Counted from the stretch's first letter, positions 1 through 64,000 are shown. The stretch is 64,000 nt of DNA from Candidatus Peregrinibacteria bacterium (GCA_016220165.1 JACRIE010000010.1:1-64000), one strand, 5' to 3'. Numbers and translations are program-made. The notes: a model not told the origin generated them from the letters alone.

Positions 1-2
1 AT

Positions 3-110
3 AGCTGCGACGGCTCATTCGCCCACTGGAAAGCGAAGCTCAGCGTACATCGCGGCCTGAAATGGGACAGGAAAAGAAAAATGATGAACTATCTTTTGGA
101 GAATTCTTAA
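3..110 (+). mobile_element. C-terminal fragment of a putative transposase, truncated by window edge
   Basis: Open frame from the edge reads SCDGSFAHWKAKLSVHRGLKWDRKRKMMNYLLENS*, resembling DDE transposase C-termini (D.SF..LK..L..H.GL....R). Confidence 0.45.
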
Positions 111-174
111 AGCCAGCCCGCAAATTTTACCTTTATGCCGATAGATTCAACATAATTAAGGTATTAGATTTCAA

Positions 175-200
175 AAGCCCCCCGCCGCGGCGGGGGGCTT
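175..200. terminator. Perfect 26-nt palindrome, likely bidirectional terminator between the transposase fragment and groEL
   Basis: AAGCCCCCCGCCGCGGCGGGGGGCTT followed by T-rich sequence. Confidence 0.8.
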
Positions 201-208
201 TCTTCTGT

Positions 209-1946
<1,738 letters not shown>

Positions 1947-1952
<6 letters not shown>

Positions 1953-2237
1953 AATAATCGCCCGTATCGACGTCAGCTCAATGAGCTTGTATTCATCGCC
2001 GTCGAGTTTAACGTCGTCGCCGGAATAACGGCCGTAAAGGACGCGGTCGCCCACTTTTACCTCAATGGGAAGCTGGGTGCCGTTGCTATTGATGTTGGTT
2101 TTGGCAACCGCCATCACTTCGCCTTCTTGAGGCTTTTCTTTGCTGGCGGTGTCAGGAATAACGATTCCGCTTTTGGTCACCTCTTCAGCCTTCATAGGCT
2201 TGATGACCGCGTAACCGTTCAGAGGAGTGATCTTCAT
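1947..2237 (-). CDS. groES: Co-chaperonin GroES
   Basis: MKITPLNGYAVIKPMKAEEVTKSGIVIPDTASKEKPQEGEVMAV. Confidence 0.97.
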
Positions 2238-2267
2238 AAGATCTTAAAATTAAGAAGTAAAACTTAG

Positions 2268-2294
2268 TTAGCACTTAAAATAAGTGAGTGCTAA
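2268..2294. promoter_or_regulatory. CIRCE element (HrcA operator) upstream of groES
   Basis: TTAGCACTT-N9-GAGTGCTAA, one mismatch to the TTAGCACTC-N9-GAGTGCTAA consensus. Confidence 0.92.
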
Positions 2295-2367
2295 AAGAGT
2301 TTAACAAAACTAAAAAAAGCGTCAATAGGTTTCTAGTTGACAGTGAAAAGAATTTATTTTAATAGTA

Positions 2368-3978
2368 TTATTTTAGCAGAAGATACCCTTCGGCGCTCAT
2401 GCCGTCACGGAAAAATTGTTTTACCCATGTGGTCGACGAGAACGGAGCTAGCCAGGGGAAGCCTAAGGATTTAAGCCCTTCAAGATTTAAAAAAGTCATT
2501 TGATCATTCACTTGGGCCAAACGGCTGAGGCCTTTACGGAACGGTTGATGCTGTGACAAAACGAAACGGGGTTGCAACGAAAGGTCAATCGATTGCTGAA
2601 CCCCTGCGAAGGTATTCGACATCACCACGGCCTTTTCCATAACGCTGTAGCAGAAACCATAAACACTATCCGTGATTTCAATGCAAGCGACAGGAAAGCC
2701 TTTATAGTTTTCATTGCGTTCTTTCATTCGATTCGGATCCGCGACCAGAATTTTTGTTTGAGTGCCATCCGGCAGATCATGTATTTCCAAACGGGGCACA
2801 AATTGGGCGCCCACGCCACGAAAGCCATCGATCATTTTTTTCATCTTGGTTTCCGCAAAAGCGCGATCCGTGTGTGCTAAAACCAATTGAACCTGTAAAG
2901 GGGCAGGATCGAACGTGCTATTCTTAGGCGCGCTGATTCCTAACGCGTATTCTCCGTCAAAGAGGGGATACAGGTCATTTCTAAGGTGCACGGCATCCCC
3001 AAAGAGTCGCTTCACCTGAGCGCCAAGCAAGCCCTCAAAAATGATAGCGTACGACGGATTGATATTCTGCAGGGTTTGGAGCGTATTTTGCCATTCCTGA
3101 TCTAAGTTCGCTCCGCCGATATAAGTTAAAAGATTTTCAGCGCTTAAAAATTCAGTCAATTTATAAGAGGAGGCAGGGAAAGAAATCGTATCATCCTCTT
3201 GAGCTTCCAGAATCTCGGGACGAAACGCGGAATAGGTATTGAATTTCAGTCCTTGTTGATCTTGTTGGATCGTAAAGGAGACATGATCGATGATTTTTTC
3301 CAGCGGGCCGGAAAGATCTTTAAAAGTTTTATTGATCGCGAAACTCAGCAAGGAATCAAACGAGGAACTTTTTAAATATCCACGGATCCAGGGTTTTCGG
3401 GGGAGTTGCGAACTTGATTTTTCAAAAAGAGATTCTTCTTTAAGGCTTCCGCTGACAGGAGTTAATACCGTCTCTAGCGCTTTGGCATCTTTGGCAATAG
3501 CGAGATAGGGACCTACGGTTACCGAAGAGAGCGTATTCGATTGTTTGAAATACAGATCGATGGCTTCTCGATTGCGCACAGGCAGAAGCACGACAGGAGA
3601 GACGCGATCTTCTATTTTTATAAAGGCAACGGCGCCTCCCTCATAGAAAAACTGGTTGAGATCCGCCTGATCCAGGAATGAGGTAAAAAACGGCGCGAAA
3701 AGGTCAATCCAATCATGTCCTTTCAGAAAAGGCTGCAGCGCCGCAGGCGCTGACTGGCCGCTGATTTCAAGATAGCCCAAGGTCTCCTGAGCGGGCAGAT
3801 AGGCCGCGGCTGAAGAACGGCGGGAATGGAACAGGAAAAAAAAGGCCGTTGCGATAATCGCGAGGCACAAAACGCTTCCGCTCAAAGTCAATATCCATTG
3901 TCTAAGGGCAGCCGTTTGTTTTTTAGACTTAGAAGGAGCTTTTATAAGTTTGGATTTTACTTTTTGGGTCATAAGCAT
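2368..3978 (-). CDS. Membrane-anchored protein, DUF3352-like
   Basis: N-terminal TM segment then a long extracytoplasmic region (LPAQETLGYLEISGQ...). Confidence 0.6.
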   Translation of the reverse strand: MLMTQKVKSKLIKAPSKSKKQTAALRQWILTLSGSVLCLAIIATAFFFLFHSRRSSAAAYLPAQETLGYLEISGQSAPAALQPFLKGHDWIDLFAPFFTSFLDQADLNQFFYEGGAVAFIKIEDRVSPVVLLPVRNREAIDLYFKQSNTLSSVTVGPYLAIAKDAKALETVLTPVSGSLKEESLFEKSSSQLPRKPWIRGYLKSSSFDSLLSFAINKTFKDLSGPLEKIIDHVSFTIQQDQQGLKFNTYSAFRPEILEAQEDDTISFPASSYKLTEFLSAENLLTYIGGANLDQEWQNTLQTLQNINPSYAIIFEGLLGAQVKRLFGDAVHLRNDLYPLFDGEYALGISAPKNSTFDPAPLQVQLVLAHTDRAFAETKMKKMIDGFRGVGAQFVPRLEIHDLPDGTQTKILVADPNRMKERNENYKGFPVACIEITDSVYGFCYSVMEKAVVMSNTFAGVQQSIDLSLQPRFVLSQHQPFRKGLSRLAQVNDQMTFLNLEGLKSLGFPWLAPFSSTTWVKQFFRDGMSAEGYLLLK

Positions 3979-3979
3979 T

Positions 3980-4032
3980 TTGTCATCCTGAACTTGTCCA
4001 TAATGGACCCCTTTGGGGTTTCAGGATGACAA
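3980..4032. repeat. Dispersed inverted repeat TTGTCATCCTGAA...TTCAGGATGACAA, copy 1
   Basis: Perfect inverted ends; interior CTTGTCCATAATGGACC nearly identical at 61853-61900. Confidence 0.8.
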
Positions 4033-4042
4033 CCGAGAAGAA

Positions 4043-6259
4043 TCAGGCATTCGTCGTCGTTTCCTTGGAACATTTTTCACACTTGAGTGTATCTTTTTTA
4101 AACTCAGTCTGCAATCCGCCGCAAACACTGCAGGGGGTTTTGATGGGCTTATGCCACGTGGCGAATTTGCACTGAGGATAGGCGCTGCAGCCATAAAAAA
4201 TCTTGCCGCGTTTCGTCCGTTTTTCCGTAAGATCTTTACCGCACTCCGGACATGGGATTCCCAGCGTGTGCGCCAGAGGCTTCGTATTCTTGCACTTCGG
4301 ATAGCCGGAACAGGCCAGAAATTCTCCGAAACGTCCATTTTTAACCACCATGAGCGAACCGCATTTTTCACATTTCATGTTCGCGTATTCTTTTTCCAAC
4401 GCCTCCTGACGCGCTTCATCCGCTTTCATAGGCTTGGCGTTTTTGCATTCAGGATACTTCGAACAACTAAGAAATTTTCCATTCCGCCCAAACTTTACTT
4501 TCATGGGCGCGCCGCACTCGCCGCACACTTCGTCCGTCGTTTCATGAATAACGTCTTCTTTGCTGATGGTTTTTCCGATTGTTTCCAAATTTTTAATAAA
4601 GGGCTGATAAAAAGCGTCAATCACAGGAACCCATTTCACAACACCTTCAGCCACGTCATCCAATTTATTCTCCATGTGCGCCGTGAACTGATAGTCCACG
4701 ATATCCTTGAAATAGGAAACGAGAAAATCATTCACGATGAGCCCTATTTCGCAGGGGTACAATTTTTTGTCGACCTTCTTTTCAATATAGCCGCGCTGCA
4801 TGATCGTTGAAATGGTGGGCGCGTAAGTGGAAGGACGGCCAATGCCTTCGGCTTCCAATTTTTTGACCAGGGAGGCCTCGGTATAGCGTGGAGGCGGCTG
4901 GGTAAATTTTTGTTCGCTCCGTACTTCAAGAGTTTTGAGTGTTTCTCCTTCCTGAACGTCCGGCAGGATTTTTTCCTGATGAGCCAAAGCTTCGTCAGGA
5001 TGATCCGCTCCTTCAACATAGGCGCGCATGAATCCGGCGAACCGAATGGTTTGTCCTTTGGCCGCCAGGAGATAATCACCTGCCTGGATCGAAATCGTCG
5101 CTTGATCCAAAAGGGCCGCAGGCATCTGGGAAGCGATCGTTCGTTCCCAGATCAGTTTATACAATTTGTATTGAGAAGAATCCAAATGTTTTTTAAGCTT
5201 TTCCGGCGTCTTGGAAAGATCCGTTGGGCGAATCGCTTCGTGAGCTTCCTGCGCGCCGCGCGCCTTTTTTGTAAAAACACGGGGCGAAGAAAGGACATAC
5301 TCTTTGCCAAACATCGCGGCAATGATTTTAGGGGCCTGATGCAACGCCTCCTGGGAAAGATTATAAGAATCCGTTCTCATATAGGTAATAAGACCCGAAT
5401 GTTCAGTGCCATGTTCGACGCCTTCGTAAAGCTGTTGGGCGATCACCATGGTTTGTTTGACCGAATATCCCAATTTGCGTGACGCTTCTTGCTGAAGCGT
5501 GCTCGTGATGAAAGGAGGCGCGGGCTCGCGCTTGGATTCCCTTCGTTCAATACCCGCGACTTTGAAATCTGATTTCTTCAGGTCTTCCACGACCTTTTTT
5601 GACTCATCCCCATTTGAAATGTTTATTTTTTCAACCAGTTCCGCGGTCAGCACTCCTTTTTTTGATTCAAGATCCGCTTCGATTTTCCAGTATTCCTCGG
5701 GCTTGAACGCTTCAATCTCCCGTTCGCGTTCCGCCACAAGCCGCACCGCCACGCTTTGCACGCGGCCCGCGCTCAACCCCGCGCGAATTTTTTTCCAGAG
5801 CAAAGGGGAGAGCTTGTATCCGACCAATCGATCCAAAATACGTCGTGCCTGTTGAGCGTCCACCAAATGAAGATCGATCTCGCGGGGATTTTCCAATGCC
5901 TTCAGCACGGCATTTTTAGTAATTTCATGAAACGCGATACGTTTGGTATGCCCTTTTTTAAGTTTGAGCGCGATAGCCAAATGCCACGCGATGCTTTCCC
6001 CTTCGCGATCCTCATCCGTTGCGAGCCAGACAGTGGTGTCCAGTTTCAAAAGGCTTGTAAGCTCACGCACAACTTTCTTCTTATCAGGGCTGATTTCGTA
6101 TTCAGGTTTGTAATGGCGATCAACGTCCACGCCTAAGGTTTTTTTGGGAAGATCACGAATATGACCCATGGAAGCGCGGATCGTATATTTAGTTCCTAAA
6201 AATTTTTTGAGAGTCTTGGCTTTCGCCGGAGACTCGACAATGATCAAATTACTGCTCAT
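4043..6259 (-). CDS. topA: DNA topoisomerase I with C-terminal zinc fingers
   Basis: [30 protein letters not shown], several CxxC zinc modules. Confidence 0.97.
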
Positions 6260-6566
6260 ATTTTTTTTAAATTTTGAATCGCCGCAAGTAAAACCTTATC
6301 GATTCAAAAATAAAAGTCAATCCTTCAAGGTTTCAGAATAATATTCAAAAATGTTTTTTATAAGCCGTTCTAAGTTATTTTTAAGTGATGTTACATTTTA
6401 AAACCAAAAAAAAGTCAAATCAGGAGCTAATGGCTTTAAAACGGTTTAAAAACTGTATAAAAAAATTAGACAGTCGACTTTTTCGCTTAAGAAAGACAAG
6501 AAAGTCTTGCAAGGCCATTTATTCGTGATTATACTGCCGTTAGTTTAATTTTTAATCATTATCACT

Positions 6567-6842
6567 ATGACGAAGCAAGATCTCGTTGCGGCTATCGCCG
6601 CCGCCGCCGGTGTCACCAAAAAGACAGCCGGAGAAGCTCTTGAGGCTCTATTGGGTGCAGTCACTCAATCTCTCAAGAAAGGAAAGAACGTTACCATCAC
6701 TGGTTTCGGTACTTTCCGCGTAAGCCATCGCGCTGCTAGAACAGGCGTGAACCCACGCAACCCTGGACAGAAGATCAAGATCCCGGCCATGAACATTCCC
6801 GCTTTCAAAGCTGGCAAGTCTCTCAAGGACGCTGTCCGATAA
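6567..6842 (+). CDS. HU-family DNA-binding protein
   Basis: MTKQDLVAAIAAAAGVTKKTAGEALEALLGAVTQSLKKGKNVTITGFGTF. Confidence 0.96.
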   Translation: MTKQDLVAAIAAAAGVTKKTAGEALEALLGAVTQSLKKGKNVTITGFGTFRVSHRAARTGVNPRNPGQKIKIPAMNIPAFKAGKSLKDAVR

Positions 6843-6867
6843 ATCGTGGTTTTTTTAATCCGATTTC

Positions 6868-6901
6868 AAAAAGCCCTCCAGAGTACTCGGGAGGGCTTTT
6901 T
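6868..6901 (+). terminator. Rho-independent terminator after HU gene
   Basis: AAAGCCCTCC-AGAGTACTC-GGGAGGGCTTTTT. Confidence 0.85.
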
Positions 6902-6949
6902 AGTTGCCTTTTTTTCGGGCGCTTTTATACTGATTGGGCGATTATGAAT

Positions 6950-7045
6950 AATAAGTGACGAGAGACGAGCTAACAGTGACGAGTTACAAGTTTTTTCTCG
7001 TCACTTGTCACTCGTCACTAAAAATTTATCCTATAAATTTTTCTT
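6950..7045. repeat. GTGACGAG-word hairpin in the trxA leader
   Basis: 44 nt are reverse-complementary (1 mismatch) to the groEL leader at about 1876-1920. Confidence 0.8.
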
Positions 7046-7372
7046 ATGTCTTTCGCTCAAGATACAACCGGCGCCACCTTTAAAAAGGATGTGCTCGACG
7101 TTAAAAACACTCCCGTTATCGTTGATTTCTGGGCCCCGTGGTGCGGCCCCTGTAAAATGCAGGGCCCCATCCTCGACGAATTTTCAAAAGAAATGGGCGC
7201 TCAGGTGAAGGTCTGCAAAGTCAACGTCGATGACGAAAGCGATCTCGCTATTCAATATGGCATCATGAGCATTCCCGCGCTCAAAATCTTCAAAAACGGA
7301 GAACTGGCCGAAGAAATGGTCGGCGTGCACAGCAAGGAACAACTCAAAAAGGCGATCGAAAAGCACGTCTAG
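7046..7372 (+). CDS. trxA: Thioredoxin
   Basis: WAPWCGPCKMQGPILDEF. Confidence 0.96.
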   Translation: MSFAQDTTGATFKKDVLDVKNTPVIVDFWAPWCGPCKMQGPILDEFSKEMGAQVKVCKVNVDDESDLAIQYGIMSIPALKIFKNGELAEEMVGVHSKEQLKKAIEKHV

Positions 7373-7435
7373 AACGGATAGCGGCTTCAATATGGCCCCT
7401 TCGGGGACTCGAATAGTGGTTCCGAAGCCGATCAT

Positions 7436-7463
7436 TTGACAAATTTTAAAAAATTGGTATTAT
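7436..7463 (+). promoter_or_regulatory. Sigma70-like promoter
   Basis: TTGACA - 16 nt - TATTAT upstream of the 7493 CDS. Confidence 0.55.
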
Positions 7464-7492
7464 TAAAAACTAGATTTTTTAAAATTTGTTTT

Positions 7493-8107
7493 ATGTCAAA
7501 GACGTCTGATGAAAAGATGGCAGACAATCTGCTGAATAGGCAGGAAATGAAAATGTTATTGCACCCCAGTGCCGCGGCAGTTTTAAATCAGCTGGCTAAT
7601 TTGTCGAGTGTCCGGCAGTGGCTGATCCGACGTTTTAGGGAAATTCATTTGGCTGATCACACAAGATCTGCGGTGCATTTAGAGTTGAATGCCTGGAATG
7701 AAAAAGGATACGGCCTCCAGAGTATGTCCGTAATGGCCAGGGCGCAGGGGAACCCTCTGAGGTTGCCGGGCGAATGGAAAGACCCGACGATCGGTATCGT
7801 GGCTCCGGACATGCTCGACGCACCGGGGGAGTACGGAATTGCTGATTTTGATATTGACGCGGGCAAAACTGAAGAATGCCACGTTCTCTCGCCGGGCGGA
7901 ATCCTTCTGGAATCCGTTATAAAAGGAAAGCATCCAGACAGGCCGCCGAATCTTCTTTCGTTCGGACGAACGACGGTGGCATACGGCCCTGATCAGGCCA
8001 TGCGCGCGTTCGTCGAATTGGCGAAAGGTTCGGAGGGGCCACGGCAGAAGATTGAGGCAGTTTTAAAAAGTGGCGTTTACGTGTGCCGGTTTTTAATCCA
8101 GAGATAA
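7493..8107 (+). CDS. Hypothetical protein, likely tandem paralog of the next gene
   Basis: ORF track 7436..8107 with a better start at 7493 (MSKTSDEK...). Confidence 0.7.
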   Translation: MSKTSDEKMADNLLNRQEMKMLLHPSAAAVLNQLANLSSVRQWLIRRFREIHLADHTRSAVHLELNAWNEKGYGLQSMSVMARAQGNPLRLPGEWKDPTIGIVAPDMLDAPGEYGIADFDIDAGKTEECHVLSPGGILLESVIKGKHPDRPPNLLSFGRTTVAYGPDQAMRAFVELAKGSEGPRQKIEAVLKSGVYVCRFLIQR

Positions 8108-8119
8108 TTTTAAAACTTT

Positions 8120-8794
8120 ATGATCCGTCCTTCCCCGCAACAATACGAGAATCTGGCCGTCGAGACATTGAAAGGGATTTTGACCTCCCTGCATCCTTCT
8201 GCTCGCGAACAGTTGGAACACAGTGTATACCATGCCAGAAAATGGGTTTCAGAACAATTTGCAGCTCGTCTGAAAGGAGAGCAGGGAAGAGCGGTGACGG
8301 AAGTGATTCCTTTGAACGAAACAGAAAGACTTGGGTGTCAGAGGATTGTTTTACATCTAAGAAGGGCGGGGGATGATCAAGACCTGCTGATTAGCGGTCG
8401 CGACAAAGAAGGCATTGAATACATTGAAGACCGGTCGCCCTCAATTGATATTCTTGCCCCCGGAATGATTGCAGGTCCGCATCGACTGGGAGAAGTCGAG
8501 ATCGCCATAGAAGAAAGGCATGGAATAAAGCTTAGTAATTTGTCTAGTTTTAATGATCTGCACATAAGAGAGGCATATCCGCAAAACCATTCAAAAAAAG
8601 GCGAAACGCTCCCCGAAGTCCCTTTGATTTTTTTAGCCAAAGGAAATGAGAGAACCGTATGGACGGCAAGGGGCGGAGTCCTGCGCGTGCTCATGGAGGC
8701 GCACCCTGATCGGATACGCAAAGATCCGCCTCTTGGGAGAGGCCTCGCTTCCGGAACCTGTGGGGTTCAATTTCTCGTTGAAGCATCGGCTTGA
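8120..8794 (+). CDS. Hypothetical protein, paralog of upstream gene
   Basis: Shares LHPSA..., (V/A)R(Q/K)W..., (I)(V/L)AP(D/G)M layout with the 7493 product. Confidence 0.7.
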   Translation: MIRPSPQQYENLAVETLKGILTSLHPSAREQLEHSVYHARKWVSEQFAARLKGEQGRAVTEVIPLNETERLGCQRIVLHLRRAGDDQDLLISGRDKEGIEYIEDRSPSIDILAPGMIAGPHRLGEVEIAIEERHGIKLSNLSSFNDLHIREAYPQNHSKKGETLPEVPLIFLAKGNERTVWTARGGVLRVLMEAHPDRIRKDPPLGRGLASGTCGVQFLVEASA

Positions 8795-8805
8795 AGCATC
8801 GGCCG

Positions 8806-9210
8806 CTATAGCGGCTCACCCCCATACATCGCCTCATTCGCAAGCGCATCCGCAAGCGCGTTCTCCTCACGCGGGACGTGACTGACCGTGAAGCTTCCGA
8901 ATTGACCAATCAATTGTTGAACCTCCAGAAAGAGCGGCTTCACGTTCGGGCTTTTGACCTTATACCGTCCGTTCAGTTGTTCCACAACGAGCTGGCTGTC
9001 CATGAAACAGCGGATTTCCGGCGTGCCGATTTTCTCTTTCACTTGTTTCAGAGCGTGGATGAGCGCTTGATATTCGGCCTGATTATTGGTGACTTTACCG
9101 AAGAATCGCTCGCCTTTCAAAACGATTTTTCCGTCACGGAAAACGACGAACCCACCGCCTCCTAGCCCCGGATTCCCGCGCGCCCCGCCGTCGACGAAGA
9201 GGTCGATCAT
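8806..9210 (-). CDS. Ribonuclease H-like protein
   Basis: MIDLFVDGGARGNPGLGGGGFVVF...NNQAEYQALIHAL...DSQLVVEQLNG. Confidence 0.93.
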   Translation of the reverse strand: MIDLFVDGGARGNPGLGGGGFVVFRDGKIVLKGERFFGKVTNNQAEYQALIHALKQVKEKIGTPEIRCFMDSQLVVEQLNGRYKVKSPNVKPLFLEVQQLIGQFGSFTVSHVPREENALADALANEAMYGGEPL

Positions 9211-11612
9211 TGGTTTAAAATTTTGAGTTTCTTCGTTCCCATCAGGAAATGACTACGGCTGATCCAAGTCCCCACAGTGGAATTCAAGAAGGTGCGCGTC
9301 ACCGTGATCGCCGAAAACATAGAAATTAAAATACCGATGGCCAGCATCAAAGCGAATCCGCGGATGATGGAATTGCCGAAGAACCACAGGATGGCGCACG
9401 TGATAAGCGAAGAGACGTTCGAATCGCGGATGGAGCTCCACGCCCGATCAAAACCCGCGGCAAGCGCCGCGATGAAATTTTTGCCGTCGTTCAATTCCTC
9501 ACGCGTACGCTCGAAAATCAGGATATTCGCGTCCACGGCCATGCCGATAGAAAGAATGATGCCAGCGATCCCTGCCAGTGTCATCACAAGCGGCGCGACC
9601 GAAAGCAGGAAGAGGATGATGATCGTGTAGACGGTTAAAGCCAGAACCGCGATGAGCCCCAGGAAACGATAATAAACGATCATGAAAATCGCCAGGAGAA
9701 TGAAACCGACAACCCCCGCGAATAAAGATACTTGTAAAGCGGAGTCGCCCAAAGTCGCGCTGATAGTGCGTTGTCCCGCCAGCAGGATCGGCGCTTCGAT
9801 CGCTCCCGTGTTTAAATCGTTAGCCAGGGCGAGCGCTGATTTTAAATCAAAATTACCCGTGATCACCGCGCTCCCTCCGATAATCTTATCATTCACGCGC
9901 GGCGCGGAAATAAGCTCGCCGCCAACAAAAATCGCCATTTGTTTTCCGGTCAGGCGTCCGGTCAGATCCGCGAAGAGTTCGCCTCCCTCCTTATCAAACT
10001 GAATCGCGACAATCGGAGCGCCCAACTCATCATAGGTGACGGAAGCGGATTTAAAATGAGAGCCATCCAATCCAGTGAGTTTCCAGGGATCCGGCGAGAT
10101 GTCGAAAAATATCGCCTGAGTGGTGAATTGATCTTCTTTTTTAGTGATTTTTTTATCCTCCGTTCGTGCGAGAGCTTTTTCAAGCGACTTTTGCGCGTCG
10201 GCAACCGTCTTCGCGATCGTCATCTTTTGGACATTCACGGTTTCCTCCCTGGGATCTTTGATGTCAGCCACCTGAATGACATGAAAGCCGAATTCTGTCT
10301 CTACCACGTCGGAGATCTCGCCGACCTTCATGCGGAACGCGGCCTTTTCAAAATTTTTTGTCATTTGGCCTTGCGAGAAATAGCCGATATCGCCGCCTTG
10401 AGGGCCTGAAGGGCCATCCGAGTTTTTTTGGGCGATCTCCCCGAATTTTGAAGGATCTTTCACGACTTGATCATGCAGCGACCGAGCGAGTTTTTTGGCG
10501 GCGCTGTAGCTGCGCGTTACTTCTTTGTCCGCCCGTTCGGCGCCAGCGTAGCTGATCAGAATATGGCTGGCTTTCACTTGTTTTTCCGGCTTATTTTTCT
10601 TAATGAGTTTGAAAACCTCAACTTCCTTATCCGTCGTCACAATAGGCGTCACCTTGCCTTCCGCCACGGCCCAGATGGCCGAAGCTTCGGCAGGCGCAAA
10701 GTCTGATTTGATTTTTTCAGTTAATTCAATCGGCGCGTCTTTGGTGAGTTCTTTCGCGACATTCAGAAAATCCTCGCCAGGCTGTGTCGTCTCGTGATCC
10801 ACATTTTGTTTATTCACGAATTTTACGATATAAAGTCCTTTGGTTTCGGTAACTTTTCCACCTGCGCTCAGCGTATAGCCATCGGATCCTTCAAGAACTT
10901 TGGAATACACTTGCCCTACCTTCAAAGAAGGGAGAATTTTTTGGAAATGAGCCGGCAGTGAATCTAAAAATTCCTTTTGATCGGGTCGGTATTGGATTTT
11001 CTTGTCACTGGTCTCGACGCTTTCGCCGATTTTTTTAAAATCAGCATTTTTGGCGAGAACCTGACTTAAAATAGCGTTAGCGCTTTGCTCGATTTTTTGT
11101 TTCTCATTAGTATCCAACGACTCTTTCGGCTCCTTGAATTCCAGTTGAATGGTTTTGCCTACAACGCGCTTTGCCTCTTCAATGTCCTTAATACCGGCCA
11201 GTTCAACAATGATGTGCCGTTCGTCTCCCATATTTGAAAGGTAGATTTGCGGCTCTGAAACGCCTAAATTATTCACGCGGCGATCAAGCGTGTTCAGCAC
11301 CCCCTCCGTCAGCTGACTGATATTGACGCGTTCGCTGGCATCAGCGCTCTTATTTTTTTCATTGGCACGGGTCAGATCAATACGATAATCAAGCTGTGTG
11401 CCGCCCTGAAGATCAAGGCCCAGATGAACTTTTTCATTTTTAATCCACTGCACGATGGACTGGAAAAGACCGCACGAATCGGGAGTCGTTGAAGCGCAAC
11501 CGCCGGGCAATCGGGTTTTAACGCTTGGAGGGAGAGCAATCACAGCCATCACGATCGCCATAATAAGGATGGCCAGGAGTTTTTTGGAAAATCGGAACGT
11601 CATAGATATCAA
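9207..11612 (-). CDS. secD: Protein translocase SecD with inserted parvulin/PpiC-type PPIase domain
   Basis: SecD (GLDLQGGTQLDYRI, GMAVDANILIFERTREEL) interrupted by KASHILISYAG...FGEIAQKNSDGPSGPQGGDIGYFSQGQM...FGFHVIQV. Confidence 0.93.
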   Translation of the reverse strand: MISMTFRFSKKLLAILIMAIVMAVIALPPSVKTRLPGGCASTTPDSCGLFQSIVQWIKNEKVHLGLDLQGGTQLDYRIDLTRANEKNKSADASERVNISQLTEGVLNTLDRRVNNLGVSEPQIYLSNMGDERHIIVELAGIKDIEEAKRVVGKTIQLEFKEPKESLDTNEKQKIEQSANAILSQVLAKNADFKKIGESVETSDKKIQYRPDQKEFLDSLPAHFQKILPSLKVGQVYSKVLEGSDGYTLSAGGKVTETKGLYIVKFVNKQNVDHETTQPGEDFLNVAKELTKDAPIELTEKIKSDFAPAEASAIWAVAEGKVTPIVTTDKEVEVFKLIKKNKPEKQVKASHILISYAGAERADKEVTRSYSAAKKLARSLHDQVVKDPSKFGEIAQKNSDGPSGPQGGDIGYFSQGQMTKNFEKAAFRMKVGEISDVVETEFGFHVIQVADIKDPREETVNVQKMTIAKTVADAQKSLEKALARTEDKKITKKEDQFTTQAIFFDISPDPWKLTGLDGSHFKSASVTYDELGAPIVAIQFDKEGGELFADLTGRLTGKQMAIFVGGELISAPRVNDKIIGGSAVITGNFDLKSALALANDLNTGAIEAPILLAGQRTISATLGDSALQVSLFAGVVGFILLAIFMIVYYRFLGLIAVLALTVYTIIILFLLSVAPLVMTLAGIAGIILSIGMAVDANILIFERTREELNDGKNFIAALAAGFDRAWSSIRDSNVSSLITCAILWFFGNSIIRGFALMLAIGILISMFSAITVTRTFLNSTVGTWISRSHFLMGTKKLKILNQ

Positions 11613-11650
11613 GTTACGAATTTAAAAACAGCGGTAACAGTGTAACCAAA

Positions 11651-12601
11651 TTATAAATTTTTCTCAATCGCACTTCCCTGACGGATCATTTTATGGGAAA
11701 TATCCAGATTCTTGAGGTGACAATGTTTGTCAATAATTGAATTGCGGATCACGCAATTTTCTACGATAGAACCGCTGAGGATCATGACATTCTCCAAAGT
11801 GCACCGCTCAACATGCGCGCCGTCAGCGATCGAAACGCCGCCTTTGAGGTCGCTGCGCTGGACAATCGCCTGAGGCGCCACCTTATTTTCTCCATGCAAA
11901 AGTTCGCAATGAGCCGTTAGGTAGGCGTCAAACGAGCCAATGTCATACCACGGGTCAGAAAAAGAAAAGGCGTTGATCGTTTCTCCTTTCCGGAGTAAAT
12001 ACTCAAAAACGCCGCCTAAATCATCATTTTTTTCACAGGAATAAATGATAATGTCCTGCAAGTTTTTCGCGGGGAATAAATAGCATCCGGTGCTCACCAA
12101 CGTGCTTTTGGGCTGTGCGGGTTTTTCCTGGAATTCAGTCACGCGCCCATCGCGCGTGACCACAACGCCGAAGCGCTTGGCTTTATTCACGTCTTTAATG
12201 TCATAGGCGGCGAGCAGCGGATTTTTGGAGAACGATTGAAAAAAGGCCGGCATGGAAAATCCAAAATAATTATCGCCGGCAAAAAGCAGGAGATCTTCTT
12301 TAAGCTGTTTGCGCTCAATGACCATCGCGGTAGCGCCCAAAGCCCCTTTTTTTGACTCGTTCGAAAAAGAGTCTTCAATAAAAATTTCGATCGGATGGTT
12401 CGGGAAACCTTTCCGCCATTCCGAAAACGCGTTTCGGAAAACCGCGTTCGTGGAAACAACAATCGGGATTTCGGGCGGAATGGATTGGACAATATGGGAA
12501 ATGAGCGGGCGATCCACCAGAGTAAGCAAAGGCTTAGCTTTATTTTCTGTCAGCGGCCAGAGCCGCGTCGCGAACCCGCCGGCAAGGATGATGCAATACA
12601 T
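11651..12601 (-). CDS. Sugar nucleotidyltransferase (NDP-sugar pyrophosphorylase)
   Basis: MYCIILAGGFATRLWPLTENKAKPLL. Confidence 0.92.
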   Translation of the reverse strand: MYCIILAGGFATRLWPLTENKAKPLLTLVDRPLISHIVQSIPPEIPIVVSTNAVFRNAFSEWRKGFPNHPIEIFIEDSFSNESKKGALGATAMVIERKQLKEDLLLFAGDNYFGFSMPAFFQSFSKNPLLAAYDIKDVNKAKRFGVVVTRDGRVTEFQEKPAQPKSTLVSTGCYLFPAKNLQDIIIYSCEKNDDLGGVFEYLLRKGETINAFSFSDPWYDIGSFDAYLTAHCELLHGENKVAPQAIVQRSDLKGGVSIADGAHVERCTLENVMILSGSIVENCVIRNSIIDKHCHLKNLDISHKMIRQGSAIEKNL

Positions 12602-12606
12602 ATCTT

Positions 12607-12760
12607 AAAAATTTCTAATATCCCTCGAAGGGGCCCCGTTGGGGTAATTTCTAATTTCCAAATAATTCTCAACAGAAAATTTAAAATTTTAAAAATTATT
12701 TTTTATATTTTAGATTTATTTTTTGTTAGACATTAGAAATTAGGAATTAGAAATTCACCA
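12607..12760. repeat. A/T-rich 'TTAGAAAT' word repeat in the nucleotidyltransferase leader
   Basis: Alternating AATTTCTAATTT / AAATTAGAAATTAGG words on both arms. Confidence 0.65.
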
Positions 12761-13561
12761 AATCTTCTGCCACCATTTCTTTTTTGAATGAATTTTAAGA
12801 AAAGGGGCGCCTTCCCATTCCTCGATGATCTGATGTCCCTGGAAAACGCCCAGCAGTTCAGGCGGCATTAAATAATTCAGATTATGCTGAAGGGCATAGT
12901 TGATAAGATTAAGGCTTTGCTCCAAGTGATCCGCCTGCAGAATCTGATCAATATGAAAGTCCTGAACCGTTTGTTCGAATTTATCCAATTTTCCGACGAC
13001 GGGAACGCCATGGAACTCTTTATCCGCGCCGCCGAACACATCCAGGATGGCAACGGGCCTGAGGCAGGATTTAGTTTCGATCAATAAGCGCACAAGCTCC
13101 TGCGCGGGTCGATTCGTGCCGATAATAAGGATACGGATCACGCCGATACCGCGTTGGTTCATGGACTGAAGAATTTTTCGGAAAATCAGCGCTCCAAGAT
13201 AAAGAAAGGCGGTCGTGAGCGCGTAAAGATAAATCAGCATCAGACGCGAAAAAAAAATCTTAAAAGTGAAATAATAAAGAACCATGAATGTTGCCACGTG
13301 TTCAATGGCCACAAACGCGATTCGTTGAAAATAGCGCAAACTGAGCACCGGCTGATTTATTTTATAGGCCCGCGCGAAAAACATGAAAATAAGCGTGAGG
13401 GGTGTCGTAAAAAGAGCGATAATCGCGTAGGATTGAAAGGGAAAATTCGTTGAGAAGATGAAACCGACGCGCAGGAAGTAAGCTAAAAGAAAAGCGGCTA
13501 AGATCAAAAAGGCATCCAATAAAATCCGGGCGACTTTTAAGCGAAGGAGTGCGGGAGTCAT
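12755..13561 (-). CDS. N-terminal half of a polyprenyl-phosphate sugar transferase (TM plus CoA-binding-like domain), catalytic domain absent
   Basis: TM helices then VIRILIIGTNRPAQELVRLL..; ends at EGAPFLKIHSKKKWWQKIW*. Confidence 0.75.
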   Translation of the reverse strand: MTPALLRLKVARILLDAFLILAAFLLAYFLRVGFIFSTNFPFQSYAIIALFTTPLTLIFMFFARAYKINQPVLSLRYFQRIAFVAIEHVATFMVLYYFTFKIFFSRLMLIYLYALTTAFLYLGALIFRKILQSMNQRGIGVIRILIIGTNRPAQELVRLLIETKSCLRPVAILDVFGGADKEFHGVPVVGKLDKFEQTVQDFHIDQILQADHLEQSLNLINYALQHNLNYLMPPELLGVFQGHQIIEEWEGAPFLKIHSKKKWWQKIW

Positions 13562-13615
13562 AAAGTAAACGGAATGAAGACGATGATCCAGATCTTCGCC
13601 TTCATTCAGCGGATA

Positions 13616-14518
13616 TTAAATATTAATGGCCTGAAGCCGTTTGATACGATCTTCCACAGGCGGATGAGTATTAAAAAGGCGATGGAGCCATTTCATTCCA
13701 TGCTGGTCCTTAAACGGATTCGCGAAGTATAAATGGGCGGTAGCTTGATTCGCGACCTCCAAAGGCTCCTGATCCGCGGAAATTTTTTGAAGGGCCTGGG
13801 CTAATCCTTCAGGATATCGGGTGAGCATGGCGCCGCTGGCGTCTGCCAAAAATTCACGTTGCCGGGAAACCGCCAGACCGATCAGTTTAGCGATAATAGG
13901 ACTCAAAATAGCCAGCGCGATGCCAATGAGGACGAAAGCTCCGTTGCCTCGATCATTATCGCTCCGACGGCGTCCCCAAAGAAAATTACGCAGAAAAATA
14001 TCGGAAAGGAGCGCGATGAGTCCGATCAGCGCCACCACAATAGATTGGAGACGGATATCATAATTTTGGATATGGGAGAGTTCATGAGCGATCACTCCTT
14101 CTAACTCGGATTTGTCGAGTTTGGTCAGAAGTCCCGTGGTGACGGCCACAACCGCGTGTTTTGGATCGCGCCCTGTGGCAAACGCGTTGGGCGCCGTGTC
14201 ATCAATCACATAAATCTTCGGCATGGGAAGACCGGACGCGATCGAGAGGTTCTCAACCGCGTTGTAAAGATGAAAAAATTCCTGTCGGTTCGCTTCTTTC
14301 GCGTGAGCAAGCGCTAACGTCAGTTTGCCGCTGCCGTAATAACTGATAAGCGCGTAAACAATCGCCACGACCCCGAAAATCGTGAGACCGCTCACGCCGC
14401 CTTCCTGTCCTTCCATGGTTGCCCGGCCGTAAACATAGCCAAGCCCCAAAAAGAAGCCGACAAAAAGAAGCATCAATATCCAGGTCCGGCGTTTGTTGGC
14501 TGCAATGGCGTTGTACAT
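13616..14518 (-). CDS. htpX: M48 family protease HtpX
   Basis: HELSHIQNYDIR zinc protease motif and TM helices. Confidence 0.95.
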   Translation of the reverse strand: MYNAIAANKRRTWILMLLFVGFFLGLGYVYGRATMEGQEGGVSGLTIFGVVAIVYALISYYGSGKLTLALAHAKEANRQEFFHLYNAVENLSIASGLPMPKIYVIDDTAPNAFATGRDPKHAVVAVTTGLLTKLDKSELEGVIAHELSHIQNYDIRLQSIVVALIGLIALLSDIFLRNFLWGRRRSDNDRGNGAFVLIGIALAILSPIIAKLIGLAVSRQREFLADASGAMLTRYPEGLAQALQKISADQEPLEVANQATAHLYFANPFKDQHGMKWLHRLFNTHPPVEDRIKRLQAINI

Positions 14519-14529
14519 AAATTTTATCA

Positions 14530-14612
14530 GAATAAAATTTTAACTTTTGACAGTTGACCGTTGACAATTGACTTTGAATTTTAAGTCAAATGTCATGTGT
14601 CAAATGTCAGGT
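14530..14612. repeat. TTGACAG/TTGACC-word hairpin in htpX leader
   Basis: TTGACAGTTGACCGTTGACAATTGACTTTGAA pairs with TTAAGTCAAATGTCATGTGTCAAATGTCA. Confidence 0.75.
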
Positions 14613-14617
14613 GGTAC

Positions 14618-16789
14618 TTAGTGGGCTTGATTATAAATAGTATCGATTAGGGCCGCAAGCTCGGCCTTGGTCAGGCGATGAGCGGGATCAAAAAGCCCTT
14701 GGGGGATAAGTCCCAATTCGTATCCTTTATCAAGGAAAGGTTTATACCAGGGCGCGGCGCCGTCAGCGTTATTCCAGACAGGAACTTCATAGACTCGCAA
14801 CAGGAGCTTAAGCGCTTCGGCCAAGGTAATCGTTGCGTTAGGCCGTAAGAGAGAATAGGGGGAATATCCCTTTCGTTTGGCGCCGCGTTCACGGTCGAGC
14901 GCCCTTTTACTATCGATAATGATCGACAAAGCTTGAGCGCGCGAGACAGGGGATTCGGGGAAAAAATGGGATCCCTCTCCTTTAAAAATTTCTCGCTCCG
15001 TTAAATGGGAGATCGCCAGGGCGAAACGGTGATATTGGATATCATCGAAAGGGTACACCATGGTCCCGAAACGATACACGCCTTTCAGGGATGGGTTGCC
15101 GAAATAGGCGTTGTCGTTCGTGAACGAACGCAGGATTGCCTCGATCACGGAAATATTTTTTTTAAAAGAAGGCGCGAGATCGTCATAAACAAAAATCAAT
15201 TCATAATCGTCGAGACTCAGATGGATTTCCAATCGTTGGTGCATTTCCTGATAATTTTGCCCTTCATATTCATAGGTGATCAGCCAGCCAGGAAGACCGT
15301 CCAGCGTCACCCGGTCATTTTTATTGACGAGTGTCGTGGCGCCGGATTGAAGCAATTTGACCATTTCATTAAGACGGTTTTGAATCGAAAGATTTTGTTC
15401 GCTTTTTGAAAGACGGCGATAAATTAAATAGATATTGCCGTCAAAATTATTTTTTTCCACGGCTTCGGCAATCAATCCTTCCGGCTGGACACCCGTGTGC
15501 TTTTGGAAGCGCCAATCCCCTTTGGATTGGATATGAAAGGCGGGATCGTCGAAGGCAATGGTCGGATCCAGCGCCGGTTCAGTCAAAGGGGTATTCTTGA
15601 ACTGGAGCGAATCCAGAAGCGTTTGCATTTCCCGTTGTTGAACCGTGGCTTTGTTAAGGTCAACCGAGTAGTGAATATGAGCCATCGCGTATCCAAAAGC
15701 CAGATAGATGTCAAAATTTCGCTGAGACATGCTCGTGAATGAAACTAGTTCCGCTCTTTGGCCGGCGAGCGAGACCGACTTTCGGTTAAAATCAGGATAG
15801 GATTCCTTCATTTTATCCAGATCGAGGTAAAGGCGGTCGAAATAAGGTTTTTCAATAGGAAATTGGTAGAAACTGAACTCGAGGCTCAGCGTTAAAATAT
15901 CTTGCGAATTTTTTTTCATGAAAAAAACAGCGTCTCGTCGGATCGATACCACTTTCCAGTCTTCGGGCAAATCCAGTTCAAAGAAAGGATAAACCGGATG
16001 GGAATAATGGTGTTCCAGATTCGTCACGGCGATTTTTTTGAGCTGATCGCGCAGCAATGAATCCCATTTTTGATTGTCTGTGATCGCATCGTTTCCATGG
16101 GCATCGATCCAGGAAACAACTTCTTTGATGTCTAAAAAATATCCAACATTTTCCGCGTACGAACGGATGTAGGTCGGAATGCCTACAAAATGGCTCTCGC
16201 TGTCCAAGGCGGTTCCTCCGGAGCTTCCATGGTCGAAATCAGTGTCCGTTTTGAAGTATCGATAGCCATTGAGCTGTTCGAATCCACTGACCTGTCCCTG
16301 GGAAATCGTGATCGTTTCGCCGCCGCTCGCGGGATAGCCGGCGATGCGGACGCGATCCTGTTCATGGATCACGGGATCATTTTGGGGGCTCAAATAAGGA
16401 AATGGAAAGGGAAGCGCCCGTCCAAAAACGTCCCTGGAATTAAGTTTCAGGAGCGCGATATCTCTTTCCTGATCGCTCGCTATGAGTTGGGCCGTGTATT
16501 CACAAACAGGTTCTTCTTTAAGATTCAGGGTAAGACAGACGGAAAAAGCGTCTAAAGGCTCTTCGAAGTCTTCATCAAAAACAACATGGCGATTGGTAAG
16601 GATAAGCCCTTGGTCAGAGATAAGCGTCCCTGAGCCGCTGGCATATCCCTGAACATCACCGATAAAAAGTTTTTTATAACTCGTGATTTTGATCGTCGGA
16701 TTGAGCTGAGAAAAATCCCTATTATCGGCAAAGGCGGAAGGGGAGAGTAAGAGAAAAAACCCCAATAAAACTAAAATTTTTCTTCGCAT
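14618..16789 (-). CDS. Secreted trypsin-like serine protease with C-terminal SLH-like domains
   Basis: Signal peptide; GSGTLISDQGLILTNRHVV; DHGSSGGTALDSE; SLH-like FPESPVSRAQAL / LLRPNATITLAEALKLL. Confidence 0.85.
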   Translation of the reverse strand: MRRKILVLLGFFLLLSPSAFADNRDFSQLNPTIKITSYKKLFIGDVQGYASGSGTLISDQGLILTNRHVVFDEDFEEPLDAFSVCLTLNLKEEPVCEYTAQLIASDQERDIALLKLNSRDVFGRALPFPFPYLSPQNDPVIHEQDRVRIAGYPASGGETITISQGQVSGFEQLNGYRYFKTDTDFDHGSSGGTALDSESHFVGIPTYIRSYAENVGYFLDIKEVVSWIDAHGNDAITDNQKWDSLLRDQLKKIAVTNLEHHYSHPVYPFFELDLPEDWKVVSIRRDAVFFMKKNSQDILTLSLEFSFYQFPIEKPYFDRLYLDLDKMKESYPDFNRKSVSLAGQRAELVSFTSMSQRNFDIYLAFGYAMAHIHYSVDLNKATVQQREMQTLLDSLQFKNTPLTEPALDPTIAFDDPAFHIQSKGDWRFQKHTGVQPEGLIAEAVEKNNFDGNIYLIYRRLSKSEQNLSIQNRLNEMVKLLQSGATTLVNKNDRVTLDGLPGWLITYEYEGQNYQEMHQRLEIHLSLDDYELIFVYDDLAPSFKKNISVIEAILRSFTNDNAYFGNPSLKGVYRFGTMVYPFDDIQYHRFALAISHLTEREIFKGEGSHFFPESPVSRAQALSIIIDSKRALDRERGAKRKGYSPYSLLRPNATITLAEALKLLLRVYEVPVWNNADGAAPWYKPFLDKGYELGLIPQGLFDPAHRLTKAELAALIDTIYNQAH

Positions 16790-16856
16790 AAAATAAACAC
16801 GCTAGGAAGCGTGTTTATTTTATGCGAAGAGCCGCTAAAATGCCAGCAGTTCTTTT

Positions 16857-19800
16857 TTATTTTTTCCCCCTTAATTTCTTATAAGTCTTCCATAGATCCA
16901 ATAAGTTAAATCTTTGAGTTTTAAAGAATTCCTTCGCTCCTTTGATAAGTTCTTCAGGCGTCTTGAAGTCCGCGAGAGACGCGGGTTTCTTGGGCGGCTC
17001 GGGCGGCGGAGGCTCGGGCGGCGGCGGCGGGGTTGTCGGGGACGGAGTTCCTGAAGGAGGTTCGGGCTCGGGGGAAGGGATCCCGCCCGTGGGCTGGTCG
17101 CTGCCGCCGCCCCGGCTCGAGTGCTGCGTGCTGGCGGACGAGGTGGCCACCTCCAGGGCGGAGGACTGGCCCGTTCCCACCGTGTTCACGGCTTGGACGA
17201 TAAACCAGTAATTGGTTCCGGGATTCAGTCCTGTCACGGCCGTGCTGGTTGTATTGGCCGAAAGGGTGGCGGCCGTTGTATCGAACCCCGCTGTCGCGGA
17301 CGTGATGGAATACTTCACCACGAAATTATCCTCCGCGTCTCCTGCCGCGCCCGAATTGTCCGTCCAGCCGAGGGTGAATCCTATGGTGCTGACCGAAGAC
17401 GAGGCAAGATCGGAAGGAGCGGTGGGAGCCACTAATTCCACCTCATACGCGCCGATGTCATAATTTCCCACACGGGTTGTTCCCACAATATCGCTTGCCA
17501 GCGTGGACGCTATCGCAACTGGTACTCCCGTAGTTGTACCCGCGTTCATGGCTGGGGATGTGGCGCCGATAGTGTAGTCATAGGTGGCGGCATTGGTGAA
17601 TAACGGGTTACTGCTCAGGGAGTTGGCGTCATAACCCGTGGCTGTATTCCACCCGGCCAGCGTGGAATAGGAAGTGCCATCCACCGTGATGGTTCCGCCC
17701 ACCATCGCGATCGGAATGCTGTTCGCGGTATAAAGCAGATTATTGGTGAAATTCGACGCGGGCGTGCTTGTGAGCGAGCCGTAAAAACGCAATGGCGCTT
17801 TATAGCCGGCCGTGGTCTGGGCCACCAGATTATTTTTAACTGTCAGATTGGTGATAGAAGGAGTTCCGTCGCCCATACCGATGTCCAGAGCGACGATGCC
17901 CCCATTCTGATGATTGAGGATTGTGTTGTTCCAGATGGAAACAGTGCTCGAAATTCCTATAAATCCGATTCCGACGTCATACACTTCGCTTCCCTCATTG
18001 GACCAGATCACATTATTGAAAATAGACACGTCGTTTGAAGCTCTGATAAGAATGCCTCCTGTCCTGTTGCTGTAAATCCGGTTGTTGGAATAAACATGAT
18101 TCGTGCCCGCCGCGCCGGCGGACTGAATACTGAGATTTTCCGTAATACCTCCGGCATTGCTGTAAATAGTATTGTGATTGACGGTCAGATAGTCCGAATT
18201 GAAAACGTAAACCCCTGCGCCGGTTATACTGGCCGTGGCTCCGATCAGAGTCAGCCCTTCAATGGTCAGGTAGTCCGCCCCCGAAACCACAATGGCCGCG
18301 TCCGCACCCGAGGATCCCTGCCCGTTGGCATTGATCGTAGCGGTTTGACTTGGCCAGTTGGTGATCCAGGTATTCAGACTGGAATCGGTCCCCGTGCCCG
18401 AATGGGTACTGGAAAGGGTGAGAATACCGGTGAAAGTGCCTTTCAGGTATGCCCGCGAGCCGCCGGTCAGTTCCGTTTGCAGTTTGCTCAGGGTTTTATA
18501 GGGGGCGTCGCTCGTGCCGGTTCCCGTGGTGTCATTGCCGCTTGTGGCGTCGAAATATAAGGAAATATAAGCCGGAAGGCCGGACGTATTGATCGTCACC
18601 GCGTTCGACGTCAGGGATCCAAACGTCGCCGTGAGATTGGAAGATCCGGTGCTTTTGCCCCGCACGGTACCGCCGGAAGTGACCCCCGCGTACGTGGGAT
18701 TGCTGACAGCGAAAGAAGCGCTGGAAGTCAGATCCTGAGTTCCTCCGGTATTATAATTTCCGGTAGCGGTCAGGGTGGTTCGGGGAGTGGCAGTATCCAG
18801 CGCAGTCGTCCCCGAGGCCAGCGTGATGGAGGTCAGATCGCCCCCGGTCGTTTCATACGCGCCGAGGTCGACATTGGTCGTGATCGCTCCGGACACATAC
18901 GGGCGCGCGCCGTCGCTGTAATCCTGCGTCAGGGAATACGTGGCCAAATCATTCGTGCCAACGATGTTCGTCGTTCCGGCGCCGATGGCTGGAGAGGTGG
19001 ATTGCAGGGTAAAATCGTAGGTTGACGCGTTTGTGAACACGGGATCGCCGGAAAGCGAATGCGAGTCCTGTCCCCGGGCCGCCTGCCAGGCGGCGAATGA
19101 ACTATAAGCTGTGGAACCGATGGTCGAGAAAGTGGCGCCCGAAGCGCCCCTCATTAAATTGTAATCGGAAGTCAGGGTCACGGGATCGCCCAGCTCTGAA
19201 ATATTGATAACTCCGCCGCTTCCGGCTGAATTATCAACGATGTTATTTTTGAGATAGGCCGTGACCGTGCCGCTGCCGGTCGTCGGATCGCCGAAGAAGA
19301 GGGCAGTGGTGGAACTGCCCCCGGAAGCAACCAGCGTATTGTTGGCGATCACAATAGTGTTGACGCCTGTGCCTGTTGGGCTGACGGCAATTTTATAACT
19401 CGATCCTTGCCCCTGGATCACATTATTGACAACGGTGTTGAGATTTCCGTTAATGCCGATGATGTTGGTGCCCATGCCGGAAGTGTATGTTCCCGTAAAC
19501 TGATTGCTGTCGATCAGCACGTCTTGTCCGAATACATAAATTCCGCGGCCGTCAAAGCTATTATTCCGGATGATGGTGGTGGGAGTGGGCGCGGTGCCTC
19601 CGGCAGAAATAGCGTATGGATAAAATCCACCATTGGTTCGGGTGCTTACAAAATTATTATTCTGAATGATGGGACGGGGAGTGCCGCCGCTCAGCAATAT
19701 GCTGTAATTCGGTGTGCTGTTGGTGGAGGTAATCGTAAACCCCTGAATGATAGTGGCATTGGTTTGAGCGCCTGAAAGAGTAATAATACCTTGCGCGTCG

Positions 19801-20228
19801 CCTGTACGGGACGTATCCGTAATGAACGTATTGTTTTTATTGACGCCGATCAGCGCCAGCTCTTTATCCCCGAGATTAACGGGGCCGTCATAGGTTCCAT
19901 TGGCAACCATGATAGTATCTCCGCTGCTGGCCAAATCAATCGCGTACTGAATAGTTTTGCAGGCGCTTAATCCGCCGCTATTGCCGCAGCCAGCCTGATC
20001 CGTCCCGCTCGTGTCAACGAAACGCGAAGCGGCCGCGTGGGCCGGCGTCACAGTCATCGAAGGCCATTTAAAAAAGGCGGGCAACGATAAAAGATTTACG
20101 ACCAGAAAAAGTCCCCCAACAATGACAATCAAACCAAAATGAAAGGGATTATGGCGTCTTATATGGACTTCCGCTCCATGGCGAATCGCACGATATTTAG
20201 AGAGGATAAGCTTTACAAAAGAGGACAT
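16857..20228 (-). CDS. Large surface protein: right-handed parallel beta-helix, fibronectin III-like domain, Pro-rich linker
   Basis: Repeated NNSF/NNTI beta-helix rungs; DIGAYEV; FnIII APTAPSDLASSSVSTIGFTLGWTDNS; PPPPPEPPPPEPP. Confidence 0.85.
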   Translation of the reverse strand: MSSFVKLILSKYRAIRHGAEVHIRRHNPFHFGLIVIVGGLFLVVNLLSLPAFFKWPSMTVTPAHAAASRFVDTSGTDQAGCGNSGGLSACKTIQYAIDLASSGDTIMVANGTYDGPVNLGDKELALIGVNKNNTFITDTSRTGDAQGIITLSGAQTNATIIQGFTITSTNSTPNYSILLSGGTPRPIIQNNNFVSTRTNGGFYPYAISAGGTAPTPTTIIRNNSFDGRGIYVFGQDVLIDSNQFTGTYTSGMGTNIIGINGNLNTVVNNVIQGQGSSYKIAVSPTGTGVNTIVIANNTLVASGGSSTTALFFGDPTTGSGTVTAYLKNNIVDNSAGSGGVINISELGDPVTLTSDYNLMRGASGATFSTIGSTAYSSFAAWQAARGQDSHSLSGDPVFTNASTYDFTLQSTSPAIGAGTTNIVGTNDLATYSLTQDYSDGARPYVSGAITTNVDLGAYETTGGDLTSITLASGTTALDTATPRTTLTATGNYNTGGTQDLTSSASFAVSNPTYAGVTSGGTVRGKSTGSSNLTATFGSLTSNAVTINTSGLPAYISLYFDATSGNDTTGTGTSDAPYKTLSKLQTELTGGSRAYLKGTFTGILTLSSTHSGTGTDSSLNTWITNWPSQTATINANGQGSSGADAAIVVSGADYLTIEGLTLIGATASITGAGVYVFNSDYLTVNHNTIYSNAGGITENLSIQSAGAAGTNHVYSNNRIYSNRTGGILIRASNDVSIFNNVIWSNEGSEVYDVGIGFIGISSTVSIWNNTILNHQNGGIVALDIGMGDGTPSITNLTVKNNLVAQTTAGYKAPLRFYGSLTSTPASNFTNNLLYTANSIPIAMVGGTITVDGTSYSTLAGWNTATGYDANSLSSNPLFTNAATYDYTIGATSPAMNAGTTTGVPVAIASTLASDIVGTTRVGNYDIGAYEVELVAPTAPSDLASSSVSTIGFTLGWTDNSGAAGDAEDNFVVKYSITSATAGFDTTAATLSANTTSTAVTGLNPGTNYWFIVQAVNTVGTGQSSALEVATSSASTQHSSRGGGSDQPTGGIPSPEPEPPSGTPSPTTPPPPPEPPPPEPPKKPASLADFKTPEELIKGAKEFFKTQRFNLLDLWKTYKKLRGKK

Positions 20229-20371
20229 GGTTAAACATAATTTAATAAATCTTATAATTTTATCATATTTATCTTGAAATTACAATACTGTAAAAAATGG
20301 ATTATCCGGCATTTCTATCGTAATAATAACAGCAAAGGTGTATACTAAAAAAAGTGCTTTTTTAGCCTATT

Positions 20372-22327
20372 ATGCAATTCAAACTCAAATCACCGTTCGA
20401 GCCGACGGGCGATCAGCCCAAGGCCATCAAAAAGCTCATCGAGGGCGTCAAAAAAGGGAAAAAGGATCAGGTTCTTTTGGGTGTCACAGGCTCAGGGAAA
20501 ACGTTTACCATGGCCAACGTGGTCGCGGAGATTCAGCGGCCCACGCTCGTCCTGGCGCACAACAAAACGCTCGCGGCCCAGCTTTGTTCCGAATTTCAGG
20601 AATTTTTTCCGGAAAACGCGGTTTCCTACTTCGTCAGCTACTACGACTACTATCAGCCCGAGGCGTACATCGCCAAAACCGACACATACATCGAAAAAGA
20701 CGCGGCCATCAACAAAGAAATCGATCGCTTGCGCCATATGGCGACCTACAATCTCCTGACGCGCAGCGACGTTCTCATCGTGGCGTCCGTGTCCGCGATT
20801 TACGGCCTGGGCGACGTCAAAAGCTACGAAACATTGGCGTTTGAATTGAAGGTAGGGGATGTCGTCAAGCGAGACAAACTCTTGCGGCGCCTCGCGGACA
20901 TCCAATACCAGCGGTCGCGCATGGAATTCAAGTCCGGCATGTATCACGTCCTGGGCGACACGCTCGAGATCATTCCGGCCAGTTCCGAGGCCATGATCCG
21001 GATCGAGTTTTTCGGCGACGGGATCGAGAAAATCGAAGAGGCCGATTCCTTCACCGGGGAGCTCATCCGCGAGCTCAAAAGCGTGAAGATTTTTCCGGCC
21101 AAGCACAACGTCACGACGCGCGAGCGGATCGAGCAGGCGGTCGAAAGGGTCCGCGTCGAACTCAAAGAGCGGGTCGAACAACTTCTTGCCATGGGCAAGC
21201 TCGTCGAGGCGGAACGACTCAAAACGCGCACCGAATATGACATCGAGATGATGCTCGAAACCGGTTATTGCAGCGGCATCGAAAATTACGTGCGCTACCT
21301 CAACAACCGCGAGGCGGGCGAACAGCCCTCCACACTCCTCGACTATTTCCCAGGGGAATCCCTCTTTTTCATCGACGAATCGCACATGACGATTCCGCAG
21401 CTGCACGGCATGTTCAACGGCAACTACATGCGCAAGATGAGCCTCATCGAATACGGCTTCCGAATGCCCAGCGCGCAGGACAACCGTCCGCTCAGATTCG
21501 AGGAGTTCGAGGCGCACGTGAATCAGGCGATCTACATTTCGGCCACGCCGGGCCATTACGAGCTCGAAAAAACCGGCCAGGGCGGTGTCGTCGAGCAAAT
21601 CATCCGTCCCACGGGGCTGATCGATCCGCCTGTGGAAGTGCGCCCCATCAGCCATCAGATCGACGACTTGTTGAAAGAAATCAAAGAGACAATCGAACGG
21701 GGTGAGCGCGTTCTTATCACCACCATGACGAAAAAATCCGCGGAGAAATTGGCGGAATTTTTAATGGAAGCGGATCTGAAAGTAAAATATCTTCATTCCG
21801 ATATCGAGACGCTCGAGCGCATTGAAATTCTTCGCGATCTGCGCCTGGGCAAGATCGACATCGTCGTGGGCATTAACCTGCTCCGCGAAGGGCTCGACCT
21901 TCCCGAAGTGTCTCTCGTCGCTATTCTCGATGCCGACAAAGAGGGCTTTCTGCGTTCCCGTGACGCGCTCATCCAGACAATCGGCCGCACGGCCCGCAAC
22001 GTGAACGGCCACGTGATTATGTACGCCGACCGTATGACAGATTCAATGAAGGCCGCTATCAGCGAAACGAACCGTCGTCGTAAAATTCAGACAGCTCACA
22101 ACGAAAAACACGGTATCACGCCTCAGACCATCATCAAGCAGGTTCACGACATCGCCCAGACGCGTGATTCTCACAAAAAACACTACGATCCAACGCGCGT
22201 GCCCAAGGAAGAGCTTGGCCGCCTCATCAAAGAACTGGAAAACCAGATGGCGCTCGCTTCCGAAAATCTTGAATTCGAAAAAGCCGCGGAATTACGCGAC
22301 GAAATCGAGGAGCTGAGGGGAAAATAA
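20372..22327 (+). CDS. uvrB: UvrABC system protein B
   Basis: [28 protein letters not shown]-terminal UVR motif. Confidence 0.98.
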
Positions 22328-22585
22328 ACTCACCCCATTCGCAATCAGGAAAACTTTTGTCCCTCTCTACACAGAGAAAGACAAAAGTTTGTAGAGGGCT
22401 CCAGAGTATTTGGATTCAGACGATATCGCCGAATTTTCAGCATGATCATGGTTTCAGCGTTTTGCCGGTCGTCAAATTTTCTGAACCGGTCTACAAGACC
22501 GTTCCAGCGAGGGGCTCATTAACCCAGGCGTCCCTCTCTGGGTAGAGAGGGGCTGTTGCCTACGGATTGCGAACGGGGTGAGTTT
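22326..22585. mobile_element. Terminal-inverted-repeat hairpin element, copy 1
   Basis: AAACTCACCCCATTCGCAATC ... GGATTGCGAACGGGGTGAGTTT with internal hairpins. Confidence 0.75.
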
Positions 22586-22587
22586 TT

Positions 22588-22622
22588 GAAAAAACCCGCT
22601 GATTTTGTGCGGGCTTTTTCTT
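22588..22622 (+). terminator. Rho-independent terminator
   Basis: AAAAAACCCGCTGATTTTGTGCGGGCTTTTTC. Confidence 0.7.
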
Positions 22623-22658
22623 GTGTTTTTGTCTTAAATAGGGGACTTGATATTAAAG

Positions 22659-23384
22659 TTAGAGAAGGAAGCTCGAGACGTAGTTGATCACCGCGGGCGC
22701 GAGCAGTCCTATAATGAGACCGATAATCGCTCCGAGAATCGCTTTACGGGCTTTGGACGTCTTTTGTTCATCGCCGGCGGCCGTGGCGTATTGAAGCCCG
22801 CCCCAGATCATGATAATGACGGAAACCGTGACCACGACCCAGCGTAAGAGTCCCATCGCGCGCTGAAAGAGGGAGCCCAAATCCTTAGTGACTCCGGGTC
22901 CGGTCGCCGTGGCCGAGAATTTGGCGTCCGAGCCGTCGCAGTCTTCATCGATGCCGTTGTCGGGGATGTCATACGCGCCGGGACGGACGGAAGAACCCGA
23001 AACGGAAGGAACCTTGGAAGAATCGTAAATACCGCTGGCAGGGTCGATCAAAGTGGCGTCGCATCGGCTAGGTTCGGCCCCCTGCTTAAAGCCGAGGTTA
23101 TCGCAATCCGCATCCTGAGTTTTGGCCGCGCCGGCCTTGTACGTGTCAAAAAAGTTTTGCCACTGGGCAACGCTGTAGTTGCCATTGGGATTAAAGTCTT
23201 TGGGTAAAAGCGTTTGCGCTGAGGAAGTGGTCAGCGTGATCGCGCCGTCGCCATCCGCGTCCTGGCAGGAAGCGGCCAGAGAGCGTGGCGCGATAAAACC
23301 AAACGTCAAAAGAACGCTCAGCAGGCTTAAGAGAATTTTTGGAGTGGAAGTCTTCATGGAAAAACGTTTTATTTTATTGTTCAA
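22659..23384 (-). CDS. Secreted protein with MopE-like metal-binding motif and C-terminal VirB2/pilin-like TM pair
   Basis: DIPDNGIDEDCDGSD; WVVVTVSVIIMIWGGLQYATAAGDEQKTSKARKAILGAIIGLIIG. Confidence 0.7.
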   Translation of the reverse strand: MNNKIKRFSMKTSTPKILLSLLSVLLTFGFIAPRSLAASCQDADGDGAITLTTSSAQTLLPKDFNPNGNYSVAQWQNFFDTYKAGAAKTQDADCDNLGFKQGAEPSRCDATLIDPASGIYDSSKVPSVSGSSVRPGAYDIPDNGIDEDCDGSDAKFSATATGPGVTKDLGSLFQRAMGLLRWVVVTVSVIIMIWGGLQYATAAGDEQKTSKARKAILGAIIGLIIGLLAPAVINYVSSFLL

Positions 23385-23460
23385 AAAAAGTATACAGTAG
23401 AAAAGGGCGGGGGCAAGAGGGAATATTAAATAATAATTGACAATTTCTAATTTATAATTT

Positions 23461-24030
23461 CTAATTTAATCTCAGGTAATTCACCAGCGCGTTGACCAGC
23501 GCATACGCAAGCGCTCCGAGCGCGAACCCGATCAGCGCGTATTGGAAAGCGCGGCGCGCTTTAAGTATTTTTTCCGTGTCACCAGAGGCCGTGGCATATA
23601 AAATTCCGCTGTAAGACATCATGATCACCGTGAAGACGCCGATCAGACCGGTGAGGATATTAGTGGCATTGCGGATCACCGTGGGAATCTCAGCCAGGGA
23701 GCCGGTCGCACCCTCGGCGGGCCGATGCAGGATTTGGAGAATAACGCCGGAAGAAAGCACGATCAGGATCGCGACCAGCGCGCCGAAGATCAATTGTTTG
23801 CCCGTGGTGATTCGTTCGTCATTGCCCGCGGAAAGAACGTAAAAGAACGCGCCCAGGACAATGAAGAAAACAGCAAATCCGAGAATGATTTGCGAGCCGT
23901 AACTCCACACGATAGAAACCAGACCGTCAAAGCTCGAGGCCTCGCCCAGCGCGGTTTGGTCCGCGAAAACGGTCAGCGGTGTGAACGCCGTCAAAAGCAT
24001 GCCGATAAAAAGGAGTGTTTTATTTTTCAT
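23461..24030 (-). CDS. TrbC/VirB2-like membrane protein with four TM segments
   Basis: YASGDTEKILKARRAFQYALIGFALGALAY; signal peptide; two pilin-like pairs. Confidence 0.7.
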   Translation of the reverse strand: MKNKTLLFIGMLLTAFTPLTVFADQTALGEASSFDGLVSIVWSYGSQIILGFAVFFIVLGAFFYVLSAGNDERITTGKQLIFGALVAILIVLSSGVILQILHRPAEGATGSLAEIPTVIRNATNILTGLIGVFTVIMMSYSGILYATASGDTEKILKARRAFQYALIGFALGALAYALVNALVNYLRLN

Positions 24031-26008
24031 TTTTTTTGGGTTTTAAACCCCCTTCTTCCCCCTTCTCAGGCGGACTTTTGAATTGCCCACCTGATAAGGG
24101 GGGTAGGGGGGTTTGTATTTCGGGGGCGTTAGGCATCTTCTCAGGCGCTTGCGCCACGGACGTCATCGTCACCTCCGTCTTGGATTCCGTCTTCGTCTCC
24201 GTCCGCGCGGACACGATCTCATTTTGAATCAGGAGCGCTTCCGCGTCGCCGGACGCCGCGCGCTTGGTGATTTCTTCGGTCACGGCTGTCACCACGCGTC
24301 GGTCACGGCTATCGGTCACTTGTTCAGGGAACGCCATCTTACTGATCCCTTCCTCTCGCGCGTGGCGCGAATCCCCGTGTTGGCTCAAAAGCCCGATCAG
24401 ATTTCGCGTGTCCGTCAGCGCGAGCTGCTGCGGCAAAAGGCTCGAGGCCGTTTCGATGTCCCGATGCTGAAGGCGAGGATATATATCCTCGCCTTCAGCA
24501 TCAACATCATTTACGTCCTTTTTCGTCGATTGTACAGGCATCACCGCGCCGATTTGTCGCTCAAAGAACCCTTTGAATTTATCCACGAAATTGACGCCCT
24601 GAAGGGGCGATGATTCACCCTGAAGGCGAGAATATATATTCTCGCCTTCAGGGGTATTTACATTTTTTTCTTCCGAACGGATTGTTTCGCGCTCACGCAA
24701 GCGGTTGTTTAGGCTCACCTTTTCCTGCATCGTGTTCAGCGCCCACGCGAAATGTTTTTGCCGCGTCAGCGCAAAGGCGAACAAAAGAGGCAGGTAGAGC
24801 ATGGCCAGGAAAACCAGATATTCCATCATCTGCGCCGGAGTCGAAAGCGTGTTCGGCACGGTCTGTCCCGGCAGATAGAACGCCAGATTGGACAGCATGC
24901 CGAACGACGTCGTACTCGTATAAGCGCTGGTCAGCGGCAGTCCCGCCAGTTTCCAGATATTTACTACAAGCGCGATGCCGAGCGCGGCAAGGGGTCCGAT
25001 AAAAAGCCATCGTCCATACCACGAGAGCCATTGGTAAAAATACCCGCGCGTGGCGTTAAAAATCGCCAGGAAAAAGAGCAGGGGAGACAGAATCAAGAGC
25101 GCCCACAAAAGAACCGCGCGCAACATGAAGATCACCGCGAGCATGAAATAAGCGAGCCCGGTAAGCGCCAACATGGCAAAATGGAAAAAGATGCTTTCCA
25201 CAGGCGGATCCTCCGTGGTGATTTGCGCCACCAAAGGCTGGTCGCCATTCGTTCTAAGCTGATAGGGCACCTGGCCTTCGCGGCGTTCGGGCATCGCGAC
25301 GCCCAACGTGGCCGCGTCTTCCCACGCGGCTTTCTGAAATTGTAAATTAATCGTTTTGGTCGTGTGCGTCAGCGTCGTGGCGGACGCCTGAGTGAAGGCC
25401 GTGGCCTCCACATAATCCGGCGTGCGCACCACATCCGTGATCGCGATTCTGTTCGCGCCGTCCGTTAAAAACGATTTCTGAATCAAATTACTGCCATCGA
25501 TGATCAATTGATTCAGCGGCAGCGCGAAATTAATAAACACCACGGCAAGGGCATACACCAGCATAACGCGGCGCAGGGTCGCGCGCGGGATGAAACTGTT
25601 AAAAAGCCACAGCCCGGCAATGGCCAAAAGGCCAAGGATGAATAAGCCATTCACAATCGTGAGAACTTTTTGGTACGTCGCGCGGATCGCGGAATTTTGA
25701 ATTCCCGATTCCTGGATATTCAAAGACCATCCAAGCGCTTCCTTGCCGCGAATCAGGAATTGCAGTCCCGCCGTGAGCCACTGATCCGATTGCCACGGCC
25801 GTCCCAGCGTGTCGCTCGTCGGCGACCCCGTCGCGATCTCCGGCGCCGTGGCCGGACTCGTCCGCGTGGGCGAAAGCGGCGTATCCTGAGCGTTCAATTG
25901 ACGGGTCGAACCGTCCGCCGCAAAAGCGGACATGGCTGTAAGCCCCAGGCACAGAACCACCAGCAATACTCCGACTCCTGTTTTGATTTTGATTTTGTTT
26001 TTGATCAT
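24020..26008 (-). CDS. VirB6/TrbL-like polytopic membrane protein with cytosolic tail carrying two palindrome-encoded peptides
   Basis: Multiple TM helices; tail contains PEGENIYSRLQG and DAEGEDIYPRLQH. Confidence 0.7.
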   Translation of the reverse strand: MIKNKIKIKTGVGVLLVVLCLGLTAMSAFAADGSTRQLNAQDTPLSPTRTSPATAPEIATGSPTSDTLGRPWQSDQWLTAGLQFLIRGKEALGWSLNIQESGIQNSAIRATYQKVLTIVNGLFILGLLAIAGLWLFNSFIPRATLRRVMLVYALAVVFINFALPLNQLIIDGSNLIQKSFLTDGANRIAITDVVRTPDYVEATAFTQASATTLTHTTKTINLQFQKAAWEDAATLGVAMPERREGQVPYQLRTNGDQPLVAQITTEDPPVESIFFHFAMLALTGLAYFMLAVIFMLRAVLLWALLILSPLLFFLAIFNATRGYFYQWLSWYGRWLFIGPLAALGIALVVNIWKLAGLPLTSAYTSTTSFGMLSNLAFYLPGQTVPNTLSTPAQMMEYLVFLAMLYLPLLFAFALTRQKHFAWALNTMQEKVSLNNRLRERETIRSEEKNVNTPEGENIYSRLQGESSPLQGVNFVDKFKGFFERQIGAVMPVQSTKKDVNDVDAEGEDIYPRLQHRDIETASSLLPQQLALTDTRNLIGLLSQHGDSRHAREEGISKMAFPEQVTDSRDRRVVTAVTEEITKRAASGDAEALLIQNEIVSARTETKTESKTEVTMTSVAQAPEKMPNAPEIQTPLPPLSGGQFKSPPEKGEEGGLKPKKNEK
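24463..24502. repeat. Perfect 40-nt palindrome inside the VirB6-like ORF
   Basis: GATGCTGAAGGCGAGGATATATATCCTCGCCTTCAGCATC. Confidence 0.95.
24618..24653. repeat. Perfect 36-nt palindrome inside the VirB6-like ORF, same family
   Basis: CCCTGAAGGCGAGAATATATATTCTCGCCTTCAGGG. Confidence 0.95.
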
Positions 26009-26071
26009 CCTTCTTCACTCAAACCTAAAATTTATAATCTGTTAATTATACCATATAGAGGAAGGAAAAGC

Positions 26072-26262
26072 AAAAAAATAGGAGAGAAACTCACCCCGTC
26101 GCAGTCAGGGGAATTTTTACCCTCTCTGGGTAGAGAGGGTAAAAATTTTTGGGTTTATTAACTCAGGCGCCCCTCTATGAGCCTGTCCCGCACGAAGTTG
26201 CGGATAGAGAGGGGGTGTTGCCAACCGGTTGCGAACGGGGTGAGTTTCTCTCCTATTTTTTT
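26072..26262. mobile_element. Terminal-inverted-repeat hairpin element, copy 2
   Basis: AAAAAAATAGGAGAGAAACTCACCCCGTCGC ... GCGAACGGGGTGAGTTTCTCTCCTATTTTTTT. Confidence 0.8.
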
Positions 26263-26296
26263 GGAATTTTCTTTTATTTATGCTATAATACAATCG

Positions 26297-26542
26297 ATGA
26301 AATCGACAAAAATTTTTACTTACACCGTCGTTTTTGAGAAATCCAGGGAGGGCGGCTATGTGGCCTATGTGCCTCTTTTGCCGGGTTGCATGACTCAGGG
26401 TGAGACTTTCGAGGAAGCCAAAGACAATATTAAAGACGCTATTGCCGGTTATCTTGCGGTACTCCGCGAGGATGGCGATGCGATTCCGATAGAAGATGAC
26501 GAACACATCGCGGCAACGGTTGCGGTTCCGATAGCAGCTTAA
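26297..26542 (+). CDS. hicB: HicB-family antitoxin
   Basis: FTYTVVFEKSREGGYVAYVPLLPGCMTQGETFEEAKDNIKDAIAGYL. Confidence 0.92.
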   Translation: MKSTKIFTYTVVFEKSREGGYVAYVPLLPGCMTQGETFEEAKDNIKDAIAGYLAVLREDGDAIPIEDDEHIAATVAVPIAA

Positions 26543-26556
26543 TTCATTCATCGCCT

Positions 26557-26787
26557 GTGTCCGATCGTATTTCCCAACTCAAACCGAAAGAATTAATGCG
26601 CGCCCTGGAAAAGCTGGGGTTTATTTTTCGTAGACAAACGGGAAGTCATGCCATCTTCCGTTACCCAAAGACCTGTCGTTTTGCCATTGTTCCCGTCCAT
26701 GCGCGGGACATTAAACGGAGTTTGCTTTTTGGCCTGCTTAAACAAGCCGATATATCCATAGAGGATCTAAGAAAAGCGTTACGCTAG
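26557..26787 (+). CDS. hicA: HicA-family mRNA interferase toxin
   Basis: LKPKELMRALEKLGFIFRRQTGSHAIFRYP. Confidence 0.92.
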   Translation: MSDRISQLKPKELMRALEKLGFIFRRQTGSHAIFRYPKTCRFAIVPVHARDIKRSLLFGLLKQADISIEDLRKALR

Positions 26788-26907
26788 GATTTTTTCAATT
26801 GGATCAAAAAAACAGGGTGAGTTTTTCTCTCCCTCAAATCATGGTCCCATTTTTTTGAATTCAAAAAGCCAAAAAACAAAAGAAATTCTTTGGAATTTTG
26901 TCAAAAG

Positions 26908-27071
26908 AAACTCACCTCTGCCTGCCGGCAGGCAGGCCAACCCCTCTCTACCCAGAGAGGGGCTTTTTGTTTAAGTGCCCCGCCCAGGCGGGGCACTTCG
27001 ATTACTCACTTCTCAGGCCCCCTCTATGGATAGAGAGGGGAAGTTCCCTCGATTACAAACGGGGTGAGTTT
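26908..27071. mobile_element. Terminal-inverted-repeat hairpin element, copy 3
   Basis: AAACTCACC ... CGGGGTGAGTTT with internal CCCCTCTCTACCCAGAGAGGGG hairpin. Confidence 0.65.
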
Positions 27072-27181
27072 CGCCAAAATCCACTCATCATATTTTAAAA
27101 GACTGTCAACCAAAGTGAATTGAACCAAAAGCCAAAATTTGGTATAATGTAAAGATTTAAAAACTTTATAAAACCAAAAAC

Positions 27182-28846
27182 GTGAATAAAAAAGTTTTAA
27201 AAAGCGCGGCATTCGTGGCCGCAACGGGAGTGATACTTGTGGCCGCATTTTGGTTACTTGGAAGTCCTGCGGGAAAGAGGATCGTCCAAATCATTTCGCC
27301 GAAGTTGCTGACGGCGGACACGACATCCAGCGGCGACTCAGGCTATCGCAAATGTTCAACGTCGACACACGATTATAAATTTAATCCAGACGCACATCTA
27401 GAGGTAAAGCCTATAGGAACTACAATAATGATAACCAATAATTTGAATCCTTCGAGTGAGACATTATTGGTGAAGTGGGTGAACCAGCAAGATTTTTCCA
27501 ATCCTAACTATGATTTTTCTTATCAGCTTCTTGCTGAATGTCTTAGTAATGATAACGGAACGTATCAATATCAATTCATTAATAGATTTTCGTGTTCCCC
27601 ATACCATCCTTCGACTGGATCATCATATTATGTTTTTCAATGTAGATATATTTATGCCAATATTTTAGACGTCGACTTTGGAATCAGCCCGAATATTCTA
27701 TCGCCAATTGTTGTAGGAAGTTCCTACAACATAGGAGCTATAACGGGCGTAGGAGGAACAAAAAATGCTTATTATACAGCGAATCCAAGATCAAGTCCGA
27801 TACCAAATCCATACACATTTACGGCTGGCCACGGAAACCTTATAAAAAATACGGATGACACTTATACTTACACTCCGACAACGACAGGAGAGGATTATAT
27901 TCAGGTGGTTGATACTTACAATTCATTAAATTTCAAACGAGCGACCTTTACAGTTGTGTCATCCACCACGATCACCGTAAATCCACCCAATCCAGCCACG
28001 GTCACTGTCGGTCAAACATACGAAGATGCCGGCGCGACCGCCCAGGATAGCGATGGAAGTAATCTTAACGTTATAACGACCGGAATGGAGACCGTGAACA
28101 CTATGAGCGCTAGTGATGCAGGGGCGCGTACGATCACCTATTCGGCGACGGGTTCATCCGGGGCAACTGCCACGGCCACGCGGACCGTCAACGTGGTCCT
28201 GGATACGGTCGACCCCGTCATCACCGTAAACCCAGCGTCGAAGACGGTACGCCAATGGGCATCTTATACGGAAGCCATGGATGCGGGCGTGACAGCCAAC
28301 GACAACATCGATCACAATATTTCACATAAAGTGACAAGAACTGGTGGATGGCCGGTGGATACCAGCACTCCAGGCGATAAGACCATCACCTATTCCGTGA
28401 CAGACTCTTCTGGCAACGTTGCCACGGCCACGCGAACTGTGACTGTGGAGGCGCGCGCCTGTAACAACACGTTTGAACTGCAGAATAAAAAAAATGAGAA
28501 AATAGTCGGCAAAGGCCATGAGCCAACCCCCGAGGAAGGAACGCTCAACGTTACTCCGGGGCAAGCTTACTTGATCAATATAAAGGATGCCGCGACCCCA
28601 GCTCCCAATCCAACGTTGGATTCAATTACAGGTACGACTCTTCTGCCGGCGGCCATAGAATATACCCCTGGAAATCCCTATGTACTAATCAGTATTAACT
28701 CCAGTGCTACACCGGGCCAGGCCGGTATTTTGAAAGTTCAGGATAATGATGCCCCAACCCCCGCGAATTGTTGGGCAAAAGTTAAATTCGTCGTACCTGA
28801 AGGAAGAACGGCAATCCACAAGGTCGCCCCAGGCCGGCATGAATAA
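27182..28846 (+). CDS. Secreted surface protein with DUF5011-like Ig domains
   Basis: TM/signal N-terminus; TITVNPPNPATVTVGQTYEDAGATAQDSDG; DPVITVNPASKTV. Confidence 0.75.
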   Translation: MNKKVLKSAAFVAATGVILVAAFWLLGSPAGKRIVQIISPKLLTADTTSSGDSGYRKCSTSTHDYKFNPDAHLEVKPIGTTIMITNNLNPSSETLLVKWVNQQDFSNPNYDFSYQLLAECLSNDNGTYQYQFINRFSCSPYHPSTGSSYYVFQCRYIYANILDVDFGISPNILSPIVVGSSYNIGAITGVGGTKNAYYTANPRSSPIPNPYTFTAGHGNLIKNTDDTYTYTPTTTGEDYIQVVDTYNSLNFKRATFTVVSSTTITVNPPNPATVTVGQTYEDAGATAQDSDGSNLNVITTGMETVNTMSASDAGARTITYSATGSSGATATATRTVNVVLDTVDPVITVNPASKTVRQWASYTEAMDAGVTANDNIDHNISHKVTRTGGWPVDTSTPGDKTITYSVTDSSGNVATATRTVTVEARACNNTFELQNKKNEKIVGKGHEPTPEEGTLNVTPGQAYLINIKDAATPAPNPTLDSITGTTLLPAAIEYTPGNPYVLISINSSATPGQAGILKVQDNDAPTPANCWAKVKFVVPEGRTAIHKVAPGRHE

Positions 28847-28849
28847 ATT

Positions 28850-28985
28850 ATAAGTTAATTTCCAATTTCCAATTTCTAATAAAATTTTAAATGTCTAATT
28901 CTAAAAAATACGAATTTAATTTGGACATTGAAGATTGGAAATTCATTGGAAATTGGATATTGGAAATTAGTAATTAGAACTTTAT
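28850..28985. repeat. TTAGAAAT/TTGGAAATT word repeat in leader of next CDS
   Basis: Multiple TTTCCAATTTC / GGAAATTGGATATTGGAAATTAG words on both arms. Confidence 0.7.
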
Positions 28986-28989
28986 ATTT

Positions 28990-31900
28990 ATGACTTTCAA
29001 AAACAAGCTCATCACCGGCGTCCTTCTGGCCGCGGCCACGGGTGGAATCGTCTGGCTCGGCCTGTCGGTCGGGAGAAATGATTCCCAAAACAACCTGCGT
29101 CGGGCCGACATTGTATCGGTTGGAGGCGGCGAAGGAAATCTGCTCTTGGGCGATACCACGGCATGCCGAAGCGATAGCGATACCACGCTGTCCGTCGAGG
29201 GAGGCTCCGGGACTTATGATTGGTATGTGATGGGTATTTTTTCGGATGGAGAATACAGTTCCGCTTCGTATGATGTCCTGACTGGGACAAACAGTGCGGG
29301 GCAAACGATCCATGGCGGCGATCCGCTCACTCCTTTGGAAGGCTTAACCGGAACGGTAACATTCAAAGCGCCAAACAATCTCTCACTTACGGATCCCCAT
29401 TATTTTCAGATCAACGCCGTGGATAGCGGCGCGGAACCGAATTGGGACGGTGTGGTTTTTGACGTTAATATCGCTCCACCCTGCGTCACCAAATTAGAAT
29501 TCACGGATCCGTCTCCGATCAATCCGGTGACTCCCGATCCGACGGACAACAGCGTCACGATCAAAGGGATTCGGGCCACATTCAGCAGCGGGACACCGAA
29601 AACTTATACGACCGACGATACGGATTTTAACGCTCTTATGAACATCCTGAGAGTGCAGGCGACGCCCGATACCGGGGTCCGGATCGCGGGGAATAAGATT
29701 ATTATTCCTCAAAACCACGAAGCCATAAATATCAATTTGAGCATCAACGGCAGGTATATAGATTCTGCCGCGACAACGCCCGTTGTTACGGCAAGTCCGC
29801 TCATCATCGCCGCCAATTCCTGCATGGATCTCAAGGCCAACATCGTACAGGGAGAAGGGGAGGGCTTCACTGCCGGCGGGCCGGCATCGCCGCTCGACCC
29901 CGTCATGATCAAAGATGAGGTCCGCACGATTTATTCCCAGGGCGGAACGCAGGGGCAAAGCGGCGTCCAATACGCCTGGAAGAGCAGTGATAATAATGTG
30001 ATTGAAGTGAAGGCGCTCACTGACCAGCCCGGCAATCGCACTCTGCTCAATAATTCGAATGTGGGTTTAAGCGCCAATTTGCTTAATCCCGATACCAAAT
30101 TTACTATCACCACGCAGGCTACGGCAAAAAATTGCCAATCCACAACGACCGGGACCGCGCCCAATCAGGTCACGACATTGAACTCCTGCGACGTCGATGT
30201 CTCAGCGCTCGTCACCTATAATTTTCAGGGCGAAGAATATCCCGTCACAATCACTACGCCCACCGGCCCCCTGGCGAACAAGACCGTGACCGGGCAGGGA
30301 GTTTTGAGCGGGACGATTACGGGAGCGACGAGCCGCATCAGTAAAGCCAGCGGCGGCACTATCCGTGCCACCGGAACTTTGACGGGCAATGTGGGTGGGG
30401 ATGCCATTGGCGGCGTGATAGCCAATGTGACGATCGTCTATTCCATCGCGGCAGACCAATTGGTGGAAACGGACATGAGTTCACGGACTACGGTTGTAAC
30501 TAAAACAGGCACTCTCATCAAGAGTGACACGCTGATTCCGACCGAGGTTGATCCGCGTGGACAAGGCGACGCCGTCGTGACTAATTTTGCCGTTCTGAAG
30601 GCAAAGACGCCGGGCAGCGCCACCATTCTCGTGACGGACCAGGCGACGGGTTGCACGGCGCCTCTCGATATTGAAGTTAAAAGCGAAAAAATCACGGTCG
30701 AAAAGTTAGCGCAAACTCCAAGCGATATAATTGAAGTGGGAGATTCGCTTCAGGTCAAAGCGCTTCGCGGCTTCAGACATACGGAAGATCCTGTCGCGGA
30801 CGATCGCACCGATATAACCAATAGCGTCACATGGACTTCGGACAACACCCAAGTTGCCACGGTGAGCAACACCGGTCGCGTGACAGCCATTGCCCCAGGC
30901 ACGGCGAATATCACCGCGGCCTACACAAGGCAGGGTGAGGGAAGTACATCTGTCGTTTCCGAAGGCCGCGTCACGATCCGCGTGAACGCGATCACCGATC
31001 TTGATTTAACGCTCGATCTGGCCGCCATTGCTCAATTGAGCCAGGATCAGAAAGCCGAGATCAACAAGACCATCGCGCTCGCGATCAACTCGATCAGCGT
31101 GGTCAGCAAAACACTCACCATCCAGGGGCATCCATTCACTATCGGTGAACCTTCCGGAACTTTCACTAATAAAATAGACCATATCAAAGCGATTCGCGAT
31201 GCGTTGATTACCGACATTAACACGGTAACGGAAGGCGCGACCGGTACCGGTGTCGTGGCGGTCGCCCATCCGACTTTAGTGGGCGTCATGGTTCTCAACA
31301 AGAGCGATCATACCGCGCTTATGATTAGCGCCACGGCGGATCCTCAGGATCTTACGATCCAGCCGCAAGTGAGCCGGACCGTCACGCTGGATCGGACGCT
31401 GACCTATCCCGCGCAATTGCTCGCGGAATATGACAACGGTCTTACCCGACGATTCACGAGCCGCACCGTCACATGGGTCAACACGCCCATCAACACGCTC
31501 CATGACGCGTCGCTGCAGGGCGGCCTCTTTAAAGCCGGCGAGATTCGCGGCGCGTCACGCGTGCACGTGAAAATTGAAAACAACGGTTTGGGCCGCGAAG
31601 TCGTCAGTAACGACTTAACCTTTGAAGTCCCGAACAAGCCCTTTGTTGAATACGCCCAAATCGTCGGCAACAGCACCGTAGTCCGTGGCGCCACGCTTCA
31701 ATTGGCCATCAAAGTGACCGATGCGGACACGATGGGCGATTTACAAAATATCGAAGTGTTGCTTGCCAAAGTAGGGTCCGCCGCTCCCGCCCCAACGACC
31801 TTTGACGCGATTGTCGCGGATTCAGCCACTCAAATCTTCAACATCCAGACTTTCCTGGATCAGGTGACGGTGAATCCACCGGCAACGCCTCCCGTGGTTG

Positions 31901-32295
31901 ATCCTCCTCCGGCTGGTGACCAGTCTGGCTTTATCCCCGCCGCGTACGCGGAAGATGCGGATACCGTAGTCCAGCCATTCAGCAAGATCTTCACCTTACC
32001 CATCAAGATCCCGGAACTCGCTGATCTGACCGATGGAACCTACAAACTGCTCGTCCAAATCACGGACAAATCAGGCCAGAGCGTTAAATTCGTGCGCGAT
32101 ATTCAAGTCGGCGTTGCCGCTTCCGGAGACGTGAATGGCGATGGCCGTCTCAATATCAACGACGCGATCATGGCGTTCCGCTTCTTCACTGCAGCTGCTA
32201 CGCCAACCACTAATCAGCTCGCGGCCATCGATCTCGACCACAGCGGTCAAATCGACCTGACCGAGGTGATCACGTTGCTACGCAAAATCCTCTAA
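28990..32295 (+). CDS. Large surface protein with Big_2-type Ig domain and C-terminal dockerin-like domain
   Basis: TSDNTQVATVSNTGRVTAIAPGTANITA; C-terminus GDVNGDGRLNINDAIMAFRF...AAIDLDHSGQIDLTEVITLLRKIL. Confidence 0.82.
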   Translation: MTFKNKLITGVLLAAATGGIVWLGLSVGRNDSQNNLRRADIVSVGGGEGNLLLGDTTACRSDSDTTLSVEGGSGTYDWYVMGIFSDGEYSSASYDVLTGTNSAGQTIHGGDPLTPLEGLTGTVTFKAPNNLSLTDPHYFQINAVDSGAEPNWDGVVFDVNIAPPCVTKLEFTDPSPINPVTPDPTDNSVTIKGIRATFSSGTPKTYTTDDTDFNALMNILRVQATPDTGVRIAGNKIIIPQNHEAININLSINGRYIDSAATTPVVTASPLIIAANSCMDLKANIVQGEGEGFTAGGPASPLDPVMIKDEVRTIYSQGGTQGQSGVQYAWKSSDNNVIEVKALTDQPGNRTLLNNSNVGLSANLLNPDTKFTITTQATAKNCQSTTTGTAPNQVTTLNSCDVDVSALVTYNFQGEEYPVTITTPTGPLANKTVTGQGVLSGTITGATSRISKASGGTIRATGTLTGNVGGDAIGGVIANVTIVYSIAADQLVETDMSSRTTVVTKTGTLIKSDTLIPTEVDPRGQGDAVVTNFAVLKAKTPGSATILVTDQATGCTAPLDIEVKSEKITVEKLAQTPSDIIEVGDSLQVKALRGFRHTEDPVADDRTDITNSVTWTSDNTQVATVSNTGRVTAIAPGTANITAAYTRQGEGSTSVVSEGRVTIRVNAITDLDLTLDLAAIAQLSQDQKAEINKTIALAINSISVVSKTLTIQGHPFTIGEPSGTFTNKIDHIKAIRDALITDINTVTEGATGTGVVAVAHPTLVGVMVLNKSDHTALMISATADPQDLTIQPQVSRTVTLDRTLTYPAQLLAEYDNGLTRRFTSRTVTWVNTPINTLHDASLQGGLFKAGEIRGASRVHVKIENNGLGREVVSNDLTFEVPNKPFVEYAQIVGNSTVVRGATLQLAIKVTDADTMGDLQNIEVLLAKVGSAAPAPTTFDAIVADSATQIFNIQTFLDQVTVNPPATPPVVDPPPAGDQSGFIPAAYAEDADTVVQPFSKIFTLPIKIPELADLTDGTYKLLVQITDKSGQSVKFVRDIQVGVAASGDVNGDGRLNINDAIMAFRFFTAAATPTTNQLAAIDLDHSGQIDLTEVITLLRKIL

Positions 32296-32299
32296 TAAA

Positions 32300-32420
32300 A
32301 TCAATAATTTCTAATTACCTAATTAACCTAAATAATACCAAAGTTCCAGGTTCTAAATTAGACATTAAATCATTGTAATTTGTTCATTTTTTAGAAATTA
32401 GTAATTAGAAATTTTAACTG
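32300..32420. repeat. TTAGAAAT-word repeat in leader of next CDS
   Basis: AATTTCTAATTA...TTTAGAAATTAGTAATTAGAAATTT. Confidence 0.65.
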
Positions 32421-32437
32421 TTTTAGCCCAAAAAATT

Positions 32438-35400
32438 ATGGAAACGACACCTAACACATCCACGACTTCCAATCAGATTCTCCTCCTGCGTCTCCACCGC
32501 AGGAACCGGATGAAAAAAATAGCTATGGGCTTTGCAGCCGTCTTTGCCGTGGTGATTCTAGGCTATTTCGGAGTCACGAACGTAGGTTTATTCCGGGCCG
32601 CGCTTGTCCCCATGGAATCCAAGCAGTCGACCAAAGTGGGACTCTATATTCCCGATTACACAGCCTCTTCCGGCGACGCTAACGCGATTCAGATTAAAGC
32701 CAAAGATAAGATTCAAAACGTCTTGGGCCTTAGTTTTAAATTAACGTACAATCCCCGGCAAATTACTTTCGCTGATACGCCGGTCTCGCTCGCGGGAACG
32801 CCGCTCAGCGCGTTTTTTGTTCAGGCGAATACGGCTGTTTCCGGAGAATTAAGCGTTCTCATTGTGGGATCCGCAGGCGCAACCATTCCGGAGGACTCAA
32901 TCGTCGCGAATCTCAATGTGAAAATCAACGATAACATTCCACGCGGAACGGATATCGCGCTCACGCCTCACGATGTGGAGCTTTCCGTGGACGATAGCGG
33001 CACTCCTATTATTAACACTGCTATCCGGGAAATAGCGGCAGGAAAAATCAGCATCGGAAACGACGCCAAACTTCAGGCGCTCTATGCCGAGGCCATGGAT
33101 GCCACAACCGTCACCGTGCACTTCTCGGATTTTTTACGCGCGATAGACGAACATCCTGCAAGCTACACGATCAATCCGCTAATTACTTTTAAAACCGCGA
33201 CACGCGGAACGGACCAAAAGTCAGTCACTCTGAAATTCAAATCGAGTTTAAATCCTGGACAAATTTATAAACTCACGTTCGCCAGCACCGGAGTCGCCAT
33301 CGGAAATACTCAGGGGTCGCTGGCCGATGGTTTCAAAAATGTGTTTTTTGCGGGCCCCGATGTCAATCTGAGCGCGGTTCAAATCAACAGCGTCGACGCG
33401 GTTAGCGCGACCCAAATCCGCGTTCGTTTCAGCGGGGATGTCGCGTCGTCCACGCTCACCCCTGTCAATTTTTCCATCCACACCGCGGCCTCACTCGCGA
33501 AAGATGTTCCCGCGCTCAATGTCACAAACGTGGTCGCTGAAACGCCGCAACTCGCGTTGCTCACCACGGATCGCCAGCAATCCAATATCAATTACTTTGT
33601 GGTCGTGCAAAATATCAAAGACGCGGCCGCGGATGGAGGAAAACCGCTCGGCAACGCCCGAATCGCGAATTTCATAGGTTTCCGGACGCCCACGCCGACT
33701 CTGCAGAACGTCACTCCCACCACGCTCACGAATGAGTCTGACGCCACTCTCACGATCAATGGTTCTAATTTGGATCGGGTCGCCGTCATTCGTTTAGGCG
33801 CAACCGAATTGCAAAAAAAAGTTCCTCAATCCGATCCTTCTAAAATCGGCGCGAGCCTCGAGGTAACAGTTCCAAAATCAATTGCTCCGGGAATTTATAA
33901 TCTGACGCTCACCGGCGTGGATGGCGATTCCGTTTCACTCGCTTCCGCCGTCCTCATCGCGGCTCCCGAGCAAAAATTACGCGTGGTGTCCGACGAATCG
34001 CACGCCGTTCCTCTGCGCGTACCGAATGACGGCGCCACCAAAACCACCTTCTGGGTTTTGATCGAAGACCCCCGCGACATCGCGAACATCGAACGGGTCA
34101 CCATCGACCTCACACAGGTCGGCGGCGCGCCCGCGCAGGTCATGATCCCAAGCAACGACAACAAGACCGATCGCCGTCAGTGGTTCACGTTTCAGACCGC
34201 TATCCCAACCACGGTGGCCACCAGTAATGATCCCTATTCATTGCCGGTCACGGTCAAAAACCGTTCTCAGGCCGGTGAAGCTCAGGGAACCGCCACAGTC
34301 GTCGTCACGCGCAATGTGAATCAGGGCATCGCTCCTAAAATCGATCAGGTGTATGTCAGTCCTCTGGCAGTGCCGCCCGATGGAAAAACGCAGGCGCGCG
34401 TCTCCGCGAAAATCACGGAAGACGACGGCATCGCGACGATTGTTTCCGTCGTGGCTGATTTGGGCAAAGTCGGAGGAGGATTTGTCTCCCTGAAGCCAAC
34501 GGCAGCGCCAACCGGAACGACTGTCGGTCAATTAAACACGGGATGGTATGTGTCGGATCCCTTCACGGTTTCGGCCACGACACCCGTGGGAAATTATAAG
34601 ATTGGTTTAACCGTTTCCAACAGTTCCGGAGGGGCCGCGGGCAAGGATGACATCGATTTCAGTGTTTCCTCGACCCTCAGCGGTCCGACCATCGATCCAG
34701 CTCAGACGTACATCGGCCCCAAAGCCTCCGTGGCGAAAACCGCGGGTGCGGCCTTCTCGATCCACGCGTTTATCAGCGATCCCGACACGCTCGCGGATAT
34801 TGCCAGCGTGATCGTGAATCTTAAAAATGTGGGCGGGGGCCCCGTTCCGCTCACCCGGGATGGTTCCAGCGCGGACACCGCCCGCAGCGGGTGGTTCAGC
34901 GTGAACGATCTAAAGGTGTCAAACACGACGTCGGCTGGCGTCCAAACACTCGAAGTGATTGCCACGGACAAGAGCGGCGCGAGGAGCAATCTCATTCTCC
35001 AGCTCGATATCACCGAACAGGAAACTCAGGGCAGCGCGCCCCGCGTAAAATCCGACAAATCCTATACCACGCCCCGCGTCGCCGTGAATGACGGCCAAAC
35101 CAAAGTCACTCTCTACGCTTTTGTCAGCAGTGATGACGACAACGTCCGGAACGTTGTGGTCAAGCTGAACGGCATCGGTCATGTGGGGGCCACGGCTCCT
35201 CAAACGCTCAAAGAGGACGCGTCTGCCGACAGTCCGGATAAGAAGGAGCCTGCTAAACCCGCTTCAGCTCCTTCTTCAGGCGCAGTCACTTTTAGCGGAT
35301 CTTGCCCAACCGTTGGAAACATCGTCTGCATGACGCCGAGCGTCAAAGAAGGATCCCTGGGACAGTGGTATGTCTTGCCGGACGTGGTGATCGACACAAC

Positions 35401-36511
35401 AACGGATCCAAGCACAACCCCTTATTCCGTGGAAGTAATCGCCACGGACAGCACAGGTAAAGTGGGTCGCGGCACGATTCCCGTGTACGTGAACAATGGT
35501 TCAAAATACACCAACGACACTTTGCCTCCGGAAATTCAATTAGCCGTGGCCACGAGCCCGACTACGGTTGAAATTCTCTTCAATGAAGAATTGGACGCGA
35601 CCGGCATTAATTCCAACGGCCAGGGATTTACCATCACCGATCGGAACGACATTCAAAAAATTCTTGCGGTAAAGGCCGCCACCATCAACGCGACCGGCAA
35701 TATCGTGACATTGACCACGGATCCTCAGGAGGTCGGTAAGTATTACGTTTTGAGCGGCAGTTCCAAAATCCGCGATGCCGTGGGCGTCCCCATGGTGAGC
35801 GGCGGTAAAAACCGCGTTTTGCTCACGGGATTTCAGGCGCAGAATTTGCCACCCACGGTGGAATACATCGGAGCCGACGATGCCGCCACGATCAATGTCG
35901 AATTCCGATATTATTTGAGACCTTCCAGTCTAATTTTAACGCCCAACAATTCAAGAACCGGAGTCACGCAAGATCAATTACAGCCTCGTTACCGCGGGAG
36001 CCATGATTTCAACGTTGAAGTTTATGAAAGTGACAGTACCGTCAATCAAATTCCGGTAGAAAGCGTTCAGTTCGGCAATAAAGCCAATATTCTGCTCATC
36101 AAAACCGATCCGCTCATCGCAGGCAAAGGCTATCGCGTGAATTTTAAAGATTTGGCTTCGTTCGATGGCGTCAAATCCCTAAGGAGCATCAACAAGCTGA
36201 TCAAGGGCGCGAAAACAGCGGCCCAGGCCGCCACAGGAACCCTCACCCAGCGCGCGGATCTGAACGGCGATGGGAAAGTTGATTTCCTGGACTTCACTAT
36301 GTTCTCGGCCGTGTATGGACAGGAGCCTGCTTCTTTAGCGCCGGCGTCTACGGGAAATAATCCGGCGCCGATAACTCCGGCGCCCGATTCAGCAGTTCCG
36401 CATAGCTCTTCTGCCGGAACGTCCGCCGAGAGCAGCCCAGCAACTGCAACGGTACCTGTTGCTGCACCCGCTCCCGCTTCTTCCAACCCATTAGAAAACA
36501 TCACCTACTAA
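32438..36511 (+). CDS. Very large surface protein: N-terminal cohesin-like domain, IPT/TIG and Ig-like domains, dockerin-like motif near C-terminus
   Basis: Cohesin-like KVGLYIPDYTASSGD...FKLTYNPRQITF; TIG PTLQNVTPTTLTNESDATLTINGSNL; RADLNGDGKVDFLDFTMFSAVYG. Confidence 0.8.
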   Translation: METTPNTSTTSNQILLLRLHRRNRMKKIAMGFAAVFAVVILGYFGVTNVGLFRAALVPMESKQSTKVGLYIPDYTASSGDANAIQIKAKDKIQNVLGLSFKLTYNPRQITFADTPVSLAGTPLSAFFVQANTAVSGELSVLIVGSAGATIPEDSIVANLNVKINDNIPRGTDIALTPHDVELSVDDSGTPIINTAIREIAAGKISIGNDAKLQALYAEAMDATTVTVHFSDFLRAIDEHPASYTINPLITFKTATRGTDQKSVTLKFKSSLNPGQIYKLTFASTGVAIGNTQGSLADGFKNVFFAGPDVNLSAVQINSVDAVSATQIRVRFSGDVASSTLTPVNFSIHTAASLAKDVPALNVTNVVAETPQLALLTTDRQQSNINYFVVVQNIKDAAADGGKPLGNARIANFIGFRTPTPTLQNVTPTTLTNESDATLTINGSNLDRVAVIRLGATELQKKVPQSDPSKIGASLEVTVPKSIAPGIYNLTLTGVDGDSVSLASAVLIAAPEQKLRVVSDESHAVPLRVPNDGATKTTFWVLIEDPRDIANIERVTIDLTQVGGAPAQVMIPSNDNKTDRRQWFTFQTAIPTTVATSNDPYSLPVTVKNRSQAGEAQGTATVVVTRNVNQGIAPKIDQVYVSPLAVPPDGKTQARVSAKITEDDGIATIVSVVADLGKVGGGFVSLKPTAAPTGTTVGQLNTGWYVSDPFTVSATTPVGNYKIGLTVSNSSGGAAGKDDIDFSVSSTLSGPTIDPAQTYIGPKASVAKTAGAAFSIHAFISDPDTLADIASVIVNLKNVGGGPVPLTRDGSSADTARSGWFSVNDLKVSNTTSAGVQTLEVIATDKSGARSNLILQLDITEQETQGSAPRVKSDKSYTTPRVAVNDGQTKVTLYAFVSSDDDNVRNVVVKLNGIGHVGATAPQTLKEDASADSPDKKEPAKPASAPSSGAVTFSGSCPTVGNIVCMTPSVKEGSLGQWYVLPDVVIDTTTDPSTTPYSVEVIATDSTGKVGRGTIPVYVNNGSKYTNDTLPPEIQLAVATSPTTVEILFNEELDATGINSNGQGFTITDRNDIQKILAVKAATINATGNIVTLTTDPQEVGKYYVLSGSSKIRDAVGVPMVSGGKNRVLLTGFQAQNLPPTVEYIGADDAATINVEFRYYLRPSSLILTPNNSRTGVTQDQLQPRYRGSHDFNVEVYESDSTVNQIPVESVQFGNKANILLIKTDPLIAGKGYRVNFKDLASFDGVKSLRSINKLIKGAKTAAQAATGTLTQRADLNGDGKVDFLDFTMFSAVYGQEPASLAPASTGNNPAPITPAPDSAVPHSSSAGTSAESSPATATVPVAAPAPASSNPLENITY

Positions 36512-36620
36512 TTACTCAATAAATTTCTAACTCCAATTTCCAATATCTAACAAAATTTTTTAAATTCAACAATAAATTTTTTATTAGAAATTAGATATTA
36601 GAAATTAGACATTAACCAAA
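36512..36620. repeat. TTAGAAAT-word repeat in leader of next CDS
   Basis: CTCCAATTTCCAATATCTAAC...TTAGAAATTAGATATTAGAAATTAGAC. Confidence 0.65.
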
Positions 36621-36625
36621 TATTT

Positions 36626-37189
36626 ATGTCTCGCAAACACCTTCTCCTCATCGGTTTCACGGCCATGCTCCTTCTTGGTTTAAACGGATGCGGCCAAAGC
36701 AACGATCCAAAACAGCATCCGTTGCTCGGAGCCGTGTATGAACAGCTCACGGTGAAACGGGACGTTGAGTTATTCGCCTCAGCCGAACGCAAAGACAAGG
36801 ATGTGGTCGTGACGATTACGCTTCACAATCTGAGTCAAAAGCCCATCACGTCGGTCCAAAGCTGGCTCAGTTATGATCCAAAACAGCTGAAGGCAAAAAC
36901 GATCAAAGTGGACAATTCCGCGTTCACGCTCACCGCTCCCTATGAAAATCAGTTCGACAATGACAAGGGGCTTGTCCGTCTTGGGCGCGCGAATAACAAG
37001 CCCATTTCAGATGTCAGAATCATGGTAGCTCAGGTGACTTTTGAAAGGCTCACGAATCAGATCGCCATGTTGAATTTTTATGACTATCAGACCTCCCTTA
37101 CGGGTCACACATCAGTAAATATGCTCGTTAATAACGTTCCTTATAACGTCTTAAAAGAGCCAATCAATCCTGCGGTAGTCATTCGTTAA
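36626..37189 (+). CDS. Lipoprotein with cohesin-like domain
   Basis: Lipobox LLLGLNGCG; FTLTAPYENQFDNDKGLVRLGRAN. Confidence 0.7.
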   Translation: MSRKHLLLIGFTAMLLLGLNGCGQSNDPKQHPLLGAVYEQLTVKRDVELFASAERKDKDVVVTITLHNLSQKPITSVQSWLSYDPKQLKAKTIKVDNSAFTLTAPYENQFDNDKGLVRLGRANNKPISDVRIMVAQVTFERLTNQIAMLNFYDYQTSLTGHTSVNMLVNNVPYNVLKEPINPAVVIR

Positions 37190-37210
37190 TTCATACTATT
37201 TAGTCATTTT

Positions 37211-38347
37211 ATGAAAAAATTTATCGCCCTTCTTATCGGTCTGACGCTCATCGCTTCTTATTCAGCCTCCGCTCCGGCGAAAGCGGAAAGCGATGCCGAT
37301 GTTTCTCTTCGCCCCATTTGTTCCGCGGGCGGAGTCGCCTGTGTCCAGGAAGGAGCGGAGGCTGACACGGCCGTGGGAAGTTTCACGCAAGGGCAGGAAA
37401 TAGCGCTGGACGTGGTCGTGAAAAATCCCGGGAAGCAAAACATCGTTTCGGTCCGGACGTGGCTAAAATACGATATCGCTCGTCTGGAAGGAGTTGCCAT
37501 CGATGCCAAGGATTCGCCTTTCACGCTCGTGGCGCCTGGAGAAGATGAATTTGATGCCACTCAAGGCCAGGTCAAGCTCGGCCGCGCGAATATCTCGGGC
37601 GGCGTGAATATGGAAGAAATCAAAGTGGCCGCGGTCCGGTTCAAGGTGAAAACCGCCGAACCGATCACGACAACCATTGGATTCTATGACTATCAGGTGA
37701 GCGAACTCGGCCACACAAGCATCAATGTGATCGACAATGGATTTCCCGTGAATCTTCTCAATAAGGCTCCTGAATCTCTCAAAATCAATCTCAATGGAGG
37801 CGGTACTTCTACTATTTCTGTTCCTGTGCCGGTTACAGCAACTGGAACTGCGACAGGCACTCCTCCTCCGGCTGCTTCCGGTACCGTGAGCGGCGGGGTC
37901 GCCAATGATTTCGTTCCCATGGCCAATCTGGCTCGCCCTTCCAACCTTCGCGTGGGCACTCAGCCGGGCGTTGCAAGTCTTACTTGGGACAAATCCAAAG
38001 AAAAAGATCTGAAAGGCTATTACCTCTATTACGGCCGCCAGAGCGGTTCTTATACGCGTCGCCACGACACCGAACGTAGCAATAAAGCTGAGATCATGGA
38101 ATTAACTCAGGGCGAGACTTACTATTTCGCGGTCACGGCGTATGACAAAGCGAATCGCGAAAGTGATTACTCCGACGAAGTCGCGGTGATTATAGGTCAG
38201 CCTTTGAGTTCTACAGCGCCCATGGATGGCAATAAATTAGGTCGCGTGCCAAACCAGCCGCAAAACGGTCCGCTAGCCGGTTGGATCCTTGTTTTCGCAA
38301 TCGGCCTCAGTACAGCTTTTTTCTTCCGTCGCAAACAAACAAATTAA
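37211..38347 (+). CDS. Surface protein: cohesin-like domain, fibronectin III domain, C-terminal TM anchor
   Basis: FTLVAPGEDEFDATQGQVKLGRAN; SLTWDKSKEKDLKGYYLYYG; GWILVFAIGLSTAFFFRRKQTN. Confidence 0.75.
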   Translation: MKKFIALLIGLTLIASYSASAPAKAESDADVSLRPICSAGGVACVQEGAEADTAVGSFTQGQEIALDVVVKNPGKQNIVSVRTWLKYDIARLEGVAIDAKDSPFTLVAPGEDEFDATQGQVKLGRANISGGVNMEEIKVAAVRFKVKTAEPITTTIGFYDYQVSELGHTSINVIDNGFPVNLLNKAPESLKINLNGGGTSTISVPVPVTATGTATGTPPPAASGTVSGGVANDFVPMANLARPSNLRVGTQPGVASLTWDKSKEKDLKGYYLYYGRQSGSYTRRHDTERSNKAEIMELTQGETYYFAVTAYDKANRESDYSDEVAVIIGQPLSSTAPMDGNKLGRVPNQPQNGPLAGWILVFAIGLSTAFFFRRKQTN

Positions 38348-38372
38348 TAAATAAAAAATTAAGGCATATTTT

Positions 38373-39317
38373 ATGGCGACCATCAATAACAATAAACCAT
38401 CAACGTGGGTCACGATTCCGGACGCCACGAACAAGGCGATCCAATCAGCTTCGTCAAAAACGAAGGACCCGCAGCCCGTTAAGAACAAACTCCTATGGGG
38501 CATTGGATTTGTCGTAATGGTGGTCGCCGCCACGGTATTGCTCGCCCCAAGGGAAATGAAGAACCTGTTGCAGGGAAACTTGTTTGAATCGGCCTCCACG
38601 ACCGATCAGGCGTTAGACGATAATAGATTTGTCGTCGGAAAACTGGATTTCATTCCTGCCAAAACAGCGGATAAAAAACAGGGAACGGATTCCATTGTTT
38701 CTGTTTCAGCGCCCGTTGCTGTGACAGGAACAGAAGCTGGAACGGAAACCGCGACTGGAACCGGGAATGTCGTTCAGGCGGAGACCGCGCCTGTGGCGAT
38801 TCAGGTAGATGCGATTGACGTAACAGCTAAAACTGAAACTAAAACTGAAACTACCCCGGACGCCGCGAGCGTTGCCCAGATTGCCGATCTTCAAAAACAG
38901 CTTCAGGACGCTCAAAAACAACACGAAGCCGATGAAGCTAAAATTAAAGACCTCACGGCTCAGGTTGCGCAAGCGGCTCATCCCGCCGCTGAACAGCCAG
39001 CAGTGAATGCCGTCACTCCTGTCGTCAGCGCGCAGGTTCCCAATTCGATCCAATCGACCAGTGTTTTAGGGCAGAAAGATCAGCTTCAGCCTCGCTACCG
39101 CGTTAATACGCATACCGTAGGCTCAACTCCTCAGGTCGCGCTTCAGCAAAACGCCGCGGGTGCCCTTTCCGCCATTCAGCAAAAAGCGGTTCAGACCACC
39201 GTAAAAGTTGCCAAAACAACGCCTCAGTCCGGCCCCTCTGAAATGGTGCTCATCGCCTTCATGCTCACTTTCCTCGGCCTCATGGGCTGGAAGACGGTGA
39301 AGGTGATGATGGGTTAG
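38373..39317 (+). CDS. Hypothetical protein with N- and C-terminal TM segments and coiled coil
   Basis: LLWGIGFVVMVVAATVLLA; IADLQKQLQDAQKQHEADEAKIKDLTAQV; MVLIAFMLTFLGLMGW. Confidence 0.65.
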   Translation: MATINNNKPSTWVTIPDATNKAIQSASSKTKDPQPVKNKLLWGIGFVVMVVAATVLLAPREMKNLLQGNLFESASTTDQALDDNRFVVGKLDFIPAKTADKKQGTDSIVSVSAPVAVTGTEAGTETATGTGNVVQAETAPVAIQVDAIDVTAKTETKTETTPDAASVAQIADLQKQLQDAQKQHEADEAKIKDLTAQVAQAAHPAAEQPAVNAVTPVVSAQVPNSIQSTSVLGQKDQLQPRYRVNTHTVGSTPQVALQQNAAGALSAIQQKAVQTTVKVAKTTPQSGPSEMVLIAFMLTFLGLMGWKTVKVMMG

Positions 39318-39612
39318 ATTTGATTTATAATGAAGTCGCCCCTCAGGCCTCCTCTCTTGTCGTTTCGACCGAAGATGGAGGAGTGGGAGGGGGCGAAGCG
39401 GAGAAATCCATTCAGGAACCCTCAGAGGGTTTGAAAGCGATTTCTCCACGCGCTCGAAGACTCACTTGGTCGAAATGACAACTTGGGATTTAATGTACAC
39501 TTGATATTGATATGGTTGCTCTTAGAATTATTCATAATGATGAGGGGGGGGCGACGGCGAAGGATCGCAGCCGGCTCCTAAAAATACCCCGGCCGCAGGT
39601 TTCCGTCCAAGA

Positions 39613-40257
39613 TTGGTAAAAGCTCTTAATCCTTCCGAAGCAGTTCCCGAACTTAAAGGTCTTGCCCGTTTCAAGGCTCAGTATGAAGCGCTGGAACGTA
39701 GAAATCCTAGCGGAGTTATATGGCGAAATCTTGGCGGAGTCACATGGCAGGAAGTGGAAACCCGTCTTTTGGCCAACGACAGTCACTTTCTCAAATTGGC
39801 TGAAGCTATGGCAGAAGGCGGCATTCTTTTCGGAGTAGATAAGGATAAGAATCCACTGATTGCCGATGGTGGCGAGGAGCCGATTTTGTGCGGAATGAAT
39901 TACGCAGACACCCGCAAGACCGTCATATTCAGCGAAGTCACAAAAATCATAGATGGAAAAATGCAAGAAATGCAGATACCTACGGGTTATGAAATGTTCC
40001 CTTATTCCGGTAATTCTGACAAATCCATCGAAATTTGTACTTTTGAAGATGTTACGAATAATCCATTCATATATTCTAAGGATAAAAAACATTACAGAGC
40101 TTCTTATTTGGAATCAGGAGATAATCCTCCACATGATGTATGGGTCGCATGCTTTAATCGCGGCGACAGCAGGGTCGTAGTGGGCCACGATTCACCAAAT
40201 ATTTTTGATCCTAGGTGCGGCGTGCGTCGTCTGCTAAGGGTCAAAAAAGCCGCTTAG
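39613..40257 (+). CDS. Hypothetical protein with C-terminus resembling a DGR variable region; true N-terminus may start at 39512 through a G8 tract
   Basis: C-terminus RVVVGHDSPNIFDPRCGVRRLLRVKKAA aligns ungapped to the template-encoded KVNVNEDFANNRNPNKGWRGLIRVFKLA. Confidence 0.65.
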   Translation: MVKALNPSEAVPELKGLARFKAQYEALERRNPSGVIWRNLGGVTWQEVETRLLANDSHFLKLAEAMAEGGILFGVDKDKNPLIADGGEEPILCGMNYADTRKTVIFSEVTKIIDGKMQEMQIPTGYEMFPYSGNSDKSIEICTFEDVTNNPFIYSKDKKHYRASYLESGDNPPHDVWVACFNRGDSRVVVGHDSPNIFDPRCGVRRLLRVKKAA

Positions 40258-40310
40258 CCTTTTTGAGTCATCGGTCGCCTATTGGGTCGATGCTGTTTTT
40301 GCGATGTCTA

Positions 40311-40354
40311 AAACTTTATAAAGTTTAATTCTATTGATAAACTTTATAAAGTTT
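40311..40354. promoter_or_regulatory. Two copies of perfect palindrome AAACTTTATAAAGTTT, candidate operator pair
   Basis: 40311-40326 and 40339-40354, 28 nt apart. Confidence 0.55.
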
Positions 40355-40506
40355 CGGAAGATTTTATCTGTGACGCAGTATCAGAGGGATTTGAAATGAT
40401 GGAGGGGGCTTCGCAATAATGAAGGCTGTGGGAAGGTTCAAAAATTCATTACAAATTTTGTGGAGCAACTATCAATCTACAATATTAAAATTTTCTGTAA
40501 AATGTA

Positions 40507-40535
40507 TTGACATAAATAAAAATTATTGATAACAT
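40507..40535 (+). promoter_or_regulatory. Sigma70-like promoter
   Basis: TTGACA - 17 nt - TAACAT. Confidence 0.6.
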
Positions 40536-40558
40536 ACATTCCTTTAATCTTTCAGATT

Positions 40559-41290
40559 ATGAAACTCAATCACACTCCAAGTACCCTTGCAGCCGCCGCT
40601 GTCGCCCTTCTGTCCGCAGTGACCCCCTCCGCCGCCCGTGCGGAAAAAATGACGGGCACCCAGCGCGCCTGCGTGCAGCGAGTTCTGACAACCCCTGACG
40701 CATCCGCGGATGCCGTTCGGGCATGTGTTGCCGCCAAAGCCGGTTCAGACGCCCCCGATAAAGCCAAAAAAACACTGGCTCTGGATTCCCCGGAAGCCCT
40801 GCACCTTTTTACTGTACTGGAAGCCCGTTTCAGCGAAAAATCCCCCGTCCGTCCCAAGGGGGTCAACTTTGCCGCCGTGAAAAAAGCTCTGGAAGCCCGC
40901 CTCGACCTTCTGTTCAGCCTTAACGAGATGGAAAGAACGGGCGGCCGGCCGGATGTGATCGCCGTGGAAGGCAACACGTTTGTTTTCGCCGATGTGTCCC
41001 GCGAATCCCCCGAAGGCCGCCGGAACCTGAATTATGATGAAGCTAAAAAGATGGCGGATGCAATGGGCGTGAAAATGATGGATGAAGCCGCCTACCGTAA
41101 ACTGCAGGCATCAGTACCTCTGGATCAGGGAACATGGAGTTGGTTGCTAACGGATGCCAAAACCAGGGCCTCCGGCCGTGCGCTGGTCGGGGCTCGCGAC
41201 GGCGAGGGCGTCCGCGTGGTCGAGGGCTGGGCTGGCGACCGCAACCCGCACGGGGGCTGGCGCGGTCTGCTGAGGGTTCCTAAGCTTTAA
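40559..41290 (+). CDS. Secreted DUF4256-like / C-type-lectin-like protein, candidate DGR target
   Basis: Signal peptide MKLNHTPSTLAAAAVALLSAVTPSAARA; C-terminus GDRNPHGGWRGLLRVPKL; start refined from ORF 40526. Confidence 0.7.
   Translation: MKLNHTPSTLAAAAVALLSAVTPSAARAEKMTGTQRACVQRVLTTPDASADAVRACVAAKAGSDAPDKAKKTLALDSPEALHLFTVLEARFSEKSPVRPKGVNFAAVKKALEARLDLLFSLNEMERTGGRPDVIAVEGNTFVFADVSRESPEGRRNLNYDEAKKMADAMGVKMMDEAAYRKLQASVPLDQGTWSWLLTDAKTRASGRALVGARDGEGVRVVEGWAGDRNPHGGWRGLLRVPKL
41210..41287 (+). other. Candidate DGR variable region (VR)
   Basis: 78 nt ungapped alignment to 41435-41512, 61/78 identical, 13 of 17 mismatches at TR adenines. Confidence 0.75.
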
Positions 41291-41334
41291 ACTTTGAACT
41301 TTGATCTTTTTTTGAACTTTAACTTTGATTTTAA

Positions 41335-41363
41335 AACCCCGATGCAAGTCGGGGTTTTGTTTT
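41335..41363 (+). terminator. Rho-independent terminator between VR and TR
   Basis: AAAACCCCGATGCAAGTCGGGGTTTTGTTTT. Confidence 0.8.
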
Positions 41364-41434
41364 CCGTGTTTTTGGAATAAGCTGTCATTAAACGGTGAAT
41401 AGCCGCCCCGCACTTGCTGCGGGGCTACCGTAAA

Positions 41435-41512
41435 GTCAACGTGAACGAGGACTTCGCTAACAACCGCAACCCGAACAAGGGCTGGCGCGGTCTGATAAGG
41501 GTTTTTAAGCTT
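41435..41512 (+). other. Candidate DGR template repeat (TR), AAC-codon rich
   Basis: GTCAACGTGAACGAGGACTTCGCTAACAACCGCAACCCGAACAAGGGCTGGCGCGGTCTGATAAGGGTTTTTAAGCTT. Confidence 0.7.
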
Positions 41513-41643
41513 GCCTCCTGAAAATGAATAAGGTCTCTTCGATAAAACAGGAAAAGAAAGCGGAACTTTGCGGACAACAGTCCATTATTTGTAATTTTCC
41601 CAATTCCTCTTTATAATCCCAACGAATTATAAAGATTTTTTTT

Positions 41644-42285
41644 ATGCAAATTCGTTATTTTGGTCATTCATGTTTTATTATTGAGGATGGGAAGGTTTCG
41701 ATCGTTACAGATCCTTTTAATGAATCGATTGGACTCAAATTGCCATCGCTCAAAGCAACGATCGTCACAGTCAGTCATACCGATCCGGAAAGCGGCAATA
41801 GTAAGGCCATCGAGGGAGAACCCCGAATCTTCGATTGGCCCGGCGAATACGAGACCTTGGGCGTGCATATCAAAGGCATTCACTCGTTTCACAGTCCAAA
41901 AGAAGCGAAGGAACAGAAAGAGAACACCATCTTCGCCATTGAATTTAACGGGATCCGTTTATGCCATTTAGGCGATCAGGGATGTCGGCTAACCCCTGAA
42001 CAGCTTGAAAAGATCGGAGAGGTGGACGTTCTGTTTATTCCCGTGGGCGGCAACACCACGATTGACGCCAAAAAGGCGCAGGGCGTGATCGAACAGCTGG
42101 AACCCCGCGTCGTGATCCCGATGCAATACAACATCCCCGGAATCAAGATGCCGCTCGATCCTCTGGGTCCGTTCCTCGGACTGATGGGCGCCAAAGAGGT
42201 TCAGCCGATAGAGGAATTCAAATTCAAAAAGTCCGAATTGCCGGAAGAGAACACCAAGATCGTCGTACTAGACATCAGCAGGTAA
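41644..42285 (+). CDS. Metal-dependent hydrolase, beta-lactamase superfamily
   Basis: MQIRYFGHSCFIIEDGKVSIVTDPF; GDQGCRLTPEQLEKIGEVDVLFIPVGG. Confidence 0.9.
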   Translation: MQIRYFGHSCFIIEDGKVSIVTDPFNESIGLKLPSLKATIVTVSHTDPESGNSKAIEGEPRIFDWPGEYETLGVHIKGIHSFHSPKEAKEQKENTIFAIEFNGIRLCHLGDQGCRLTPEQLEKIGEVDVLFIPVGGNTTIDAKKAQGVIEQLEPRVVIPMQYNIPGIKMPLDPLGPFLGLMGAKEVQPIEEFKFKKSELPEENTKIVVLDISR

Positions 42286-42286
42286 T

Positions 42287-42398
42287 TTCCAATTTTCAAT
42301 TTACAATTTTCAATAAATTTTCAATGCTTCAATATCCCAATTGATTCATTGAAAAATTGAGACATTCAATGAAAATTGTAAATTGAAAATTTATAAAT
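42287..42398. repeat. Word-repeat hairpin upstream of tRNA-Arg
   Basis: ATTTCCAATTTTCAATTTACAATTTTCAAT ... ATTCAATGAAAATTGTAAATTGAAAATT. Confidence 0.7.
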
Positions 42399-42473
42399 GA
42401 CCCCGTAGTTCAACGGATAGAACAAGGCACTCCTAAGGCCTAGATGGCGGTTCAATTCCACCCGGGGTCACCA
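42399..42473 (+). tRNA. tRNA-Arg (anticodon CCU), CCA encoded
   Basis: GACCCCG acceptor pairs with CGGGGTC; anticodon loop CTCCTAA; T-loop TTCAATT; ends ACCA. Confidence 0.88.
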
Positions 42474-42534
42474 CAAAAATTACCCAGAGAGGGTCTCGCT
42501 AGGGCGAGGTTTTTGTTTTAAATTTTTTCTTGAC

Positions 42535-42554
42535 TAGTGAACAAATGTTTACTA
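42535..42554. promoter_or_regulatory. Near-palindromic operator overlapping promoter of RhuM gene
   Basis: TAGTGAACA-AA-TGTTTACTA within TTGACT-N17-TAAAAT. Confidence 0.45.
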
Positions 42555-42593
42555 AAATAGAAACGAATTTTAGTATTTTAGCTGATTAAGAGT

Positions 42594-43520
42594 ATGAATA
42601 AATCACTTTCAGAAATTATTTTATATCGGGCTAAAGACGGGACAGCGCAGATTGAGGTAAAACTGGAAGACGAAACCGTGTGGCTGACGCAAAAGCAGAT
42701 GGCGGGACTTTTTGACGTCACGGTTCCGAATATTAATATCCACCTAAAAAATATTTTTAGTTCCGGCGAACTTAATTCAAGTGCAGTTATTAAGGAATTC
42801 TTAATAACTGCCGACGATGGCAAAATCTATGGCACGCAACACTATAATTTAGATGTGATCATCTCCATTGGCTACCGCGTAAATTCTATTAAAGGCACCC
42901 AATTCCGCATTTGGGCCACACAACGGCTGAAGGAGTACATCATCAAGGGGTTTACGATGGATGACGATCGTCTGGCGAACGGCGGAGTGAAGAAGGGCTA
43001 TTTTGACGAATGGGCCGAACGTGTCCGTCAAATCAGAACGTCTGAAAAGAATTTTTATCTCAAAGTGAGGAATATTTTTACTACGAGCGCCGATTATGAC
43101 CCTAAAACGGATTACGCTCAACGATTTTTTGCCACAATACAGAACAAATTTCATTACGCCATCACTGGCCTGACCGCGGCCGAGCTGATTGCTGCGCGCG
43201 CGGACGCGCGCAAAGAAAACATGGGTCTGACGAATTGGGACGGTTCGGTTATTACAAGAGATCAGGCGCAAATCGCCAAAAATTACCTGGAATCATTGGA
43301 GTTAAAACGTCTGATGCTTTTAGTGGAACAGTTTTTGTCATTCGCCGAACTGCAGGCAGTCGAAAGGCGCGTGATGTGCATGAAGGACTGGGTTGCCAAG
43401 CTGGATGGCTTTTTGGTATTGAATGAAAAGAAAATTTTGTTGGATTCCGGAAAAGTATCGCATGATGCCATGGAGTCCAAGGTGCGCAGAGAATTAAAGA
43501 AATTCAACGCTTCTACTTAG
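42594..43520 (+). CDS. RhuM family protein
   Basis: YRAKDGTAQIEVKLEDETVWLTQKQMAGLFDVTVPNINIHLKNIF. Confidence 0.92.
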   Translation: MNKSLSEIILYRAKDGTAQIEVKLEDETVWLTQKQMAGLFDVTVPNINIHLKNIFSSGELNSSAVIKEFLITADDGKIYGTQHYNLDVIISIGYRVNSIKGTQFRIWATQRLKEYIIKGFTMDDDRLANGGVKKGYFDEWAERVRQIRTSEKNFYLKVRNIFTTSADYDPKTDYAQRFFATIQNKFHYAITGLTAAELIAARADARKENMGLTNWDGSVITRDQAQIAKNYLESLELKRLMLLVEQFLSFAELQAVERRVMCMKDWVAKLDGFLVLNEKKILLDSGKVSHDAMESKVRRELKKFNAST

Positions 43521-43989
43521 TCGTCGCGTCTTTTTGACCAGGGGCGTCCTTCGTCGGCATCGCGGGTTTCAGCTGAATCGTTTGGGCCGTGACGCTTCCG
43601 TCGGAGTTCGTTTGGCCTCGCACGCTGACCGTTTGACCGAGCGTTAAATCCTTGGTCGTGCCAGCGGTCGTTTTTTCAACGGGCGTGGTTGCCGAAACAA
43701 AAATAATCCTGGATCCGCCGTCGCGCAGTTGGAGGGTAATGCTCGTATCGTCTTTAGAAAGAATTGTTCCGGCAAACATAGCGCTATTGTTTGCGCCACC
43801 CGCGCCTCCGCGGTTGAATCCTTGAAAATTTCGAGTCGCAGCGCTCGCCGTCGCAGTCGCTGTCGAACTTCCATATTTGGCTCCTCCATAAAAGGCGCCA
43901 ACGCCGACCACGAGAATTGCGGCAACGAATAAGGAGATAAGTTTAATTTTGCTTATTATAGCTCTTGCACGCGTTAAAAACAGCGTCAA
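43513..43989 (-). CDS. Secreted/membrane-anchored hypothetical protein (DUF5666-like)
   Basis: N-terminal TM; FAGTILSKDDTSITLQLRDGGSRIIFVSATTPVEKTTAGTTKDL. Confidence 0.6.
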   Translation of the reverse strand: MTLFLTRARAIISKIKLISLFVAAILVVGVGAFYGGAKYGSSTATATASAATRNFQGFNRGGAGGANNSAMFAGTILSKDDTSITLQLRDGGSRIIFVSATTPVEKTTAGTTKDLTLGQTVSVRGQTNSDGSVTAQTIQLKPAMPTKDAPGQKDATTK

Positions 43990-45250
43990 ACAACGTGGGT
44001 AAATCCTTCATCGGCACGGATGAAAATGCGATTCGAAGGAGCTTCCCAAACGCAATCACGCCCATGTCAAATTCTTTCAGGAGCTTTTGACGAATAGCTT
44101 CCCCGTCTAGTTCGTCCTGTAGTTCAACGCACATAAAATAGCCTGAATTGAAGGGCAACGCCTTAAAATAAACCTTGTAGTCAGGATGATAATCCAGGAT
44201 TTTTTTAACGGTCTCGTAGCGCTGTTTCAAAAGAGCCTTTTTCTCCTTTTTTTGCTGAGGATAATCGATATCGTGCGTCGCGTTCAGGATGAGCGATTGC
44301 GAAAGATGGGACGTGTTCGAAATATTCCCGCGGATCGCTCCGGCGGTTTTTTCCTCGAGCGCCTTGGCCGATTCCGGCGTCATGGAAGGGTGTCCATAGG
44401 TGATAAATCCCACGCGGAGTCCCCAGGCAAAATCCTCTTTCGTGGCGCCGTCGATTTTGACGGCAAGGACGTTGGAATGCAGCGTCGCGAGGCGCGAAAA
44501 AAGCGATTCATTCAAAACGTCTTTTTCATAAATAAGTCCGAAGTACGCGTCATCGATCAGGACCGCGAGTCGGTTGCCCGCCTCCGCGCTCTGGCGGATC
44601 GCCTGAATGATTTTTTCCGCTTCCGTTTCCGTGGGCGTGTATCCCGTCGGATTATTCGGAAAATTCAGGAGAACGATTTTCTTCCCGACTCCTCCGGCCA
44701 TCAGCGCGTCGCGAAGACCGTTTACATTGAATCCTTCGCCCGCGAAGGCGGGGAATGTCTCGAACAGCGCGTCGTACGCCTTTTCAAAAATCAGACGATA
44801 ATTGCCCCAAAAAAGATCCGGCGTGATCAGTCGGTCGCCAGGATTCACGAACAGGTATCCGGCCATGGACAGCGCGTGCGTGACCCCCGTGGTCACGACG
44901 GGAAGCGTGATCCGCTCCGGCGACAGCGTGGGATTTTTCTCGAGCATTTGCTGTTTCCAGGCGTGCCGCAGTTCCGCGATGCCGAAACTGCCCGCGTACG
45001 GGAACACCTCCTTTTTATTCAGGCGAATTCGGCCCGCGATCGTCTCGAGCGCCATGGGCGACCCGTCTTCCTCCAGTCCGATGCCGATCGTGGCGTTGAT
45101 TTTTTTGCCCTTGGCGTCCGCGGCTTGGGCCAGAATGCCCTTGTTCGGGAAATGAATCGCGCGGCCTTTATTGGAAAGCAGATCATAAATGAGCGGCACC
45201 GTCTCTTGAATCACCTCGTTGAGGGTTTTTGCCTGAGGATCAAGTGTCAT
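43943..45250 (-). CDS. Aminotransferase class I/II
   Basis: LLNFPNNPTGYTPTETEAEKI; start at 45250 overlaps upstream stop as ATGA. Confidence 0.9.
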   Translation of the reverse strand: MTLDPQAKTLNEVIQETVPLIYDLLSNKGRAIHFPNKGILAQAADAKGKKINATIGIGLEEDGSPMALETIAGRIRLNKKEVFPYAGSFGIAELRHAWKQQMLEKNPTLSPERITLPVVTTGVTHALSMAGYLFVNPGDRLITPDLFWGNYRLIFEKAYDALFETFPAFAGEGFNVNGLRDALMAGGVGKKIVLLNFPNNPTGYTPTETEAEKIIQAIRQSAEAGNRLAVLIDDAYFGLIYEKDVLNESLFSRLATLHSNVLAVKIDGATKEDFAWGLRVGFITYGHPSMTPESAKALEEKTAGAIRGNISNTSHLSQSLILNATHDIDYPQQKKEKKALLKQRYETVKKILDYHPDYKVYFKALPFNSGYFMCVELQDELDGEAIRQKLLKEFDMGVIAFGKLLRIAFSSVPMKDLPTLFDAVFNACKSYNKQN

Positions 45251-45858
45251 AAGGAATTTTCTTGTAAATATTTCTGTGCAAACCATCTCCCTTTCTTATA
45301 CGCTTTGTGCAGGAGCTTCGGCCGGTTTTTGACCACATTCGTCGAGCCGTTCCCGCAGTCACTCGCCTTCAAAAGGCCGTGATTCTTACCGCCACAATAC
45401 CACAGAGTCAGCGTGGTGTGATAGTAGGCCAGCGAATCAAACAGCCACCCGTACCACGGCACGCCGAACGTGAAAATATAATAGCAGTGCAGTTGAGTCA
45501 GATTGGGCTGTTTATGCATCGATTTCTTATGTTTAAACACGCGCCCGATATAGCTGATGCGGTCTAGAAAATTCTTGAGGATCGCGGGAACGGAAAAGTT
45601 CCACACCGGCGCCGCGATCACGAGCCCGTGGGAATTTATGAGGAACTCCTCCATTTTTTTGATATCGCGATTGGCCACGTTGTCAGCAGGTTCCGCCTTG
45701 CGGTTTTCGTAATCGAAATAGGGGAGGTGCAGGTCATACAGATGCACGCGCTCCACATGAACGCCCGCCGTTTCCGCGCCACGGCAAAACTCCTCCAGCA
45801 GGGTGGTGGAGTTGCTGTCCCGGTTCGGCGCGCTGCTGATGGCAAGAAGGGTCTTCAT
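45247..45858 (-). CDS. FMN-dependent NAD(P)H oxidoreductase, flavodoxin fold (AzoR-like)
   Basis: MKTLLAISSAPNRDSNSTTLLEEF...GLVIAAPVWNFSVPAILKNFLDRIS. Confidence 0.85.
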   Translation of the reverse strand: MKTLLAISSAPNRDSNSTTLLEEFCRGAETAGVHVERVHLYDLHLPYFDYENRKAEPADNVANRDIKKMEEFLINSHGLVIAAPVWNFSVPAILKNFLDRISYIGRVFKHKKSMHKQPNLTQLHCYYIFTFGVPWYGWLFDSLAYYHTTLTLWYCGGKNHGLLKASDCGNGSTNVVKNRPKLLHKAYKKGRWFAQKYLQENSL

Positions 45859-45935
45859 AATAGCTTTTAGCTGTTAGCTATTAGCGTTTAGCTCTGACTA
45901 ATAGCTAAAAGCTAATCGCTAACAGCTATTATATT
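45859..45935. repeat. TAGCTGTTAGCTA-word hairpin in oxidoreductase leader
   Basis: AATAGCTTTTAGCTGTTAGCTATTAGCGTTTAGC ... AATAGCTAAAAGCTAATCGCTAACAGCTATT. Confidence 0.8.
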
Positions 45936-47662
45936 ATGTACTGTTTCCTCAATTTCTCGAATTTCTCCGCCCCCAACTGTTCGCGGAGCTTCTTCTGCAT
46001 GGCGAGCACGATCGGCGGGGAGTCGGGGCCAGCCATTACAACGGTTTTCATTAATTTTTTTGGATCAAGGGGCTCATCGCCTCCATTCGCGTCTTTCGTC
46101 GACGGATTCAGCATCTCCCGCAGGGCGATCCTCATGGCCCGCTTCACTTTATTTGGAATCAGGGGGTCATTTGGAATCGTGATTTCCAAAAGCTCGCGAG
46201 CCTGCGCTGGATTCTCAATAATATAGCTTCCCAGTCGCACGGGACGCTCTTTAACGAGTCGCGCGTTGTGTTCGCGGATCATCGTATCCAATTGGGCCGC
46301 GCGCGGGTTCGGGTGCTTCGGCACCACGGCGTAGGCTTCCAGTTCCGGCGCCAGATTGCCGGTGATTGGCACCAGATCATGGCCGCTCAAATCGAGATTC
46401 ATCATGGGAAGCTTCGTCGCCGGATAAAATTTGAGCTGATAATTGCGGCACTCAATCTCATTTTCCATAAAATACCGGAACGCCTCCTCAACGCGATCCA
46501 GATTCTCATTCGGAACGCCCGTGATGTAGTCCACTGCCAGACGTTGCCCGGCCGCGCGCGTTTTTGCGTGAATTTGTTGCGTCAGCGCTTTCGTGTTCAG
46601 GGGCCGGCGGAAGAGCTTGCACACGGCTTCATCGAAGCTCTGAACTCCCATCACGATCGTGTCGGATCCGGCGCGCTTCACACGTTCAAAATCCTCCGCC
46701 TCAAGCGTCGCCAAAAGGCTCGGGTGATGATAGGCGGTCCACGTCAGATAGCGATCCATGCCGCGCTTGAGAATTTCGTCACAGAACTCGCGTAGCCATT
46801 TTTTTTCAAAAAACAGGATGTTCGAATTCGTGAAAGTGAACATGAAAAAACCCGCCTCGCGCGCTAAATATTCAAGCTCATCCGCCACGCGCAGAGGTGA
46901 ATACGTCAACAGTCGCTCCTTATACTGCGGCACGCTGCAATAGGTGCACTGGAATGGACATCCTCGATTCACCTCGAGCCCTTGCGAGGCAAAAATCGTT
47001 TCCAAAGTATGATCACTCAAGACGCCCGCCTCGAGAACCGGTTTATAATAATTTTGATAGAACGTGTGATGCTCAAGGCTCAGAAAGGGGAGTCGTTCAA
47101 ATTCTTCTGGCGACAGTGTGACGCTGTGACCCTCTTTCATCTGGCCATCTTCGAATGTCCACAGGCCTTCCACCTCGCTCAGTTTGTTTGTGTTCAAGAT
47201 AACCTCGGTAATTTTTTCGCCAAATCCTTGAACAACTCCAATGCATGAGCATCCCTGCTTTTTAAAAAGTTCAATCAATGCGCGCGGTTCGGCATTCGCC
47301 AGCGGGCCACCGAACAGCAACGGTTTATCGCGGAGCGATGCATTCGCTCGCGTGAGTGTCCGCAGGATATGATTGATGTTCCACGAATTCACATGAAACC
47401 CGATCACGCGGGTGCGCGGCGCATGCTCAGTCAGCCAATCGCCCAATTCCTCCGCCCCCCCAGTCGAGCTCTCCCGGCCAGTGGTGTCGAGCACTTGGCA
47501 GGAATGTCCTCGGCTCGCCAAACTGCTCGCGATGCGGTTGAGCCCCAGATGGTTTTCCGGCATCGAAGCAGCCCCCAGCTCGTTTTTTGAAAAATCGGGA
47601 TTGATCAGAAGCAGCTCGGCGTTTTCTGGGGAAATTGGTGTTGGCTGAAAAGAAGCGGTCAT
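45929..47662 (-). CDS. B12-binding domain radical SAM protein
   Basis: GLEVNRGCPFQCTYCSVPQYKERL; N-terminal GRESSTGGAEELGDWL cobalamin-binding-like region. Confidence 0.9.
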   Translation of the reverse strand: MTASFQPTPISPENAELLLINPDFSKNELGAASMPENHLGLNRIASSLASRGHSCQVLDTTGRESSTGGAEELGDWLTEHAPRTRVIGFHVNSWNINHILRTLTRANASLRDKPLLFGGPLANAEPRALIELFKKQGCSCIGVVQGFGEKITEVILNTNKLSEVEGLWTFEDGQMKEGHSVTLSPEEFERLPFLSLEHHTFYQNYYKPVLEAGVLSDHTLETIFASQGLEVNRGCPFQCTYCSVPQYKERLLTYSPLRVADELEYLAREAGFFMFTFTNSNILFFEKKWLREFCDEILKRGMDRYLTWTAYHHPSLLATLEAEDFERVKRAGSDTIVMGVQSFDEAVCKLFRRPLNTKALTQQIHAKTRAAGQRLAVDYITGVPNENLDRVEEAFRYFMENEIECRNYQLKFYPATKLPMMNLDLSGHDLVPITGNLAPELEAYAVVPKHPNPRAAQLDTMIREHNARLVKERPVRLGSYIIENPAQARELLEITIPNDPLIPNKVKRAMRIALREMLNPSTKDANGGDEPLDPKKLMKTVVMAGPDSPPIVLAMQKKLREQLGAEKFEKLRKQYII

Positions 47663-47675
47663 GGCCTTTATTGTA

Positions 47676-48638
47676 TCAGAGAGAAAGGTTTTTATTTTTT
47701 GGGAGGGACAGGTTGCCCCCCTGAGAAGGGGGGGGAGAGGGGGGTTTGCCCTGCATTTTCCGGCACAGCGCGCACCCGGTCGGCGTCACGGCTAAACCGC
47801 CCAGCGCGGTTTCGCGAATGCCCTCGGGCATGTTGCTCGCGATCGACATCATGGCCTGGAGGACCTCGTCCATGGGCACGAAGCTTTCCACGCCCAGAAG
47901 CGACAAATCCGACGCGCCGATCGCGGTCATGGCGGCCAGAGCGTTTCGCTTCACGCACGGGACTTCCACGAGTCCTCCCAAAGGGTCGCACGCGAGCCCC
48001 AGCATATTTTTGAGCGCGAGCGCGGCCGCGTTGACGCATTGTTCCGGCGTGCCGCCGCGCATTTCCGTGACGCCGGCCGCCGCCATGGCGGTAGCCGTGC
48101 CGACTTCGGCCTGACATCCGGCCTTCGCGGCCGAGAAAGTGCCGTCGTGTTCCAGAATCGCCACGCCGATCGCCGAAGCGGTGAACATGGCATTGAGCAG
48201 TCGGCGCTTACTCGACTTCATGTGCTCGGCCGTTGAAAAAAGAACGCCCGGAATCACGCCAGATCCGCCCGCGGTCGGGAAAGCCACGATCCGTTCCATG
48301 CAGGCGTTTTGTTCATTCGTGGCCAAAGCGTACGCCATGGCGCGCACCGCCACTTTGCTGTGTAAAAGCTTCCCCATCCTCCGAAGTCCGCGGAAGGTCT
48401 TGGCCGCGTCGCCGCCGCTCAGGCCGTACGTTGATTTTGAAGTGGAGCGCACGCCTTTTCGGATCGCTTCCCGCATCACGTTTCTCACGCGCTTCATACT
48501 GTTGCGTACGTTTGCGCGCGATTTTTTAAAAAGCTCCATTTCCCGCCGCGCCGCGATTTGTGAAATCGGCAGTTTGTGCTGTTTGCAAAGCGTCACAAGT
48601 TCAGCGCAGTTTTTAAATTGATAATTCATCGTATTCAA
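47676..48638 (-). CDS. sdaAA: L-serine dehydratase, alpha chain
   Basis: AFPTAGGSGVIPGVLF; NMLGLACDPLGGLVEVPCVKRNA. Confidence 0.9.
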   Translation of the reverse strand: MNTMNYQFKNCAELVTLCKQHKLPISQIAARREMELFKKSRANVRNSMKRVRNVMREAIRKGVRSTSKSTYGLSGGDAAKTFRGLRRMGKLLHSKVAVRAMAYALATNEQNACMERIVAFPTAGGSGVIPGVLFSTAEHMKSSKRRLLNAMFTASAIGVAILEHDGTFSAAKAGCQAEVGTATAMAAAGVTEMRGGTPEQCVNAAALALKNMLGLACDPLGGLVEVPCVKRNALAAMTAIGASDLSLLGVESFVPMDEVLQAMMSIASNMPEGIRETALGGLAVTPTGCALCRKMQGKPPSPPPSQGGNLSLPKNKNLSL

Positions 48639-48674
48639 AGTGAATGTCTACAAGCTAATTCCTAATTCCTGCAT

Positions 48675-49358
48675 TTATACTTTAAGCAGTTTCGTCAGCG
48701 CCCGCACAAAATGAATACCGGGGAATTTTTCGAGCGCGAGCACCTGCGGCAGTCTCAGGAAGCTTCCCTCGATATTGAGGAGCGTGAGCGCGTAAGAGCC
48801 GATTTTTTGGGTTTCCTTGCGCGCGATCGGGATGTTCCAGTCGATCAGTTGCCCGTAGATCGGATTCAGAACTCCGGCCTGATCATTATGACTGATGAGG
48901 AGCGAAAAGAACCGACCCACCGACGCCTCCAGGTCGATGGGAATATTGTTGATATGGGTGAGCTTCACTTGCCCTCCGCCGACGGAAGAGCCGACCACGC
49001 TCAGAGCCTGTTTACGGTTTTTAAGGATGATGCGGACCGTGTTGGGATGGTGCTCCGGCGTCGTTTCTTCGATGGGAATAAACCGCGCGCGCAACCCGCG
49101 GTCTTTAGCAATTTGAAGAGAATCTTTTAATCGCGGGTCGCTCGTCATAAATTTCATGACGCCCGCGAGTAGCGCGCGATCCGTGGCGTGCCCCAGATAG
49201 ACCGTGGCGAACGACCCGTACAGATAAAAATCAACCTGCGTGGGTGAACCGTTAAAAAGCGCCCGCGCCATTTGACCGATCTTGCACGCGCCGGCCGTAT
49301 GCGAACTGCTCGGGCCGATCATGATCGGCCCCGCGACATCAAAAAGGGAGATGGGCAT
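48675..49358 (-). CDS. sdaAB: L-serine dehydratase, beta chain
   Basis: SLFDVAGPIMIGPSSSHTAGACKIG. Confidence 0.9.
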   Translation of the reverse strand: MPISLFDVAGPIMIGPSSSHTAGACKIGQMARALFNGSPTQVDFYLYGSFATVYLGHATDRALLAGVMKFMTSDPRLKDSLQIAKDRGLRARFIPIEETTPEHHPNTVRIILKNRKQALSVVGSSVGGGQVKLTHINNIPIDLEASVGRFFSLLISHNDQAGVLNPIYGQLIDWNIPIARKETQKIGSYALTLLNIEGSFLRLPQVLALEKFPGIHFVRALTKLLKV

Positions 49359-49560
49359 GGGAGGGAGCTTATTTTTTGGGTCGCCCCCACTCTATTATAA
49401 ATGGGATCAATCTGTCCATTTTTAATATAAAAACACGGTTTACAAAAAATAATTTTATGAAGCGTGAATCTATTGAACAAAAGTTCACTTCATGCTAGGG
49501 TGACTACCTGACCCCCTAAAATGTAAATTGACTTTATGACTTAAAAGACATATCATAATT

Positions 49561-49956
49561 ATGACATATAAAGCATATTACTATCTTAAGTCAAACGGAC
49601 GCGCGCCGCTGGCACAGTATGTAATCAACCTGAAAGATAAAAAGGCGGAAGAGGAAATTTTCGCCGCGATTTCATGGCTGATAGACGAAAAGTGTCAATT
49701 GCCTCCGCCTTACATAAAACACGTCTGGAAAAAGATTTATGAATTAAGATTAGAATGCAAAGGAAATCAATATCGCATTTTTTATTTCATTTATATCGAG
49801 GGCAAAATTATTTTATTGGATGCTTATACCAAAAAGACCAATAGAATTCCGAATCGTCTTCTTAAAAAAATACAAAATTACTATTTCGATTATTTAAATC
49901 ATCGCCATGAAAAAGAATTTAAAAAGAAAGAAATTGCCGGAGGATCCGAATATTGA
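49561..49956 (+). CDS. RelE/HigB-like (Gp49 family) toxin
   Basis: KIYELRLECKGNQYRIFYFIYIEGKIILLDAYTKKTNRIP. Confidence 0.85.
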   Translation: MTYKAYYYLKSNGRAPLAQYVINLKDKKAEEEIFAAISWLIDEKCQLPPPYIKHVWKKIYELRLECKGNQYRIFYFIYIEGKIILLDAYTKKTNRIPNRLLKKIQNYYFDYLNHRHEKEFKKKEIAGGSEY

Positions 49957-50212
49957 ATATTTGGAAAGGTTATGGGACGATCCAAAATTTATAAAAGGCT
50001 ACCAAAAGGCGCGCCTTCGTTTTGGAATTGCCATCGAGATCGCTCGTCTCCGACAGAAAAAGAAGATCACCCAGCACCAGCTCGCCTGTTTAACCAAAAC
50101 CGACCAGGCGGTCATTTCCAGAATCGAGAGAGGGCGAGCCAATCTATCTTTGGATAGGCTCGCCGAAATCGCAGCAGCGCTGGGTGTTAAAGCAAAAATT
50201 CAGTTGGTTTAG
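49907..50212 (+). CDS. XRE-family antitoxin (HigA-like)
   Basis: IARLRQKKKITQHQLACLTKTDQAVISRIERGRANLSLDRLAEIAAALG. Confidence 0.88.
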   Translation: MKKNLKRKKLPEDPNIEYLERLWDDPKFIKGYQKARLRFGIAIEIARLRQKKKITQHQLACLTKTDQAVISRIERGRANLSLDRLAEIAAALGVKAKIQLV

Positions 50213-50215
50213 CGG

Positions 50216-50980
50216 TCATTTTGCCACAAACGCCGTCGCTCCCAGCCAGGCTAAGTCGAAAACGGCTTTCATGCTTTGCGCGAATGTGGTGCTTTCGACC
50301 ATCAATCCGATCAGTTCTTCGCGATTGAGCGACATGACCGCCACTTTGTTACCGTAAATCGCGATCTCATTCTGGAACAGGAATTGCGCCTTATTCACCA
50401 TGAGGATCTCCAGAAGGTTCGGGTCGTACTGCTTTGGATAAAACGCGTCAATCAAGTCCACGCACTCATCCGTCGCGGTTGAGATATAACGTGTTTTAGT
50501 GCCTCGTTTCACTTTTTCGCGACAGTAGTGTCTGAAAAAATCAGGAAACAGCGATGTCACTTGCTGTAAATTCGTGTACGCCAGAATTTCATGTTCCGCG
50601 CTCAGCGTGTCCTCAAAAATCGTTTTGATTCCCTCCAATCCTTCATAGAAACGGATCTTCGGCTTGAAGGCGAGCGTGTTAGAAATCGAGAGCAGTTCCG
50701 GAATCAGATTTTTGGTCCGCTCCAGCCGCTCTTCAGCCATCTGGGTCAGCTTCTTGTCCAGCGCTTCCGCCGTGAAGTGGAGTAATTTCCCCTTCGTGTA
50801 TGAACTGACCAATCCCTTTTCGACCAAATTGCCCAGCGTGTGATAGCACGTGGCCCGATTCACATGCGCCCTGCGTGCGATCGCGCTCACAAACGATCCG
50901 CCGAGTTCCAGCACGGCCAGATACACCTTCGATTCCTCCGGCGTGAGGCCGAGTTCAGTCAATTGTTGATAGAGTTCCAT
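50216..50980 (-). CDS. TrmB-family transcriptional regulator
   Basis: LGLTPEESKVYLAVLELGGSFVSAIARRAHVNRATCYHTLGNLVEKGLV. Confidence 0.88.
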   Translation of the reverse strand: MELYQQLTELGLTPEESKVYLAVLELGGSFVSAIARRAHVNRATCYHTLGNLVEKGLVSSYTKGKLLHFTAEALDKKLTQMAEERLERTKNLIPELLSISNTLAFKPKIRFYEGLEGIKTIFEDTLSAEHEILAYTNLQQVTSLFPDFFRHYCREKVKRGTKTRYISTATDECVDLIDAFYPKQYDPNLLEILMVNKAQFLFQNEIAIYGNKVAVMSLNREELIGLMVESTTFAQSMKAVFDLAWLGATAFVAK

Positions 50981-51009
50981 TGTTGTTTAAAAGATTCAAC
51001 AATAAAAAT

Positions 51010-51025
51010 ACTATTTTAAAATAGT
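51010..51025. promoter_or_regulatory. Perfect palindrome ACTATTTTAAAATAGT between TrmB and first Cys-rich gene
   Basis: 16-nt palindrome in the divergent intergenic region. Confidence 0.45.
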
Positions 51026-51226
51026 GGCTTATTAACAATAAAAAAACTTTATAAAAAATGCAATGTTTTGTTGAAAATATTGGACACACTATTGACAGGA
51101 TGGGGGTATTTGCGTAACGTTACCATTCAAGTAATTAATTACAAATTGTTGGCCAAATAGTGGACCAGATCGTTGCTTCCTCGGACCACCATTTGGCCCA
51201 CAATTTGGTCCACCATCTGTAATAAA

Positions 51227-52894
51227 ATGAGGAATTGCATCCGCTGTAAATCACCGTTCGAAATCACCCCGTCCGACCGGCAGTTTTACCAAAAAATTGC
51301 GCCGCGGTTCGGCGATAAGACGTTTCCGGTGCTTGATCCTGTCCAGTGTCCCACATGCCGCCAAAGGAATCGAACGGCGTATCGCAACTTCAGAAATTTA
51401 TACCATCGCAAGTGCGATTTGACCGGAAAATCGATCATTTCGATGTATGACACGGACGCCCCATTCCCGGTCTACGACTACGACGCGTGGCATGGCGATG
51501 GCTGGGACGCGATGACGTATGCGAAGGGCTACGATTCGAATCAGTCTTTTTTAGAGCAATACAAAGCCTTATCCGACGTGGTGCCGCGCTACAACGTCCA
51601 CAACATCCAATGCGACAACTGCCGTTATTCCAATTTCGCGTTCAGCTCAAAGGACTGTTATCTCATTTTTGGCTGCGTGATGAGCGAGCAGTGCTATTTT
51701 GGCCACATTGTCTGGGAATCGGAAGGATGTCTGGACTGTCTCTACGCCTATCGCTGTAAATACTGCTACGAGTGTGTGGACTGCGTGGAGAGCTACGAAC
51801 TGTTTTTCAGCCAGGAATGCGTGAATTGTGTTTCCAGTTATTTTTTGTACGACTGCCGCGATTGCGAAAATTGTTTCGGGTGCGTCGGACTTTTCAAAAA
51901 GAAATATTACATTTTTAATCAGCCTTTCTCGAAGGACGAGTATCTGGCCAAAATAGCGGAATTAAAATTTCTGTCCCGAGAAATCCAGGTTGTTGTATTG
52001 AAGCGGTTTGATGAGCTGAAGGCAAAGCATATTCATCGTCACTTCATCGGCTCTCAGAATGAGGATGTGAGCGGCGATCATATTTATTTTTCGAAAAATG
52101 TTCATCACTCCTTTGACGCCAAGCAGTGTGAAGACAGCCGCTTCCTTTACACGGCGAAAACGACCAAAGATTCCTACGACATCTCCTTCACAGGCGCTCC
52201 GGCGGAACTGTGCTACAACTCCCTGACGATGTTCAGCGCGCAAAACGTCATCGCGAATCAGTCAACGCCCAACTGCAGCAACGCTTATTATTCCGAATTT
52301 TGTTACAACAGTCAGTATATTTTTGGCTGCAATGGTCTGAAGTATAAAAAATATTGCATTCTCAATAAGCAGTATTCAAAAGAAGCGTATGAACGCCTTG
52401 TGCCGCAGATCATCGAAGGCATGATCAGAGACAGAACATGGGGTAACTTTTTTCCGATGGCTCATAGTCCCTTCGCCTACAACGAAGCCGTGGTTCAGGA
52501 ATACCAGCCGCTCACCAAAGAACGGTGTGTGGCAAACGGATGGCGATGGAAAGAGGATGTCTCCAATAAATCCTACAAAGGACCGGTGTACGAAATCCCC
52601 GAAAACAGCAAAGATGCGCAGGACGATATTGTCGATCATATCCTGACGTGTGAAACGGGCGGTAAGCCGTACAAGCTCATTCCCCAGGAGCTTCAATTCT
52701 ATCGCAAATACAATCTCCCCATCCCTCGCCTGCATTCCGACGAACGCCATCGCCGGCGCATGGCCATGCGCAACCCGCGCGAGCTCCACGCTCGCACCTG
52801 CGTCAAGTGCCAAGCCCCGATCAGGACAACGTACGCGCCCGAACGGCTGGAGATTATATATTGTGAAGCGTGTTACCTTAAAGAAGTCTACTAA
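51227..52894 (+). CDS. Cys-rich zinc-ribbon / solenoid family protein, paralog 1
   Basis: MRNCIRCKSPFEITPSDRQFYQKIAPRFG...CYLKEVY; start refined from ORF 51173. Confidence 0.85.
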   Translation: MRNCIRCKSPFEITPSDRQFYQKIAPRFGDKTFPVLDPVQCPTCRQRNRTAYRNFRNLYHRKCDLTGKSIISMYDTDAPFPVYDYDAWHGDGWDAMTYAKGYDSNQSFLEQYKALSDVVPRYNVHNIQCDNCRYSNFAFSSKDCYLIFGCVMSEQCYFGHIVWESEGCLDCLYAYRCKYCYECVDCVESYELFFSQECVNCVSSYFLYDCRDCENCFGCVGLFKKKYYIFNQPFSKDEYLAKIAELKFLSREIQVVVLKRFDELKAKHIHRHFIGSQNEDVSGDHIYFSKNVHHSFDAKQCEDSRFLYTAKTTKDSYDISFTGAPAELCYNSLTMFSAQNVIANQSTPNCSNAYYSEFCYNSQYIFGCNGLKYKKYCILNKQYSKEAYERLVPQIIEGMIRDRTWGNFFPMAHSPFAYNEAVVQEYQPLTKERCVANGWRWKEDVSNKSYKGPVYEIPENSKDAQDDIVDHILTCETGGKPYKLIPQELQFYRKYNLPIPRLHSDERHRRRMAMRNPRELHARTCVKCQAPIRTTYAPERLEIIYCEACYLKEVY

Positions 52895-52986
52895 TCAGTC
52901 CGTAGTCCGTAGCAATGTAGTTCGTAGTAAAATTTAAATTAACTACTAACTACTAACTACTAACTACGGACTACTAACTACGGACT
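52895..52986. repeat. GTCCGTAGT / ACTACTAACT word hairpin leader
   Basis: TCAGTCCGTAGTCCGTAG...ACTACTAACTACTAACTACGGACTACTAACTACGGACT. Confidence 0.85.
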
Positions 52987-54609
52987 ATGCAGTGTATCCA
53001 GTGCAAATCACCCTTCGAAATAACCTCCGCCGACTGGGCGTTTTATCAAAAAATGTCCGTGCCGGATCCGAAATTATGTCCCGATTGCCGTCAGCAGCGA
53101 CGGCTGAGCTTTCGCAACGAGCGGAGCCTCTATCATCTCAAGTCCCACCTGAGCGGCAAACAGATGATCTCGATGTATTCGCCGGATAAGCCCTACAAAG
53201 TGTACGACCAGTCCGAATGGTGGGGCGATCAGTGGGATGGGCTCACGTACGGACGCGACTTCGATTTCAATCGGCCTTTTTTCGAGCAATTCCACGAATT
53301 AATGCTGGAGGTTCCGCGCATCAACTTAATCAATCGGGAGCACGAGAACAGCGAATACTGCAACTTCGCGATCAAAAACAAAAATTCCTACCTTCTATTC
53401 ACTTCGGCGGAATGCGAGGACTCCTATTACTGCAACCGCTCATGGAAACTCAAAGATGTGTGCGATGCTTCGAACGCGAACGAATGCGAATTATCTTATG
53501 AGATCATCGACTCAGACCATTGCTATCACTGCGCTTGGCTCCAGAATGCCTCCAATTGCTCCGATTGTTTTTTGGGATACAACCTCAAAGGATGTCATCA
53601 TTGCTTCGGATGCTATGGATTAACAAACGCTTCGTATCGCGTAGGCAATAAACAGCTCACGAAGCAGGCCTACGAGGAGCTACTGCCGTCCCTGTGGAAA
53701 GATTTCAAAAAAGTTCAGAAGAATTATCAGCAGCATCTTCAGAAGCTTCCCCGAAAATACATCGACGGAATTAATGTCGAGGATTGCACCGGAAACGCGC
53801 TGTTTCACTCCAAAAACTGCAAAAACTGTTTCGAACTGATGAATGGGCAGGATTGCCGGTATGTCGCGAATGTCACCTACATGAAAGATTCGTACGATAT
53901 CAACAACGACGACAACTCCGAATTGGTTTACGAAGCGGTCGGCAGTGAGTCGAACTACTTTCATCGCTTCAACGACATTTGCTGGTTCAACACCAACATC
54001 ACGTATTGCAGTCTGTGTTTCAGTTCTCACGATCTTTTCGGCTGCGTCGGATTGCGCCATAAAGAGTACTGCATTTTAAACAAACAATATTCTAAGGAAG
54101 AATATGAACAAATCGTGGGCCAAATCGTTGGCCATATGGTGGCCACGAAGGAGTGGGGCGAATTTTTTCCATCCACCATTTCACCCTTCGCGTACAACGA
54201 GACCATGGCGGTCGAGCACTTCCCGCTCAAAAAAGAGGAAGTCCTCAGACGTGGCTTGGCATGGAAGGATGACGATGGGAAAAAGAGCTACAAAGGGCCA
54301 CAGGTTGATGTTCCTCGAAAAATCGAAGACGTCACGGACGACATCGTGAACCAGATCCTTCTTTGCGAAGTGACGGGAAAGCCTTACAAAATCACGCCCC
54401 AGGAGCTCCGCCTCTATCGCAAATTAGATATTCCCGTCCCGCGCCGCTGTCCGGATCAGCGCCACCAAGATCGCCTTGCTCTCCGCAACCCACGAAAATT
54501 GTACGCCCGCACCTGCGTCAAGTGCTCCGCGCCCATTCAAACGACGTATGCGCTCAATCGCCCCGAGATCGTGTACTGTGAAACGTGTTATCTCAAGGAA
54601 ATTTATTAA
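52987..54609 (+). CDS. Cys-rich zinc-ribbon / solenoid family protein, paralog 2
   Basis: MQCIQCKSPFEITSADWAFYQK...YCETCYLKEIY. Confidence 0.88.
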   Translation: MQCIQCKSPFEITSADWAFYQKMSVPDPKLCPDCRQQRRLSFRNERSLYHLKSHLSGKQMISMYSPDKPYKVYDQSEWWGDQWDGLTYGRDFDFNRPFFEQFHELMLEVPRINLINREHENSEYCNFAIKNKNSYLLFTSAECEDSYYCNRSWKLKDVCDASNANECELSYEIIDSDHCYHCAWLQNASNCSDCFLGYNLKGCHHCFGCYGLTNASYRVGNKQLTKQAYEELLPSLWKDFKKVQKNYQQHLQKLPRKYIDGINVEDCTGNALFHSKNCKNCFELMNGQDCRYVANVTYMKDSYDINNDDNSELVYEAVGSESNYFHRFNDICWFNTNITYCSLCFSSHDLFGCVGLRHKEYCILNKQYSKEEYEQIVGQIVGHMVATKEWGEFFPSTISPFAYNETMAVEHFPLKKEEVLRRGLAWKDDDGKKSYKGPQVDVPRKIEDVTDDIVNQILLCEVTGKPYKITPQELRLYRKLDIPVPRRCPDQRHQDRLALRNPRKLYARTCVKCSAPIQTTYALNRPEIVYCETCYLKEIY

Positions 54610-54644
54610 TTTGGCATGTCGTTTCTGGGGGCCTTCCCCCATTC

Positions 54645-54710
54645 TGTCATTCCCTCACCTCTTAATGTCATTCCCTCACCTCTTAATGTCATTCCCGCGG
54701 AGGCGGGAAT
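54645..54710. repeat. 21-nt tandem repeat followed by dRS3-like inverted repeat
   Basis: TGTCATTCCCTCACCTCTTAA x2 then TGTCATTCCCGCGGAGGCGGGAAT. Confidence 0.85.
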
Positions 54711-55194
54711 CTACCCCAATCTCCGATTCGACCGCACTTCTTCGGAATCCACCCAACGTTAATTTATACGTTATTCCCTCCTTCCACTGAGGGTTGTTCC
54801 ATTGTTGAAATCCGAATTTTGCGCAGAGCTTTTGCATGGGGACATTCTCAAAAGCAGTCTCAGTCACGACGCCTTTCGCGCCTTTCTTTTTGGCGTGGTC
54901 GATGCACCGCTTCATGAGTTCCTGGCCCAAACCGAGTTTTTGAAAATTCGGATCAACGAGGATCTCCCGGATGAAGAAATAATTATTTTCCCACCAGTCT
55001 CTATCCACCGAGCAAAAGGCCGTGAATTCGCCGTTATTTTTCGCGAGAATGTATAAACTATCCTTTAGCGCGAAGCGTTTTTTCAGCAATTCAATCGTGG
55101 TCTGATCGAAGGTGTAATTGAAAGACGTTTTATCGCGCAAAATCTCGATTGCTTCTGCCTTTTTGATGGTTGAATAACGAATGTTCATATCCAT
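54676..55194 (-). CDS. GNAT family N-acetyltransferase
   Basis: FFIREILVDPNFQKLGLGQELMKRCIDHAKKKGAKGVVTET. Confidence 0.88.
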   Translation of the reverse strand: MDMNIRYSTIKKAEAIEILRDKTSFNYTFDQTTIELLKKRFALKDSLYILAKNNGEFTAFCSVDRDWWENNYFFIREILVDPNFQKLGLGQELMKRCIDHAKKKGAKGVVTETAFENVPMQKLCAKFGFQQWNNPQWKEGITYKLTLGGFRRSAVESEIGVDSRLRGNDIKR

Positions 55195-55297
55195 TTTTTT
55201 GTCAATTTATGATACCAAATTTTGGGGATAAACCTAAATTGTAAAGAATAAAAACAATTATTTTGACAAATATTCTGACATTTGGTAGCATGGGTGC

Positions 55298-56155
55298 ATG
55301 AAACATCTTCAGAAATTTCGTCATCAATGTGGCTATTCTCAGGCCTATATGGCCAAAGAGCTAGGCGTCTCACGCCCCACGTATATCCAGATCGAAAAGG
55401 GCGAGCGCGAGCTCACGGTTTCCGAAGCCCAAAAGTTGGCCGCGCTATTCGACATGACGTTGGAAGAGTTCCTCAGCGGCGCGATAAAGAAGGAAGCGAA
55501 CGTGAAGTTCAATAAGTCCGAAAAGGGCTCGTTGCGCATCCAGGTGCCGGCCGATAAAATCCAAAAATTCAAAGAAATCCTGCTCTACATCCTCGCGAAA
55601 ATCGGCGCGCGTCCGAACATCGGGGAAACCGTTTTATACAAACTGCTCTATTTCATCGATTTCGATTATTACGAAAAGTACGGCAAGAAGCTGATCGGCG
55701 CGACCTACATCAAAAACCATTACGGCCCTACGCCCGTTGAGTTCAAGAAGATCACGGAGCAGATGGAGAAGGAAAAATCGTTGGAAAAAATTAAAAGCCG
55801 TTATTTTCAGTACCAACAGAGGAAATATCTGCCCCTAAAGGACTCCGACTTATCCATACTGACGGCGCAGGAAAAGGAATTCATCGATAAAACGCTCGAG
55901 CGATTGGCGGACAAAAATGCCAGACAGTTGAGCGACTATTCCCATGGCGATCACCCTTGGCAGGCAACTCCGGAGGGCCAGATCATTGACTACAACCGCG
56001 TATGGGACCGTCAGTCGCCTTACGCCGAGCGCGACCACTTAGGCTCATGGCTCGATGCCGGGGCCATGGACACGCATAAAAACCTTCCCCCGCTCACCAG
56101 AGAAGAATATCAGTATTATATGTCTTTACCCGAAGAAAAAGATGAAACAAGGTGA
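55298..56155 (+). CDS. XRE-HTH plus Panacea (DUF4065) antitoxin-like protein
   Basis: HTH MAKELGVSRPTYIQIEKGERELTVSEAQKLA; Panacea-like ETVLYKLLYFIDFDYYEKYGKKLIGATYIKNHYGPTP. Confidence 0.85.
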   Translation: MKHLQKFRHQCGYSQAYMAKELGVSRPTYIQIEKGERELTVSEAQKLAALFDMTLEEFLSGAIKKEANVKFNKSEKGSLRIQVPADKIQKFKEILLYILAKIGARPNIGETVLYKLLYFIDFDYYEKYGKKLIGATYIKNHYGPTPVEFKKITEQMEKEKSLEKIKSRYFQYQQRKYLPLKDSDLSILTAQEKEFIDKTLERLADKNARQLSDYSHGDHPWQATPEGQIIDYNRVWDRQSPYAERDHLGSWLDAGAMDTHKNLPPLTREEYQYYMSLPEEKDETR

Positions 56156-56477
56156 TATTTATTTGGTGAATTGGAGTCCGAGCGTAGGGCATGAATTTCA
56201 GAAGGTCAGACCGGCGATTGTTTTATCGGGCGACGCTATTCTAAAACGATCCAATCTGATTGCGTTCGTAGCAATAAGCAGTCAAAAGGCAAAGCATTTT
56301 GTCGATGATATTTTTATTGCGAAAGATTCTGAAAATAATCTTTTTGAGGATTCAGTCATAAAAATGCATCACATCAGTTCATTTGATTATAACCGCGTGA
56401 TTAAAAAAGTCGGTCGAATCAGTGAGCCATTACTGGCAGAAATAAAGATAAAAATCAGGGAACATTTTAATCTATGA
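56142..56477 (+). CDS. PemK/MazF-family toxin
   Basis: MKQGDIYLVNWSPSVGHEFQKVRPAIVLSGDAIL; overlaps the Panacea gene. Confidence 0.85.
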   Translation: MKQGDIYLVNWSPSVGHEFQKVRPAIVLSGDAILKRSNLIAFVAISSQKAKHFVDDIFIAKDSENNLFEDSVIKMHHISSFDYNRVIKKVGRISEPLLAEIKIKIREHFNL

Positions 56478-56759
56478 ACATTTCTTTTCCCACAGCGTCT
56501 CAAACAAATTCAGCTGAATTTGATAAATTTCCGGGCTCTCGATGAGAAGCCCGAAGTCTTCTTTTTCGGAAGAAATAAAAGAAACTCGGCCGTCGTACAG
56601 ATACATCGTCGCGGGGAAGCTCATGGCCGCGGGCAGGTAGCGGAGTTCACGCACGTCTTTCGGCTTGCTCGGCCATCGCTCCTTGATGTCTTTCGCCTTG
56701 TTGCGCATGACGCGGAGCGAGATGCTGGACTGGATGAGTCTGTTTACAATTGCCAGCAA
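56472..56759 (-). pseudogene. Remnant of a TrmB-family regulator (C-terminal part only)
   Basis: RELRYLPAAMSFPATMYLYDGRVSFISSEKEDFGLLIESPEIYQIQLNLFETLW resembles TrmB C-termini; HTH missing. Confidence 0.55.
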
Positions 56760-56793
56760 TAATCTAACATAATAGGCCTATAATCGCTTTCGT

Positions 56794-58440
56794 ATGACCA
56801 CCTGCCAAGAATGTTCCAAAGGATTCGAAACACCGGACGTCGCCAAGAAAATCTTCGCGAAAATCAACGCGCCATTGCCAACACTCTGCCCCGACTGCCG
56901 ACAGCGGCAGCGATGCGCGTGGCGCAACGAGCGCTCGCTCTACAAGCGCACATGCGACCTGACGGGCCGCGAGACCGTCTCATTCTATCCCGCGAATTCG
57001 CCTTACAAAGTATACAGCAAAGACGCTTGGTGGTCGGACGACTGGGATCCTCTGGAGTACGGCCGTGAGTGCGATTTCAACCGGCCCTTTTTCGATCAGT
57101 TCGGCGAGCTTCTCATGGCCGTCCCGCACATGGCCCTCATTGTCTCCCATGGCGAAAACAACGACTATTGCCCCTATTCCGTCTATTACAAGGATTCCTA
57201 TATGTGCGTTTCCGGCGTGGTCGGCGAAAATATTTATTACAGCTATTGGACGAACGACTCGCGCGATTGCATGGACTGTAACGCCTGTTTTCGTTGCGAA
57301 CGATGTTACGAATGCATGCACTGCGACACGCTTTACAGCTCCATTTTTTGCAGGGATTGTCGGAACGGAAACGATTTGAGCTTCTGCGCGAACTGCGACG
57401 GTTGCAAAAACTGCATCGGCTGTTATGGTCTCCGCAATCAGGAGTATCAGATTTTTAACAAACCGGTTTCCAAAGAAGCGTTCAAAAAATTCAGCGAAGA
57501 ACTCCGCTCCGGCGCCCCGCGACTCGAGGCAATGAAAGAAGAGTTCGCCAACTATCTATTAAAGTTTCCGCAACAGGCGCTCCAAAATATTAATTGCGAA
57601 AACTGCACAGGCGATTACCTCAGAAGCTGCCGCAACGCGCTGGAGTGTTATATGGCGGAAAACCTCGAAGATTGCGCGTACGCCTGGAATATCCCGCAGG
57701 GCGCGAAAGACGCCTGTGACATCAATTACACGCCCAAAGGCGAGCTCATCTATAACGCCATGAGCGGCACCAACAGCTCAAGGTCTATGGCGCTGGTGCA
57801 TGGCTGGGATTTATCCGAGAGTTTTTATTGCTTCGAGTGTTTTTACGGCAACGATCTCTTCGGTTGCGTTGGTTTGAAGCACAAAAAATACTGTATTCTC
57901 AATAAGCAGTATTCAAAAGAGGATTACTTTAACCTTAAATCTTTAATCATTAATCATATGGGGAAGACTGGCGAGTGGGGGCAATTTTTCCCTATCGCGC
58001 TGTCGCCGTTCGCGTACAACGAGACCATCGCGCAGGAATATTTCCCGCTGACGAAAGAACAAGCCGTTCAAAAAGGCTGGCGCTGGAAGGATCCGGAAAT
58101 AGCTCATTTGGACGTCAAAAAAATCATCCCCGCGGCCAAGCTCCCGGACAACGTCAGCGGCATTCCGGACGACATCCTCAACTGGGCCATTCAGTGCGAA
58201 GTCACCCATCGCCCCTTCCGCATCGTGGCGCAGGAGCTCAAGTTTTACCGGGACATGGGTCTGCCCATTCCACACCTCCATCCGGACGAGCGCTACCGCA
58301 GGCGCAAGGCGCTCGAAAACTCGCGGCGCCTCTACGCTCGGACGTGCGCCAAGTGTCAGGCGCCGATCGAAACAACGTACCAGCCCGAAAGGCTGGAGAT
58401 CGTGTATTGCGAGGCCTGCTACTTGAAAGAGGTCTACTAA
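56794..58440 (+). CDS. Cys-rich zinc-ribbon / solenoid family protein, paralog 3
   Basis: MTTCQECSKGFETPDVAKKIFAKINAP...YCEACYLKEVY. Confidence 0.88.
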   Translation: MTTCQECSKGFETPDVAKKIFAKINAPLPTLCPDCRQRQRCAWRNERSLYKRTCDLTGRETVSFYPANSPYKVYSKDAWWSDDWDPLEYGRECDFNRPFFDQFGELLMAVPHMALIVSHGENNDYCPYSVYYKDSYMCVSGVVGENIYYSYWTNDSRDCMDCNACFRCERCYECMHCDTLYSSIFCRDCRNGNDLSFCANCDGCKNCIGCYGLRNQEYQIFNKPVSKEAFKKFSEELRSGAPRLEAMKEEFANYLLKFPQQALQNINCENCTGDYLRSCRNALECYMAENLEDCAYAWNIPQGAKDACDINYTPKGELIYNAMSGTNSSRSMALVHGWDLSESFYCFECFYGNDLFGCVGLKHKKYCILNKQYSKEDYFNLKSLIINHMGKTGEWGQFFPIALSPFAYNETIAQEYFPLTKEQAVQKGWRWKDPEIAHLDVKKIIPAAKLPDNVSGIPDDILNWAIQCEVTHRPFRIVAQELKFYRDMGLPIPHLHPDERYRRRKALENSRRLYARTCAKCQAPIETTYQPERLEIVYCEACYLKEVY

Positions 58441-58464
58441 AATATTTATTCAATGAAGGTAGGA

Positions 58465-58634
58465 GAGGGAAACTCACCCCGTTTACAATCTGGGCAACTT
58501 CCCCTCTCTACTCAGAGAGAGGGCCTGAATAGAGAGAGTAGCCTCGAAGCCTGTTCTGACTTAAAAACTTTTGCCCTTCTCTGGGCAGAGAGGGACAAAA
58601 GTTTTCCTCTTCACGAATGGGGTGAGTTTCCCTC
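58465..58634. mobile_element. Terminal-inverted-repeat hairpin element, copy 4
   Basis: GAGGGAAACTCACCCCGTTTAC ... GAATGGGGTGAGTTTCCCTC with internal hairpins. Confidence 0.75.
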
Positions 58635-58917
58635 TACGGCGTAGCCGTTTTTTCAAAAAAGCTGAGAGTAGGTCTATTGCCGACTAGAATGTCCCGCAAA
58701 AATATTAATTAGATAATATTTTTTTAAGAGATGCTATCTAAAATGGTGTTAAATTTTTCAACAGATTATTTTTTGGTCCGAAAAAAACAGCGGAACAAAA
58801 TAACGCGTTCGGGTCTGTCATTTTTTGCAACAGCCGAAAGCACGCTTTTTTTCCGTCTTGAATATTCAATCGGAGGGTGACCATAGTAGCTCGTAATCAT
58901 TTTTTAATTCCCTCCTT

Positions 58918-60123
58918 ATGATCAATGCCGGAGACACCGCCTTTGTCCTTATCTCGGCCGCATTGGTTGCCGTCATGACGCCGGGGCTCGCCTTTTTCTA
59001 TGGCGGTCTCGTCAAACGGAAGAATGTCCTCACCATCATGATGCAGAGCTTTATCTCGATGGGCGTCGTGACCGTCTTGTGGGCGCTGTTCACTTTTTCA
59101 CTCGCCTTCGGCGACGACTTCCACGGTCTGATTGGTAATTTTAAATACGCGTTCATGCATGGCGTGGGGCTGGACTCGGTCGCGAGTTACGGTCCGCACA
59201 TCCCGTTTTTGGCGTTCTTCGTCTTTCAGATGATGTTCGCCATCATCACGCCCGCCTTGATCACGGGCGCGTTCGCCGACCGGATGAATTTCAAAAGCTA
59301 CCTCCTCTTTTTGGTTTTTTGGAGCGTACTGATTTACGCGCCTTTGGCGCATTGGGTGTGGGGCGGCGGACTCATCGCCAGCTTGGGCGCGCTTGATTTC
59401 GCCGGCGGAACGGTCGTCCATATCAGCGCCGGCATGGCGGCGCTCGCGTCGGTTTTTGTTTTGGGGAAGCGCAAACATACGGCTCATTTGCCGCACAACA
59501 TTCCGTACGTGGCGCTCGGCACGGCGTTGCTCTGGTTCGGATGGTACGGGTTCAACGCGGGGAGCGCTCTCGGGGCGACGCCTCAGGCCGCAGCCGCGTT
59601 CGCCAACACGGACATCGCCGCCTCCGTGGCCATGGTGACATGGCTGGCGCTTTCGTGGCTCGTCGACAAGCGCCCGAGCATGGTAGGCTCGCTCACTGGC
59701 GTCTTGGCGGGACTAGTAGCCATCACGCCCGCCGCAGGATACGTTCAGCCGTGGGCTTCCTTGGTTATCGGCATCCTCGCGTCGGTCGTTTGTTTTTACG
59801 CCATCAAGTTTCGCATGAAAATGGGGTGGGACGACGCGCTCGACGTGTGGGGGTGTCATGGCGTCGGCGGGATCGTCGGGTCGATTCTGACCGGCGTGTT
59901 CGCGTCTAAGGCCATTGGCGGCGTGTCCGGCTGGATCGAGGGAAATCCGGGTCAATTCCTGGCGAATCTGGAGGGTACCCTGATTTCCATCGTGTTCGCG
60001 TTCACGGCCACCTTTCTGCTTTTGAAAATCCTCAAACAGTTCATGACGTTCGAGATTGTGACCAAAGAAGAAACCGAAGGCTTGGATCGCGCGCTTCATG
60101 GCGAGGAGGCCTATGATTTTTGA
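58918..60123 (+). CDS. amtB: Ammonium transporter (Amt/MEP family)
   Basis: MTPGLAFFYGGLVKRKNVLTIMMQSF; GGTVVHISAGMAALASVFVLGKR; DVWGCHGVGGIVGSILTGVFA. Confidence 0.96.
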   Translation: MINAGDTAFVLISAALVAVMTPGLAFFYGGLVKRKNVLTIMMQSFISMGVVTVLWALFTFSLAFGDDFHGLIGNFKYAFMHGVGLDSVASYGPHIPFLAFFVFQMMFAIITPALITGAFADRMNFKSYLLFLVFWSVLIYAPLAHWVWGGGLIASLGALDFAGGTVVHISAGMAALASVFVLGKRKHTAHLPHNIPYVALGTALLWFGWYGFNAGSALGATPQAAAAFANTDIAASVAMVTWLALSWLVDKRPSMVGSLTGVLAGLVAITPAAGYVQPWASLVIGILASVVCFYAIKFRMKMGWDDALDVWGCHGVGGIVGSILTGVFASKAIGGVSGWIEGNPGQFLANLEGTLISIVFAFTATFLLLKILKQFMTFEIVTKEETEGLDRALHGEEAYDF

Positions 60124-60188
60124 GTGCATGCATGGCGAGACTCTGCTATACTGATCTTCAAGTCCCTCCGCGCTCAATCCTTTGTTTC

Positions 60189-61823
60189 ATGCCCCCTTGT
60201 ATTGTCTGCAAAACACCGTTCGAAGTCCGCGACCTCGACCGCGCGTTCTACACTAAAATAGAGGTTCCTGAGCCGAAATTCTGTCCCGACTGTCGTTTTC
60301 AGCAGAGGCTCTGCTTTCGTAATGAGCGCACGCTCTACAAACGCAAAAGCAGTTTGTCGGGCACGGACATGATTTCGATTTATTCGCCCGAAAACCGCTA
60401 CAAAGTCTTCACGCCGCAGGAGTGGTGGGGCGATCAGTGGGACGGCATGAACTACGGCCGCGAGTTCGATTTCAACCGGCCGTTTTTCGATCAATTCCAG
60501 GAGTTGTTGCTCGACGTGCCGCGCATCGGCCTCTTCAACGTGAACCCCACGAACAGCGATTACTGCCAGCAGGCGTACAACTGTAAAAACTGTTATCTGT
60601 GTATCGCGGTCAAAAACTGCGAAGATTCCATGTACATCTCGCACTCAAATCGGATCAAAAGTTCTTTTGACTGCAGCCACACGCAAAACATGGAGCTGTG
60701 TTACGACTGTGTCGACAGCGACAATCTCTATGACTGCGTCCATTGCCAAAGTTGCCAAAATTCCAGCGGTCTTAGGTTCTGCTACGACTGCATCGGCTGT
60801 CACGATTGCTTCGGATCCTGGGGGCTGCGCAACAAGCGAAACTACATTTTCAACAAGCCCTACAGCCCAGAGGAATACAAACAAAAAATCGCGTCGCTGG
60901 AACTCTTTAAATACAGCAATTTCGTTAAATACAAGAACTATTTTCAGGACGTTTCCAAAAAAGCGATCCATCGCGCAGACCGCAATCTTAACACATTCGA
61001 TTCCCTTGGGAATTACCTGATCAACACGCAAAATTGTCATCGTTGTTTCGACGGTTTTGAGCTTCAGGACTGCGCGTACTCCACCTGGATTTTTGAAAGC
61101 CGCGATTGTCACGACGTCTACGGCATGGGCGAAAGCGAGCTGATCTATCAAGGCCTCGGTGTCGAGGAGGTAAATCATTGCGCGTTCAATACCTTTGTTT
61201 CCAACTCAAGCGATGTGGATTGCAGCGATCTCTGTTTTTATTCCATGAATCTTTTTGGATGCGCGAGTTTGAAGAACAAGAAGCACTGCATTTTCAACAA
61301 GCAATATTCAAAAGAAGATTACTTTAACCTTAAACCTTTAATCATTAATCATATGGGGAAGACTGGCGAGTGGGGGCGATTCTTCCCAGTCTCTCTTTCG
61401 CCCTTCGCCTACAACGAAACCGTGGCCAATAAATTCTTTCCGCTCGAAAAAGATCAGGCCCTTCAAAAGGGTTATCGCTGGCGTGACCTCGATCGAAAAG
61501 AATTCGGCGCGGCCGAAACTACTATTCCGGATAGCATTAAGGACGTGAAAGACGACATCGTGAACGCCACGCTCTCGTGCGAAACAACAAAGCGCAAATA
61601 CAAAGTGACGCTCCAGGAACTCAAATTTTACCGCGATCATGGCATCCCGATTCCGCGTCATTGTCCCGATCAGCGCTACGTCGAGCAAATGTCGCTCCGC
61701 AACCCGCGCACACTCTATGACCGAAATTGCGCCAAGTGCTCCGCCCCGCTCAAAACCACCTACGCGCCCGAACGACCGGAAATCGTTTACTGCGAGAAGT
61801 GCTACCTTAAAGAAGTCTATTAG
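60189..61823 (+). CDS. Cys-rich zinc-ribbon / solenoid family protein, paralog 4
   Basis: MPPCIVCKTPFEVRDLDRAFYTK...YCEKCYLKEVY; start refined from ORF 60120. Confidence 0.87.
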   Translation: MPPCIVCKTPFEVRDLDRAFYTKIEVPEPKFCPDCRFQQRLCFRNERTLYKRKSSLSGTDMISIYSPENRYKVFTPQEWWGDQWDGMNYGREFDFNRPFFDQFQELLLDVPRIGLFNVNPTNSDYCQQAYNCKNCYLCIAVKNCEDSMYISHSNRIKSSFDCSHTQNMELCYDCVDSDNLYDCVHCQSCQNSSGLRFCYDCIGCHDCFGSWGLRNKRNYIFNKPYSPEEYKQKIASLELFKYSNFVKYKNYFQDVSKKAIHRADRNLNTFDSLGNYLINTQNCHRCFDGFELQDCAYSTWIFESRDCHDVYGMGESELIYQGLGVEEVNHCAFNTFVSNSSDVDCSDLCFYSMNLFGCASLKNKKHCIFNKQYSKEDYFNLKPLIINHMGKTGEWGRFFPVSLSPFAYNETVANKFFPLEKDQALQKGYRWRDLDRKEFGAAETTIPDSIKDVKDDIVNATLSCETTKRKYKVTLQELKFYRDHGIPIPRHCPDQRYVEQMSLRNPRTLYDRNCAKCSAPLKTTYAPERPEIVYCEKCYLKEVY

Positions 61824-61852
61824 ACCCTCTTGTTGTCTTATTTCCTCTCTTT

Positions 61853-61996
61853 TTGTCATCCTGAACTTGTCCATAATGGACCACTTTGGGGTTTCAGGAT
61901 CTGACCCACGTTCTGCCATTTGCGATTCTTAAAAAATGCGATTAAATTGAAAATTTGAGTAGATCCTGACCCCGAAAGCCTTCGGGGCAGGATGAC
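61853..61996. repeat. Dispersed TTGTCATCCTGAA repeat, copy 2, in leader of paralog 5
   Basis: TTGTCATCCTGAACTTGTCCATAATGGACCACTTTGGGGTTTCAGGAT and terminal GGGGCAGGATGACAT. Confidence 0.75.
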
Positions 61997-61998
61997 AT

Positions 61999-63597
61999 AT
62001 GAAAAATTGCGCCCAATGTTCATCACCATTCGAGAATACCGACGCGGACCGTCAATTTTGCAAAGAGCTGGATGTGCCGGAACCCACGCAGTGCTGGACC
62101 TGTCGTCAGCAGCAGCGATTGGCGTTTCGCAATGAGCGCAATCTGTATCACCGCACGTGCGATTCAACGGGCAAGCGTATTGTGAGCATGTATTCCGCGG
62201 ACAAACCGTTAGTCGTTTATGACAGGGAGGCGTGGTGGAGCGATTACTGGAGCGGTACTGATTACGCGCGTGACTTCGATTTCAACCGTCCGTTTTTCGA
62301 ACAATTCGCTGAACTCCAAAAGGTTGTCCCGCGCGTGGGCATCGTCAACGTGGCGACGGTAAATAGCGATTATATCAATTACGCGGGCTATTCAAAAAAT
62401 TCCTATCTTATTTTCGGTTCCGTCCAGGCGGAAGATTGTTTTTACGGGTCGCCCTATTATTCCAAAGATTGCGTGGACGTGGAGCGCCTGACGCATAGTG
62501 AACTGTGTTATAAATGCATCGACTCCAAAAACCTCTACAATGGCATTTATCTTCAGGATTCTTCCGGTTGCAGCGGCTGCGTCTTTGGGTTCGATTTACA
62601 CGGTTGTCACGATTGTTTCGGCTGCGTGGGGTTGCGTCAAAAGGAGTATTACATTTTTAATAAGTCCTATTCTGCAGGAGACTATCACGTCCTGGTCAAA
62701 CAATTTCATCTGAACGACCGTCAGCATTTTGACGCGGCCAAAAAGCGGTTTGATGAGTTAGTGCTCAAAAGTCCCCGCATAAGCGCAATCATTCTAAAAT
62801 CGGAGGATTGCGTAGGACACCATATTTATGAATCCCATAATTGTTATTATGGCTTCTATTTGGAACGATGCGATGATTGCCGTTACGTCAATTGGCTCAT
62901 GGACTCCAAAAAGTGCCTGGATTACGAGTACGGCGAAGAACTTCAATGGTGCGCCTACAGCGTCGGCGGCTATCGCCTCAACAACGTTAAATTTTCCATG
63001 GCCAATGTGGAGTCTCACGACCTGCTCTACTCGGATCAGTGTTTTTCGTGCCACGATTGTTTCGGTTGCATTGGATTGCGTCATAAACAATATTGCATTT
63101 TCAATAAACCCTATTCCAAAGAGAATTACTTTAACCTTAAATCTTTAATCATTAATCATATGGGGAAGACAGGGGAGTGGGGCCAATTTTTTCCTATTAA
63201 ATATTCTCCGTACGCCTACAACGAAACCATGGCGCACGAAGAGTATTACCCGCTTACCAGGGAAGAGGTTCTCAAGCGTGACTGGAAGTGGCGCGATGCC
63301 GAGCCTGAGAAACCAATCGAAAACGTCATTTTTGACCCCAGCATCCACGAATGTCAAAAGTGCAGGCATCATTTTCGACTCATTCCCGCCGAAGTCGTTT
63401 TTTATAAAAAAATGGGCATCACTGAGCCCGTCAAATGCCCCTTGTGCCGCTATCATAAACGCATAAAACTTCGCAATCCGCGTCGGTTATTCACGCGCCC
63501 GTGCGCGAAATGTTCGGTTCCAATGCAAACCACCTATTTTCCCGATCGTCCCGAGATCATTTATTGCGAGAAGTGCTACCTTAAGGAAGTCTACTAA
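61999..63597 (+). CDS. Cys-rich zinc-ribbon / solenoid family protein, paralog 5
   Basis: MKNCAQCSSPFENTDADRQFCKELDVPEP...YCEKCYLKEVY. Confidence 0.88.
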   Translation: MKNCAQCSSPFENTDADRQFCKELDVPEPTQCWTCRQQQRLAFRNERNLYHRTCDSTGKRIVSMYSADKPLVVYDREAWWSDYWSGTDYARDFDFNRPFFEQFAELQKVVPRVGIVNVATVNSDYINYAGYSKNSYLIFGSVQAEDCFYGSPYYSKDCVDVERLTHSELCYKCIDSKNLYNGIYLQDSSGCSGCVFGFDLHGCHDCFGCVGLRQKEYYIFNKSYSAGDYHVLVKQFHLNDRQHFDAAKKRFDELVLKSPRISAIILKSEDCVGHHIYESHNCYYGFYLERCDDCRYVNWLMDSKKCLDYEYGEELQWCAYSVGGYRLNNVKFSMANVESHDLLYSDQCFSCHDCFGCIGLRHKQYCIFNKPYSKENYFNLKSLIINHMGKTGEWGQFFPIKYSPYAYNETMAHEEYYPLTREEVLKRDWKWRDAEPEKPIENVIFDPSIHECQKCRHHFRLIPAEVVFYKKMGITEPVKCPLCRYHKRIKLRNPRRLFTRPCAKCSVPMQTTYFPDRPEIIYCEKCYLKEVY

Positions 63598-63681
63598 TCA
63601 GTCCGTAGTCCGTAGAATGTAGTTCGTAGTAAAATTCAAATTAACTACTAACTACTACCTACGGACTACTACCTACGGACT
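63598..63681. repeat. GTCCGTAGT / ACTACTAACT word hairpin leader, second copy
   Basis: Near-identical to 52895-52986. Confidence 0.85.
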
Positions 63682-64000
63682 ATGCAGTGTATCCAGTGTA
63701 AAACACCATTCGAAATCTCTCAGCGCGAAATCGATTTTTGCAAAAAAATCGACATGTCTTTGCCGACGCTCTGTCCGCAGGACCGCTGGCGGGAACTCAT
63801 GGCTTCGCGTAATGAATGGAAACTCTATCGCCGCAAGTGTGACGCCACAGGAAAAGAAATTTTGAGCGCGTACGCCCCAGATTCGCCCTTCAAGGTCTAT
63901 AACAATCCCGTGTGGTGGGGCGGAACGTGGGACGCGGTCGAATACGGACGCGACTTCGATTTCAGTCGGCCATTCTTCGGGCAATTCGCCGAACTTCAAA
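63682..64000 (+). CDS. Cys-rich zinc-ribbon / solenoid family protein, paralog 6, truncated by window edge
   Basis: MQCIQCKTPFEISQREIDFCKKIDMSLPTLC. Confidence 0.85.
   Translation, partial: MQCIQCKTPFEISQREIDFCKKIDMSLPTLCPQDRWRELMASRNEWKLYRRKCDATGKEILSAYAPDSPFKVYNNPVWWGGTWDAVEYGRDFDFSRPFFGQFAELQ

Follow-up and report, generated by a model that had tools for sequence, protein, structure and literature searches.

Arrays of cysteine-rich solenoid proteins and a linked soluble ATPase suggest an undescribed molecular system in Patescibacteria

Introduction

Patescibacteria, ultra-small bacteria of a parasitic type, make up the least understood bacterial phylum. No other phylum is covered so poorly by annotation, and host exploitation in this group is an open question (PMC12102498). 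The stretch of DNA considered here (64,000 nucleotides from a Candidatus Peregrinibacteria bacterium, hereafter the window) ends in a six-gene array encoding large Cys-rich proteins, named here the CR family. The locus raises the question of what these proteins do, with which partner they do it, and why a genome of this size keeps so many of them.

Results and Discussion

The CR array and its source genome

Six CR open reading frames were confirmed on the plus strand, in agreement with the same-strand array of paralogues described in the original prediction; the proteins share 40-49% mutual identity and the motifs quoted earlier are common to all. Paralogue 1 (51227-52894, 555 aa) is the first gene of the array and adjoins a divergent gene for a TrmB-family regulator (50216-50980, minus strand; PF01978, E 9e-13). 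It is followed by paralogues 2 (52987-54609, 540 aa), 3 (56794-58440, 548 aa), 4 (60189-61823, 544 aa) and 5 (61999-63597, 532 aa), and by the first 106 residues of paralogue 6 (63682-64000), whose gene ends at about 65319 on the contig. As anticipated, the array continues past the window edge, where the remainder of copy 6 and two broken CR copies lead up to the contig end at 69030. The interspersed genes also proved to be as described, namely TrmB (PF01978), Xre/SocA with PemK-MazF as a toxin-antitoxin module, GNAT and AmtB.

An inverted-repeat leader (52896-52989, plus strand) runs into the paralogue 2 start codon, a second copy (63600-63684, plus strand) precedes paralogue 6, and a third lies beyond the window at contig positions 65379-65408. 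This leader, with an RNA fold z of -5.6, was found genome-wide only ahead of three CR genes, all on the window's contig, and Rfam returned no match within 49000-64000. A 22-nt dyad, TCACGAAGTGATCCCTTTGGGA, was located at the same codon in three broken CR copies of the source genome, embedded in 60-130 nt of near-identical DNA, thus indicating that local exchange occurred in this genome; mostly with one mismatch, the dyad is also intergenic elsewhere in it.

A search of the source genome (1.22 Mb, 98% complete) with a profile of the six paralogues returned 25 matches on five contigs, with E values down to 1e-288, corresponding to about 19 CR copies, about 12 intact and about 7 broken. Two short contigs, C7 and C22, likewise end near CR genes. 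An assembly artefact is an unlikely source of the array, because no two paralogues of this genome exceed 49% identity and comparable arrays recur in dozens of independent assemblies.

Distribution of the CR family

The same profile matched 375 stretches in GTDB, the best 80 of which (76 loci) were analyzed. As far as their titles tell, these 80 are Patescibacterial, mostly from Peribacteria, Peregrinibacteria and Gracilibacteria with some from Liptonbacteria, Jorgensenbacteria and Harrisonbacteria; the source genome is itself Patescibacterial and, judging by its best relatives, near Peribacteria. As sequence similarities, the matches across the genome and GTDB are far beyond chance. In the loci from these best 80 matches, 137 of 138 neighbouring CR-CR pairs lie on the same strand. 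Strong CR matches occur in 81 of the 154 genomes of the class. A survey of 197 genomes across the phylum showed that full-length members are nearly confined to the class of the window organism, and that outside it mostly the C-terminal double finger is present, as a small protein.

The number of CR matches per genome ranges from 0 to about 34 and is patchy even inside genera, the densest case being 34 matches in a 0.9 Mb genome. The TGA-recoded genome G310 devotes about 50 kb to CR genes, full-length members being intermingled with shorter ones that carry neither fingered end. In some genomes of 0.9-1.5 Mb the arrays make up several percent of all DNA and, given such a share in streamlined cells, it is therefore likely that strong selection keeps them.

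Viral contigs contained no CR relative, plasmids gave no match and phages gave one marginal match. Searches of Pfam, NCBIfam, PHROGs, PADLOC and PDB sequences yielded nothing beyond fingers below threshold and a weak match of one lobe to a phage protein of unknown function, PHROG_15341, which resembles one CR solenoid lobe only (E 2e-7) and in which no fingers or arrays were seen. The expectation of a family typical of CPR genomes and carried under uninformative names was thus borne out, the relatives being Patescibacterial and the family searches giving no informative name. Equally, no characterized family was matched, since the window CR proteins remained below Pfam cut-offs and their model found no Foldseek match in the PDB.

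Evolution of the repertoire

CR paralogues within a genome are, with few exceptions, 40-49% identical, and the closest relative elsewhere reaches 69% identity for the source genome and, for G160, 82%. Genomes are intermixed in a tree of 227 members, and only two near-identical tracts, both short, were detected among 253 CR genes. As relatives across genomes are nearer than paralogues and recent conversion tracts are few, the sequences indicate that the array is an old, diversified repertoire, whose closest relatives usually lie in other genomes. The active expansion inferred in the original prediction did not survive this analysis; like family-wide gene conversion, it was rejected in view of the nearest-paralogue identity of about 45% and the near absence of conversion tracts. 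Recent change in the source genome consists of decay, about 7 of its approximately 19 copies being broken.

Architecture of the CR proteins

An AlphaFold2 model of paralogue 3, calculated with 110 members, returned a pLDDT of 90.1 and a pTM of 0.90. The predicted layout comprises an N-terminal treble clef (residues ~1-49), a conserved segment (50-120), lobe 1 with two helices (121-226), and lobe 2 with one helix (259-374). After lobe 2 come loops that are conserved, another treble clef (465-509) and, as the last element, a half-LIM-like CxxC-x17-CxxC finger (510-548) with the terminus YCExCYLKEVY. Both lobes close with an FGCxGLxxKxYxIxNKxYSKE-like motif, and this shared ending suggests that they arose by internal duplication. 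Conservation peaks in the C-terminal finger, whereas the lobes and linker helices are the least conserved parts. The putative metal sites were assessed on sequence only: C4, C7, C32 and C35 are kept at 95-100%, and C518, C521, C539 and C542 are invariant among the 110 members. The terminal fingers are basic (+2.6 and +5.2), and the solenoid lobes are acidic.

The solenoid proposed earlier was supported by both the model and a 12-residue periodicity. In lobe 1 the Cys autocorrelation at lag 12 is 3.8 times the expected value, and 95.5% of Cys fall in one phase modulo 3 as against 46% in shuffles; the phase effect is weaker in lobe 2 (68% vs 48%). Lobe 1 is thus modelled as a beta-solenoid of 12-residue coils with Cys at every third, inward residue, and since the single phase fits the interior of such a coil, the Cys residues appear mainly structural. 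With a median of 38 Cys per protein, the family might instead be imagined as a metal or thiol store holding Zn, Fe or redox equivalents. We give this very little credence, as the lobe 1 phase fits a coil interior, the stand-alone solenoid relatives L156 and L157 have few Cys, and a store would need neither a diversified surface nor the dedicated ATPase described below.

A similar arrangement is found in hyperactive antifreeze proteins of beetles, whose beta-helix is built on the 12-residue repeat TCTxSxNCxxAx with Cys pointing inward at every third residue, as in lobe 1 (PMC8038014). The CR proteins, however, are far larger, finger-capped and devoid of a signal peptide, and neither the TCT ice-binding motif in the coil consensus nor a hydrophobic N-terminus was found; the likeness is one of fold analogy, not kinship. 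Foldseek searches with the CR model gave no match below E 5 in the PDB and nothing convincing among viral models, and the profile retrieved only LIM half-fingers from PDB sequences (E 0.002). As modelled, the CR fold resembles no solved structure in the PDB.

The fingers themselves have known relatives. The last 80 residues of CR hold the finger pair that is also seen in stand-alone proteins with the Tbcl and CxxC-x17-CxxC fingers (PF13451, PF23477, TIGR04272; L158), but these stand-alone proteins are about 100-137 aa long and have neither solenoid nor array. Window CR proteins score 16-22 bits against zf_Tbcl and zf_Tbcl_2, under the Pfam cut-offs of 24-27, and their fingers show the four-Cys spacing of these families.

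Association with an ATPase

Clustering of neighbouring genes in the 76 loci returned two strongly recurrent families, TrmB (35 loci) and an ATPase (22 loci). Loci from the best 80 of 375 matches contain 26 divergent TrmB-CR pairs, and 4 of the 8 TrmB genes of the source genome adjoin CR genes. In the source genome the ATPase is encoded on a different contig, next to a CR copy that is interrupted by an in-frame stop (C1:13281-14921); lying outside the window, it was absent from the original prediction.

Across 41 related genomes, nearly every CR genome carried the ATPase subfamily (taken as about 50% or more identity along the protein), which all 15 CR-free genomes lacked. Among the 154 genomes of the class, 65 have both CR genes and the ATPase, 72 have neither, 16 have CR only and one has the ATPase only (G289, in 230 contigs). 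Fisher's test on this co-occurrence returned a p of 8e-27, which overstates independence because the genomes are related. Six of the 16 CR-only genomes, most of them TGA-recoded, possess a more divergent soluble ATPase in or near the CR array; the closer check of CR-only genomes left out G245, G262, G290, G295, G306 and G336. A linked ATPase was not found in four CR-positive genomes tested (G010, G040, G326 and G327).

The two gene families are also physically close. A CR gene lies within 1.5 kb of the ATPase gene in 18 of 21 loci, mostly directly adjacent and on the same strand, and the loci from the best 80 of 375 matches show 14 adjacencies of the CR-to-ATPase type and 5 of the ATPase-to-CR type, with no opposed pair. 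The ATPase-adjacent CR genes are scattered across the CR tree, which ruled out that they form one orthologous clade; it is therefore the position that is conserved and not the paralogue. Of 41 CR-linked ATPases, 40 fall in one clade with a support of 100. The exception, from L043, belongs to a second soluble clade, to which a CxxC-x17-CxxC finger is fused, and L039 encodes a closely related ATPase (88% identical) that also lies directly after CR genes. Both loci are from Paceibacteria and, on sequence evidence, apparently represent an independent second pairing. CR-free Patescibacteria have relatives of this soluble ATPase with the same finger fused C-terminally (PF23477, E 5e-14). A split-protein origin, in which the finger moved from the ATPase to CR, was also considered and is weakened by the Paceibacteria CR-linked ATPase, which keeps its own finger.

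The co-occurrence might arise if arrays and ATPase merely shared a genomic island without joint work, and joint inheritance in genomes related by descent would alone inflate the counts. We regard such hitch-hiking as very improbable, given that the two are jointly present or absent even within genera (G002 vs G004 and G009 in g3; G012 vs G015 in g10), that a second ATPase clade is paired with CR in Paceibacteria, and that the pairing is retained in TGA-recoded lineages. CR proteins and ATPase very probably work together, as a functional unit. No description of this pairing was found in the literature. Motor and fingers belong to known families; no described counterpart turned up for the solenoid protein, for its arrays or for their pairing with the ATPase.

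Features of the ATPase

Sequence and model both assign the ATPase to the VirD4/VirB4/HerA type. It matches PF10412, PF02534 and PF01935 above cut-off, carries the motifs GKSGSGKS and YVDEFQNF, and shares its P-loop core with T4CPs (VirD4/TrwB/TraG) and VirB4. Its AF2 model (pLDDT 85) was matched by Foldseek to VirB4/TrwK, TrwB, HerA, DotL and Cag-beta, with a TM-score of 0.63 on target for TrwB. The C-terminal 20 residues are acidic and, in the model, disordered, like the tails of DotL and TraD; such acidic T4CP tails take part in substrate reception (PMC7434980).

Unlike typical T4CPs, the CR-linked ATPases L119-L139 showed no N-terminal transmembrane helix by crude hydropathy, whereas nearly all their paralogues have one. 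L133 is an exception with one hydrophobic stretch, which may sit upstream of the true start. They also differ from T4CPs in forming a clade of their own, in ending mostly with F-[EA]-E-P-[LI]-[ILV], typically FEEPLI, or close variants, and in that the gene sits in CR arrays and was not seen with T4SS or relaxase genes. T4CPs without a transmembrane domain are a recognized subfamily, exemplified by TraJ of pIP501 (PMC7434980). VirD4 homologues number in the thousands in Patescibacteria at sites distant from virB4 (PMC12102498), and the pairing offers a candidate role for some of those remote from T4SS genes.

The CR proteins show the same lack of membrane features: hydropathy analysis with a crude membrane predictor returned no hydrophobic or signal segment in 227 full-length members, in line with the earlier claim that signal peptides are missing. 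Together with the solubility of the ATPase and the uniform CR length (524-612 aa, typically about 556 aa), which differs from adhesins of varying repeat number, this would suit scaffolds in the cytosol, either structural or acting as receptors (a polymer or a compartment, for example), assembled or remodelled by the ATPase without transport to other cells. Such a role is quite unlikely, since a structural protein would not call for 10-34 members that share about 40% identity within a genome of 0.9-1.5 Mb.

The ATPase also scored weakly against mad8 and HerA in defence libraries and against CedD, which belongs to archaeal DNA import. With its HerA-like character, these scores would fit a DNA- or RNA-handling or defence complex, in which the ATPase would be a cytoplasmic translocase of nucleic acid, with CR proteins as interchangeable recognition or adaptor subunits for targets such as foreign or imported host DNA. 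The basic terminal fingers, the patchy presence and the toxin-antitoxin genes between CR copies are in keeping with it, and the Patescibacterial T4SS has been proposed to import host DNA or other macromolecules (PMC12102498). On the other hand, the solenoid lobes are acidic, CR matches 0 PADLOC families, and the genes that recur next to the arrays in the 76 loci (TrmB, the ATPase and, in 8 of them, ORF6N) include no nuclease, methylase or effector of another kind. We consider this complex somewhat improbable.

A possible mechanism

The layout sets a single ATPase against numerous proteins whose ends are identical and whose cores vary. We tentatively read the CR proteins as a set of cytoplasmic clients that a dedicated, soluble, coupling-protein-like ATPase would handle. 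Recognition through the common ends can reasonably be inferred from this layout. CR combines a conserved C-terminus (YCExCYLKEVY-type) with diverse proteins, as do T4SS substrates bearing a C-terminal signal for the coupling protein. The fingered ends would dock on the common ATPase, plausibly at its acidic tail, the C-terminal treble clef being basic (about +5), and the variable solenoid would bind partners specific to each member. Like a coupling protein without membrane domain, the ATPase might then feed CR proteins or their load to the type IV machinery, through which Patescibacteria would exchange material with host or neighbour cells. Many members would correspond to many targets or partners, switched by TrmB.

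Delivery to other cells, proposed by analogy, is the least certain step. Several points count against the client reading: lacking a membrane helix, the ATPase may act wholly in the cytosol; no gene for a membrane adaptor was identified; zinc fingers are unusual in exported proteins; four CR genomes showed no linked ATPase and G289 has the ATPase only; kinship of the genomes inflates the statistics; and in the source genome the ATPase gene is separated from the window's array.

CR array and ATPase together suggest an undescribed molecular system in Patescibacteria. It may be a machine in which a soluble VirD4/VirB4-derived ATPase handles, through their common ends, a genome-encoded library of about 1-35 finger-capped cysteine-solenoid proteins whose fold is new to the PDB, giving partner-specific agents directed toward host or neighbours. 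Such a pair, in which the proposed client library and the dedicated ATPase each carry a short conserved tail, would bring the question of host exploitation within reach of tests on two purified proteins. Ca. Peribacter riflensis encodes large Cys-rich extracellular proteins with an average length of 1,655 aa, mostly with signal peptides (PMC4736985); although the CR proteins are of about 556 aa and have no such peptide, both groups are Cys-rich, clustered and from the same lineage.

Sequence elements associated with the CR genes

The start codons of three genes of the Cys-rich solenoid (CR) family were found to be overlapped by an inverted repeat of about 90 nt built from CTACTAA/CTACGGA units (52896-52989 and 63600-63684 in the window, and 65379-65408 on the same contig, C65). 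This leader folds much better than shuffled sequences, with z of about -5 to -6, and so may control translation. A genome search allowing up to 3 mismatches returned no further occurrence of its 30-nt core.

A 22-nt double dyad, TCACGAAGTGATCCCTTTGGGA, was detected exactly or with one or two mismatches at mostly intergenic sites, located in the stretch L102 (16578-16599 and 18314-18335), on contig C7 (11494-11515) and also on C9, C3, C1, C26, C38 and C61. In three CR copies the dyad lies inside the gene and splits it at the same codon in each; the N-terminal portion is thereby separated from a C-terminal stretch that stays open as an ORF of about 165 aa.

Gene neighbourhoods and relatives

A Gp49/HigB-like toxin and an Xre antitoxin are encoded at 49561-50212 in the window, immediately upstream of the TrmB regulator gene. 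In other genomes RelE-like and ORF6N genes occur repeatedly near CR arrays. In genome G000, C26:72993-79966 carries two frameshifted CR copies, two TrmB genes and one ORF6N gene, with a membrane-anchored VirD4 paralogue a few kb away.

The TGA-recoded genome G310 contains a CR region of about 50 kb (C4:48680-99621), where full-length members stand among shorter versions that have no terminal fingers, and an ATPase gene lies close to one end. Soluble VirD4-like ATPases ending in a C-terminal CxxC-x17-CxxC finger were also observed in Patescibacteria (L152, L153, L154, L155, L043 and L174), most of them without CR arrays. Finally, two stand-alone proteins of 233-263 aa from other Patescibacteria (L156 and L157) are related to one CR solenoid lobe and contain few Cys residues.
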